Origin: a virus | Virus record (IMG/VR): IMGVR_UViG_3300042452_000346 | Location: 1-38,794 of that record | Direction: 5' to 3' (one strand) | Length of the DNA stretch: 38,794 bases | In this document: in pieces, positions 1-38,794 of the stretch | Numbering within the stretch: position 1 is the stretch's first letter | Layout: each line of letters starts with the position of its first letter | Translations under genes and position numbers: made by a program | Notes under the pieces: generated by a model | Database searches by the model: none | What the model was told of the DNA's origin: nothing | Seen by the model: the letters and a program-made list of their open reading frames with translations, nothing else

Positions 1-42
1 AATGCACCCGGCTGGAACCTTAGAGTATTACTTTCAGCCTAA
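1..42 (+). CDS. Major capsid protein, C-terminal end (last exon, partial)
   Basis: The first 13 codons are open from position 1 and end at TAA 40-42, encoding NAPGWNLRVLLSA. This resembles the C-terminus of the capsid protein whose gene begins at 36760 and is still incomplete at the window end. A strong terminator follows directly, as expected at the end of a capsid gene. It is therefore read as the final exon of a capsid gene that crosses the linear ends of this sequence. If the two ends abut directly, the 3' splice site of the fourth intron could be G4. Capsid proteins of this type that I know usually carry about 15 more residues between the SDA motif and NAPGW, so some sequence may be missing instead. 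Confidence 0.75.
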   Translation, partial: NAPGWNLRVLLSA

Positions 43-57
43 AAACTGAATAAGATG

Positions 58-98
58 CCCCCTACTGTTATGGTGAGTGCCAGTAGGGGGTTTTCTTT
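58..98 (+). terminator. Rho-independent terminator after the capsid gene
   Basis: CCCCCTACTG (58-67) pairs perfectly with CAGTAGGGGG (81-90), giving a 10-bp stem with a 13-nt loop, followed by TTTTCTTTT. It lies 15 nt after the capsid stop codon. It should end most capsid transcripts and isolate the next gene. Confidence 0.93.
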
Positions 99-191
99 TG
101 CCTTGAATAGACAAATGCGTAAGCCCAAGAGTCCTTGGGATACCGCTTGCCGGGGTTCTGCCTGCCTCGATGCCAGGGTAAGATAAAGGCA
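98..191 (+). promoter_or_regulatory. Structured leader with GCCTT-TAGACAA element
   Basis: The stretch between the terminator and the decoration gene is highly foldable. TTGCCTT (98-104) runs directly into GAATAGACAA (105-114). AAGGCA (186-191) can pair back to TGCCTT and lies just before the Shine-Dalgarno sequence AAGGAC (195-200). Inside are two further hairpins: CCCAAG 124-129 with CTTGGG 134-139, and a CCTG/CAGG stem near 162-177. The GCCTT..TAGACAA core recurs near 12731 and 31683, with a shorter match at 18967, always ahead of a late gene. It may be a phage promoter, an RNA control element or both. No sigma70 -35/-10 pair is convincing here. Confidence 0.5.
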
Positions 192-205
192 GACAAGGAC
201 ATAAA

Positions 206-850
206 ATGGCTAACAGAAATTGGCTTTCCCAAAAAATGTATCAAATGGAAGCTTACCCCGTACTGGTAAGCTGCACTTTCACTGTAGACCCCACAAGCGC
301 AAGCGGAGTCAGCAATCTAACAGGTGGAGCAGTAAAGGCTGTTTACATGAACGCCAACACTCCTTCCGGTGAAAATCCTGATCCAGTAGCAGGGGTTATC
401 CAAGTTCGTTTACAAGATAATTACTCAAAACTTTTAGGACTTAGCGCAGTAGTGCAAGAGCCTACAAGCGGAACTCCTTTGACTTCCGTTTCTTTAGGCG
501 TTCCTTACGTTATTACTTCAGTAGGAACAACTACTCTTGCTCAATGGCAAGCAAAAGGCCTTCCTGCTGGCGTAACCCCAGCAGTAGGAGTTTGCTTTGT
601 AGCAACTGCAGCCGGAGCCTTAGGAGGCACTGGCGAAGTACAAACTGGCGTTGATTGCCAAGCTCCCGAAATTAGCGTTGCTGGCGTTGCTAATGCAAAT
701 CTTCAAAACAGCAACAGCCCAGTAAACGGAGGAGCTATTTTGACTCTTATTACAAGAGCTGCCGGAGCTGTAACAGCTCTAAGAACAGGCACAGTAGTAA
801 GAATTAACATGTATCTTTCAAACAGTTCTGTCACCGTACAGGGACAGTAA
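206..850 (+). CDS. Capsid decoration or head-associated protein (putative)
   Basis: This encodes a 214-residue beta-rich protein full of small, Thr, Val and Gly residues, with no signal peptide or membrane segment. It starts MANRNWLSQKMYQMEAYPVL, an N-terminal style I associate with small head proteins next to the capsid gene in environmental podoviruses. The ATG follows AAGGAC with good spacing. Terminators flank the gene on both sides (58-98 and 857-896), so it is an independent transcription unit with its own structured leader. Together with its place directly after the capsid gene, this fits an abundantly made decoration or head-fibre protein. The position is seen; the decoration role is inferred. 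It could also be a minor head-completion protein. Confidence 0.6.
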   Translation: MANRNWLSQKMYQMEAYPVLVSCTFTVDPTSASGVSNLTGGAVKAVYMNANTPSGENPDPVAGVIQVRLQDNYSKLLGLSAVVQEPTSGTPLTSVSLGVPYVITSVGTTTLAQWQAKGLPAGVTPAVGVCFVATAAGALGGTGEVQTGVDCQAPEISVAGVANANLQNSNSPVNGGAILTLITRAAGAVTALRTGTVVRINMYLSNSSVTVQGQ

Positions 851-856
851 TTAGTC

Positions 857-896
857 AGGGGGTTGGGGAGTCTCCGCTCTAACCCCCTACTTTTTT
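857..896 (+). terminator. Rho-independent terminator after the decoration-like gene
   Basis: AGGGGGTT (857-864) pairs with AACCCCCT (881-888), then AC and six T (891-896). The T-run abuts the AGGTGG Shine-Dalgarno of the next gene (897-902). Downstream tail genes therefore need read-through or a promoter overlapping this stretch. Confidence 0.9.
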
Positions 897-906
897 AGGT
901 GGATAA

Positions 907-1971
907 ATGCCAATAGCTTCACCGCCAAATTCTCAAACAACTTATTTACAGCAGGGCAATCAGCAGGTTCTTGTTTCTTGGAACATTGTGCCCGGTGCTA
1001 CTTCCTACAACGTTTATAGAAATACGACAGGCATCGCTCCTACACTTCCTGCGACTCCTCATGCGACTGTCACAGAAGCTCAGTATTTAGACACTTCCCC
1101 TCTTTTAAATACTCAATATTGGTATTGGGTCACGTCAGTAAATGGTTCAGGAGAAAGCACAGTAACTGCTCCTACTCCTAACTCTATTATTCCCGTAGTT
1201 GCTGGCTATATGAGCTTGCAACAAATTAGAACTTTGTCTCAACAAAAAGCAGACCGAGTAAATTCTAACTTTATTACTCTTCCTGAGTGGAATTCTTACA
1301 TAAATCTAGCCGCTGACGAGCTTTACGATTTAATCACGACTATTTTTGAAGATTACAACATGTATGAGCCTGTTTATTTCACTACAAACGGGCAAACACA
1401 AAGTTATCCACTTCCTGACGGCGTTACAGTGTTTCAAAATGCAAACGGACAGAACATTGTTCCGCCTCCCATTTATAAACTGGCAGGAATAGACTTAGGA
1501 CTTAACAATGCGCCAAATGGATTTGTCACAGTTCAAAAGTATAATTTTATTGACCGAAACCGATATGTTTTCCCCAACACTGCATCGACTATTTATGGCA
1601 TCTTTGGTCTGCAATACAGATTTATCGGAAATTCTATTCGTTTCATTCCGCAACCATCATCTAGTCAACCTATTAGGGTATGGTACGTTCCACGAAGAAC
1701 CCAGCTCCTAAGAGAAAATGACGTTACTGACGGCTACAATGGCTGGACAAATTACATTATTGCTCGTGCTGCCAAGTACGCTCTTGATAAAGAAGAGTCT
1801 GATTCGTCAAAACTAGATGCAGAGCTAGTTTATTTAAAGCAAAGAATTGAAGAATCCGCTCCTAATCGTGATCAGGGTCAAGCCGACACGGTTGCGGACG
1901 GTAGAATGGCCTCTGGTTTCGGCCCTGATGGGGGCGGTGGCTGGCAGGGGCCTTTCGGAACGGGTTGGTAA
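907..1971 (+). CDS. Head-tail adaptor with N-terminal fibronectin type III-like domain
   Basis: This 354-residue protein has two parts. Residues about 10-100 have the sheet pattern of a fibronectin type III domain (VLVSWNIVPGATSYNVYR, then YWYWVTSVNGSGES). From about residue 110 (MSLQQIRTLSQQKADRVNSN) it looks like a podoviral head-tail adaptor: an early helix, PEWNSYINLAADELYDLI, a beta-rich middle with WYVPRR, and a late helical segment rich in charged residues. Adaptors of this type sit under the portal and receive the tail nozzle. The order capsid, small head protein, adaptor, appendage, nozzle supports this. ATG 907 has SD AGGTGG. The Gly-rich end overlaps the next start by one base. The FN3 domain may be surface exposed. 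Confidence 0.72.
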   Translation: MPIASPPNSQTTYLQQGNQQVLVSWNIVPGATSYNVYRNTTGIAPTLPATPHATVTEAQYLDTSPLLNTQYWYWVTSVNGSGESTVTAPTPNSIIPVVAGYMSLQQIRTLSQQKADRVNSNFITLPEWNSYINLAADELYDLITTIFEDYNMYEPVYFTTNGQTQSYPLPDGVTVFQNANGQNIVPPPIYKLAGIDLGLNNAPNGFVTVQKYNFIDRNRYVFPNTASTIYGIFGLQYRFIGNSIRFIPQPSSSQPIRVWYVPRRTQLLRENDVTDGYNGWTNYIIARAAKYALDKEESDSSKLDAELVYLKQRIEESAPNRDQGQADTVADGRMASGFGPDGGGGWQGPFGTGW

Positions 1972-2297
1972 TGCAGCTTCCAATTAACTTAACTGACAGT
2001 CTTCAGCAAACGCGCTGGAAGTCTATTTTAGATCCAGTAATTGATGTTTGTTATCAAACTCAGTCAAATGTTGAGCAGCTGCAAGATTTGCCTTTAAACA
2101 ACATGGTCGTTTTAAACAACATTACTCTTGCTGTTGGTGCAAATACGATTACTCACAATTTAGGAAGAGTTCCAGTGGGGTGGATAATTATGGACATCAA
2201 CGCTTCGGCTACTGTTTATCGATCTGCCGCATTTAATATTTCAACTTTGACCTTAACCTCAAGTGCAATAGCAACTATTAAGCTAGGAGTGTTTTAA
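1971..2297 (+). CDS. Small tail-associated protein
   Basis: This encodes a 108-residue protein starting at ATG 1971, which overlaps the stop codon of the adaptor gene by one base (TAATG), so translation is probably coupled. The N-terminal third is helical (SLQQTRWKSILDPVID). The rest is a small beta domain with the pattern THNLGRVPVGWIIMDINASATVYR, which I recognise from small proteins at the tail or appendage position of podoviruses. The next gene starts 2 nt downstream. It probably bridges the adaptor/nozzle and an appendage. No enzymatic motif is visible, so the exact role is unknown. Confidence 0.6.
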   Translation: MQLPINLTDSLQQTRWKSILDPVIDVCYQTQSNVEQLQDLPLNNMVVLNNITLAVGANTITHNLGRVPVGWIIMDINASATVYRSAAFNISTLTLTSSAIATIKLGVF

Positions 2298-2298
2298 T

Positions 2299-3402
2299 AT
2301 GTCTTCGCCAAACATGAATTTACCGATTCCGGTTCCTACCGTTACGGACGGCCCACAATACGCAATCGATGAGGTGGGATGTTTTAATAAGATTGATAGC
2401 CACAATCACACAAGCGGACAAGGCGTTCCTGTTCCAGTAGACGGCATTCAAATCGACAATAACTTGCCCATGAATAGCTTTGGACTAACCTCAGCTTCTT
2501 CTGTTGGCTTTCAAAATCAATTAAGTTCCCCAGGTTCTGGAAAAATATACATGTCCGGAAATGACCTTTACTGGACAAACGGAACAGGGGCTTACAACGT
2601 ACAAATAACTACAAACGGTTCTGTAAACGCTGGCGCGGGAAGTATCACTGGCCTTCCCTCTGGAACTGCAAGCGCTGCTTACATATCTGGAAGCGGAACT
2701 TTTCAATTTAGATCCGCAACTAACACCGCAGCAGACGTAGATGGTAGAAGCGTTATCTTAAGAAATTCTGCAGTAAGCTCATTTGGTATGACCGTTGCTC
2801 CACCGTCAGCAATGTCTCAGGATTACACTGTGACTTTGCCGGTTCCACCAGCGGTAACGTCTTTTATGACTATGGACAACGCTGGAGCCATCGCGGTTGT
2901 AGCGCCATATCCATTAGGAACAAATGACATCGCAAATCTAGCTGTCACAACTGCAAAAATAGATAACTCGGCCGTTACAACTGCAAAAATAGCCGACCAA
3001 AACGTAACCCCAGTCAAAAGAAGCCCTGCAAATTACTCTGCTGGCAACACTGGAACAGTAAGTTTTACTGCAACTGGAACTTCAACTCTAGTTTACAGCT
3101 TAACCTTAGCCACAAGTGCCGCGAACAAGCAGATGATGGTTTTGCTTCAGCCTTATTTAAGTGGTTCAAACATAAATTGCGGAACGCAGGTAAGACTTTT
3201 TCTTGTAGTTGTTGATCCGGCTGCTGCTTCGACAGTAATTAGATCAGTAAACGTTTCCGGCAGCGGAACGCCACAATTTCAAGCTCTTCATGTTTGCCCG
3301 TCTGTCGGAACTTATACAGTGCAAGTAAGAGTCGAAGCTACTGGCGGTTCAACTGGTTGCAACGTAGTTGATTACCAACTTCAACTTGTAGAAATGGGAT
3401 AA
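2299..3402 (+). CDS. Tail appendage or fibre protein
   Basis: This encodes 367 residues. The N-terminal region contains the signature IDSHNHTSGQGVPVP (about residues 32-46), typical of the virion-binding end of short appendages in podoviruses. It is followed by low-complexity beta-rich stretches and a repeated heptad-like segment (VTTAKIDNSAVTTAKIADQNV, residues about 213-233) suggestive of a trimeric shaft. The C-terminal 130 residues form a compact beta domain ending in LQLVEMG. It lies one base from its neighbours on both sides. It is probably a tail-attached fibre distinct from the receptor-binding genes further downstream. Ligand unknown. Confidence 0.65.
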   Translation: MSSPNMNLPIPVPTVTDGPQYAIDEVGCFNKIDSHNHTSGQGVPVPVDGIQIDNNLPMNSFGLTSASSVGFQNQLSSPGSGKIYMSGNDLYWTNGTGAYNVQITTNGSVNAGAGSITGLPSGTASAAYISGSGTFQFRSATNTAADVDGRSVILRNSAVSSFGMTVAPPSAMSQDYTVTLPVPPAVTSFMTMDNAGAIAVVAPYPLGTNDIANLAVTTAKIDNSAVTTAKIADQNVTPVKRSPANYSAGNTGTVSFTATGTSTLVYSLTLATSAANKQMMVLLQPYLSGSNINCGTQVRLFLVVVDPAAASTVIRSVNVSGSGTPQFQALHVCPSVGTYTVQVRVEATGGSTGCNVVDYQLQLVEMG

Positions 3403-6400
3403 ATGCCACTACAAAAGCAACAAGTTAGCATCAATTTTTCAAAGGGACTTGATACCAAATCAGATCCTTGGCAGGTTCCGCTTGGAAATTTTTTAGAACT
3501 AGAAAATTCAGTATTTAACAAAGCTGGATTGCTACAAAAAAGAAACGGATTTGAAGAAATAGCAGACTTTAGCGGGCTTGAAGTTACTTCTTTGGCAACA
3601 TTTAAAGAAGAACTGGTGGGACTAGGAAAAAACCTGTACGCCTACAGGCAGCAAGAAAACAATTTGATTAATAGAGGCAGATATCAGCCAGCGAAAGTAT
3701 CTGCTCAAAGTCTTTTAAGAAATAATTTTAATCAGGTTCAAGTTGATTCTGCTATCGGAGCAAATTCAACGGTTTGCCTTGCTTATACAGAGCAAACTTT
3801 TTCTGCTACCGAATACAAGTATTCCATAGTTGATTACAACACGGCTCAAGTTATTGTTAGCCCCACTACTTTAGCGGCAAGCGGAGGAGGAACCGTAATC
3901 GGCTCCCCTAAAGTATTTTCTCTTGGATTAAATTTTGTAATTATTTATCCAACTCTTATTGGTGGAACACAAACTTTACAATACATCACAGTTTACCAAA
4001 ACACTTTTGCAGCAACTTCACCAGTAACAATATCAAATGATTTTTATTATTCATCCAGGGGAAGCTTTGATGCGGTTGAAGCAAATGACACTCTGTACGT
4101 CGCCTGGGCGAGAGCTTCTGGTAATGGTATTTACGCAAGAACACTGACAGAAAATTTTATCTTCACTGCACCGGTTTTGATTCAGTCTGGGGTTATTGGT
4201 GATTATGTTGCAATTACCGCCGACACGACTCAAACAAACTTTGAAGCAATTTATATTGCAAGTTTTAGCGCTACCACCAATACGGCTTACATTTCTTCTC
4301 ACGATTTATTTTTAAATCAAATAGCCGCTCCTACTTTGTGGATTACAACCGGAGCAACAGACCAAGTAATAAACATCAGCTTGGTCGCTCAAAATCAAGT
4401 TTGTAATATTATTTGGGAAAGAGAAAACGTTTACGGATACGACTCGACAGCTCCCTCTAGCTATGTTCAAACTAGAACTTTTTCAAGAACTGGTGTCTTG
4501 GGAACTTCTCCTGGAACAACTGCGCTAGTTCGCTCTGTAGGACTGGCAGCTAAGGGATTTATTATTGATGGGGTTGTTTATTTTGTGGCGGCCTATCAAT
4601 CTGCTCAACAATCAACTTATTTTATCATCGACCTGCTTGGAAACATTGTAGCCAAGTACGCTTATCAAAACGGCGATGGATATGCTTATCTAGGACTGCC
4701 AAACAGTTGGGTAGACCAGAACACAGTAAGAATTCCTTATTTAATTCAGTTTTTTGTTAGGGCAATTAATAAAGATAACAACTCTCCGTTTCCTGGTCTT
4801 TATTCACAACTAGGAATTAATTTAGCCACCATAGAAATTGGTAATGTTCCAGTTTACACCGCAGAGCTTGGAAATAATTTGAATATGTCCGGTGGATTTT
4901 TATGGTCTTATGACGGAGCACTTCCAAACGAAAACAACTTCTTTTTGTATCCAGACAACGTAAAAGTATTAGGAATTGCTTACGATTCTACTTTTACTGC
5001 AAATTATTCAAACGGATCTAAAGTAGTAACCAACGTTTCAAGTTTAACAAACATAGCTGTAGGAACTAAAATATTAGCTCCTGGTCACTTAGTTGGAGCG
5101 ACTGTTTTAGAAATTTTATCCCCAACATCATTTGAGGTAAGTGTCGCGGCCACAGCGAGCGGAACAAGCGTTCCTAGTTATGTTCTTGGATTATTAGTTC
5201 CTGACACTTATGCCTACTCTGCTACTTATGAATGGACTGACAATCAGGGAAACATTATTAGAAGTGCGCCGAGTTTGCCGGTTCAATATGAAATAAAAAC
5301 ACCGCCGGTTAGTTTTACTGCTGACACAACAACCGGATCAAACGTTTTAAAAGATATTTCTAGTTTTAATGGTCTACAAGTTGGTCAATTGTTGTACTCA
5401 CCAACTCATTTGCCATCAGGAACTTACATCACCGCAATCAACGTAACCACCATAACAGTAAGTCAAAACGCGCTTTCTACCACAAACAATGCAACGATAA
5501 CCCCATACGCCGTTACCAAAACAACCATAGACATTCCAACTCTTAGACTTACTTACAAGCCCTCTGTAAAAATTTGTCTCTATAGAACAAGTGCGGCGCA
5601 ACCCGTATTTCATCTGACTGCAACTGTTTTAAATAGCAAAACAGTAGATTACATCAGCACTACAGACGTTCTTTCTGATGCAATGATAGCTAACACTGTC
5701 ATTTTGTACACGAACAGTGCTGTAGAAAATACAGCGGGGCCTCCCGCTGGCCCGATGACAATTTGGGATAATAGGCTTTGGGTAATAGACACAGAAGAGC
5801 CCAACAATGTTTGGTATTCAAAAGCAGTAATAGACGGTACGCCAGTAGAGGTAACAGATTTATTTACTTTTTATATTACTCCGACAAATGCGGCACAAGG
5901 TCCCACAAGCCCACTCAGGGGGCTGTCCGCGATGGATGACAAAATTATTTTCTTTAAAAGCGATGCCATGTACTACGTCAACGGTACTGGCCCAGACAAT
6001 TTAGGAAACAACTCCCAATATTCTCAACCCGTTTTGATTACAGGTACTGTCGGAAGCAGTTTACCTAACTCAATAGCTCCAATTCCTGAAGGATTAGTTT
6101 TCCAATCTGATAAAGGCATTTGGTTATTACAAAGAAATTTAGGCACTGTTTATTTGGGCGCTCCCGTTGAAGAATTTACCACCGGGGCACAGGCTGTATC
6201 GGCTCAAATTATTCCAGGAACAAATCAAGCAAGGTTTGTAATGAATTCTGGAATTATTTTGATGTACGACTACTTCTTTCAGCAGTGGGGTTCTTTTACA
6301 GGTTTAGACGCAATTGATTCTGTAAACTATCAGGGCTTACAAACCCTTTTAATGTCTGACGCTAGAGTAATGAGAGAGCTGCCAAATAGTTACAAGGACG

Positions 6401-6837
6401 GGTCTAATCCTGTTCTGATGAAATTAAGAACTGCTTGGTTTGCTCTTGGAGGAATACAAGGATTTCAAAGAGCTTACTTTGTTTTTATTTTAGGAAGATA
6501 CATTAGTCCGCATAAGTTAGTGGTAAATGTGGCTTATGATTTTAATTACTCTCAAACTCAAACCACTGTAATTACTCCGACAAATTACAACGAAAATTAC
6601 GGAGGCGATCCGGTTTTTGGTTCTAGTTTGACTTGGGGCGGCGGCACTAACGTTGAAAAGTGGAGAGTAATGCTTCAAAAACAAAAGTGTGACAGCTTGC
6701 AATTCACTATTACAGAGCAATACGATCCTTCTTTTGGTACTTTGGCCGGAGAAGGCCTGACTTTATCTGGCATGAATGCAATTATTGGGGTTAAAAGAGG
6801 TTGGGTCACAATCCCAGCAGTCAACACAGCAGGATAA
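3403..6837 (+). CDS. Tail nozzle / tail tube protein (T7 gp12-like role)
   Basis: This is the largest virion gene, encoding 1144 residues. The start MPLQKQQVSINFSKGLDTKSDPWQ followed by LENSVFNKAGLLQKRNGFE is the characteristic opening of podoviral nozzle proteins (N-terminal strand, then a GLDTK-type loop). The body is rich in beta strands, consistent with a propeller-like platform. Residues about 526-595 and 633-700 are two related inserted modules (pattern GS..V.....F..L.VG..L......G..I), probably an extra surface domain duplicated in tandem. The final third (NRLWVIDTEEPNNVWYSKA, then GLSAMDDKIIFFKSDAMYYV) is the conserved nozzle core. The protein should form the hexameric tip of the tail through which DNA leaves. 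The start abuts the previous stop. Confidence 0.82.
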   Translation: MPLQKQQVSINFSKGLDTKSDPWQVPLGNFLELENSVFNKAGLLQKRNGFEEIADFSGLEVTSLATFKEELVGLGKNLYAYRQQENNLINRGRYQPAKVSAQSLLRNNFNQVQVDSAIGANSTVCLAYTEQTFSATEYKYSIVDYNTAQVIVSPTTLAASGGGTVIGSPKVFSLGLNFVIIYPTLIGGTQTLQYITVYQNTFAATSPVTISNDFYYSSRGSFDAVEANDTLYVAWARASGNGIYARTLTENFIFTAPVLIQSGVIGDYVAITADTTQTNFEAIYIASFSATTNTAYISSHDLFLNQIAAPTLWITTGATDQVINISLVAQNQVCNIIWERENVYGYDSTAPSSYVQTRTFSRTGVLGTSPGTTALVRSVGLAAKGFIIDGVVYFVAAYQSAQQSTYFIIDLLGNIVAKYAYQNGDGYAYLGLPNSWVDQNTVRIPYLIQFFVRAINKDNNSPFPGLYSQLGINLATIEIGNVPVYTAELGNNLNMSGGFLWSYDGALPNENNFFLYPDNVKVLGIAYDSTFTANYSNGSKVVTNVSSLTNIAVGTKILAPGHLVGATVLEILSPTSFEVSVAATASGTSVPSYVLGLLVPDTYAYSATYEWTDNQGNIIRSAPSLPVQYEIKTPPVSFTADTTTGSNVLKDISSFNGLQVGQLLYSPTHLPSGTYITAINVTTITVSQNALSTTNNATITPYAVTKTTIDIPTLRLTYKPSVKICLYRTSAAQPVFHLTATVLNSKTVDYISTTDVLSDAMIANTVILYTNSAVENTAGPPAGPMTIWDNRLWVIDTEEPNNVWYSKAVIDGTPVEVTDLFTFYITPTNAAQGPTSPLRGLSAMDDKIIFFKSDAMYYVNGTGPDNLGNNSQYSQPVLITGTVGSSLPNSIAPIPEGLVFQSDKGIWLLQRNLGTVYLGAPVEEFTTGAQAVSAQIIPGTNQARFVMNSGIILMYDYFFQQWGSFTGLDAIDSVNYQGLQTLLMSDARVMRELPNSYKDGSNPVLMKLRTAWFALGGIQGFQRAYFVFILGRYISPHKLVVNVAYDFNYSQTQTTVITPTNYNENYGGDPVFGSSLTWGGGTNVEKWRVMLQKQKCDSLQFTITEQYDPSFGTLAGEGLTLSGMNAIIGVKRGWVTIPAVNTAG

Positions 6838-6838
6838 T

Positions 6839-7216
6839 ATGACAATAAGACTCTTAAATAAAAAGACAGAGCTTGAGATAGTAAACGGATGGCTTCCTTA
6901 TGTCGTAACTCATGACCAACTTCCAGGTCACACTTTCTGCGCAGTAGTAAAAAATAAAGTAGTTGCGATGGCTGCTCTTAGATTAATGGAAGGCGATGTT
7001 TGTTTTATTGACTCAATGGCAACTGATCCAAAAGTAGAAGGTAAAATAAGACACGAAGCTTTAGACAAACTAACTGATACAATTTTGGAACTAGGAAAGA
7101 ATTTAGGATTTAAAAGAATTTTTGCTACCACAAAGGAAGAATGCATTGTGGAAAGAGCAAAAAGACACGGATTTAAACTTTCAAAAGAACAAGTAATAGT
7201 GAGGGACTTAACATGA
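6839..7216 (+). CDS. GNAT-like acetyltransferase fold protein in the virion cluster
   Basis: This encodes 125 residues from ATG 6839, one base after the nozzle stop. A longer reading from 6776 would overlap the nozzle gene and is not preferred. The layout fits a GNAT fold: an N-terminal strand-helix, a central pair of strands with FCAVVKNKVVAMAALRLMEGDVCFIDSMATDP, a helix (RHEALDKLTDTILELGKNLGF), then the strand FATTKEE and AKRHGFKLSKEQVIV. The canonical acetyl-CoA loop (Q/R-x-x-G-x-G/A) is not clear (VEGKIRHEAL stands in its place). Such proteins occur next to nozzle and ejection genes in other podoviruses, where they may be structural rather than enzymatic. It overlaps the next gene by 4 bp. 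Confidence 0.6.
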   Translation: MTIRLLNKKTELEIVNGWLPYVVTHDQLPGHTFCAVVKNKVVAMAALRLMEGDVCFIDSMATDPKVEGKIRHEALDKLTDTILELGKNLGFKRIFATTKEECIVERAKRHGFKLSKEQVIVRDLT

Positions 7217-8223
7217 GCTTTATGGCCGGACTTTTTGGCGGTGGAATGAATTATGATCCATATCAGGGCAAACTAGGTCAAAGCGTTGAGGATCAAAAAA
7301 GATTTGTCGAAGCTCTTGGAGCCCAAACGCCACAAGCCATAGCCAATCAACAAATGCTTGCTCAACAATTAGTTGGACAAACTCAAGGCCTAGGCCCTAG
7401 CGTTGCTCAAGCTTCTCTAGCTCAAGCAACAGGACAGAACGCAGCTCAAATAGGAGCTTTGTTAGGAAGCCAAAGAGGAGCCGGAGCAAACGTTGGTTTA
7501 ATCGGTAGACAAGCAGGTCAATTAGGTTCTCAAGCCATGCAGCAAGCAGCAGGACAGGCAGCAACTTTAAGAGCACAAGAACAACTTGCAGCTCAACAGG
7601 CTTTGGCAAACTTAGCTGGAACTCAACTTGGACAAGTACAGACAGGTCTTTCTCAACAAATTGGTGGAGCTACAAGTTTAGAAGATTTAAAGCAAAAAAC
7701 AGAAGCTCAAAAAGCACAAAGACAGGGAAACATTTTAGGACAAGTTTTAGGAGCTGCCGGAACAATTTTAAACCCGGTCGGTACCGTAATTGGCGGAGCC
7801 TTAGGAAAAGCTGCAACTGGCCTATTAAGTGGCAGCGGTGGACGTGGCCCTATGGGGTCAAATGCTGAAGACTACAAAATGCTTGCTAGCGGCGGCTATG
7901 TTGATGAATTTAGAAGAGGAATGCTTGGCATGGCACAAGGCGGACAAGTCCCTGCTATGGTAAGCCCCGGAGAAAAATACTTACCGCCCTCCGAAGTTCA
8001 AAAAGTTGCTATGGGACAAAAGCCAGTTTCTAAAGCCGGACAAACGATTCCAGGAAAGGCAAAAGTTCCCGGAGATTCTTTAAAAAACGACACAGTAAAG
8101 AAAACTTTAAAAGAAGGCGGAATAGTAATTCCTAGAACAGTAATGCAATCAAACAATCCAGAAGAGCAAGCAAGAAAGTTTGTAGCTTCCGTTCTTGCTA
8201 AACAAAAAATGAAAAGGAAGTAG
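7213..8223 (+). CDS. Internal virion / ejection-type protein, Gln-Ala rich
   Basis: This encodes 336 residues, starting in an ATGA overlap with the previous gene. Residues 30-160 are Gln/Ala/Leu-rich, low in charge and probably helical. A glycine-rich hydrophobic stretch (ILGQVLGAAGTILNPVGTVI, residues about 174-193) could insert in a membrane. The C-terminal part has the motif VSPGEKYLPPSEV...G...IPGKAKVPGDSLKNDTVKKTLKEGGIVIPR, known from many phage virion proteins of unknown role. The first of three successive large proteins between nozzle and fibres, it fits the ejection (internal core) set that podoviruses inject to extend their tail through the envelope. That role is inferred from order and composition. 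Confidence 0.6.
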   Translation: MSFMAGLFGGGMNYDPYQGKLGQSVEDQKRFVEALGAQTPQAIANQQMLAQQLVGQTQGLGPSVAQASLAQATGQNAAQIGALLGSQRGAGANVGLIGRQAGQLGSQAMQQAAGQAATLRAQEQLAAQQALANLAGTQLGQVQTGLSQQIGGATSLEDLKQKTEAQKAQRQGNILGQVLGAAGTILNPVGTVIGGALGKAATGLLSGSGGRGPMGSNAEDYKMLASGGYVDEFRRGMLGMAQGGQVPAMVSPGEKYLPPSEVQKVAMGQKPVSKAGQTIPGKAKVPGDSLKNDTVKKTLKEGGIVIPRTVMQSNNPEEQARKFVASVLAKQKMKRK

Positions 8224-8225
8224 TC

Positions 8226-9842
8226 ATGCAAGATTTATATAGTGGTTTTAAAAAAGTATCAGAAGATGAGCAAAAAGCGGTTCTTGAGCATGAGAACGGT
8301 CATAAGCTAAGTATTGCAAAATCTGGGCTTTCCAGAAAGCATTTAAAATCACTTTCTAAATTACCATTGCATCAAGCAAAGGGGCCAAAAGACCCGACAG
8401 AGGCTCTAATTGAAGAAGAAATAAATATAGAAGATTCGCCTATTTCTACAAAAATACCTACTGAGGAATTGGTTCAAAGAGAAGTGCCAGGTGAAGAGCC
8501 AATAGTTACAAGCAGAACCATGAGCGGAAAACCTATGCCCCCCACTGTTTTTGATGCCTTTATGGATCCAACGGGACAGGGAAGGCCAGGAAAAGTTTAT
8601 TACGAAGAAAAAAAACAAAAATACGAAGATTTTTTAAAGTCGCAACAAAAACCAAAACAAGAAGTAGCTGCGGCTGAACAGCCAGCCCCAACAGAAGAAG
8701 TAGTACCTACTGAAACTTTAGCTCAGCCGGAAAGCCCTTCAGTATTACAGCAATCCCCTGCTGCCCCGGCTGCCGTACAACAATTTGAACAGCCACAAGC
8801 TCAAATTGCTCCAAACGTTGAAAAGCCAGCTCCTCGTGATTTTCTTGATGTTGCAGCAGATAGCAGTTTGTCGGAAGCACAAAGAATGGAAGGCCTGGTG
8901 CAGCACGATATGCAAATTCAAAGGCAAATGAAAGATGCTGATGATGAATGGCTTAATTTAGTAAAAAATCAAAAAGAATATGACCCAAACAGGATTTATA
9001 ACAACATGGGAACGGGTCAAAAAATTCAGCAAGCAATTGGATTATTGTTAGGGGCAGTAGGAGCAGGATTAACGGGTCAAGAAAATCCTGTCATGTCCGT
9101 TATTAACAAAGAAATTGAAAGAGACATAGAAGCTCAAAAACAAGAAAGAGCTGACAAGTTTAATTTGTATAAGATGCATTTAGCTCGATTGGGAGATGAA
9201 AGAGCCGCAACTTTACAAACTTTAAACAATTTACAAAGCGTCACCAAGGCCAAAATTGACGATTTAATGAATAAACGCGGTATCGGGCCTATGGGACAAA
9301 AAACCTTGCAAGCAGCTAGCCTAGCTTTAGATTCTCAAATGGCTAAAAACAGAGGCGAGATTTCTGCTATGCAGCTACAAAAGCAATATAAGGACAGGCT
9401 TGCTAAAGGACAAATTACAGAGATACCTGACGAGTCAGATCCAAACCTTGCCAAGTCTTACAGAGTTCAAGTTGTAGACCCTCAAGGAAATGTGCAGACC
9501 GTTAAAAGATACGCAAGAAATGATGCAGCCGCAGGAAAAGCACAAGAGCTTTCTAACAAGGTTCAAAGAGCTGAAGAAGCTATTAGAAAAATTGCGCTCT
9601 TTAACAGCGCTGAAGGAAGAGCTGTGTTTGGAGAAGCCAAAGCGATTAAGCAGCAACTTTACACCGAGGCCTTGTCAGCAATGGCAGAATTACAAACTGG
9701 CGGCTCTACAGACAGAAATATTAAAGCAATTAAAGAAGGGGTTCCGGTACCTGGCGCGGTTCAACTAGGTGAGTCTGATGCCAAGGTAAGAGCGGCCCTA
9801 CAAACAATACAGAGCTTTAAGAAAACTTTGGAAAATTACTAA
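8226..9842 (+). CDS. Internal virion / ejection-type protein
   Basis: This encodes 538 residues. The first 60 are basic and amphipathic (VLEHENGHKLSIAKSGLSRKHLKSLSKLP), residues about 130-205 are a Pro/Gln/Glu-rich linker, and residues about 215-460 are long charged helices. A short glycine-rich hydrophobic segment (IGLLLGAVGAGLTG, about residues 272-285) interrupts the helices and may be membrane active. The C-terminal region is helical with an internal repeat of charged residues. It starts 2 nt after the previous stop, and its stop overlaps the next ATG by one base, so the three proteins are probably made in fixed ratio. Its function as the second ejection protein is inferred from context; no homologue was identified. 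Confidence 0.55.
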   Translation: MQDLYSGFKKVSEDEQKAVLEHENGHKLSIAKSGLSRKHLKSLSKLPLHQAKGPKDPTEALIEEEINIEDSPISTKIPTEELVQREVPGEEPIVTSRTMSGKPMPPTVFDAFMDPTGQGRPGKVYYEEKKQKYEDFLKSQQKPKQEVAAAEQPAPTEEVVPTETLAQPESPSVLQQSPAAPAAVQQFEQPQAQIAPNVEKPAPRDFLDVAADSSLSEAQRMEGLVQHDMQIQRQMKDADDEWLNLVKNQKEYDPNRIYNNMGTGQKIQQAIGLLLGAVGAGLTGQENPVMSVINKEIERDIEAQKQERADKFNLYKMHLARLGDERAATLQTLNNLQSVTKAKIDDLMNKRGIGPMGQKTLQAASLALDSQMAKNRGEISAMQLQKQYKDRLAKGQITEIPDESDPNLAKSYRVQVVDPQGNVQTVKRYARNDAAAGKAQELSNKVQRAEEAIRKIALFNSAEGRAVFGEAKAIKQQLYTEALSAMAELQTGGSTDRNIKAIKEGVPVPGAVQLGESDAKVRAALQTIQSFKKTLENY

Positions 9843-12727
9843 TGGCAGAATTAACAAATACCGTTCCGTTGATGGGGCCAAGTGGCCTTTATCAAGCAAG
9901 TCCTGACGAAGTCGGGGTTTTGCTTTCTGCCGGATACAAAAAAGCAACGCCCGAAGAAATAGAATTTTCTACTCCTACTCAAACAGCTTTAGGAGTTGGC
10001 GAAGCAGTCGGTCGAGGTCTGTTAGGCCCAGTTTTTACTGGCGCTGAAAGACTGCTTGGCGCAGAACCAGAAAGAATAAAAGCCAGAGAAGAGATATCAG
10101 TAGGCCCAGGGCTTTCAACTGGTATCGAATTCGGCACCATGCTACTGCCTGGATTTGCCTTATCAAAAGCTGCAAAACTTGCCGAAGCTGGCGCTCAAGT
10201 TCCTAGCCTATTACAAAAAGTTGCAACGGCTAGCAAATTTACAACTGCCGGAGCTGCCGACATTTTAGGAAATGTTGCTGCTAAAGGAGTTGAAGGAAAG
10301 ATAGCAAAACTTGCTCTTAAATACGGAACCGAGGGCGCTCTTTTTAGCGTTCAAGATGACGTAGACCGAATGCTTATTTCTGACGAACCAGAAGATGCAA
10401 TTAAGGCAACCAACGGAGTTATTTTAAATGCCGGATTAAGTTTTTTGACCGGAGCTGGCCTAGGCGCAGGAATTGGAAAAGTATCAGAACTATGGAAAGC
10501 CAAAAACGCTTCTAAGGTTGCCAGAGCACTTGAGCAGTCAAAAATAGATTCTGAAGCCCCTGCCGTTGCAGGACTCGGCACCCCGGTTCCTACGCCCACA
10601 ACTGAAGCCGAAGTTTTAAAAGTTACAGAAGGATTGCCAGAACTAGAAAAAGTTCCTCTTGAGTCAAGGGCAGTCGTAGAAGATGCCGTTACAAGATTAG
10701 GTGACAAATTAAAAGTAAAGCCTCACGAAGGAATGCTTGCTGCCTTAGAAGACCCCGAAGCTAATAGGATTTTAAATACCGTTAGACAAAGGGGAGACAA
10801 ACTTGCTCAAGCTCAAAATACCTGGGAACAATACGTTAAAAAAGATGCCGTAGAGGGAATAAATAACGTTATTACAGCCCTTGGCCCTGCTGCTACTGCT
10901 GATGAAACAAGAAACGGATTAAAAGCCGTACAACTTATAAAAAACAACTACGAAAAAGTTCGTGGCGGTTTAGAAGGATTTTTCGATAAATTTAATAAAG
11001 TACAAACCAACCCAATAGCTTTTATTGGAAGCGTTACCGGAAGACTAGAAGAAGCGATTCCTGGCATAGGGGATTACCTACAATTTGACGGGTTAACCGG
11101 AAAAGTAAAATTAGCTCCTTGGGACGCAACTGCTCCATTTACAAAGAAAACTCACGCCGCTGCAAAAAATATAATAGATGCAATTAACCAAGAAACGCTG
11201 ACCATTGGAAAGCTCAGAAATGCTAGAAAAAATTTAACTCCCTACATTAACTATGTAACCGGAGATGCCGAGACAAATGCGCAAGTAGGAAGATTAAAAA
11301 AGTCCTTAATGGACATGATACAAGACGAAGTCGAAAAAGTTGATTCTTCTTTAAATGTCAGAGAAGCGTTTAAAACTTATGCGATAAATGAAGAAAGTTT
11401 AGAATCTTTAGAAAGAATTTTAGGCGGTAAAATTGGTGGAAAAGGCGTTACCGGAAAAGAAATCGTACCCGAAGATGTAATTAAAAAGATTTTTTCAAAC
11501 AGTGTTACCGTTGCTGATGCCAAAAGAATTTTAGGGGAAAAAGATTTTAATAACATTTTGGCCGACTATTTAATGCAAGCAGTAAAGTCAGTTACAGACC
11601 CAGATAAAAAAACCTTTTCTTCGGCTAGATTTAAAAACTTTTTAGTAAATAAAGCCCCAGAATTAGAAGCTGCGTTTGGAGATAATTTAGGAGCGCTTCA
11701 GGACCTCAAAGATTTCAACGCAATCATGAGAATCATTCCTGATGCTCAAGTTGCTAACCCTTCAAAAACCGCTCCTACATTAATTGAGCTAGCTAAACAA
11801 ATATTTAACGTAAGGCATTTATTTGAACCCGGAGCGGCTGCTACAAAACTGGGGGAAGTTCTTACTTCTCAAGTGTCTAAAGCTAAAACCTCTGCCGAGT
11901 TCAATGCAATCATGCAAGGCGCTGACAAAAAAGGCGGACTTGGATTTTATCGGTTTATTGATAACGCTCAGAAAATAAACGCTACCGCTTTTCAGGCGAT
12001 GCAAGATTACATTCAGCAAGCAGCAAGAGGAGCTTACTTATTACAAAAAGCTGCTAAAAACGTTTTTGAAACGGACAAAGAGCCGACAGTAAAACCAGTC
12101 GATAAAAAGAAATTAGAAAAATTAGACAGAAAAATTAAATCTTTAGAAAACAACATAGACGGTCACTTAGAGCTTGGCGGAGAAATTGGTTACTATATGC
12201 CTCAACATTCAACCGCTCTTGGAATGACTTCAATGAGAGTTTCTAGTTACTTAAATCAAAAAAGACCACAGCCTAAACCTATGGGAGCTTTAAGTAAGCC
12301 GCTTGAGCCAACAGCTGCGGAAATGTCCGATTACTATCGAACGCTTCAGATTGCAGAAAACCCTTCGATTATTTTTACAAAAATCAAAGCAGGGTCTTTA
12401 AATTCTAAAGACGTAAATGATTTGAAAAATATGTATCCAGAGCTTTACGCTCAATTTGCTACAGAAATCACAAATCAAATTGTAGAAGCTCAAACTAAAC
12501 AAAAGACCATTCCGTTTAAAGTTAAAAAGTCGCTTTCTTTATTTGCCGGACAGCCTTTAGATAACACGCTAGCTCCCGAAGCAATTCAGTCGGCGCAAGC
12601 AACTTATCAGCCGCAAGCAGAGCCACAAGCGCAAGAGCTGCCGCAGATGGCTAAAAAGAGTTCAAGAAAGAGTCAGTTACCAAAGCAAACTCAAACTGAT
12701 CAGCAAAGACGCATACTTAAAGAATAA
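9842..12727 (+). CDS. Large internal virion / ejection-type protein
   Basis: This encodes 961 residues, the second-largest protein in the window. The N-terminal region (residues 1-215) holds alternating glycine-rich hydrophobic stretches (ALGVGEAVGRGLLGPVFTGA; TGIEFGTMLLPGFALSKAAK; GVILNAGLSFLTGAGLGAGI) that could form membrane-inserting segments. Residues 270-760 are long charged helices. The C-terminal end is Gln/Pro/Lys-rich (LPQMAKKSSRKSQLPKQTQT). Size, helical content and position as the last gene before the fibre block resemble the giant internal proteins of podoviruses that span the host envelope during DNA entry. No lytic transglycosylase motif was found. The next 60 nt contain a regulatory element rather than a terminator. 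Confidence 0.6.
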   Translation: MAELTNTVPLMGPSGLYQASPDEVGVLLSAGYKKATPEEIEFSTPTQTALGVGEAVGRGLLGPVFTGAERLLGAEPERIKAREEISVGPGLSTGIEFGTMLLPGFALSKAAKLAEAGAQVPSLLQKVATASKFTTAGAADILGNVAAKGVEGKIAKLALKYGTEGALFSVQDDVDRMLISDEPEDAIKATNGVILNAGLSFLTGAGLGAGIGKVSELWKAKNASKVARALEQSKIDSEAPAVAGLGTPVPTPTTEAEVLKVTEGLPELEKVPLESRAVVEDAVTRLGDKLKVKPHEGMLAALEDPEANRILNTVRQRGDKLAQAQNTWEQYVKKDAVEGINNVITALGPAATADETRNGLKAVQLIKNNYEKVRGGLEGFFDKFNKVQTNPIAFIGSVTGRLEEAIPGIGDYLQFDGLTGKVKLAPWDATAPFTKKTHAAAKNIIDAINQETLTIGKLRNARKNLTPYINYVTGDAETNAQVGRLKKSLMDMIQDEVEKVDSSLNVREAFKTYAINEESLESLERILGGKIGGKGVTGKEIVPEDVIKKIFSNSVTVADAKRILGEKDFNNILADYLMQAVKSVTDPDKKTFSSARFKNFLVNKAPELEAAFGDNLGALQDLKDFNAIMRIIPDAQVANPSKTAPTLIELAKQIFNVRHLFEPGAAATKLGEVLTSQVSKAKTSAEFNAIMQGADKKGGLGFYRFIDNAQKINATAFQAMQDYIQQAARGAYLLQKAAKNVFETDKEPTVKPVDKKKLEKLDRKIKSLENNIDGHLELGGEIGYYMPQHSTALGMTSMRVSSYLNQKRPQPKPMGALSKPLEPTAAEMSDYYRTLQIAENPSIIFTKIKAGSLNSKDVNDLKNMYPELYAQFATEITNQIVEAQTKQKTIPFKVKKSLSLFAGQPLDNTLAPEAIQSAQATYQPQAEPQAQELPQMAKKSSRKSQLPKQTQTDQQRRILKE

Positions 12728-12769
12728 AAGCCTTAAATAGACAATCATGTAGTTGCCTCACAAAGGCTT
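12728..12769 (+). promoter_or_regulatory. GCCTT-TAGACAA element with pairing arm
   Basis: AAGCCTT (12728-12734) leads into AAATAGACAA (12735-12744). AAGGCTT (12763-12769) is its exact reverse complement, closing a hairpin with the TAGACAA sequence in the loop. It lies in the gap before the fibre block (next ATG 12791). The same arrangement occurs at 98-191 and 31681-31719. Promoter or RNA element cannot be decided from sequence. Confidence 0.5.
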
Positions 12770-12790
12770 AACCCACAAGGACGGTTTAAG

Positions 12791-13177
12791 ATGAGTTCAC
12801 GCCCACTTTTAAAACCCCAGCAAGTAATGACTGATTTAGTTGCAGACCAAAATCGCACGGGTCTTGTAACTAATATCAATATGGTTTCAATGGTTTCCTA
12901 TAACGTATTTTGGGAAAACAACGTCACCGGAGATTTTTCAGTAGAAGTCTGTAACGATTATGTCGCCCCAATTGGAGTACAAGACTATCAGCTAGATAAC
13001 GGCCATTGGGTACCCCTTACCCTTACGACTCCCGTATCAGCTACAGGGACAGCCGATAGCGCGCTTATAGACGTGGTTTTAACAGCTTCCTGCTATGTCC
13101 GACTTGTTTTCACTGACACAAGCGGAGGAATGGGAAGCGGTGTAATTAACGCTTGGATTGCAGGGAAGGTCGCCTAA
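12791..13177 (+). CDS. Small beta-sandwich virion protein (paralogue of 15648-16010)
   Basis: This encodes 128 residues and is the first gene of the receptor-binding block. The pattern is a helix-poor beta domain: an aromatic strand (VSYNVFWENNVTGDFSVEVCND), a loop leading to a W.PLTL strand, and a final strand pair around YVRLVFTDTSGGMGSGVINAWIAGK. The same order (YSIQAVY...LECSND...W..V.....ITL.G......WARITYT...GDSGVLNATCVTKG) is found in the gene at 15648, so the two are paralogues. Domains of this type are common as small tail or fibre-associated proteins. Its stop overlaps the next start (TAATG). Exact role unknown. Confidence 0.6.
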   Translation: MSSRPLLKPQQVMTDLVADQNRTGLVTNINMVSMVSYNVFWENNVTGDFSVEVCNDYVAPIGVQDYQLDNGHWVPLTLTTPVSATGTADSALIDVVLTASCYVRLVFTDTSGGMGSGVINAWIAGKVA

Positions 13178-15219
13178 TGCCTATTTACTCTAAATATACA
13201 GGCGTAGGTGGAAGCGGCGGAGGCGGTGGAATTCAAAGCATTAATGGCGACTCTACAGCCGCCCAGCTAATTGTTGGCGGAACAGGTATCAGCGTCGCAA
13301 CTGCTGCTGGGACGACTACTGTGACCAATACGGCTCCTATGGCCGCTACTGGCAATTTAACAGAAGCCACTTCTTCGGTTCTTACAATCTCAGGCGGTAC
13401 GGGCGCAGTAATCGGCACCGGAACAACAATTCAAGTCTTGCAATCAAGTAGCATTCAGTCGGGTTATCTAAGTTCTACCGATTGGAGCACTTTTAACGGC
13501 AAACAAAATGCGCTTACTTTTGGAAACTTAACCGAAACCGGAAGCTCTGTTTTAACCATTACCGGGGGCACTGGTGCGGTTATTGGCTCTGGCACGACTA
13601 TTCAAATGTCACAAGCCGGGGCTGGCACCTCTGGTTATTTATCCTCTACTGACTGGAATACTTTTAATAATAAACAGCCGACTGGAAGCTACATAACAGC
13701 TTTGACCGGTGAAGTAACGGCTACCGGTCCTGGAAGCGCTACGGCAACCATTGCTAATCAATCTGGAAATGTTGACAAAGTTTTAGCAACAAACGGAACC
13801 GCTGTAACTTGGCAATATGCGGGTATTGGTTCTGGATTTGCGAGCGGTAACGTAATTTTAGGAAGAGGAAAGCCCACAAGTTTGACGGGGGCCAGTAACT
13901 TGATTCTTTCTCCCGGAGCCGGAGATGCTTTAAGTAGCGGAACAAAAAATATTCTGGCCGGGGAATACGCTGGCGGAAATATTAGCTCGGGTCAGCAAAA
14001 TTGCGTCCTCGGTTACGGAGCAGGTTACTCTTCTGGATTTGCTTATTTAACTACCGGAAATTTTAACGTTTTATTAGGTTCAAGTGCGAGCACTGCAGGA
14101 ACCGGAACCAATGATTGCGTTTCAATTGGCTACTCTGCAGTAGCAGCATTAAACGGAGTTTCTATCGGAAGCGCTGCCGGAAGATACAATACCGGAAGCA
14201 GTAACGTAGCAATCGGATACGGAGCGCTTAAGGGCGTGTCAGGAACTTCTACTGGCGATTTAAACGTATGCGCCGGTTATAATTCAGGCACAGCAATTTT
14301 GTCGGGTTTTGCAAATACCCTAATCGGTTATACCGCAGGAAACACAATTACTGATGGCGTTGGAAATACCCTGATCGGCTATAACTGCCAAGCTGCGAGC
14401 GCGACGACTAACAATGCGTTTGTATTGGGAAGTAACTCTACTGCTGGCGCTGCTTCAATCGCCATGGGTTCTTCTGTAACGGGCGGCCCCTCTTGCGTAA
14501 CTATCGGTCAATCCTCAACTTCTTCTGGCTCAACTGGAAGCATTGTTCTTGGACATTCTTCAAGTGCGGTCAATACAAGTAATGTGTTTTCAGTCGGAAG
14601 CACCGTTCACAATATTCTTACTACCTATTTAGGTCTTGGCGCCGAGCAAATTCTTGCAGCCGGTGATTTTAAAGCTATTAAGCTAATGACTGCTAGAGCT
14701 GCATCGGGAGGCGGTCTTACCAATCTTGACGCTTCCGCTGGCACTTTAAACCTTGCTGGAGCACAAGGCTCTGGTACTGGTATCGGTGGAGATGTTTTAA
14801 TTTCTACGGCTCCTGCTGGCTCTTCTGGAAATACTTTAAATGCTCACGTTGAAAGATTTAGAGTTACGCATGACGGGCTTACAAAGTTTAATTCTGGCTA
14901 CGGTTCTGTAGCTACTGTTTACGGTGTCAGAGCTTGGGTTAAATTCAACGCATCAACTGGAACTCCGACAATCAATGCTTCCGGAAACGTAACTTCTATT
15001 ACTGATAACAATATCGGTAACTTCACAATCAATTTTACAAACGCGATGCCTGATGCAAATTACGCAGTCGCCGGAGCTTGCGGAAGTTACAACGGAGTAA
15101 ACGGCATTCGAGTAGTAACCGCAAACACTGGAAGTCTTGATATTTACACCGTTTATGCTGATGAAACAGTTAGCGGACTTTACGACTTTACTTACAACTC
15201 TGTGACGGTGGTTCGATAA
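13177..15219 (+). CDS. Tail fibre with YadA-head-like repeats and C-terminal knob
   Basis: This encodes 680 residues from ATG 13177, coupled to the previous gene. A Gly-rich N-terminus (GVGGSGGGGGIQSINGD) is followed by two tandem copies, about residues 55-165, of the unit GNLTE..SSVLTI.GGTGAVIG.GTTIQ....SGYLSSTDW.TFN.KQ. Residues 220-440 contain left-handed beta-roll repeats like the heads of trimeric autotransporter adhesins (SNVAIGYGALKG, NTLIGYTAGN, NTLIGYNC). The C-terminal 100 residues (RAWVKFNASTGTPTINASGNV...AMPDANYAVAG) form a knob seen at the tips of other phage fibres. A trimeric receptor-binding fibre is the best reading. The next gene starts one base before the stop ends. Confidence 0.8.
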   Translation: MPIYSKYTGVGGSGGGGGIQSINGDSTAAQLIVGGTGISVATAAGTTTVTNTAPMAATGNLTEATSSVLTISGGTGAVIGTGTTIQVLQSSSIQSGYLSSTDWSTFNGKQNALTFGNLTETGSSVLTITGGTGAVIGSGTTIQMSQAGAGTSGYLSSTDWNTFNNKQPTGSYITALTGEVTATGPGSATATIANQSGNVDKVLATNGTAVTWQYAGIGSGFASGNVILGRGKPTSLTGASNLILSPGAGDALSSGTKNILAGEYAGGNISSGQQNCVLGYGAGYSSGFAYLTTGNFNVLLGSSASTAGTGTNDCVSIGYSAVAALNGVSIGSAAGRYNTGSSNVAIGYGALKGVSGTSTGDLNVCAGYNSGTAILSGFANTLIGYTAGNTITDGVGNTLIGYNCQAASATTNNAFVLGSNSTAGAASIAMGSSVTGGPSCVTIGQSSTSSGSTGSIVLGHSSSAVNTSNVFSVGSTVHNILTTYLGLGAEQILAAGDFKAIKLMTARAASGGGLTNLDASAGTLNLAGAQGSGTGIGGDVLISTAPAGSSGNTLNAHVERFRVTHDGLTKFNSGYGSVATVYGVRAWVKFNASTGTPTINASGNVTSITDNNIGNFTINFTNAMPDANYAVAGACGSYNGVNGIRVVTANTGSLDIYTVYADETVSGLYDFTYNSVTVVR

Positions 15220-15410
15220 TGGAAAAAAGAATTATTTATCCTAAAGATGACGGCGGAGTAGCAATTGTTATTCCCGCTGCCGACTGTGGTTTAACTATCG
15301 AGGAAATTGCAGCAAAGGATGTCCCTCAGGGCAAGCCATTTAAAATTGTAGATGTAAGTGAAATTCCTACAGATAGAACTTTTAGAAACGCTTGGGAGTA
15401 TCAAGAATGA
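15219..15410 (+). CDS. Small fibre-associated protein
   Basis: This encodes 63 residues and overlaps the fibre stop by one base (TAATG). The sequence MEKRIIYPKDDGGVAIVIPA, then EEIAAKDVPQGKPFKIVDVSEIP and a DRTFRNAWEY end matches a small family I have seen directly after phage fibre genes. It may be a fibre chaperone or a small tail component, but its biochemical role is not known to me. The next gene overlaps it by 4 bp, so the pair is co-translated. Confidence 0.6.
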   Translation: MEKRIIYPKDDGGVAIVIPAADCGLTIEEIAAKDVPQGKPFKIVDVSEIPTDRTFRNAWEYQE

Positions 15411-15637
15411 TTGTTGTTAATTTAGAAAAAGCGAGAGTCATTGCCCACGAAAAAAGAAGGGCTGCTAGAGACAAAGAAATGGCTCCTTGGGACGATATTA
15501 TTTCTAAGCAGATACCCGGAAGCGATTTAGAAAACGCAGTAGTTGAGAGACAAAAAATCAGAATTAAATATCAGGATTTACAAGAATTAATGGACGCCGC
15601 TGCAACTGTTGAAGAATTAAAAGAACTTTTACCATAA
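15407..15637 (+). CDS. Small helical protein paired with the fibre-associated protein
   Basis: This encodes 76 residues from ATG 15407, in an ATGA overlap with the previous gene. It is mostly helical and charged: MIVVNLEKARVIAHEKRRAARDKEMAPWDDIISKQIPG is followed by RQKIRIKYQDLQELMDAAATVEELKELLP. The AHEKRRAAR...P.D.I..KQIPG pattern recurs in small proteins beside phage fibre genes, usually next to the family at 15219. A role in fibre folding or attachment is likely but inferred. A longer reading starting at 15392 has no advantage. Confidence 0.6.
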   Translation: MIVVNLEKARVIAHEKRRAARDKEMAPWDDIISKQIPGSDLENAVVERQKIRIKYQDLQELMDAAATVEELKELLP

Positions 15638-15647
15638 GGAAAGCACA

Positions 15648-16010
15648 ATGAGATATTCACAAAACCAAGTAATCACCAATGGGGATATGTCAGCCAATAT
15701 CGTGAGCGAGACTATTCCATTAGATCAAGTTTTCGGTTATAGTATTCAAGCAGTCTACACAACTAGCGGAACACTCGGCGGAGTTCTTCGGCTCGAATGT
15801 TCCAATGATCACACTGAAGATAATGAAAAAAATGTAATTGTACCGGGAACTTGGTCTGTAGTTACTAATAGTGCGATAACACTTACGGGCGCAGGAAATT
15901 TTCTCTGGAACGTTGAAAGCGTGAACTATCTCTGGGCTAGGATTACTTATACCAAAGTCATGGGAGATAGCGGAGTCCTTAACGCAACTTGCGTCACTAA
16001 AGGATTCTAA
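15648..16010 (+). CDS. Small beta-sandwich virion protein (paralogue of 12791-13177)
   Basis: This encodes 120 residues; ATG 15648 follows AAGGAAAG. The strand order and anchor residues match the protein at 12791: a Gln/Tyr strand (FGYSIQAVYTTSGTLGGVLRLECSNDH), a W strand, ITLTGAG, then YLWARITYTKVMGDSGVLNATCVTKGF. A gene duplication within the receptor-binding block explains both. It is followed 2 nt later by a free-standing fibre-tip domain. It probably forms part of a tail appendage; no catalytic residues are seen. Confidence 0.6.
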   Translation: MRYSQNQVITNGDMSANIVSETIPLDQVFGYSIQAVYTTSGTLGGVLRLECSNDHTEDNEKNVIVPGTWSVVTNSAITLTGAGNFLWNVESVNYLWARITYTKVMGDSGVLNATCVTKGF

Positions 16011-16012
16011 TC

Positions 16013-16354
16013 ATGCAATATATTGATTTACCCATTTCAGGTGGGGTTTTTCAATATAACCGCATCTCTGTTTCGTCTAACTACAGCGTTAATACAAGTG
16101 ACAATTACATTGGTTGCGATGCAAGCCTTGGAGCTTTGACTTTACAGCTTCCAAAGGCCAGTTCGCTTAATAGCGGAAGATGCATAGTAATTAAAGATGA
16201 GGGCGGAAGCAGTTCAAATGTCCTCACAAGGGTTTTCGTGGCTCCGCAAGGAACGGACAAGATAGATGGGATTAATTCAACTCTTTCTCTACTTGCTGAT
16301 CACGAATCAATCACGCTCGTCTGCAATGGCGTGGACGAGTGGTTCATCATTTAA
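16013..16354 (+). CDS. Free-standing fibre-tip domain protein
   Basis: This encodes 113 residues that align by eye with the last 100 residues of the long fibre encoded next (16374-18965). Both have the order Y.V..SD(N)YI..., LTLQLPKAS or MTLPSAS, G(R/K)..(V/M)IKD..GSS.SN..., V.APQG or VAAPSGQ, (K/T)(I/L)DG, ES(I/V)..V.NG....WFII, and both end in WFII. The gene is therefore a separate copy of the receptor-binding tip, without the coiled shaft. It may cap another fibre, act as a decoy or be a leftover of tip exchange. ATG follows the previous stop by 2 nt. Confidence 0.65.
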   Translation: MQYIDLPISGGVFQYNRISVSSNYSVNTSDNYIGCDASLGALTLQLPKASSLNSGRCIVIKDEGGSSSNVLTRVFVAPQGTDKIDGINSTLSLLADHESITLVCNGVDEWFII

Positions 16355-16373
16355 AATCCATAAGGAAAATTAA

Positions 16374-18965
16374 ATGGCCTTTATTAAAAATACCGACACC
16401 CTGGTAGAAGGTGCGTTGCAAAAGTTCTTTACAGAACAAAGAGCAAAAGACGCAGTTCAGCCAGAGTTATCACAATTAGATTCCGCAATTTCCGCTGAGG
16501 AAGTTGCTAGACAGAGTGCCGATAGCGCTATTGAAGGGCGCTTATCAACACTCGAAGGCAGTGGAGAAGGTTCCGTTGCTAAAGCCGAACAAGATGCTAA
16601 AGACTATGCTGATCAAAAAGTAGCAGACCTAGTCAATAGCGCTCCTGCTGTATTAGACACTTTGAAAGAATTGTCTGATGCATTAGGCGGTGACGAAAAT
16701 TTTGCTGTCACTGTTTCCAATCAAATTGGCGCAGTTGATGGAAAAGTTGACCAAGAAATCTCTGACCGACAAGCTGCAGTAAGTGCAGAACAAGGTCGCG
16801 CACAAGCTGCTGAAGAAGCCCTTGATGGTCGTTTGGATATCATCGAAGGTTCTGGCGAAGGCTCTGTAGCAAAAGCAGAACAAGATGCTAAGGATTACAC
16901 TGACGAAAAGATTGGTGACCTCGAAGGGCAACCTGACGTTGCTACTTACGTTGGACAACTATCTTCTTCTGTATTCGGTGCAATCTCTGCCGAGCAAAGC
17001 CGAGCAGAAGGAGCCGAAGGTGCTCTTAGTGGACGTCTTGATGCTTTAGAAGCTGACCCAGTAACTAAAGCCTACGTTGACGGCGAAGTAAGCACTCTTG
17101 AAGGTTCAATCAGTGCTGAACAGTCTGCAAGAGAACTTGCTGACTCTGCTTTAGACGGTCGATTAGATTCTTTAGAAGCTGATCCGACAACAAAGAGCTA
17201 TGTAGATAGCCAAGTAAGCGCCGAGCAATCACGCGCTGAAGGAGCTGAGAGTGCACTAGACGGACGTTTAGATGCGTTGGAAGCTGATCCTACTACAAAG
17301 ACCTATGTCGATGGGCAAATCAGCTCTGAGCAATCTGCACGTCAATCTGCAGACAGCGCTCTTAGCGGTCGCCTTGATGCTTTAGAAGCTGATCCGGTCA
17401 CAAAGACTTATGTTGACGGTGAAGTTTCTGATCTACAGGGACAAATTACTCAGGAAATTTCTGACAGACAGGGTGCCGTAAGCGCTGAACAGTCAGCTCG
17501 TGAAGCTGCTGATCAAGCTCTTGATGGCCGCCTCGATGTTCTTGAAAGCGATCCTACTACTAAGTCCTATGTGGACGGTGAAGTAAGTGACCTGCAAGGA
17601 CAAATCAACCAAGAAATCAGCAATCGTCAATCTGCCGTATCTGGAGAACAGTCCAGAGCTGAAGCCGCTGAAGCTGCTTTAGATGGCCGATTGGATTCTT
17701 TGGAAGCTGATCCAGTTACAAAATCATACGTTGATGGCGAAGTGTCAGACTTGCAAGGACAGATTGATAACGTTCTTAGCAACGTCGACGGCGCTGCTCT
17801 TGATTCTTTGACTGAAATCGTTGCTGCTTTCCAAGCTGCTGACAGCTCCTTAAACGGTGCAATCAGTTCTCTGTCTAGCGAACTAGACGGAAGAATCGAT
17901 GTATTGGAAGCTGACCCGACTACAAAAACTTATGTAGATGGTCAGATTTCTTCGGAAGCCTCTGCAAGAGCTTCCGCTATCTCAGCAGAACAGTCTCGCG
18001 CAGAAGGCGCAGAAGCTGCATTGGACGGTCGACTGGATGCTCTTGAAGCTGATCCAGTAACAAAGTCTTATGTTGATTCTCACGCTTCCGCTGAAGAAAG
18101 CGCAAGAGAAGCTCTGGAAAGTGCTCTTGATGCACGACTTGACGCTCTCGAAGCTGATCCGGTTACTAAGTCCTATGTTGACGGTGAACTCGCTGAAAAA
18201 GTTGATGTCACTGCTAACTATGACATTAAGCCTGCAATGTATCAGGGCGGATCTAAATCCGCTAACTTCCAAATCAACTGGGCTAACGGGCCTTTCCAAG
18301 AATTTACTCTTGGCGCAAGCTGCACCGTAACCTTTGCAAATCCTGTCACTGGCGGAAGCTACATGCTTAAGCTCGTACAAGATGGCACTGGAAGCCGACA
18401 AATCACTTGGCCTGCAAGCGTTGAATGGGCAAACGGTGAAGCTCCCACAATGTCTGGTGCTTCTAAAGTTGACTTCATTCAAATGGTCTATGACGGCTCA
18501 AGCTACTACGGTAACTACCAGCTAGAAGACGTAACCTTCGCAAAGAGCTCTGAGCTTGATGGGGAAGTTGCTGCTCTTGAAGCAATGGTAGAAGCTGAAG
18601 AAGCTGCTCGACAAGCTGAAGACCTAACCTTCTTCAAGCTAGACGGTAGCCGCGCAATGACTGGCGGATTGAAAGTTAAGCATGCTGAAAAGTCTGCTAG
18701 CTACACTCTGACAAGCTCTGACTACATTGTTGGAGTAACCAGTGTTGCAGGTGGAAAGACCATGACACTCCCTTCGGCTTCCGCTGAAGGCGCAGGAAAA
18801 ATGTTCATGATTAAGGATCAGTCTGGTTCGGCAAGCGAAAGCAATTATATCCGTGTTGCTGCTCCATCGGGACAAACTCTCGACGGTCAGTCTTACTACG
18901 ATATCAAAGTGCCTTACGAATCAGTTTCCGTTGTTTCTAACGGAAGCCACTGGTTCATCATCTAA
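16374..18965 (+). CDS. Long coiled-coil tail fibre with nine-copy shaft repeat
   Basis: This encodes 863 residues; SD AAGGAAAA precedes ATG 16374. The shaft (residues about 20-610) is a trimeric coiled coil made of repeats of the form SAEQSRAE.AE.ALDGRLDALEADPVTKSYVDGEVS. The unit LE(A/S)DP(T/V)TK.YVD occurs nine times, after two variant N-terminal units (LEGSGEGSVAKAEQDAKDY, IEGSGEGSVAKAEQDAKDY). A beta domain follows (about 620-720, NFQINWANGPFQEFTLG...ITWPASVEWANG), then a short coiled segment, then a tip domain ending in WFII. Position and architecture indicate the main receptor-binding fibre. Because the nucleotide repeats are similar, repeat number could vary between isolates. Confidence 0.85.
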   Translation: MAFIKNTDTLVEGALQKFFTEQRAKDAVQPELSQLDSAISAEEVARQSADSAIEGRLSTLEGSGEGSVAKAEQDAKDYADQKVADLVNSAPAVLDTLKELSDALGGDENFAVTVSNQIGAVDGKVDQEISDRQAAVSAEQGRAQAAEEALDGRLDIIEGSGEGSVAKAEQDAKDYTDEKIGDLEGQPDVATYVGQLSSSVFGAISAEQSRAEGAEGALSGRLDALEADPVTKAYVDGEVSTLEGSISAEQSARELADSALDGRLDSLEADPTTKSYVDSQVSAEQSRAEGAESALDGRLDALEADPTTKTYVDGQISSEQSARQSADSALSGRLDALEADPVTKTYVDGEVSDLQGQITQEISDRQGAVSAEQSAREAADQALDGRLDVLESDPTTKSYVDGEVSDLQGQINQEISNRQSAVSGEQSRAEAAEAALDGRLDSLEADPVTKSYVDGEVSDLQGQIDNVLSNVDGAALDSLTEIVAAFQAADSSLNGAISSLSSELDGRIDVLEADPTTKTYVDGQISSEASARASAISAEQSRAEGAEAALDGRLDALEADPVTKSYVDSHASAEESAREALESALDARLDALEADPVTKSYVDGELAEKVDVTANYDIKPAMYQGGSKSANFQINWANGPFQEFTLGASCTVTFANPVTGGSYMLKLVQDGTGSRQITWPASVEWANGEAPTMSGASKVDFIQMVYDGSSYYGNYQLEDVTFAKSSELDGEVAALEAMVEAEEAARQAEDLTFFKLDGSRAMTGGLKVKHAEKSASYTLTSSDYIVGVTSVAGGKTMTLPSASAEGAGKMFMIKDQSGSASESNYIRVAAPSGQTLDGQSYYDIKVPYESVSVVSNGSHWFII

Positions 18966-18975
18966 TTAGACAACT

Positions 18976-19006
18976 GGAGGGGGGCCTTTACTGGCTCCCC
19001 TCTTTC
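18976..19006 (+). terminator. Probable terminator after the long fibre gene
   Basis: GGAGGGGGGCC (18976-18986) can pair with GGCTCCCCTC (18993-19002) around a short loop, followed by TTTCT. The T-run is short, so termination may be partial. TTAGACAA (18966-18973) lies just upstream, directly after the fibre stop, and resembles the TAGACAA element seen before other late genes. Confidence 0.65.
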
Positions 19007-19019
19007 TAAAAGGAAAATT

Positions 19020-19832
19020 ATGAAAATTTCCGGTTTTACTTTAGTTAAAACTGCTAGAGCTACTTTAGATTCTGACGCTTCGGCTTTTAGTTCTGCTGCT
19101 GGATTATCAGACGCCACTCAAAAAGATGCCGTTCAAAATTTAGTAAAAGCACTAAAGCTCGCTGGCATCTGGGAAAAGATGATGGCTATCTATCCTATGG
19201 TCGGCGGAAGTGCAGACAGCCACAAATTTAATTTAAAAAATCCTGCTGATACAAACGGCGCTTTTAGATTAACTTTCAATGGCGGCTGGACTCATTCAAG
19301 CACAGGTGCCAAACCAAACGGAACGACCGGTTATGCAAATACTCACTTGTCAGCAAGTGGCGTATTAACTGCAAATAACCTTCACGTTTCCTATTACTCA
19401 AGAACTCAAGTTCCTAACGAAATCGAATCTTCTATTCGTTGCGGTAACGCAGACCTAGACAGAATCGTACAGCTAAACCCAAACTTAAATATTGGTTACG
19501 GTTTTCTCATTCGATTAGGCGGAACCGTTCTTGGATACAATGACCAAAGCACTGATTGCCGAGGAATGTTTGTAGCATCAAGAACTTCTAGCACGTCAAT
19601 GAAAGGTTATAGAAACGGTAACGAGTTAATTAGCGTGTCCACGGGCGGATCACACTTATTGCCAGCGGAAGACTTTTATCTAGCCGCAGGTAATACAGCA
19701 GGAAACCCCAGTCAGTATTCAAAACTTGAATGCGCATTCGCATCAATTGGAGCTGGTTTAAGTGGAACAGAAGCAAATGACTTGTACGCTGCTGTTTTAG
19801 CATTCAACCAAGCATTAAGTCGTAACGTATAA
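19020..19832 (+). CDS. Tail fibre tip / lectin-like receptor-binding protein
   Basis: This encodes 270 residues; SD AAAAGGAAAA, ATG 19020. The N-terminus is helical (ATLDSDASAFSSAAGLSDATQKDAVQNLVKALKLAGIWEKM). The rest is a beta-rich domain with the conserved text IYPMVGGSADSHKFNLKNPADTNG, FRLTFNGGWTHSSTGAKPNGTTGYA and HVSYYSRTQV, a family common as distal tail proteins in many phages and probably concanavalin/LamG-like in fold. It lies after a terminator and just before the lysis genes. It likely binds a surface glycan; the ligand is unknown. Confidence 0.7.
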   Translation: MKISGFTLVKTARATLDSDASAFSSAAGLSDATQKDAVQNLVKALKLAGIWEKMMAIYPMVGGSADSHKFNLKNPADTNGAFRLTFNGGWTHSSTGAKPNGTTGYANTHLSASGVLTANNLHVSYYSRTQVPNEIESSIRCGNADLDRIVQLNPNLNIGYGFLIRLGGTVLGYNDQSTDCRGMFVASRTSSTSMKGYRNGNELISVSTGGSHLLPAEDFYLAAGNTAGNPSQYSKLECAFASIGAGLSGTEANDLYAAVLAFNQALSRNV

Positions 19833-19845
19833 AAAGGAAAAACTA

Positions 19846-19986
19846 ATGAGCAAAAAACAAATGATGGAAAGACTGCACAAGCTAGCAAAAAAAAGATTCT
19901 GCCTTTTCCGTGCTATGCGTATTCGTCGCATGATGCTTCGAATGCAAGCCATGGAAATTGGCCCTTGCCACTGCTGCAAGAAATAA
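19846..19986 (+). CDS. Small basic cysteine-containing protein
   Basis: This 46-residue ORF starts at ATG 19846, preceded by AAAAGGAAAAAC. It is strongly basic (KKQMMERLHKLAKKRF, RAMRIRRMMLRMQ) and ends CHCCKK. It lies 13 nt after the fibre gene and 3 nt before the holin candidate, so it belongs to the lysis transcript. It could be a small amphipathic lysis accessory or a DNA/RNA-binding peptide. No family recognised. Confidence 0.55.
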   Translation: MSKKQMMERLHKLAKKRFCLFRAMRIRRMMLRMQAMEIGPCHCCKK

Positions 19987-19989
19987 AAA

Positions 19990-20181
19990 ATGGACGAGCT
20001 GCACTTACAACAATTGTACGAGCGGCTTTCTCGAATTGAAGAAAAGATAGACGCGCTACAAGAATTTAAAGTCACGTCATTATCGACGGTAAGACTTGCC
20101 TCTATGGTCGTGTCTGGCTTGTGCGGACTACTAACAATGGTCGCAACTTCATTCGTGAATTACTTAATAAACAAAAACTAA
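19990..20181 (+). CDS. Holin candidate
   Basis: This encodes 63 residues. The N-terminal half is charged and helical (LHLQQLYERLSRIEEKIDALQEFKV). One clear membrane helix follows (LASMVVSGLCGLLTMVATSFVNYLI, about residues 36-60), with a short basic tail. A single-helix protein directly upstream of an endolysin gene fits a holin that forms inner-membrane lesions at lysis. Only one transmembrane segment is visible, so a class III-like topology would apply. An alternative is a small membrane anchor. The ATG lies 3 nt after the preceding stop. Confidence 0.65.
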   Translation: MDELHLQQLYERLSRIEEKIDALQEFKVTSLSTVRLASMVVSGLCGLLTMVATSFVNYLINKN

Positions 20182-20189
20182 GGAGATTT

Positions 20190-20408
20190 ATGCCAAGTCT
20201 GTTTTGGCGTTTGTTTCAATTTATTGGACCGTTCTTAGTTAAGTACGGTTTCAAAATGCTAATGAAAAAATATCCAGGACTCTTCCCTGTAATACAGGAC
20301 ATCATCAAATGGATTGATGAGCAGCCCGATAAGGAAGAGGCTGCAGAGGAGGTGAAAAAAGTCCTGTATTCGACTGCTTCATTACCAGAGCCGAGAGGCA
20401 TGGCCTAA
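20190..20408 (+). CDS. Small lysis-cassette protein with amphipathic N-terminus
   Basis: This encodes 72 residues from ATG 20190, chosen because AGGAGA stands just upstream; an earlier reading from 20121 would overlap the holin candidate. The N-terminal half is hydrophobic and aromatic with spaced lysines (LFWRLFQFIGPFLVKYGFKMLMKKYPGLFP). The C-terminal half is acidic and helical (EEAAEEVKKVL). Its stop overlaps the endolysin ATG by one base. It may be an antiholin, pinholin-like or spanin-like helper. The role is inferred only from location. Confidence 0.6.
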   Translation: MPSLFWRLFQFIGPFLVKYGFKMLMKKYPGLFPVIQDIIKWIDEQPDKEEAAEEVKKVLYSTASLPEPRGMA

Positions 20409-20767
20409 TGAATTACACCCTACTTGAAAAGCAACATTTGTTTTCCAAGACGCTAGCCAGGTTCATTTTGGATCTGGCTAGTAGGGGTTATTACGTTACG
20501 CTCGGAGAAGCGTGGCGACCCGACTCACAGGCACAACTTTATGCAATCACAGGCCAAGGAATTAAAAACTCTAATCATTGTCTTAGGCTTGCTGTTGATC
20601 TCAATATTTTTCTCGATAGGGTCTGGTTAGTTACTAGAGATGAATTAGAGATACCAGGCAAACTTTGGAAGTCTTACTCAAACGATTTAGTTAAATGCTG
20701 TTGGGGCGGTGACTTTAAGTCGGTTGACGCATGTCACTTTAGTTTCGAACACAATGGCATAAAATAA
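20408..20767 (+). CDS. Endolysin, M15-type L-alanyl-D-glutamate (D-Ala) peptidase
   Basis: This encodes 119 residues with the zinc peptidase signature of family M15 (T5 endolysin / VanY type). GEAWRP is at 33-38, SNHCLRLAVDL at 55-65 gives zinc ligands H57 and D64, and DACHFSFEH at 108-115 supplies the third ligand H110 with a nearby Glu. The length is typical for a single-domain phage M15 enzyme without a cell-wall-binding domain, as common in phages of Gram-negative hosts. It cuts peptide cross-links of peptidoglycan from the cytoplasmic side after holin action. The start overlaps the previous stop. It is the last confident gene before the 20983 terminator. Confidence 0.88.
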   Translation: MNYTLLEKQHLFSKTLARFILDLASRGYYVTLGEAWRPDSQAQLYAITGQGIKNSNHCLRLAVDLNIFLDRVWLVTRDELEIPGKLWKSYSNDLVKCCWGGDFKSVDACHFSFEHNGIK

Positions 20768-20771
20768 CTTT

Positions 20772-20972
20772 ATGGTACCAACGCGAGTAATAAAAACTCA
20801 GAAGCGTTACAAAGCATATCTTGTTCTTTCACGAAAATGTATTCAAGTCCGGTGGCTCCATGATGAGATACCGGATTACGTCACGGTCGGCATTAAGTGT
20901 TTGCGATTGAAAATGGTGCTCTGGGACTGTTCAACCAAATTCGTCCGGCTTCAATGCTTAGTATACCGCTGA
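20772..20972 (+). CDS. Hypothetical small basic protein (weak)
   Basis: This 66-residue open frame is rich in Lys, Arg, Val and Cys (KTQKRYKAYLVLSRKCIQVRW). No clear Shine-Dalgarno sequence precedes ATG 20772 (the text reads AAAATAACTTT), and no family is recognised. It fills the space between the endolysin and the terminator. It may be real or chance. Confidence 0.3.
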   Translation: MVPTRVIKTQKRYKAYLVLSRKCIQVRWLHDEIPDYVTVGIKCLRLKMVLWDCSTKFVRLQCLVYR

Positions 20973-20982
20973 CTTCATAAAA

Positions 20983-21025
20983 AGGGGGCTGACTCTATCT
21001 CACCTTTTCGGCCCCCTAGGGTTTT
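20983..21025 (+). terminator. Terminator closing the late/lysis block
   Basis: AGGGGGC (20983-20989) pairs with GCCCCCT (21011-21017), with a 21-nt loop, then AGGGTTTT. The T-run is short and offset, so efficiency is uncertain, but it lies exactly where late transcription should stop and on the opposite strand from the tRNA that follows. Confidence 0.65.
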
Positions 21026-21100
21026 GGCTGGCGCGGGCCGGGTCGAACGGCCATCGCCCAAGTTAACAGCTTGGTGCTTTACCAATTAAGCTACACGCCA
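21025..21100 (-). tRNA. tRNA-Asn (anticodon GUU)
   Basis: Read on the minus strand, a full cloverleaf is present. The acceptor TGGCGTG pairs with CGCGCCA over 7 bp with one G-T pair. The D arm is GCTT/AAGC. The anticodon stem CCAAG/CTTGG holds the loop CTGTTAA with anticodon GTT. The T stem is GGCCG/CGGCC with loop TTCGACC. Discriminator G and an encoded CCA (21027-21025) complete it. It is the only tRNA I found and lies opposite to all neighbouring genes, so it needs its own promoter in 21101-21150. It would supplement decoding of AAC/AAU codons. Confidence 0.9.
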
Positions 21101-21151
21101 ATACTTTCCTAGTAACAAAAACCGTCACTACTGCCTAGCCAAAATTGTCCC

Positions 21152-21187
21152 TTGATTCCTTAACGCGTTGTGTTTATATAACGCCCA
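21152..21187 (+). promoter_or_regulatory. Sigma70-like early promoter, nearly leaderless
   Basis: TTGATT (21152-21157), a 17-nt spacer and TATATA (21175-21180) form the best sigma70 promoter seen in the window. The -10 box ends only 6 nt before ATG 21187, so a standard start point would be at or next to the A of that ATG. This implies a leaderless transcript for the first early gene. There is no Shine-Dalgarno before ATG 21187, which agrees. Confidence 0.7.
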
Positions 21188-22053
21188 TGAAACTCACCAA
21201 TAAACACAATTTACCCGAACCTTTTGTACTAGCAGTTAAGGGCGGAACCTATGACAACGGCGGCTCTTGGCGAACCGTCACGGAACTTATTGGCCCTCCT
21301 AAGATAGCGCATTTAAAAAGAAAACATGATGCAGAGCTTGAGGAGGACGTTATTGATCGCGTCTACACTCTGCAGGGCGAGATTGCTCACGGGATAGTCG
21401 AGCGCGCAGCTAAAGAAATGTGCAAAGAAGATTGGATGTCCGAGCAACGTTTGTTTGCTGAAATACAGGGAAAAAAGATATCAGGCGCTTACGATTTGTA
21501 TAACCCCAAAACCGGAGAATTAATCGATGTTAAAAACTCAACTGCTTGGAAGGCAAAGAAAGGCGAAGCCCCTAAAGAATGGGAAGAGCAAACAAATATC
21601 CTTGCAGAACTTCTCCGAAGACATGGATTTTCAGTTAGCAAAATTAGCATTGTCCTGGTTATTCGGGACTTCTCCAAGCCAGAAGCAGCTAGATCGCCTG
21701 ATTATCCTCAAGTTCCGGTGGCCTATCTATCGGTCAATCTTTGGGAATCCAGTCGAGCTGGGGCGTTTCTTGAAGAAAGAGTTAGACTTCATATCGAAGC
21801 AGAAACCAAAGAAGCAGAGTGCAGCCCGGAAGACCGCTGGGCGAAGCCGACAATCTGGGCGGTTAAGAAAAAAGGCGGCTCAAGGGCGGTCACGGGCGGC
21901 TTATTTGCAGTAGAAGAAAAGGCCAGGGAGCACTTAGCTAGCCTTGGCGCTGGCTACGAAATCGAATACAGGCCTGGAGAAAATGTTCGATGCAATTTGT
22001 ATTGCCCAGTCGCTAAATTTTGTGCTCAATACAAAAAGCTGAAAGGCGATTGA
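21187..22053 (+). CDS. Cas4/RecB-like PD-(D/E)XK exonuclease
   Basis: This encodes 288 residues from ATG 21187. An upstream ATG at 21145 would place the start within the promoter, so it is rejected. Motifs of the Cas4/AddB-type nuclease superfamily are visible in order: GEIAHGIVE with H68, GAYDLY with D103, ELIDVKNS with D114 and K116, and a following helix with EEQTNILAELLRRHG in the place of the QxxxY motif. A C-terminal cluster RCNLYCPVAKFCAQYK has three cysteines, short of the four usual for an iron-sulphur site. It is the first gene of the early region and probably processes DNA ends in replication or recombination. Confidence 0.72.
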   Translation: MKLTNKHNLPEPFVLAVKGGTYDNGGSWRTVTELIGPPKIAHLKRKHDAELEEDVIDRVYTLQGEIAHGIVERAAKEMCKEDWMSEQRLFAEIQGKKISGAYDLYNPKTGELIDVKNSTAWKAKKGEAPKEWEEQTNILAELLRRHGFSVSKISIVLVIRDFSKPEAARSPDYPQVPVAYLSVNLWESSRAGAFLEERVRLHIEAETKEAECSPEDRWAKPTIWAVKKKGGSRAVTGGLFAVEEKAREHLASLGAGYEIEYRPGENVRCNLYCPVAKFCAQYKKLKGD

Positions 22054-22259
22054 TATGGCCTAGACTCAAGGCCAGGCCTTGTTGAGTTTGAAGAGAGAGA
22101 GCCTTAATGGGGCCAAAGCCCAGGGCTTTAGACACCCTGGGCGAGTCACAATTTAAAGTTTTTAGCCGTTGCCCGGAAGCTAGCAGGGCATGGCTTAAAG
22201 TAGCTCCGGCACCGAGGGCGTAGGAACTATCGGGCCAACAACTTAAACCGGAGACAAAA
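22054..22259 (+). other. Structured, non-coding stretch between early genes
   Basis: About 205 nt without a credible gene but with several strong hairpins. GACTCAAGGCC (near 22064) pairs with GGCCTTG..GAGTT. GCCCAGGG (near 22107) pairs with CCCTGGGC (near 22124). GCC..GCCC (near 22163) pairs with GGGC..GGC (near 22185). AAAGCCC/GGGCTTT is an alternative fold that competes with the second hairpin. The stretch ends with CCGGAGAC before ATG 22260. Possible readings are a structured 5' leader with regulatory switching, a small RNA, or an attenuator. None of the riboswitch families I can recall by eye fits. Confidence 0.5.
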
Positions 22260-22499
22260 ATGGAAAAATCAGAAATTGATTTAGGCGTTAAACTATTGCT
22301 TTTAAACGCTAATGTTGATCTAAAATCATACCTAGAAAACAAGCTAACTAACGAAGATGTTGCAAGAATTACGCGAGCCGCCGGGCGGTTAGCCAATGAT
22401 TTTGTAGACGGCGATGGGATTTTGGCAAAAAAAAGAAATAATTACTGGAAATCGGTTTTTTTAAAAGCAGTGAACCTAACGGGAGAAACAAATGACTAA
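22260..22499 (+). CDS. Hypothetical early protein
   Basis: This encodes 79 residues, soluble and mostly helical (SEIDLGVKLLLLNANVDLKSYLENKLTNEDVARITRAAGRLANDFVDG), ending in a basic segment. ATG 22260 follows a CCGGAGAC Shine-Dalgarno at the end of the structured stretch. It overlaps the next gene by 8 bp. No family recognised. Context places it with replication genes. Confidence 0.65.
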   Translation: MEKSEIDLGVKLLLLNANVDLKSYLENKLTNEDVARITRAAGRLANDFVDGDGILAKKRNNYWKSVFLKAVNLTGETND

Positions 22500-22737
22500 A
22501 CTAGAGCAAGCATTGTTAGCAGCAGCAAAATCGTTTATAACGGCTTATATGGGCCTGGAATTAACTGATGAAGGGGAAGGTATGGGTCAACCCAAGAAAG
22601 CCGCTCCTATTCAAACCTCGAACGGAATTCCGGTATGTCCAAGCCATGGCAAGGCCATGAGACCCTCAAAATTCGGAAACGGATACTACTGCGGCGCGAA
22701 ATTACAAGACGGTTCTTACTGTAAACAAAAGGCGTAA
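22492..22737 (+). CDS. Small zinc-ribbon-like protein
   Basis: This encodes 81 residues. The N-terminal half is helical and the middle acidic. The C-terminal half holds a likely zinc site: CPSHGKAM (Cys, His), then YYCGAKL and SYCKQKA (two Cys), giving C-x2-H...C-x8-C spacing. This CPxHG...K.G.YYCG...DGSYC pattern recurs in small phage proteins beside replication genes and may bind DNA. It overlaps the previous gene by 8 bp. The stop codon lies within the first GTAACG site discussed at 22734. Confidence 0.65.
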   Translation: MTKLEQALLAAAKSFITAYMGLELTDEGEGMGQPKKAAPIQTSNGIPVCPSHGKAMRPSKFGNGYYCGAKLQDGSYCKQKA

Positions 22738-22760
22738 CGTATGCGTGACGTAAACGTTAC
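22734..22760 (+). promoter_or_regulatory. Operator-like inverted repeat over the replication gene start
   Basis: GTAACGT (22734-22740) and ACGTTAC (22754-22760) form an inverted repeat that spans ATG 22741. The 13-mer GTAACGTATGCGT (22734-22746) recurs exactly at 23045-23057 inside the same gene, again paired with an opposed CGTTAC. Recurrence suggests a protein-binding site, perhaps for the replication protein itself, allowing self-regulation. Confidence 0.45.
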
Positions 22761-23454
22761 TATCTCGAATTGGGAAAAGTACCAATTCCGAAAACAAATC
22801 AAGCACCCTAGCTGGTTCAGGGTTGAAAACCGCTTGTGGAATGACGAGCAATTCTTTTATTTCACCGGGGAAGAGCGCTGGATCTGGATTTGTCTGCTCA
22901 GTATTGCCTCGCAAAAGCAAACTGCGTCGCTTTGCGTTGGGCTTGAGTGGCTTTCTAGGGAATCCGGCGTAGGAATGCCTTCGATTGAGACGGCTTTACA
23001 AAAACTTAAAGATAATAAGTGCTTAGAGTATACGTTACATGAACGTAACGTATGCGTTCCTACGGGTATCCCTACAAGACATAACAAAACAAGACAAGAC
23101 ATAACAAGACATAACATAACAAAAACATTTAGCATCGCGGTGAAGCAAACTTCACCGTCGATGCCCGTGAAAGAGTCTTTAGAAAATCATTTTCTTTATT
23201 TATCTGAGCAGGTTTTGAAGATTTACCCCGATAAAGAGTTTGTAAGTAGGGAGAAGGAAAAGATGAAGCTCTGGCTTTCTACTAACGAAAAGAAAGCACC
23301 TAAGTCGAAAAGTGGTTGGACTAGGTTTGTAATGGGATGGCTTGAGAGGGGCTGGGAGAGATACAGAAAATCAATCGGCTCGGAAAAATCGGCTTTCAAG
23401 GGAATTGAAGAAATTATGGCGGAGGAAGAAAAAGATGGATATATCGACGTTTGA
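22741..23454 (+). CDS. Replication initiator / replisome organiser (winged-helix type)
   Basis: This encodes 237 residues. The N-terminal 105 residues look like the winged-helix domain of phage replisome organisers: NWEKYQFRKQIKHPSWFRVENRLW, ERWIWICLLSIASQKQ, then LEWLSRESGVGMPSIETALQKLKDNKCLEY as recognition helix and wing. A low-complexity linker (RHNKTRQDITRHNITK) follows and coincides with DNA repeats that resemble iterons. The C-terminal part is helical with GWTRFVMGWLERGW. The gene carries its own probable origin, as lambda O does, and is followed by a putative helicase loader whose ATG overlaps its end. It should bind the origin and recruit host helicase. Confidence 0.68.
   Translation: MRDVNVTISNWEKYQFRKQIKHPSWFRVENRLWNDEQFFYFTGEERWIWICLLSIASQKQTASLCVGLEWLSRESGVGMPSIETALQKLKDNKCLEYTLHERNVCVPTGIPTRHNKTRQDITRHNITKTFSIAVKQTSPSMPVKESLENHFLYLSEQVLKIYPDKEFVSREKEKMKLWLSTNEKKAPKSKSGWTRFVMGWLERGWERYRKSIGSEKSAFKGIEEIMAEEEKDGYIDV
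23030..23157 (+). other. Probable replication origin inside the initiator gene
   Basis: Three exact copies of CAAGACATAACA begin at 23075, 23095 and 23105, with degenerate copies at 23085 and 23115, so the unit phases at 10 bp. One strand here is nearly all A and C. A 9-bp inverted repeat ATACGTTAC/GTAACGTAT (23030-23038/23045-23053) lies to the left and CGGTGAA/TTCACCG (23138-23144/23151-23157) to the right. Iterons within an initiator gene are the known lambdoid origin layout; assignment here is inference. Confidence 0.55.
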
Positions 23455-23911
23455 TCAGGAAATGAAAAGGTTACTCGACCAATGGCCCACGGCGTACAGT
23501 GAACAAAGAAGAAAGATTTTTTTTAACACGTTTCGAAATGTATCGAATTTTGATTTTAGGGATGCGGTTACTTATTGCCTCGGCAATTATCGAAGTGCTC
23601 CTCTCTTACCTGAAATGATGGAAGCGGTTAATAAAAGTGTTTTCATTCGGAAAGAACAGGAAAGGCGAGACGAGGATCAGAGTCGGGCCGGATTTTTTGG
23701 AATAGTCGGCGACCCAGAATGGTGCGACCCCGAATTTCAAAAAAATTGCTCGAAACTTTATTGGCAATATGCAAACAAGCAAATTACTAAAGCTCAATTT
23801 GATGAAGGCTGTGCTTTGTTAGACGAAGCTGCAAAAATTTACACTAAGAAAAAAAACAGACTGCCTGAAAAATATACAAAACCAGTCTTTGACGAAGACA
23901 AACCTTTTTGA
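23435..23911 (+). CDS. Putative helicase loader (G39P/lambda P-like role)
   Basis: This encodes 158 residues from ATG 23435, preceded by GGAGGAAG; an upstream start at 23342 would overlap the initiator gene deeply and is rejected. The first 70 residues (MDISTFDQEMKRLLDQWPTA, then KIFFNTFRNVSNFDFRDAVTYCLGNYRSAPLLPEMMEAV) have the pattern of the small helical domain of phage G39P-type helicase loaders: a helix, an aromatic-rich helix pair, then PLLPEM. The rest is charged and helical. It follows the initiator gene with a 20-bp overlap, the usual position of a loader. No ATPase motif is present, so it is not DnaC-like. Confidence 0.55.
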   Translation: MDISTFDQEMKRLLDQWPTAYSEQRRKIFFNTFRNVSNFDFRDAVTYCLGNYRSAPLLPEMMEAVNKSVFIRKEQERRDEDQSRAGFFGIVGDPEWCDPEFQKNCSKLYWQYANKQITKAQFDEGCALLDEAAKIYTKKKNRLPEKYTKPVFDEDKPF

Positions 23912-23960
23912 TAATTTCGCTTTTGTTCATTGGTTGATTCTACGAGATGACAATGCTTGG

Positions 23961-23995
23961 TACGGCGGAAGTTATGACTCCGCCGTATTTTTTTT
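23961..23995 (+). terminator. Strong terminator inside the early region
   Basis: TACGGCGGA (23961-23969) pairs with TCCGCCGTA (23979-23987) around a 9-nt loop, followed by eight T (23988-23995). It separates the replication genes from the DUF1064 nuclease and downstream genes, which then need a separate promoter or antitermination. Confidence 0.9.
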
Positions 23996-24226
23996 ATGCG
24001 ATTACATATCCTCGACAAACGCATTTCATTCTTATCACGCGGTGCGAAGAAAAAACTTCTTGCCAACTTTCTAGTTCTGACAAACGATAAGTTCATCTGG
24101 CTTCAGGAAACTCAGAAAGAAATTAGCAACATTGATTCGCTTGAACAAATACCGCAGCAAGAGGGTGACTTATTCCGGGCACTCGTTCGCGTCGCAACTA
24201 GAAGCCGCCGTTTTCAATCTCCTTGA
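23996..24226 (+). CDS. Hypothetical protein directly after the terminator (weak)
   Basis: This 76-residue open frame has its ATG immediately after the terminator T-run, with no Shine-Dalgarno. The protein is basic (RLHILDKRISFLSRGAKKKLLANFLVL), and its last 28 codons overlap the next gene in another frame. No family recognised. It may be translated from a transcript that begins nearby, or be chance. Confidence 0.3.
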   Translation: MRLHILDKRISFLSRGAKKKLLANFLVLTNDKFIWLQETQKEISNIDSLEQIPQQEGDLFRALVRVATRSRRFQSP

Positions 24227-24497
24227 GCTTCGAGAAAAAGCCGGAGAAATCTACGACATACAACACCAGGATCATATTTATCTGACTGACGCTCGCATTT
24301 GTTACATTCCCGATTTTAAATTTTTTTGCAGATACACAAATAACTACGTTTGGGCCGAAGCCAAAGGTTTTGAAACAGACGTTTGGAAAATAAAAAAAAG
24401 ACTTTGGCAACACTACGGGCCAGGAAAATTAGAAATTTACAAAGGCACGACTAAAAAAATTAAATTGGTTGAAACGTTAATACCGGGGCAAACATGA
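24141..24497 (+). CDS. DUF1064-type PD-(D/E)XK nuclease
   Basis: This encodes 118 residues from TTG 24141 (MNKYRSKRVTYSGHSF), the start most like relatives; TTG 24132 is an alternative. Family features are clear: an N-terminal KYRSKR, SQLEAAVF with E21, LREKAGEIYDI, then YIPDFKF with D58 and the AEAKGF motif with E73 and K75, followed by DVWKIKKRLWQHYGPGKLEI. This is the catalytic arrangement of PD-(D/E)XK enzymes. Family members occur in many phages near replication genes and are thought to act on branched DNA or in recombination. It overlaps the next start by 4 bp. Confidence 0.8.
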   Translation: MNKYRSKRVTYSGHSFASQLEAAVFNLLELREKAGEIYDIQHQDHIYLTDARICYIPDFKFFCRYTNNYVWAEAKGFETDVWKIKKRLWQHYGPGKLEIYKGTTKKIKLVETLIPGQT

Positions 24498-24712
24498 TGA
24501 ACGCTGCTGAGGCAATGAAATACTGGCAGAGCCTAGTGACTTTTGAAGATGAAAGTTGCTGCGCAAGTGCGCATGAATATTTTGATAAACACTCAAAGCT
24601 CGTGCCTAAACCTGACCACATGGTCTGCGATAGGGAATTAGCTTGGCGACAATATGTGCGCATTAGAGACAATGATCCTAATTTTCCTTTTAATCGAAAA
24701 TGGCTGACGTAA
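24494..24712 (+). CDS. Hypothetical early protein
   Basis: This encodes 72 residues from ATG 24494 in an ATGATGA overlap with the DUF1064 gene; ATG 24497 is equally possible. It is soluble and acidic to neutral, with ESCCASAHEYFDKH and a Trp/Arg-rich segment (CDRELAWRQYVRIRDN). No family recognised. It overlaps the next small gene by 13 bp in another frame. Confidence 0.55.
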   Translation: MMNAAEAMKYWQSLVTFEDESCCASAHEYFDKHSKLVPKPDHMVCDRELAWRQYVRIRDNDPNFPFNRKWLT

Positions 24713-24861
24713 AATACAAATACGAAAGATTTAAAAAGTACGCGAAGAAAGAACAAAAGCAGTATCGCGAGTGTTTAAGATGCTGCAGAAAGTTTTTGTC
24801 TTCGCACAAATTTAATCGAATGTGTGAGGAGTGCGTAGTTAAAAAAACAGTTTTATATTAA
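24700..24861 (+). CDS. Small zinc-finger protein
   Basis: This encodes 53 residues from ATG 24700. A basic N-terminus (KYERFKKYAKKEQKQYR) is followed by a finger-type site CLRCCRKFLSSHKFNRMCEEC: a C-x2-C pair, a 15-residue loop containing S/H/N/R, and a second C-x2-C pair. The loop text S..H..NR.C..C resembles small zinc-ribbon regulators found in phages and proteobacteria. It likely binds nucleic acid. A Shine-Dalgarno is weak; coupling to the upstream gene is likely. Confidence 0.6.
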   Translation: MADVKYKYERFKKYAKKEQKQYRECLRCCRKFLSSHKFNRMCEECVVKKTVLY

Positions 24862-24878
24862 CAACAAAGGAGACAACA

Positions 24879-25097
24879 ATGTCAGACACAACAACGAAAA
24901 CAACAGAAGTAAAATCAGTTCCACTCTACAGCCGAGTTCACGCTGCAACCTTGGACACCGTTACCGGCGAAGTAGTTCTTACTGACGGCGTAAATCCAAA
25001 ACACTTGGTGCAAGATTTAGTAAGAGAAATTCAATCTCTGCAACAACAAGTACAGCAACTCAAATCCGCAGCAGATAAGAACTCGGAGAAGCTGTAA
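24879..25097 (+). CDS. Hypothetical coiled-coil protein
   Basis: This encodes 72 residues with a good Shine-Dalgarno (AAAGGAGA). The N-terminal half is Thr-rich with a beta hairpin (SVPLYSRVHAATLDTVTGEVVLTDG). The C-terminal half is a short coiled coil (VQDLVREIQSLQQQVQQLKSAADK). Its stop overlaps the next ATG by one base. No family recognised. Confidence 0.65.
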   Translation: MSDTTTKTTEVKSVPLYSRVHAATLDTVTGEVVLTDGVNPKHLVQDLVREIQSLQQQVQQLKSAADKNSEKL

Positions 25098-25369
25098 TGA
25101 GTTTGTTTAAATCAAAGAAAAAAGAAAAGGACATGACTCTGCAGGAAGTTGAACAAGCATTCAATCAACTGCAATTTGAAGTCGGTTCTTTCAATTACCT
25201 AATCGACTTAAAGACTCAGGAAATAAATATTTATTCTGACGAAATAAGTATGCGGTTAGAAAAAATGAGAGAACTTGCCCGAAGAGGAAACGTGCTTCGT
25301 GGTAAAATTCAAAACGAGTTAGAAGAAACAATTAAAAAAGGGGAAACAGTTGAAAGCTCCCTTAATTAA
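25097..25369 (+). CDS. Hypothetical coiled-coil protein
   Basis: This encodes 90 residues, start coupled to the previous gene (TAATG). A basic N-terminus (FKSKKKEKDM) is followed by about 75 residues of continuous charged helix (LQEVEQAFNQLQFEVGSF, then EISMRLEKMRELARRGNVLRGKIQNELEET). No family recognised; it may assemble with the preceding coiled-coil protein. The next gene begins inside it. Confidence 0.62.
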   Translation: MSLFKSKKKEKDMTLQEVEQAFNQLQFEVGSFNYLIDLKTQEINIYSDEISMRLEKMRELARRGNVLRGKIQNELEETIKKGETVESSLN

Positions 25370-25661
25370 ACGATTAAAGTCCTATTGGCCGGAGAGATTG
25401 CCCCAAGGGATGACCGAATTTTCTAGCTGGGTTGACGAGATTGCTACGTTAAGTGAACTCCCAAACAATGACAGATTGAAGAAGGTAATTGGAGTTATGA
25501 TTCTCCAAATACCGCCTCATATCTCCATGTGCGCCAAACGACATATCGTAAATAGGATCAGGAAAGCAGCTGCGAATCAAGTAGCAGCGGAAGCAATTGA
25601 CCTAATCGATGAAAAAGAAAAAGCAAAAACAGACGGCGCAAACCCTTCAGCAACTTGTTAA
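25350..25661 (+). CDS. Hypothetical early protein (TTG start)
   Basis: This encodes 103 residues from TTG 25350, supported by AAAAGGGGAAA just upstream. It is mostly helical (FSSWVDEIATLSEL, then RLKKVIGVMILQIPP) with SMCAKRHIVNRIRKAAANQVAAEAIDLIDEKEKA. The first 20 nt overlap the upstream gene and the last 53 overlap the next. No family recognised. Confidence 0.55.
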   Translation: MKAPLIKRLKSYWPERLPQGMTEFSSWVDEIATLSELPNNDRLKKVIGVMILQIPPHISMCAKRHIVNRIRKAAANQVAAEAIDLIDEKEKAKTDGANPSATC

Positions 25662-26019
25662 AGATTGGGATAGGCGACTCAAAGAAACCGGATTCCACGA
25701 TATTGAAGACAGAAAGACTGGCTTACTAAAAAAGTCAGGCGGCGATGTCGTTTGGGAACCCGATAGATTTGAAAGAGCCAATCAATCTCAGGACAAGGGG
25801 TATTCAAGCATTACCTGGAAAGAATCCCAAGCTGAATACTATCGCCTGGCCGGGCAAGCACTTTACGAAAAAGAATTTAAAAACGTAAGAATGCGCCTTA
25901 TCTGGCAACTCCACGCGGAAGGTTTTAGCTACCGCGAAATATGCGAAACTCTAAACTTGAGCCATGACAAGATTCGGCGAGCCGTGGAACGCATGGCCAA
26001 AGAATTTTGCCTTAAATAG
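25609..26019 (+). CDS. Helix-turn-helix protein with sigma-region-4-like end
   Basis: This encodes 136 residues. The start KKKKQKQ is basic and residues 10-85 are charged with WDRRLKETGFHDIED. The C-terminal 45 residues have the classic helix-turn-helix pattern of region 4 of sigma factors: RMRLIWQLHAEGFSYREICETLNLSHDKIRRAVERM, with the recognition helix near SHDKIRRAV. It is a good candidate for the phage's transcription regulator, perhaps switching to late genes. It overlaps the upstream gene by 53 bp. A 26-nt gap with no recognised element follows. Confidence 0.65.
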   Translation: MKKKKQKQTAQTLQQLVKDWDRRLKETGFHDIEDRKTGLLKKSGGDVVWEPDRFERANQSQDKGYSSITWKESQAEYYRLAGQALYEKEFKNVRMRLIWQLHAEGFSYREICETLNLSHDKIRRAVERMAKEFCLK

Positions 26020-26045
26020 CCTAGTTTGTAGCAACGGAGTTACGC

Positions 26046-26369
26046 ATGAAGCAATTAATCGACATTCGCGACCATAAAAAAGATGACGAGCCATTCCTTT
26101 TTTCTACTTACCTAAAGAATAATTGGTACGACAAAACTAATTCCACGACTCTCAAAAAAGCCACCTGGATGAACCTGCAGCACGGTCGGCTTGAAAAAGT
26201 TTTAGACAAACAAAAGATTAAAATCGCATGTTTAAAAGAAGACCCGGACGTAATTTTAGGTTACAGCTTCCAGGATGGGAGCGCGCCATTTGTTTATGTA
26301 AAGCTCGCTTGGAGAAACAATCAGCTAAACATAAAAGATTTATTACTAAAATCCTTGGAGGAAAAATGA
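26046..26369 (+). CDS. Hypothetical protein, possibly GNAT-like
   Basis: This encodes 107 residues; ACGGAG precedes ATG 26046. The order of elements (IDIRDHKKDDEPFLFSTYLKNNWYD, a central VLDKQKIKIACLKEDPDVILGYSFQDG strand pair, FVYVKLAWRNNQ and a final helix) is reminiscent of phage acetyltransferase-like proteins, with G-Y and YVK..WR motifs. It lacks a convincing coenzyme-A loop, so the fold call is tentative. It overlaps the next gene by 4 bp. Confidence 0.5.
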   Translation: MKQLIDIRDHKKDDEPFLFSTYLKNNWYDKTNSTTLKKATWMNLQHGRLEKVLDKQKIKIACLKEDPDVILGYSFQDGSAPFVYVKLAWRNNQLNIKDLLLKSLEEK

Positions 26370-26638
26370 ACAGAGACAAATCAGAACCAATTGAGTTCGC
26401 TCATTTGCATAACCGTATTTTCTTAGCTGGCCTGAACAAGCAGCTTGAGAAAGGCATCGACCAAAGAAGCTGCCAGGGAATTCAAATGTGGCGACAACCA
26501 AACGGCGATGTTTACTGGGAATACCAGGGTAAATGCGGATACTTAGGCGCAACGCTGTTTCAAAGCCTTGTCTGCTCCAGTTCTGCTGACTCGGTAAGAA
26601 CAGCAAAGAAAAAAGTGGTTGATGCGAAAGCTGAATAA
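26366..26638 (+). CDS. Hypothetical early protein
   Basis: This encodes 90 residues from ATG 26366, preceded by GGAGG; an upstream reading from 26228 is rejected since it overlaps the preceding gene. It contains RNIFLAG-like and MWRQPNGDVYWEYQGKCGYLG segments, a small beta region, and a basic end (RTAKKKVVDAK). No family recognised. Confidence 0.58.
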   Translation: MNRDKSEPIEFAHLHNRIFLAGLNKQLEKGIDQRSCQGIQMWRQPNGDVYWEYQGKCGYLGATLFQSLVCSSSADSVRTAKKKVVDAKAE

Positions 26639-27005
26639 TCTTTTACAGGCCACAATCTTTTACCTTGGTGTGAAGCTCACAAAGCTCAAGGGGTGGTGGA
26701 AACCATTCACGAGGCAGCACAAGAAGGTAAAGATTACGCAGGTTGCACTTAAAGAGGGCGATACCTATCGCCTCGGCGAGTGCATTGTGACCCTTGCTAA
26801 GTTCGGCATCGAAGGCAAAAAAGAAGTGGCCGCAAAGATAGCTCACTGGGATTTGGTCAGGCGCGAGAAAGAAGAGCGCTACAAGCAAAAGGGCATCGAT
26901 ATCATGATGATGAAGCCTGAAGAGCTTGAGCAATATCAAATCAATGAGTGGATTAAGCAAAGAAAAGCATTTAACGAAAAGAAGTTTTACGAGAATCTAA
27001 AATGA
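26622..27005 (+). CDS. Hypothetical basic protein
   Basis: This encodes 127 residues from ATG 26622; TTG 26619 is one codon earlier. The N-terminus is mildly hydrophobic (LNNLLQATIFYLGVKLTKLKGWW), perhaps peripheral to membrane. The rest is strongly charged with long helices (EEVAAKIAHWDLVRREKEER). No family recognised. The stop overlaps the next gene by 4 bp. Confidence 0.55.
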   Translation: MRKLNNLLQATIFYLGVKLTKLKGWWKPFTRQHKKVKITQVALKEGDTYRLGECIVTLAKFGIEGKKEVAAKIAHWDLVRREKEERYKQKGIDIMMMKPEELEQYQINEWIKQRKAFNEKKFYENLK

Positions 27006-27703
27006 AATGGCTTATATTAATTTTAGCGATTGTAAGTAGTTCAGCGTTCACGGATATGACCGACTCGTATCAAGAGATTCACGGGGACGGAACGTACACG
27101 TACGAGGAAGTAACGGAGTCGAAAGAAATACTCAACAAGCTCGAGCCTGAGATTAAGAGCCTTCAGCGCATGGCCATTCTAAGCAATACCGCGCTCCGGG
27201 CCATGATAAAAATCGGGACAAAGAACCTAAGAAAGCAAGGGCATATCCTAAAAGCCCGGCAAATAGAAAGAGAATGGAAGGGCCTAGACGGGGTAATCAT
27301 CGAGATTGCTAACAACCAGAGAAACATTGGCGATTTTGAACCGTTATCTGAGTGGCTTGATACAACTTACGAAACTCTGGAAGCAAAGCTCGGGCTATCG
27401 GTATGCGAAATATTGAGGCTGACAGACATAAAGACGTTTAACTTTGGCTTAAGAGTCGTGTTTATGCCCGGTATTTTAGGCGAGGACGAGTTCTACAAGC
27501 ATTTTGTGCAGGATTATAAGTACAAGGGCGTCGCACCCGTTGCGAGCTACTGGGCGACAAATCTAAGCTGCGCTATCGCAACATACAGTGTCGGCTATTT
27601 CTTTATTTGCTCACCACTTGGGATTTTGGTGGAACAAGGAGTCAAAAACAAACTTGCTCCATGGGCTGCACCGAAAATATTTAAAGCGGAGTGCTCCGCA
27701 TAA
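27002..27703 (+). CDS. Exported or membrane-anchored protein of unknown function
   Basis: This encodes 233 residues, ATG in an ATGA overlap. The N-terminus MKWLILILAIVSSSAFTDM is a typical signal peptide with a probable cut after SSA. The middle is helical and charged. Near the C-terminus a hydrophobic segment (TNLSCAIATYSVGYFFICSPLGILV, about residues 186-210) may anchor it. The last 30 residues are basic. It is the only exported early protein, so it may act in the envelope during infection (superinfection exclusion or envelope change). No family recognised; function unknown. Confidence 0.6.
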   Translation: MKWLILILAIVSSSAFTDMTDSYQEIHGDGTYTYEEVTESKEILNKLEPEIKSLQRMAILSNTALRAMIKIGTKNLRKQGHILKARQIEREWKGLDGVIIEIANNQRNIGDFEPLSEWLDTTYETLEAKLGLSVCEILRLTDIKTFNFGLRVVFMPGILGEDEFYKHFVQDYKYKGVAPVASYWATNLSCAIATYSVGYFFICSPLGILVEQGVKNKLAPWAAPKIFKAECSA

Positions 27704-27712
27704 GGGGAAACT

Positions 27713-27901
27713 ATGAATCTTACAGAAATGCCAAGACGTATTTCAAATGAAGAGATTCCAAAGCATCAAAAACGGTTAGACTGTTTTTTGGAAGAAATTC
27801 GTAAGATTGAGAACGGGCATTCGATTTTTATTGAGATACGGGATTTAATTATTCTTGACCAAGCGCACGATTGCGAAAAGTGTCAGGAAACAACAAATTA
27901 A
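27713..27901 (+). CDS. Hypothetical small protein
   Basis: This encodes 62 residues; AAGGGGAAA precedes ATG 27713. It is helical and charged, with a CxxC near the end (HDCEKCQET) that might bind zinc. No family recognised. The next 55 nt carry a weak AGCTAA/TTAGCT hairpin and possible -10 text TATACA before TerS. Confidence 0.55.
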   Translation: MNLTEMPRRISNEEIPKHQKRLDCFLEEIRKIENGHSIFIEIRDLIILDQAHDCEKCQETTN

Positions 27902-27956
27902 CCAGAAAGCTAACATGACGCGCTTAGCTATACAAAATTAGCAATTATTTAGCACT

Positions 27957-28229
27957 ATGCCATTTCAAAAAGGAAATCCGAAACCTCCAAAGTCTGGGCG
28001 AAAGAAAGGAACGCCCAACAAAAGCACTCTCATGATTAAACTTCAGGAATTGAACTATGACGTGGTTCAAAAGCTGATTGACAGCCTGGAAGCTCAGCCG
28101 CAGTACATGCAAGCAGACCATTTAATTAAGTTATTGGAGTTTATGTATCCCAAGAAGAAAGAAAACACAGAATTAAGCATTCCTCAGCTTGTCTCGGCTG
28201 CGAAAGTTTTGGTCGGTGATGAAGATTGA
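27957..28229 (+). CDS. Terminase small subunit candidate (TerS)
   Basis: This encodes 90 residues. The start MPFQKGNPKPPKSGRKKGTPNKST is the signature of a family of small DNA-binding proteins commonly found just upstream of TerL. The rest is helical (MIKLQELNYDVVQKLIDSL, then LIKLLEFMYPKKKE). It overlaps TerL by 11 bp. Family resemblance plus location make a packaging-initiation role likely, but the short length leaves doubt. Confidence 0.65.
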   Translation: MPFQKGNPKPPKSGRKKGTPNKSTLMIKLQELNYDVVQKLIDSLEAQPQYMQADHLIKLLEFMYPKKKENTELSIPQLVSAAKVLVGDED

Positions 28230-29658
28230 AATCAGTAAAGAAGACAAGAAGGCACTCAAAGCGCTCATTAAAAAATATGGCGCGAAACAATTCAAAGTCG
28301 ATGATTTCTGTTTCGATAAGCAAAAAGAATTTGTTAATGATAAATCGCCTTGGGCAACGGCTTGCTGTGGAAGGCGCGCTGGGAAGACCCTTGCCTGCTG
28401 CGCCGATCTGGTTTCAACTGCTATCTCACGAGAAAGAATTAATTGTCTCTACATTACGCTTAATCGTCTCTCTGCAAAAAGAATTATCTGGCCCGACTTA
28501 CTCAGAATAAATACCGAGTATCAACTTGGCGCTAAAGTAAACGAATCAGAACTTACAATGACGTTTCCGAATGGCAGCGTGATTTACATTTCAGGCGCAA
28601 AGGACGCATCAGAAATAGAAAAGTTTCGTGGTATGGCATTGGCACTTTGTTATTTAGATGAAGTGCAATCCTTTCGTGGACACATTGAGAGTTTAGTTGA
28701 TGATGTTATTGCAAAAGCGCTCTTTGATTACGGCGGAAGATTAAGATTGATTGGAACGCCGGGGCCAGTGACAGCAGGATACTTTTGGGACTCGATTAAT
28801 AATCCAAACTACAAGCATTACAACTGGACAATGTTTGATAACCCGTGGCTGCCGATTAAGTCAGGCATGAGCCACGAGGAGATATTACAGCGTGAACTTG
28901 ACAGAAAAGGCCTTACTCGTGATAACCCAGGCATTCGAAGAGAGTGCTTTGGTGAATGGGCGTATGACCCTGATGCCTTGGTATTTAAATACAGCGAGGA
29001 GCTAAACGATTATGGTGCACTTCCAAACTTGGGAGCTAATTGGAATTATGTTCTTGGCGTCGATTTGGGCTTTGTCGATTCTGACGCTGTATGCGTGCTT
29101 GCGTGGCATGATGACTCGCCAAGATTGTACCTTGTCGAAGAAGTCATTACAGACAAACAAGGAATCACTGAGCTGGCCGGACAGCTTGAAACCCTTATTA
29201 AGAGATATGATCCACTAAAAATCGTAATGGACACAGGCGGTTTAGGAAAAAAGATTGCCGAAGAAATTACAAAACGATTTCAAATCCCAATTGCTGCAGC
29301 AGAAAAGGTTAGAAAATTTGAATACATTGAACTTCTTAATGATTCTATGCGAACGCAAAAATTTATGGCGAAGCGCACTTCTCAATTTGCTGCTGATTGT
29401 AAAATGGTTGAATGGGACAGAGACGATCCAAGTCCTGACAAACTAAAGATAAAAGAAACTTATCACTCTGATATTTGTGACGCGGTTCTTTATGCGTTCA
29501 GAGAAGCGTATCACTGGACTCACAAAGAAAAAGAACCTGTCATCAAGCCTTATACAGAGCGTTGGTACAAGAACGAACAAGAAATGATGTGGAACCAAGC
29601 GTTCGAGCGCCAGAAAGCGCAAGAACATGATGAGGATTTATATTACGAGGAAGTCTAG
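28219..29658 (+). CDS. Terminase large subunit (TerL)
   Basis: This encodes 479 residues from ATG 28219; the longer reading from 28189 needs TTG and a larger overlap. The ATPase domain has Walker A GRRAGKT (51-57) and Walker B LCYLDE (143-148, D147 E148), plus the coupling motif LIGTPG (about 177-182). The nuclease domain has GVDLGFVDSDAV (about 276-287), VMDTGG (about 336-341) and a late DICDAVLYAF (about 425-434), giving the acidic residues of an RNase H-like nuclease. It powers DNA packaging into proheads through the portal encoded at 33675. Length is normal for the family and no frameshift is seen. Confidence 0.95.
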   Translation: MKIEISKEDKKALKALIKKYGAKQFKVDDFCFDKQKEFVNDKSPWATACCGRRAGKTLACCADLVSTAISRERINCLYITLNRLSAKRIIWPDLLRINTEYQLGAKVNESELTMTFPNGSVIYISGAKDASEIEKFRGMALALCYLDEVQSFRGHIESLVDDVIAKALFDYGGRLRLIGTPGPVTAGYFWDSINNPNYKHYNWTMFDNPWLPIKSGMSHEEILQRELDRKGLTRDNPGIRRECFGEWAYDPDALVFKYSEELNDYGALPNLGANWNYVLGVDLGFVDSDAVCVLAWHDDSPRLYLVEEVITDKQGITELAGQLETLIKRYDPLKIVMDTGGLGKKIAEEITKRFQIPIAAAEKVRKFEYIELLNDSMRTQKFMAKRTSQFAADCKMVEWDRDDPSPDKLKIKETYHSDICDAVLYAFREAYHWTHKEKEPVIKPYTERWYKNEQEMMWNQAFERQKAQEHDEDLYYEEV

Positions 29659-29714
29659 TACAATTAGTTATCTCGTTTCACGCTCAAACCAAAAACAAAA
29701 ACAGGAAATGCTTA

Positions 29715-30464
29715 ATGAACTTAAAAAGAGTTTTGCACGTTTCCGATTGTCATCATCCGTTTGTAAATAAAGCCGCTTGGAAAATCCTTCTCGACGTTGG
29801 AAAAGAATTAAAGCCGCACACGATTGTTATTCACGGCGACTTCTTTGATTTCTATTCTGTATCACGCCACGCAAAAGACCCACTCATGGATTTCAAAACG
29901 TGGAAAGATGAAATGAAAGAAGCGAGAAGTGCACTTGATGATTTAATGACCGCAGTGCCTTACAAAGAAATTGTTTACTTAGAAGGCAATCACGAAAAGA
30001 GATTGATTAAATACGTCGCAGAACACGCCCCAAAACTCGCAGGATTATTTAAAAGCGAAGAAGTAATGGGATTACCGAGGAAGATTACTTATGTACCTTA
30101 TGGGCAAAATGGTAAGTATGTTATCGGCAACCTTGTCTGTGTGCATGGTTCACGCGCTGGGGAAAACCCTGCGGCGAGTATGGTTAAGAAATTCAGAAGC
30201 TCAGTCATCTTCGGACACACGCACAAAGTGCAGGAATACCATATCCAAAACGCGCACGGGGACGACTTCGTGGCGCTCAATATCGGCTGGCTCGGCAACC
30301 AAAGGCAGGCTGCGGAATACATACTAGATATCAGTGATTGGACGTTAGGCTTTGGGATTACTTATCACAAGCAGAGCGGAGCTTTCTTTCATCAACTAAT
30401 GCAAATCTACGTCAACAAAGGGGTTCATGAGTGCCTATTTCAAAACGTAGTTTACCAAAGATAA
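29715..30464 (+). CDS. Calcineurin-like metallophosphoesterase
   Basis: This encodes 249 residues. The five metal-binding blocks are intact: SDCHHP (D11, H13), GDFFD (D42), GNHEKR (N92, H93), VHGSR (H144) and FGHTHK (H168, H170). ATG 29715 follows AGGAAA. It lies between TerL and the small gene at 30431, as is frequent in podovirus packaging blocks. The substrate is unknown: a nucleotide phosphoesterase or a nuclease acting on DNA ends are both possible. The C-terminal 50 residues are beta-rich. Confidence 0.85.
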   Translation: MNLKRVLHVSDCHHPFVNKAAWKILLDVGKELKPHTIVIHGDFFDFYSVSRHAKDPLMDFKTWKDEMKEARSALDDLMTAVPYKEIVYLEGNHEKRLIKYVAEHAPKLAGLFKSEEVMGLPRKITYVPYGQNGKYVIGNLVCVHGSRAGENPAASMVKKFRSSVIFGHTHKVQEYHIQNAHGDDFVALNIGWLGNQRQAAEYILDISDWTLGFGITYHKQSGAFFHQLMQIYVNKGVHECLFQNVVYQR

Positions 30465-30697
30465 AAAATGGGACTGTTTTGGAAGTGGTGTTTCTTGATC
30501 ATGTTGCGAGCGTTGGTGGGCTTTCTTATCCTCTTCGATGTCGTGTTATTGGTGAGCTTGTTAATCAGGATAGACAGGCTCTTTATCTTGCTAGCTGGCT
30601 TACTGAAGAAAACGATACAGCAAATCTGGACTCGCATACCGTTTTAAAATCTACAATTGAATCTGTTAGTATTATCCGCAAGGGAAAGAAGCGATAG
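30431..30697 (+). CDS. Hypothetical protein downstream of the phosphoesterase
   Basis: This encodes 88 residues from GTG 30431, with AAAGGGG upstream. It overlaps the phosphoesterase by 34 bp. The domain is beta-rich (TVLEVVFLDHVASVGG, then CRVIGELVNQDRQALYLASWLTEEND), resembling small phage proteins seen beside metallophosphoesterase genes. Function unknown. It is the last gene before the minus-strand protease. Confidence 0.6.
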   Translation: MPISKRSLPKIKNGTVLEVVFLDHVASVGGLSYPLRCRVIGELVNQDRQALYLASWLTEENDTANLDSHTVLKSTIESVSIIRKGKKR

Positions 30698-30703
30698 AAC
30701 TAC

Positions 30704-30771
30704 TCCTTGGCTACCTTTTGGTGGTCGATGCTTTGGGGACACGCAGTCAGTTACCCGACTGAAGCCAAGGA
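30704..30771. other. Three-way-junction RNA-like structure between convergent genes
   Basis: TCCTTGGCT (30704-30712) pairs perfectly with AGCCAAGGA (30763-30771). Enclosed are ACC-TTTT-GGT (30713-30722) and CAGTC/GACTG (30744-30748/30757-30761). The result is a closed multibranch fold. It lies between convergent genes but has no T-run on either strand, so it is not a standard terminator. It may be a transcript-end protector, a small RNA or a bidirectional stop. Confidence 0.5.
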
Positions 30772-30796
30772 ATAGAACTCTTGTAAGACAGCCTAA

Positions 30797-31645
30797 TTAC
30801 CTTAATTGTACTTCTTTTTCTACAACTACATAAGCGGCTTCTTCACCAATTGAGTCACAGCCAAACGGCATTAGCGCATGACCCTTATCTCCCCAGGACT
30901 TGCCCCAAGAGTTTCGCATTATCCAGTTGCCGTCAGCAGTCCAGCCAATGAGGTTCACCATGTGATTTAACCCATTGTATTTACAGCCTTTCATGACGCC
31001 GCCTTTGTAATTATCCCATCTGCCATTGGCCCCTACTGCGACTGATACATAGCCTGATTGCATGATTGCGGCTTTTAGTTCATCAACTGTAGGACTTCTA
31101 TCGGGCGCTCCTAAGTTGTACCAAGATACAGGCTGAAGAACGCGCTGCTTTTTCTTCGCAGTGCAAATCTGATTGTAGGCCTTGTACGGATACAAAGCTT
31201 CGCTTGTAACCCCGTTTTTGACTAAATACGGGCCAGCGAAATTGCCTCCACGGCAGCCATACCACTCAGAATCGCAATCAACGATTTCTTGCTCGCTTGC
31301 TACTTCAACTTGATTGTTAAATATCAACGCAGCGCTTTCAAGATTTGCGACGGTTGAGAACGCCCAGCAGCTCCCACAAGCTCCTTGGTCTTTAATAGGC
31401 AAACTGAACCCTAAGTTACGCCAGTCAAAGCTGACTGGAAGGTACGCATTGGTTCTAGGATTCTTAAACACGCCGCCTTCAAGTAACCCGTGGCCTTCGT
31501 GGAGCTTGATGTAACCCGTTGCATACTTTGTGGGGCCTACGTCAATCGTCACGTTGTCAGGGGTTGTAGGTTTTGTGCCTGTACTATCACCGCAGCTAAC
31601 TAAAAAAAGCGTAAAAAACGCTAACAAACTAAACAGAATTTTCAT
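30797..31645 (-). CDS. Papain-like (C1A) cysteine protease lipoprotein
   Basis: This 282-residue protein is the only protein gene on the minus strand. The signal peptide MKILFSLLAFFTLFLVSC ends in a lipobox with Cys18, and +2 is Gly, which predicts the outer membrane. After a 50-residue spacer the papain fold starts at LPVSFDWRN. The catalytic set is intact: Q87 in KDQGACGSCWAFS, C93, H228 in NGLNHMVNLIGW and N245 in RNSWGKSWGDKG. Several further cysteines fit papain disulfides (C90, C124, C131, C161, C221, C263). AAGGAG precedes the ATG. Its isolation and opposite direction suggest an acquired accessory gene. A role at the host surface (exclusion of other phages, receptor removal, or predation-linked proteolysis) is inference. 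Confidence 0.92.
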   Translation of the reverse strand: MKILFSLLAFFTLFLVSCGDSTGTKPTTPDNVTIDVGPTKYATGYIKLHEGHGLLEGGVFKNPRTNAYLPVSFDWRNLGFSLPIKDQGACGSCWAFSTVANLESAALIFNNQVEVASEQEIVDCDSEWYGCRGGNFAGPYLVKNGVTSEALYPYKAYNQICTAKKKQRVLQPVSWYNLGAPDRSPTVDELKAAIMQSGYVSVAVGANGRWDNYKGGVMKGCKYNGLNHMVNLIGWTADGNWIMRNSWGKSWGDKGHALMPFGCDSIGEEAAYVVVEKEVQLR

Positions 31646-31680
31646 GTTTTTATCTCCTTATGCGCGAATTTCTCTCATTT

Positions 31681-31719
31681 TTGCCTTGATTAGACAAACT
31701 TGAAAAGAAAGTGAGGCAA
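31681..31719 (+). promoter_or_regulatory. GCCTT-TAGACAA element with arm over the Shine-Dalgarno
   Basis: TTGCCTT (31681-31687) runs into GATTAGACAA (31688-31697). AGGCAA (31714-31719) is complementary to TTGCCT and coincides with the Shine-Dalgarno of ATG 31723, so pairing would hide it. The same layout is seen at 98-191 and 12728-12769. It also lies in the divergent region upstream of the minus-strand protease. Confidence 0.5.
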
Positions 31720-31722
31720 CAA

Positions 31723-31956
31723 ATGCCGTCGCCATTAGCATTTTTGGATGAAAAACGTAAAGAAACGGGGATAGCTGTGGAACATAGATCAGAAGAAGGC
31801 CGCAAAAGAAACGTTGGCCTTGAAGTAGCTGCCGAAGAATTGATGACTGCCGTTGAAAAGAAAGACGTGCCAGGCATCGCTATCGCATTAGAAAACGCTT
31901 TTTACCTACTAGAATCTATTCCTCATGAAGAAGAGGAAATGGAAGAAGAAGAGTAA
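31723..31956 (+). CDS. Hypothetical small acidic protein, first of the head block
   Basis: This encodes 77 residues from ATG 31723, with GTGAGG as Shine-Dalgarno; GTG 31711 is an alternative. The helix AAEELMTAVEKKDVPGIAIALENAFYLLES and an acidic tail (EEEEMEEEE) resemble a small family found near portal genes in environmental phages. Its stop overlaps the next ATG by one base. Function unknown. Confidence 0.6.
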   Translation: MPSPLAFLDEKRKETGIAVEHRSEEGRKRNVGLEVAAEELMTAVEKKDVPGIAIALENAFYLLESIPHEEEEMEEEE

Positions 31957-33095
31957 TGGCCGAGGGTAAAAAACCTTTTATTGGTTACAACCCTAAGAAG
32001 CACTCGAAGTCTGGTGGACTTAGCGACAGTTACAGAAAGAAGCTAAACAGGGAAGAAGGCTCAAACTTAAAAAGGCCTGTAACTGGTAAGCCAAAGCCGG
32101 GAAGCGAAGCAGCCGGAAGAAAGAAAAGTTTTTGCGCACGAATGTCAGGCGTTAAAGGCCCGACATCAATAAGCGGAGAGTTAACGCCAAAAGGTGCAGC
32201 TCTAAAACGTTGGAACTGTGCAGATGGCGGAATGATTGGAGAAAAGATGCCACTTAAAGAAGGCAAATCAAAAAAGACTCTTGAAAAGAATATCAAGACC
32301 GAGATAGCCGCAGGTAAACCGCCTAAACAAGCGGTTGCAATAGCTTACGCTATGAAAAGAAGAAACATGGCAAAGGGCGGCGGACTATATGCAAACATTC
32401 ATGCAAAGAGAGAAAGAATTGCAGAAGGCAGTGGCGAGAAAATGAGAAAGCCTGGAACAGAGGGCGCGCCAACTGCGAAAGCTTTTAAACAAGCGGAAAA
32501 AACCGCAACAATGTCCGAAGGGGGCGAAGTGAAACACGTTACACAAAAAGAAACTATGCACTGTGAAAAGTGCGGTCACACAATGATGGCTATGGGCGGT
32601 GGAGTAGAAGAAAAAGAAGCTGCTCAAATCGGAAAGCCAGCGCTTACTCCTCACGGCAAAGAAGAAAAAGAAATGCGCCATGAAGGAAAACCTCAAAGCG
32701 ATATGGCAAAGCTCGCTATGGGTGGAAGCTGCTACGCTGAAGGCGGACAGGTTCAAAACGAAAAGCTAAACCCAAGTCATCAAGTTCCTATGGACGCAAG
32801 ACTTAAGCAACAAACTATGGCGATGCGCGCTCCCGGCATGAACCAAACACAAGTTGCAAAACTTGCGATGGGCGGAAGCGTTGTAGAAGAAATCATGCGC
32901 GGACGTAAGAAGATGGCAATGGGAGGCGGAGTAGAGAGTGACCGCGATGCAGAGCCAGCTTTCGCTGACGATTTAGATTTGTCTAACGTTCATTACATGG
33001 AAGACGAAGCTCATGAAGTAAATCCAAATCCAAGTGACGATGATTTCAGCTTGGTCGGTCAAATCATGAAAGAAAGAAAGCGATATAGACCCTAA
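31956..33095 (+). CDS. Virion-block protein with SFCARMSG zinc-type domain and MAMGG repeats
   Basis: This encodes 379 residues. Residues about 50-90 contain RKKSFCARMSGVKGP...LKRWNC, the signature of a small domain seen in many phage genomes (cyano- and pelagiphages). Residues about 105-135 carry KNIKTEIAAGKPPKQAVAIAYAMKRR, a second known conserved block. The rest is low complexity: Gly/Met/Lys-rich with repeated MAMGGG or LAMGGS (at least four) and a CEKCGH pair. The C-terminus is acidic and ends in IMKERKRYRP. It stands between an acidic small gene and the portal block. Its role is not known to me; a head assembly factor or linker scaffold is possible. Confidence 0.65.
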   Translation: MAEGKKPFIGYNPKKHSKSGGLSDSYRKKLNREEGSNLKRPVTGKPKPGSEAAGRKKSFCARMSGVKGPTSISGELTPKGAALKRWNCADGGMIGEKMPLKEGKSKKTLEKNIKTEIAAGKPPKQAVAIAYAMKRRNMAKGGGLYANIHAKRERIAEGSGEKMRKPGTEGAPTAKAFKQAEKTATMSEGGEVKHVTQKETMHCEKCGHTMMAMGGGVEEKEAAQIGKPALTPHGKEEKEMRHEGKPQSDMAKLAMGGSCYAEGGQVQNEKLNPSHQVPMDARLKQQTMAMRAPGMNQTQVAKLAMGGSVVEEIMRGRKKMAMGGGVESDRDAEPAFADDLDLSNVHYMEDEAHEVNPNPSDDDFSLVGQIMKERKRYRP

Positions 33096-33310
33096 TGAGC
33101 GCTTGTTTGTTCACAATCAATCAAGAGTCTTTAAAAAAGCTAAATTTTTCTGAAATTATTAAGCTAAGAGATAAGGCATTAAAAATTTTGGGAAGTGAGC
33201 CAAATAAAGACAATAAATTTGAATGTGATCAATGGTGCGGAAATTGGGACACGCTTACTCATATTGTAAGAGAATTAGATCGCAGAGAAGAAGAGAGATT
33301 TAATGGATAA
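33095..33310 (+). CDS. Hypothetical small protein
   Basis: This encodes 71 residues, start coupled (TAATG) to the previous gene. It is helical with FSEIIKLRDKALKILGSE and a Trp/Cys segment (CDQWCGNWDTLTHIVRELDRRE). No family recognised. It overlaps the next small gene by 8 bp. Confidence 0.55.
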   Translation: MSACLFTINQESLKKLNFSEIIKLRDKALKILGSEPNKDNKFECDQWCGNWDTLTHIVRELDRREEERFNG

Positions 33311-33473
33311 TTGCGAACACGAGATGGAAAAAATAACCATCAGTGAAAATCATGAATATACCTGTTGTTGTGGAAAGCACTGGCAATACGCAATTCATTA
33401 TCTGTGGGATGAAGAAGCAAAAGAGATAGAAAAAGAAGAAAGAAAAATAAAAAATGGATTTAAAAACGCTTAA
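33303..33473 (+). CDS. Small cysteine-containing protein
   Basis: This encodes 56 residues from ATG 33303. It has CEHEMEKITISENHEYTCCCGKHWQ, a possible zinc-binding arrangement (CEH...CCCGKHW), then a very acidic/basic helix (EEAKEIEKEERKIK). It overlaps both neighbours by 8 and 20 bp. No family recognised; the dense packing supports reality. Confidence 0.5.
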   Translation: MDNCEHEMEKITISENHEYTCCCGKHWQYAIHYLWDEEAKEIEKEERKIKNGFKNA

Positions 33474-33678
33474 AGATTTACTGAAGCTACTTCGCGAGAA
33501 GGGCGTTACAGAATTTAAAATGGGCGACATTGAGCTGAAACTTTCTGAAGAAGCTCCTCAGTCAAAGTACAAACGCCGACAAGAAGATGCAGCATTGGAA
33601 GGCGAGCCAGATTTAACAGAAGAAGAATTGATTTATTATTCTTCAACTCCGCCGACCGAAATGGTTGAACAACAATGA
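33454..33678 (+). CDS. Small protein adjoining the portal gene
   Basis: This encodes 74 residues. The opening MDLKTLKDLLKLLREKGVTEFKMGDIELKLS is a recurrent text of small proteins directly upstream of portal genes, with a helix followed by a two-strand hairpin. The C-terminal half is acidic. It overlaps the portal start by 4 bp (ATGA), so coupling is expected. A portal or packaging accessory role is inferred from position. Confidence 0.65.
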   Translation: MDLKTLKDLLKLLREKGVTEFKMGDIELKLSEEAPQSKYKRRQEDAALEGEPDLTEEELIYYSSTPPTEMVEQQ

Positions 33679-35588
33679 GTTTAAAAACTACAACAAAACA
33701 AAAGAGCTTCGGCAGGACAGAGCGCATCTACAAAACCACGGATGACGCTTTCATTGGAAATAAAGGTTTTCGTTGGTGGGAAGAAAAAGACAGTGGCGCA
33801 AGAGCAAGACAGCTTTTTTCGACGGTTGCTTATCTTAAGCAGGGCCAGCAGTTTAGACAAAGACAAGCAGCGCAGTTCGCAAGACTTTACAGCGGTCAAT
33901 CGCTTTACAGTTTTGTGGGAAGCAATATGTCGAAAATGGATAACGTTTCGACTCTACAGCCTAACCGACCCACTTATAATCTCATTAGTTCGGTTACTGA
34001 TACGCTTGTTTCTAAATTAACCCAGAGTAAACCCACGCCTGTTTTTCTAACCGACAATGGTGATTACAAAGAAAGAAATTTAGCAAAGAAGCTAAATAAC
34101 TTTATTCTTGGTGAATTTTACCGCGCAAAAGCCTACGAGATCGGCGAATATATTTTGACTGACGCTCTGGTGCAAGGAACAGGCTGCGTAAAAATATTAG
34201 AAACAATGGATAAAAAAGTCGGGTTAGAGCGCGTGATACTGACCGAACTTTTCGTCGATATTCAAGAAGCCGCATTTGGTAATCCTCGAAGATTGTATCA
34301 AGTTAAGTTAATGGACAGAAGCCAGCTCGAAGCTGCCTTTCCTAAGCATAAAAGATTAGCAGCAGAGTCGCAAAAAGCTACTATCGATAGCAGTGCGGAA
34401 ACTGCCAAATCAGTTGCAGACCTCGTAATGGTTGTTGAAGGGTGGAGCTTGCCTTCTGGCGAAGACACAGGTGACGGGTATCACTCGATTGCTTGTTCCG
34501 AAGGCGAGTTGTTCCACGAAGAATGGACTAAACAAACATTCCCATTCGTATTCTTACACCATAAGAAAAGACAGTTAGGATTTTGGTCACAAGGAGTTGC
34601 TGAAAGTTTATTCGGCACCCAACTAGAGCTTAATTCTTTATTAGACACGATTGCTAAATCAATAAAACTCTTCGGAGTGCCTAGAGTGTTTGTTGAAGAG
34701 GGCAGCAAAGTTAATCAAGCGGCCTTTATGAACAAGATAGGCATGATTGTGAAATTTAGGGGACAGCCCCCGATATTTTCTGTCAGCCAGAGTAACGCGC
34801 AAGAGATGTATGAGGAACGTGCGCGTCTCATTCAGTTTGGTTTTGAGCAAGAAGGCTTAAGTATGCTTTCAGCTACGAGCCAAAAGCCAGCAGGATTAAA
34901 CTCAGGTGAAGCACAGAGAGTTTATCAAGATATTAACTCAGACAGATTTGCTGCTTTAGAAAGGCGCTATACAAATTTTTATGTGGATATCGCTTACCAA
35001 ATTATTGATAAGGCAATGGAAATCGGAGAACGCGACGGAAAGTACACGACTGTATTTACGGACAGGCGACAAGGCACAAAAGAAATCGAGCTTCCTGACG
35101 TTAAGCTCCTCAAAGACCCGTTTGTCATTCAAGCCTACGTTCAAAGCTCTTTACCGAAAGAGCCAGCCGGAAGATTGCAAAAAGTAACTGAAATGATTCA
35201 GTCTAATATGATTACCATTCAAGAAGGGCGACGACTTCTTGATTTCCCTGACTTGGGCCAGATTGAAACGCTTGCAAATGCCTCCGAAGAAAGAATTTTT
35301 AAATATTTAGACGATATTATCGAGGAAGGTAAGTACGAGGGGCCTGATCAGTTTATGAACCTCGCTAAAGCTACAGAAATCGTCACTCAATACATAAATT
35401 TATATTCAACATGCAATCTTGAAGAAGAAAAAATGCAGATGCTCCGTGACTTCTTCGCTGAGATTCAAGACTTGCAAATGGCCGCCATGCCTCAACCGCC
35501 TATGGGCGCGATGCCAATACCGCAAAATCAATTAGCGGTTCCAGAAGCTTTACCAAGTAGCCCATTATTACCGATGGGCCAAGGATAA
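33675..35588 (+). CDS. Portal protein
   Basis: This encodes 637 residues, the usual size for podoviral portals. The N-terminal region has RWWEEKDSGARARQLFSTVAYLKQGQQFRQRQAAQFARLYSG, typical of this portal group, followed by RPTYNLISSVTDTLVSKLTQSKP. The centre carries the wing/stem pattern (ILTDALVQGTGCVKI, GVAESLFGTQLELNSLLDTI), the tunnel loop region near AQEMYEERARLIQFGFEQEGLS, and the C-terminal Met/Pro-rich tail (MPQPPMGAMPIPQ). A dodecameric ring at one capsid vertex engages TerL and, after packaging, the adaptor. No frameshift seen. Confidence 0.92.
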   Translation: MSLKTTTKQKSFGRTERIYKTTDDAFIGNKGFRWWEEKDSGARARQLFSTVAYLKQGQQFRQRQAAQFARLYSGQSLYSFVGSNMSKMDNVSTLQPNRPTYNLISSVTDTLVSKLTQSKPTPVFLTDNGDYKERNLAKKLNNFILGEFYRAKAYEIGEYILTDALVQGTGCVKILETMDKKVGLERVILTELFVDIQEAAFGNPRRLYQVKLMDRSQLEAAFPKHKRLAAESQKATIDSSAETAKSVADLVMVVEGWSLPSGEDTGDGYHSIACSEGELFHEEWTKQTFPFVFLHHKKRQLGFWSQGVAESLFGTQLELNSLLDTIAKSIKLFGVPRVFVEEGSKVNQAAFMNKIGMIVKFRGQPPIFSVSQSNAQEMYEERARLIQFGFEQEGLSMLSATSQKPAGLNSGEAQRVYQDINSDRFAALERRYTNFYVDIAYQIIDKAMEIGERDGKYTTVFTDRRQGTKEIELPDVKLLKDPFVIQAYVQSSLPKEPAGRLQKVTEMIQSNMITIQEGRRLLDFPDLGQIETLANASEERIFKYLDDIIEEGKYEGPDQFMNLAKATEIVTQYINLYSTCNLEEEKMQMLRDFFAEIQDLQMAAMPQPPMGAMPIPQNQLAVPEALPSSPLLPMGQG

Positions 35589-35594
35589 TAACCC

Positions 35595-35628
35595 TAGCGT
35601 CGCAACGCTATAACGCCGCAGAGTCGGC
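35595..35628 (+). promoter_or_regulatory. Paired hairpins before the scaffold gene
   Basis: TAGCGT (35595-35600) pairs with ACGCTA (35605-35610) across a CGCA tetraloop. GCCG (35615-35618) pairs with CGGC (35625-35628). They stand just before the AAGGAGA Shine-Dalgarno of ATG 35640. They may be an RNA processing or stability element separating portal from scaffold/capsid messages. No terminator T-run. Confidence 0.4.
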
Positions 35629-35639
35629 AAGGAGAAAAC

Positions 35640-36713
35640 ATGGCACTAGTAACTGAACCTAAGGCTGCATCTACGCCTGTCGCAACAACCCCGACAAGAC
35701 CTTCCGTAACATTCGGAACACCAAAGCCTACAACAGCAAGAGTTGATGCTTTAAAGCAAAGACTTAGCAATCCTCAAGCCCCTACAAATACTGTAGCGCC
35801 ACGCCCTGCCGGAAGCACCGCAAGAGCTGAGCAATACGCTAAATTACAAGCCCATGCTGCGCCTGTCCCACAGAACACGCAGCCATTACAAGACATTGAG
35901 CCGCCGCCCTCTGGAATGGTGGAAAACGCTATAGCTACTGAAGGCGCAGTGCCTCAAGTAGACAATAGTGTTGAAGTTGCTGAAAAGACTGCTGAAGCAC
36001 CTAGCGAGCCTCTCAGCCCTCAATTTGTCGCCCTCGCAAAACAGGAGCGACAACTTCGGAAAGCCCGACAAGAGCTAAAGGCTCAACAAGACGCCTGGAA
36101 AGCCCAGCAAGCGAGCATGGTGAGTATAGACGACTTGAAAACTGATCCTCTCGGCACTATGTCGAAGCTTGGCCTCACTTACGATCAGCTGACTGAGTTA
36201 CAGCTTAGTCAGATCAATCCAGATCCAAATCAACAATTATTAAACAAGATAGCGGAGCTGGAAACGAAGTTAGCTTCGGTCGATGAGCAATTCACCAAGC
36301 GTGATAACGCTGCTTATGAAGCCGCAGTTAACCAGATTCGTAATGACGTCAAACTTTTGGTCGATTCCGACCCAACGTACGAAACCATAAGAGCGACGGG
36401 AGAATCCGAAGCTGTTGTGGAACTGATTAGAAAAGTCTTCGATGCGGAAGGCGCAATCCTTTCTGTAGAGGAAGCAGCCCAACTCGTCGAAGATAAATTG
36501 CTTGAGCGCGAAGTCGAAAGACTAAAGGCCTTGCAAAAACTTTCTAAAGTTCAGTCGCGTTTAGGGAAGCTGACAGAGAATTCAGCAGAAGCAAGTGAAC
36601 TGAAGCAACAGCCCGTACAAACTACTCTTTCTAATGCAGGTACGGTTTCACGACCATTAACCGCTAGAGAAAGAGCAATCATGGCTTTTGAGAGTGCAAA
36701 ATCAAAAGTGTAA
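35640..36713 (+). CDS. Scaffolding / head assembly protein
   Basis: This encodes 357 residues between portal and capsid genes, with SD AAGGAGA. The first 115 residues are Pro/Ala/Thr-rich and disordered (PTRPSVTFGTPKP). Residues about 118-155 begin a charged coiled coil (LSPQFVALAKQERQLRKARQELKAQQDAWKAQ), with more helix through residue 310 (NKIAELETKLASVDEQF; DKLLEREVERLKALQKLSK). The C-terminus ends RPLTARERAIMAFESAKSKV, a capsid-binding-like basic helix. Composition and position are those of podoviral scaffolding proteins that shape the prohead and then leave. No protease motif is seen. Confidence 0.85.
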   Translation: MALVTEPKAASTPVATTPTRPSVTFGTPKPTTARVDALKQRLSNPQAPTNTVAPRPAGSTARAEQYAKLQAHAAPVPQNTQPLQDIEPPPSGMVENAIATEGAVPQVDNSVEVAEKTAEAPSEPLSPQFVALAKQERQLRKARQELKAQQDAWKAQQASMVSIDDLKTDPLGTMSKLGLTYDQLTELQLSQINPDPNQQLLNKIAELETKLASVDEQFTKRDNAAYEAAVNQIRNDVKLLVDSDPTYETIRATGESEAVVELIRKVFDAEGAILSVEEAAQLVEDKLLEREVERLKALQKLSKVQSRLGKLTENSAEASELKQQPVQTTLSNAGTVSRPLTARERAIMAFESAKSKV

Positions 36714-36759
36714 ATGGTTTACGTTTTTGCTTTGCATTCACTAACTAAAGGACTTCAAC

Positions 36760-38563
36760 ATGGCTACATATGCTAGCAGTTCGAGTTCTATTGCAGTTCT
36801 TAAAGAATTGTATGTAGACAACTCGGATTTCATGAAGGACTTGGTTTATGCTAAACAAATTGGCCTTTTAGCAAGGAATTGCTAATTGCAGTACCCGAAT
36901 ATCGGTTAAAATCCGGCAGCGGACAAGACCGAAGCGTAAAACGTAAGAACTACGCTCGAACGACTGACAAGGGGTGCGAGAACCGCATGAGATACAGTCT
37001 GCTCTCACGCTATAACATTAGAAACGTGAGCTAACACAAAGGAAAAACCCTGCATTCGCTCTTATTCCGAAGAATGAATCTACGGAAGGGCTTGCTGGTA
37101 AGTATATTCCAGTTCCTATTCAATACGCTGATCCTATGGGTCGTTCGCATACATTTGCGAATGCTCAAGGCAATCAAACACCTAACCAGTACAATAGCTT
37201 CTTCGTGTACGTTATCCAGGATTACCAACTGGTAACAATCACTAACTTGCTCATTGAGCAAACAAGAAGCAATGCTGGTGCGTTCGTTGACGAAATGAAA
37301 CGTCAAATGGACGGGGGTAAACAAAAATGCCCAGCAGAGGAGCAATCCTTTGCTGCATAATCCCGAATATCGGTTAAAGGCCAGAAGTGGTTCAGACCGA
37401 AGCGTAAAACGTAAGAACTACGCTCGAACGACTGACAAGGGCTTCCCAAGTGGAAGGATATACAGTCTAGTCCTGCGATATAACAAAGAAGAAACGCAGG
37501 TATTAACGATAAAAAACTTGTCGAACAACATGGCTTTCGAGCTATTTGGTTCGGGAACAGCTACCCGTGGCGTAATTGGTTCTGCTATCACTAATCCTAG
37601 TGCTGGCGTTTACCAATTTACTCTGCAGAATCCACAGAACGTTGTTAATTTCGAAGTCGGGATGACAATCCAGGCTTCCGCAACTGACGGCGGCGCTGTC
37701 CTTCCTATATTAACTCCAACTGTTCCAGATTTGGGCACAGTGTCCTCTGTAAACCGTTCTACTGGCGTAATCCAGTTCACGGTTGCACAAGGAACACCTA
37801 ACTCAACCTGGGCAAACGGAAATTACATCACCGTACAAGGTGACATTCCGCCTGCTGGGGGTTCTGGATCAGGCCCATTAGGAGCTACTGGCTCTTACTT
37901 GGCTGCTTCTGGATTCTCTGCTTGGTTGCCTGCAACTGATCCTTCTCCCTCGGATTCTTTCTGGGGAGTAAATCGGTCTGTAGACCCAACCCGTCTCGCA
38001 GGACTGCGCTATGACGCAAGTTCCTACAGCATTGAAGAGGGCGTGGTTAACGCTCTTGGATTTGCTAACCGAGAAGGTGCAGACCCAGATACTATGATCC
38101 TAAGTTTCCAGAGCTACACCGCCCTGGAAAATGCACTTGGTAAACTTATGTGCCCAGCAATGGAGGAATCTCTTGCTGCATAATCCCGAATTACGGTTAA
38201 AAGCTAGAAGTAGCCAAGACCGTGGCGTAATTTACGCCCGAGAGACTGACAAGGGCTTCCAGAACGGAAGGATATACAGTCCGATCTCACACTATAACCT
38301 AATGAAATGTGAGCTAACACAAATGGCAAAAGTGCAATATGTGGACATTAAGCACGAAGAAGCTGCAATCGCCTTTGAAGGCATTCGCTTCCACAGTGCT
38401 TATGGCTATGTAACCGTATTTGCTGATCGCTCTGCGATTCCGCAAACCGGACTATGCCTGTCTATGGATACTTGGAAGCTGCGCTCTTTGGGCAAAGCTC
38501 CTCATATCCTCACTTACGGACTTGAAGGCCTTGAAGGTCTACGAGTCGGTAACAGTGATGCCT
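36760..38563 (+). CDS. Major capsid protein gene, interrupted by group I introns (exons 1-4)
   Basis: The start ATG 36760 has SD AAAGGAC. Exons read by keeping frame and group I rules (U before, G at the end of the intron) are 36760-36867, 37043-37318, 37509-38141 and 38326-38563. Joined, they read MATYASSSSS...AKQIGL | KNPAFALIPKNES...EMKRQMDGG | IKNLSNNMAFELFG...LENALG | AKVQYVDIKHEE...GLRVGNSDA, an uninterrupted HK97-type capsid sequence (family texts: GRSHTFANAQ, NFEVGMTI, MDTWKLRSLGKAP). Unspliced reading stops inside each of introns 1-3. A last exon lies at window 1-42. Inferred total is about 430 residues if the ends abut, slightly more if a piece is missing. Confidence 0.88.
36868..37042 (+). 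ncRNA. Group I intron 1 in the capsid gene (about 175 nt)
   Basis: This segment breaks the capsid frame between AKQIGL and KNPAFAL. It holds a group I core: P7 5' strand GACTG before ACAAGGG, the P8 hairpin TGCG..CGCA, then GATACAGTC as P7 3' strand. P9 is CTCACG/CGTGAG. P6 is AGCGTA/TACGCT. A hairpin AGCAA-GGAA-TTGCT near the start has a GNRA loop. Exon ends are uncertain by one base (after CCT or CCTT; before G or GA), but both give Leu-Lys-Asn. P1 pairing is less regular than in introns 2-4. No reading frame for an endonuclease. It shares 48 identical nt with intron 2. Confidence 0.88.
37319..37508 (+). ncRNA. Group I intron 2 in the capsid gene (about 190 nt)
   Basis: This splits the frame between MDGG and IKNLS. 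The 5' exon ends in GGGT, which pairs with the internal guide GCCC at about 37330 with the conserved U-G at the splice site. P2 is CAGCAG/TTGCTG-type with an inner AGGA-GCAA-TCCT hairpin. P6 is AGCGTA/TACGCT. P7 is GACTG/CAGTC around P8 CTTCC/GGAAG. P9 is CCTGCG/CGCAGG. The last base is G 37508. No endonuclease frame. The in-frame extension of exon 2 stops at TAA within GCTGCATAA. Confidence 0.92.
38142..38325 (+). ncRNA. Group I intron 3 in the capsid gene (about 184 nt)
   Basis: This splits the frame between ENALG and AKVQY. The 5' exon end GGT pairs with a GCC guide near 38153. P2 has a GGAA loop. P6 is GGCGT/ACGCC. P7 is GACTG/CAGTC around P8 CTTCC/GGAAG. P9 is CTCACA/TGTGAG. The last base is G 38325. 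The start and middle resemble intron 2; the end (GTGAGCTAACACAAA) matches intron 1 exactly. No endonuclease frame. Confidence 0.92.
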
Positions 38564-38794
38564 TGACTAAACTAGGGCATCTAAAATCTTCTCTGATTGA
38601 CTTGGAAGCCCGACAGGGTAACAGGGCGCAAGCGTATCAATACGCAGCGTGAACGACTAAGTGAGAAGACCCCGATAGGGGATGCGATAGTCTGAACTTG
38701 GCAAATAAATAAAAGCCAAGAGCCGAAGCCCGAAGCGGTGAGTAGGCCCGGTAAAGATACCGAGTAACAAAATGTAGAAGTCCGAGTCGGTGCT
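38564..38794 (+). ncRNA. Group I intron 4 in the capsid gene, 3' end beyond the window
   Basis: The exon end GATGCCT pairs over seven bases with GGGCATC (38575-38581), with a U-G pair at the splice site, giving a textbook P1. The core differs from introns 1-3: GACTAAG as P7 5' strand, ACCCCGATAGGGG as P8, then GATGCGATAGTC as P7 3' strand. CTTGGC/GCCAAG follows as P9, and a terminal ACCGA..TCGGT pairing lies near the window end. It is an independent group I intron. The 3' splice site is not in the window, or is at position 4 if the ends join directly. Confidence 0.88.

What the first reader, a model, noticed from the sequence alone, without database searches (positions are those of the whole stretch)
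36760..38794. Major capsid gene split by at least four group I introns
Seen: the capsid frame is broken at four places, each break begins after U and (for introns 1-3) ends in G, and each contains a P7/P8/P9-like group I core. Removing them restores one continuous HK97-type capsid sequence. Known: phage group I introns usually occur singly, with a few multi-intron genes such as Twort orf142. Four in one gene for the most abundant virion protein is unusual, because every capsid message must splice four times within the lytic cycle.
Basis: partly seen in the sequence, partly recalled or inferred. Interest (0 to 1): 0.92.

Follow-up and report, generated by a model that had tools for sequence, protein, structure and literature searches.

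The report
Capsid gene with four ribozyme introns
The main shell-protein gene of an uncultured phage is cut into five coding pieces by four very small group I (ribozyme) introns; related phages show that capsid genes are a favourite target of such introns, and some of those genes also carry 32-63 base 'guide-only' inserts that look like introns lacking the ribozyme itself.

Summary
Confirmed, with corrections. The HK97-fold major capsid gene starting at 36760 is interrupted by exactly four introns: 36853-37042, 37319-37508, 38142-38325 and 38564-38774 (190, 190, 184, 211 nt). All follow U and end in G. Boundaries come from near-identical alleles: L053 lacks introns 1-3 and shares intron 4; others lack all four. 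Splicing restores a 439-residue capsid protein. Introns 1-3 are one small family, intron 4 a second; both have a covariation-supported group I core, no endonuclease gene, and no Rfam group I score. In IMG/VR both families sit mostly in major capsid genes of several families, at 26 positions in this gene family alone. Splicing and mobility are inferred, not shown. Relatives exposed something stranger: 32-63 nt inserts with no ribozyme core, a guide complementary to the ligated exon junction (G opposite the splice-site U in 16/16), a 3'-site hairpin, and a full-length intron shortly downstream. They look like guide-only group I introns spliced by a neighbour's core, a natural 'spliceozyme'. None was found in the window.

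The parts
36760..36852 (+). major capsid protein, exon 1 (93 nt)
36853..37042 (+). group I intron 1 (type A, 190 nt, no ORF)
   Evidence: absent in L053 at this exact point; covariation core; R1 hit 205.5 bits
37043..37318 (+). major capsid protein, exon 2 (276 nt)
37319..37508 (+). group I intron 2 (type A, 190 nt, no ORF)
   Evidence: absent in L053; R1 hit 192 bits although not used to build R1
37509..38141 (+). major capsid protein, exon 3 (633 nt)
38142..38325 (+). group I intron 3 (type A, 184 nt, no ORF)
   Evidence: absent in L053; R1 hit 210 bits; exon differences clustered around it
38326..38563 (+). major capsid protein, exon 4 (238 nt)
38564..38774 (+). group I intron 4 (type B, 211 nt, no endonuclease gene); 100% identical in L053 and L069, absent in L054, L055, L057, L060
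38775..38794 (+). major capsid protein, start of exon 5; continues through an 18-nt contig gap into the first bases of the window (stop after LLSA)
   Evidence: L072 bridge

Best explanation
The capsid gene carries four compact self-splicing group I introns of two families. In each pre-mRNA the last nucleotides of the 5' exon (GCU, GGGU, GGU for I1-I3; GAUGCCU for I4) pair with an internal guide, with a U.G wobble at the splice site; guanosine bound in P7 attacks after that U; the freed U attacks after the intron's last G, aided by P10 pairing with the 3' exon. Four rounds join five exons into one mRNA for a 439-residue HK97-fold capsid protein. The introns have no homing endonuclease gene and none is recognisable elsewhere in the genome, so they most likely spread as DNA by recombination between co-infecting phages (tracts of donor exon arrive with them) and reach new sites by reverse splicing into the capsid mRNA, an abundant late message, which needs only a 3-4 nt match. 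Shown: exact insertions, conserved core, guide pairing, purifying selection on the joined frame. Inferred: splicing itself, selfish near-neutral status, the route of spread.
For: Precise absence of I1-I3 in a 95-99% identical allele and of all four in other alleles. Type A core: 26 of 46 pairs with compensatory changes, 0/500 shuffles; RNAalifold finds the same helices unaided. Type B core: 29 of 50 pairs with compensatory changes, including P1 and P3. P10 longer than with shuffled 3' exons: type A 30 vs 16.5 bp, 0/5000; type B 27 vs 13.4 bp, 26/5000. 31:1 synonymous to non-synonymous codon differences from L053, and 12 of 36 nucleotide differences lie within 30 nt of the I3 junction, a co-conversion-like footprint. 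Distant type A relatives align weakly with RF00028 (L049, 23 bits; L045, 21.6 bits) and R2 finds I1 weakly (E 0.0018). No HNH, GIY-YIG or LAGLIDADG hit among 39 ORFs. Host genes: type A introns whose gene could be read are in major head proteins of four PHROGs, with L014 portal-like and L038 unresolved as exceptions; type B: 28, 17 and 9 of 89 flanking ORFs match major head protein PHROGs 283, 1357 and 9953. 26 distinct insertion positions in this capsid family.
Against: No RNA data. Rfam RF00028 does not hit any of the four introns even at E 10. P1 of I1-I3 is only 3-4 bp and P3 only 3 bp, so a protein or folding helper may be needed. The clustered exon changes at I3 favour DNA recombination for that copy rather than fresh reverse splicing.
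Confidence: 0.93

Rival explanations
1. The segments are bypassed by the ribosome (T4 gene 60-like coding gaps) rather than removed from RNA.
For: Each segment brings an early in-frame stop, as a bypassed gap would.
Against: 184-211 nt against 50 nt in gene 60; complete covarying group I cores; I4 splits a codon; [quoted passage not shown]
Confidence: 0.02
2. The gene is a decaying pseudogene or an assembly artefact, with the insertions as junk.
For: Metagenome contig; the window breaks inside the gene.
Against: L072 repeats the same arrangement without a difference; intron 4 is identical in contigs from two other datasets; 31:1 synonymous to non-synonymous differences; insertions are exact and structured.
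Confidence: 0.03
3. They are group I introns, but they home by an endonuclease acting in trans (free-standing or encoded by another phage), and reverse splicing plays no part in their spread.
For: Some relatives' capsid genes carry larger introns with an HNH-like reading frame (L044, L050, L189; read by eye); exon differences cluster at I3; trans or collaborative homing is a known pathway (PMC3984707).
Against: One family occupies many unrelated sequences in different capsid families whose only evident shared feature is a short site matching the guide; no endonuclease found in this genome.
Confidence: 0.4
4. The introns are kept because they regulate capsid synthesis (timing, or an alternative C-terminus from unspliced intron 4), not as selfish elements.
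For: Unspliced intron 4 leaves an open frame giving a different C-terminus.
Against: Introns come and go between near-identical alleles, and the alternative C-terminus replaces a conserved strand.
Confidence: 0.08

Closest known systems
Group I introns of Bastillevirinae phages (PMC11878797)
   Same: Group I introns interrupting phage genes; up to three in one gene; eight of nine genes tested were spliced.
   Different: Those are mainly in DNA polymerase and terminase, mean 802 nt, commonly with an endonuclease ORF, and found by models of known introns; here four of 184-211 nt, no ORF, in the capsid gene, not found by Rfam.
Staphylococcus phage Twort orf142 introns (from memory)
   Same: Several group I introns in one gene of a phage.
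   Different: Three rather than four, and a different gene.
Reverse-splicing spread of rDNA group I introns in fungi (PMC1299323, PMC3984707)
   Same: Related introns at many sites of one very abundant RNA.
   Different: Here the crowded target is the capsid mRNA of phages; PMC3984707 states that direct experimental evidence for the pathway is lacking.
Engineered group I spliceozyme (PMC4509937)
   Same: A group I core removes a short intron that has no core of its own.
   Different: Engineered from Tetrahymena. The mini-inserts described here are natural and carry their own guide; their splicing is inferred.
T4 gene 60 translational bypass (PMC5009743)
   Same: Short non-coding gap beginning in a stem-loop inside a phage gene, compared with the mini-inserts.

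Membership tests
group I intron (introns 1-4) | 5' exon ends in U, paired as U.G with the guide in P1 | tested here: met
   UG in 12/12 type A; all 15 type B exons end in U with a guide helix starting at G
group I intron (introns 1-4) | intron ends in G | tested here: met
   I1-I4 all end in G at the homology-defined junction
group I intron (introns 1-4) | P3-P8 core with P3/P7 pseudoknot and P4-P6 domain, supported by covariation | tested here: met
   P3 of type A is only 3 bp and invariant in A3, with other pairs seen by eye in distant relatives
group I intron (introns 1-4) | P7 guanosine site with bulged nucleotide | tested here: met
   bulge column 116 in A3; the pair next to it is AU in 9 and GC in 3; not examined separately for type B
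group I intron (introns 1-4) | P10 pairing of guide and 3' exon | tested here: met
   30 vs 16.5 bp (type A), 27 vs 13.4 bp (type B) against shuffled exons
group I intron (introns 1-4) | match to Rfam RF00028 (a detection test, not a defining feature) | tested here: not met
   no hit at E 10 for the window introns; distant type A relatives score up to 23 bits, below gathering
group I intron (introns 1-4) | guanosine-initiated self-splicing | not testable with these tools
   needs RNA
HK97-fold major capsid protein | HK97 fold and head-gene context | tested here: met
   AF2 of intronless allele L054, pLDDT 82; hits to SU10, A-1(L) and HK97 capsids and to an Arthrobacter phage MCP (TM 0.71-0.76); phrog_9953; portal and terminase upstream
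translational bypass (for the mini-inserts in relatives) | landing codon matches take-off codon | tested here: not met
   triplets flanking the gap differ in all 16; m2, m5 and m6 split a codon
guide-only group I intron (proposed kind; mini-inserts in relatives) | P1 with U.G, P10 and terminal G, but no room for a core | tested here: met
   16/16; covariation of P10 and the 3'-site hairpin in 8 variants of m6
guide-only group I intron (proposed kind; mini-inserts in relatives) | removal from RNA by the core of another group I intron | not testable with these tools
   needs RNA; only the close spacing to a full-length intron is seen

The most novel reading that the evidence does not exclude
In relatives of this phage (L020, L044, L050, L168, L178, L189, L284, L343, L345) and in two other capsid families (L219, L280 and about 20 more contigs; L264, L205), capsid genes contain 32-63 nt inserts that carry only a 10-15 nt guide complementary to the ligated exon junction and, in most, a hairpin holding the 3' splice site in its loop. 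They have no catalytic core, and in the copies examined a full-length intron, or another insert followed by one, lies shortly downstream. The most novel reading is that they are non-autonomous group I introns excised by the core of the neighbouring intron: a natural counterpart of the engineered spliceozyme.
Probability: 0.6. Interest if true: 0.97.

Novelty: new variant of a known kind. Interest (0 to 1): 0.82.

Why it matters
Capsid mRNA is usually taken to be among a phage's most abundant late messages, yet here it would have to splice four times. The two intron families are tiny, endonuclease-free, missed by the standard model, and concentrated in capsid genes of several families. That gives a system to test whether group I introns spread by reverse splicing into abundant mRNAs, for which a review says direct evidence is lacking. 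The coreless mini-inserts in relatives would, if spliced, be naturally occurring introns served by another intron's ribozyme, a step previously only engineered and relevant to how a trans-acting splicing machine could begin.

Tried and rejected
Rfam gathering and E<=10 searches gave no intron call in the window, group I or group II; the one weak hit, cow-rumen-1 RNA inside intron 1 (17.7 bits), was not pursued. First AF2 run on 12 sequences was poor (pLDDT 42) and was repeated with 38. A de novo screen for mini-inserts by guide pairing plus frame restoration gave 462 candidates in 3 Mb and is too unspecific to use; only inserts defined by homologous uninterrupted genes are counted. Bypassing was rejected for the mini-inserts on landing codons, codon splitting and G opposite the splice-site U in 16/16. 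Against 200 shuffles the second hairpin is individually weak in several copies (for example L189 m3 and m4, L050 m1 and m2), so it is claimed with confidence only for m6, where covariation supports it. No annotated phage relative in GenBank; the single genome-contig hit is 42% identical in an Actinomycetales MAG, so the host is unknown. No search was made of papers outside the held open-access library.

Full report
WHAT WAS CHECKED. The window is a 38794-base virus record. The gene starting at 36760 follows portal and terminase genes and encodes a major head protein. Uninterrupted alleles were fetched from IMG/VR. L053 is 95-99% identical over the exons and lacks introns 1-3; L054, L055, L057, L060 and others also lack intron 4. 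These alleles fix the junctions: 36853-37042, 37319-37508, 38142-38325, 38564-38774. Every intron follows U and ends in G. The joined frame is 439 codons; its last part crosses an 18-nt gap between window end and window start that contig L072 fills.

WHAT IT IS. Introns 1-3 (type A) are 74-80% identical to each other. A scan for their core found 49 IMG/VR stretches. Twelve delimited type A introns (A3) give P1, P2, P3 (pseudoknot) and P4-P9 with 97.6% of cells paired, 26 of 46 pairs with two-sided changes and 0 of 500 shuffles as good; sliding partners by 1-3 columns destroys the signal. RNAalifold finds the same helices unaided. The 5' splice site is U.G in 12 of 12. Intron 4 (type B) gives a second alignment with P1, P3-P6, P8 and P9 covarying, 29 of 50 pairs with two-sided changes. 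3' exons pair with the guide (P10) more than shuffled exons do. Rfam's group I model finds none of the four; distant type A relatives L049 and L045 are hit weakly, and model R2 finds intron 1 at E 0.0018. The strong RF00028 hit in L021 (78.5 bits) is a different intron on that contig. The capsid identity is supported by an AF2 model of the intronless allele L054 (pLDDT 82) matching HK97-type capsids.

HOW IT BEHAVES. Codon differences between window and L053 are 31 synonymous to 1 non-synonymous, so the joined frame is under selection. Twelve of 36 nucleotide differences lie within 30 nt of the intron 3 junction, as expected if intron 3 arrived with donor exon sequence. Intron 4 is identical in L053 and L069 from other datasets. 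None of 39 window ORFs matches a homing endonuclease family in Pfam. Verified junctions in this capsid family fall at 26 positions, and three positions are used by different intron types. In the capsid search, which did not select for introns, 6 of 34 contigs carry at least one capsid intron. Outside the window's clade, type A introns whose host could be read are in major head proteins of PHROGs 9953, 267, 138 and 283, with L014 portal-like and L038 unresolved. Distant type A relatives sit in other genes, by eye including ribonucleotide reductase and tape measure genes. My reading is selfish introns moving between phages by recombination and reaching new sites by reverse splicing into abundant capsid mRNA. 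The second half is inference.

BEYOND THE WINDOW: CORELESS MINI-INSERTS. Aligning relatives to uninterrupted capsid proteins showed 32-63 nt inserts with stop codons or frame changes. Sixteen copies at seven sites in three capsid families were delimited: m1 (AG^K) L020, L044, L050, L343, L345; m2 L050; m3 (ESP^DGF) L168, L178, L189, L284; m4 L189; m5 L168; m6 L219, L280; m7 L264, L205. All start after U and end in G. Each carries a guide of 10-15 pairs complementary to the ligated exon junction, for example ATACTTGCCCGC against gcgggt^aagtat, with G rather than A opposite the splice-site U in 16 of 16. Random T|..G| intervals reach 12 pairs in 0.25% and 13 in 0.08% of draws. P10 totals 84 bp against 28.6 with shuffled exons. 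In all 16 the triplet before the gap differs from the triplet ending it, and m2, m5 and m6 split a codon, which argues against ribosomal bypassing. A scan for m6 gave 20 stretches with eight distinct sequences (counting L219 and L280), and the type B core motif follows in each of the eight. On those eight, P10 position 17-55 occurs as UA, GU, AU and CG and hairpin position 32-76 as UA, AU, CG and GC, tracking synonymous exon changes; 0 of 500 shuffles reach the covariation score. Two scans that did not ask for a neighbouring intron, for m3 and m1, gave 11 capsid loci (L168, L178, L189, L282, L283, L284; L020, L044, L343, L345, L360), and each has a full-length intron downstream. In most delimited copies the separating exon is about 21-34 nt; it is longer in m7 and where another insert comes first (read). 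Some of the downstream introns are a larger type with an HNH-like frame whose group I nature is my inference (no Rfam hit). No mini-insert was found in the window. I infer that the neighbouring core removes them; splicing is unproven.

COMPARISON. A survey of Bastillevirinae phages found up to three group I introns per gene, mean 802 nt, mostly in DNA polymerase genes (PMC11878797). A review notes that the reverse-splicing pathway lacks direct evidence (PMC3984707). An engineered Tetrahymena spliceozyme removes a 100-nt intron in trans (PMC4509937). I found no report in the held library of capsid-centred, endonuclease-free families or of natural coreless group I introns; subscription literature was not searched.

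Noticed in passing
L020:5626-5658, L044:2445-2476, L050:1801-1833 and 1898-1960 (-), L168:8072-8118 and 10572-10617, L178:2618-2657 (-), L189:3322-3363 and 3412-3448 (-), L284:803-842, L343:4101-4133, L345:13662-13694, L219:3294-3334, L280:181-214, L264:10423-10460, L205:1260-1300 (-): Coreless 32-63 nt inserts in capsid genes with a guide to the ligated exon junction (G opposite the splice-site U in 16/16) and a full-length intron downstream: candidate non-autonomous group I introns.
   Followed up: yes
type A: L009, L017, L018, L023, L026, L031, L163; type B: loci L165-L281: Two small endonuclease-free group I intron families sit mostly in major capsid genes of several families.
   Followed up: yes
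L030:5318-5329: 12-nt micro-exon (TADA) between a type A and a type B intron in the capsid gene; the spliced frame fits homologues.
   Followed up: partly
window 38142-38325 and L020:6886-7089: The same capsid position (ALG^AKV) is occupied by a type A intron here and a type B intron in L020; positions 54 and 58 likewise host two types.
   Followed up: partly
window 38564-38652: Reading through intron 4 stays open for about 29 codons, giving a capsid with a different C-terminus if unspliced.
   Followed up: no
window 1 and 38794: Contig L072 joins window end to window start across 18 missing bases, so the genome is circular or circularly permuted, about 38.8 kb.
   Followed up: yes
window 30797-31645 (-): Papain-family C1 cysteine protease (Pfam E 1e-47) with an N-terminal stretch resembling a lipoprotein signal; unexpected in a phage of this size.
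   Followed up: no
window 36899-36937: Weak similarity of the intron 1 P4-P6 region to Rfam cow-rumen-1 RNA (17.7 bits, E 0.84); worth asking whether that family is a fragment of such introns.
   Followed up: no
window 21025-21100 (-): tRNA-Asn (GTT) gene.
   Followed up: no
window 17151-17413 within ORF 16374-18965: 105-base tandem repeats in a long repetitive ORF, likely a tail fibre.
   Followed up: no
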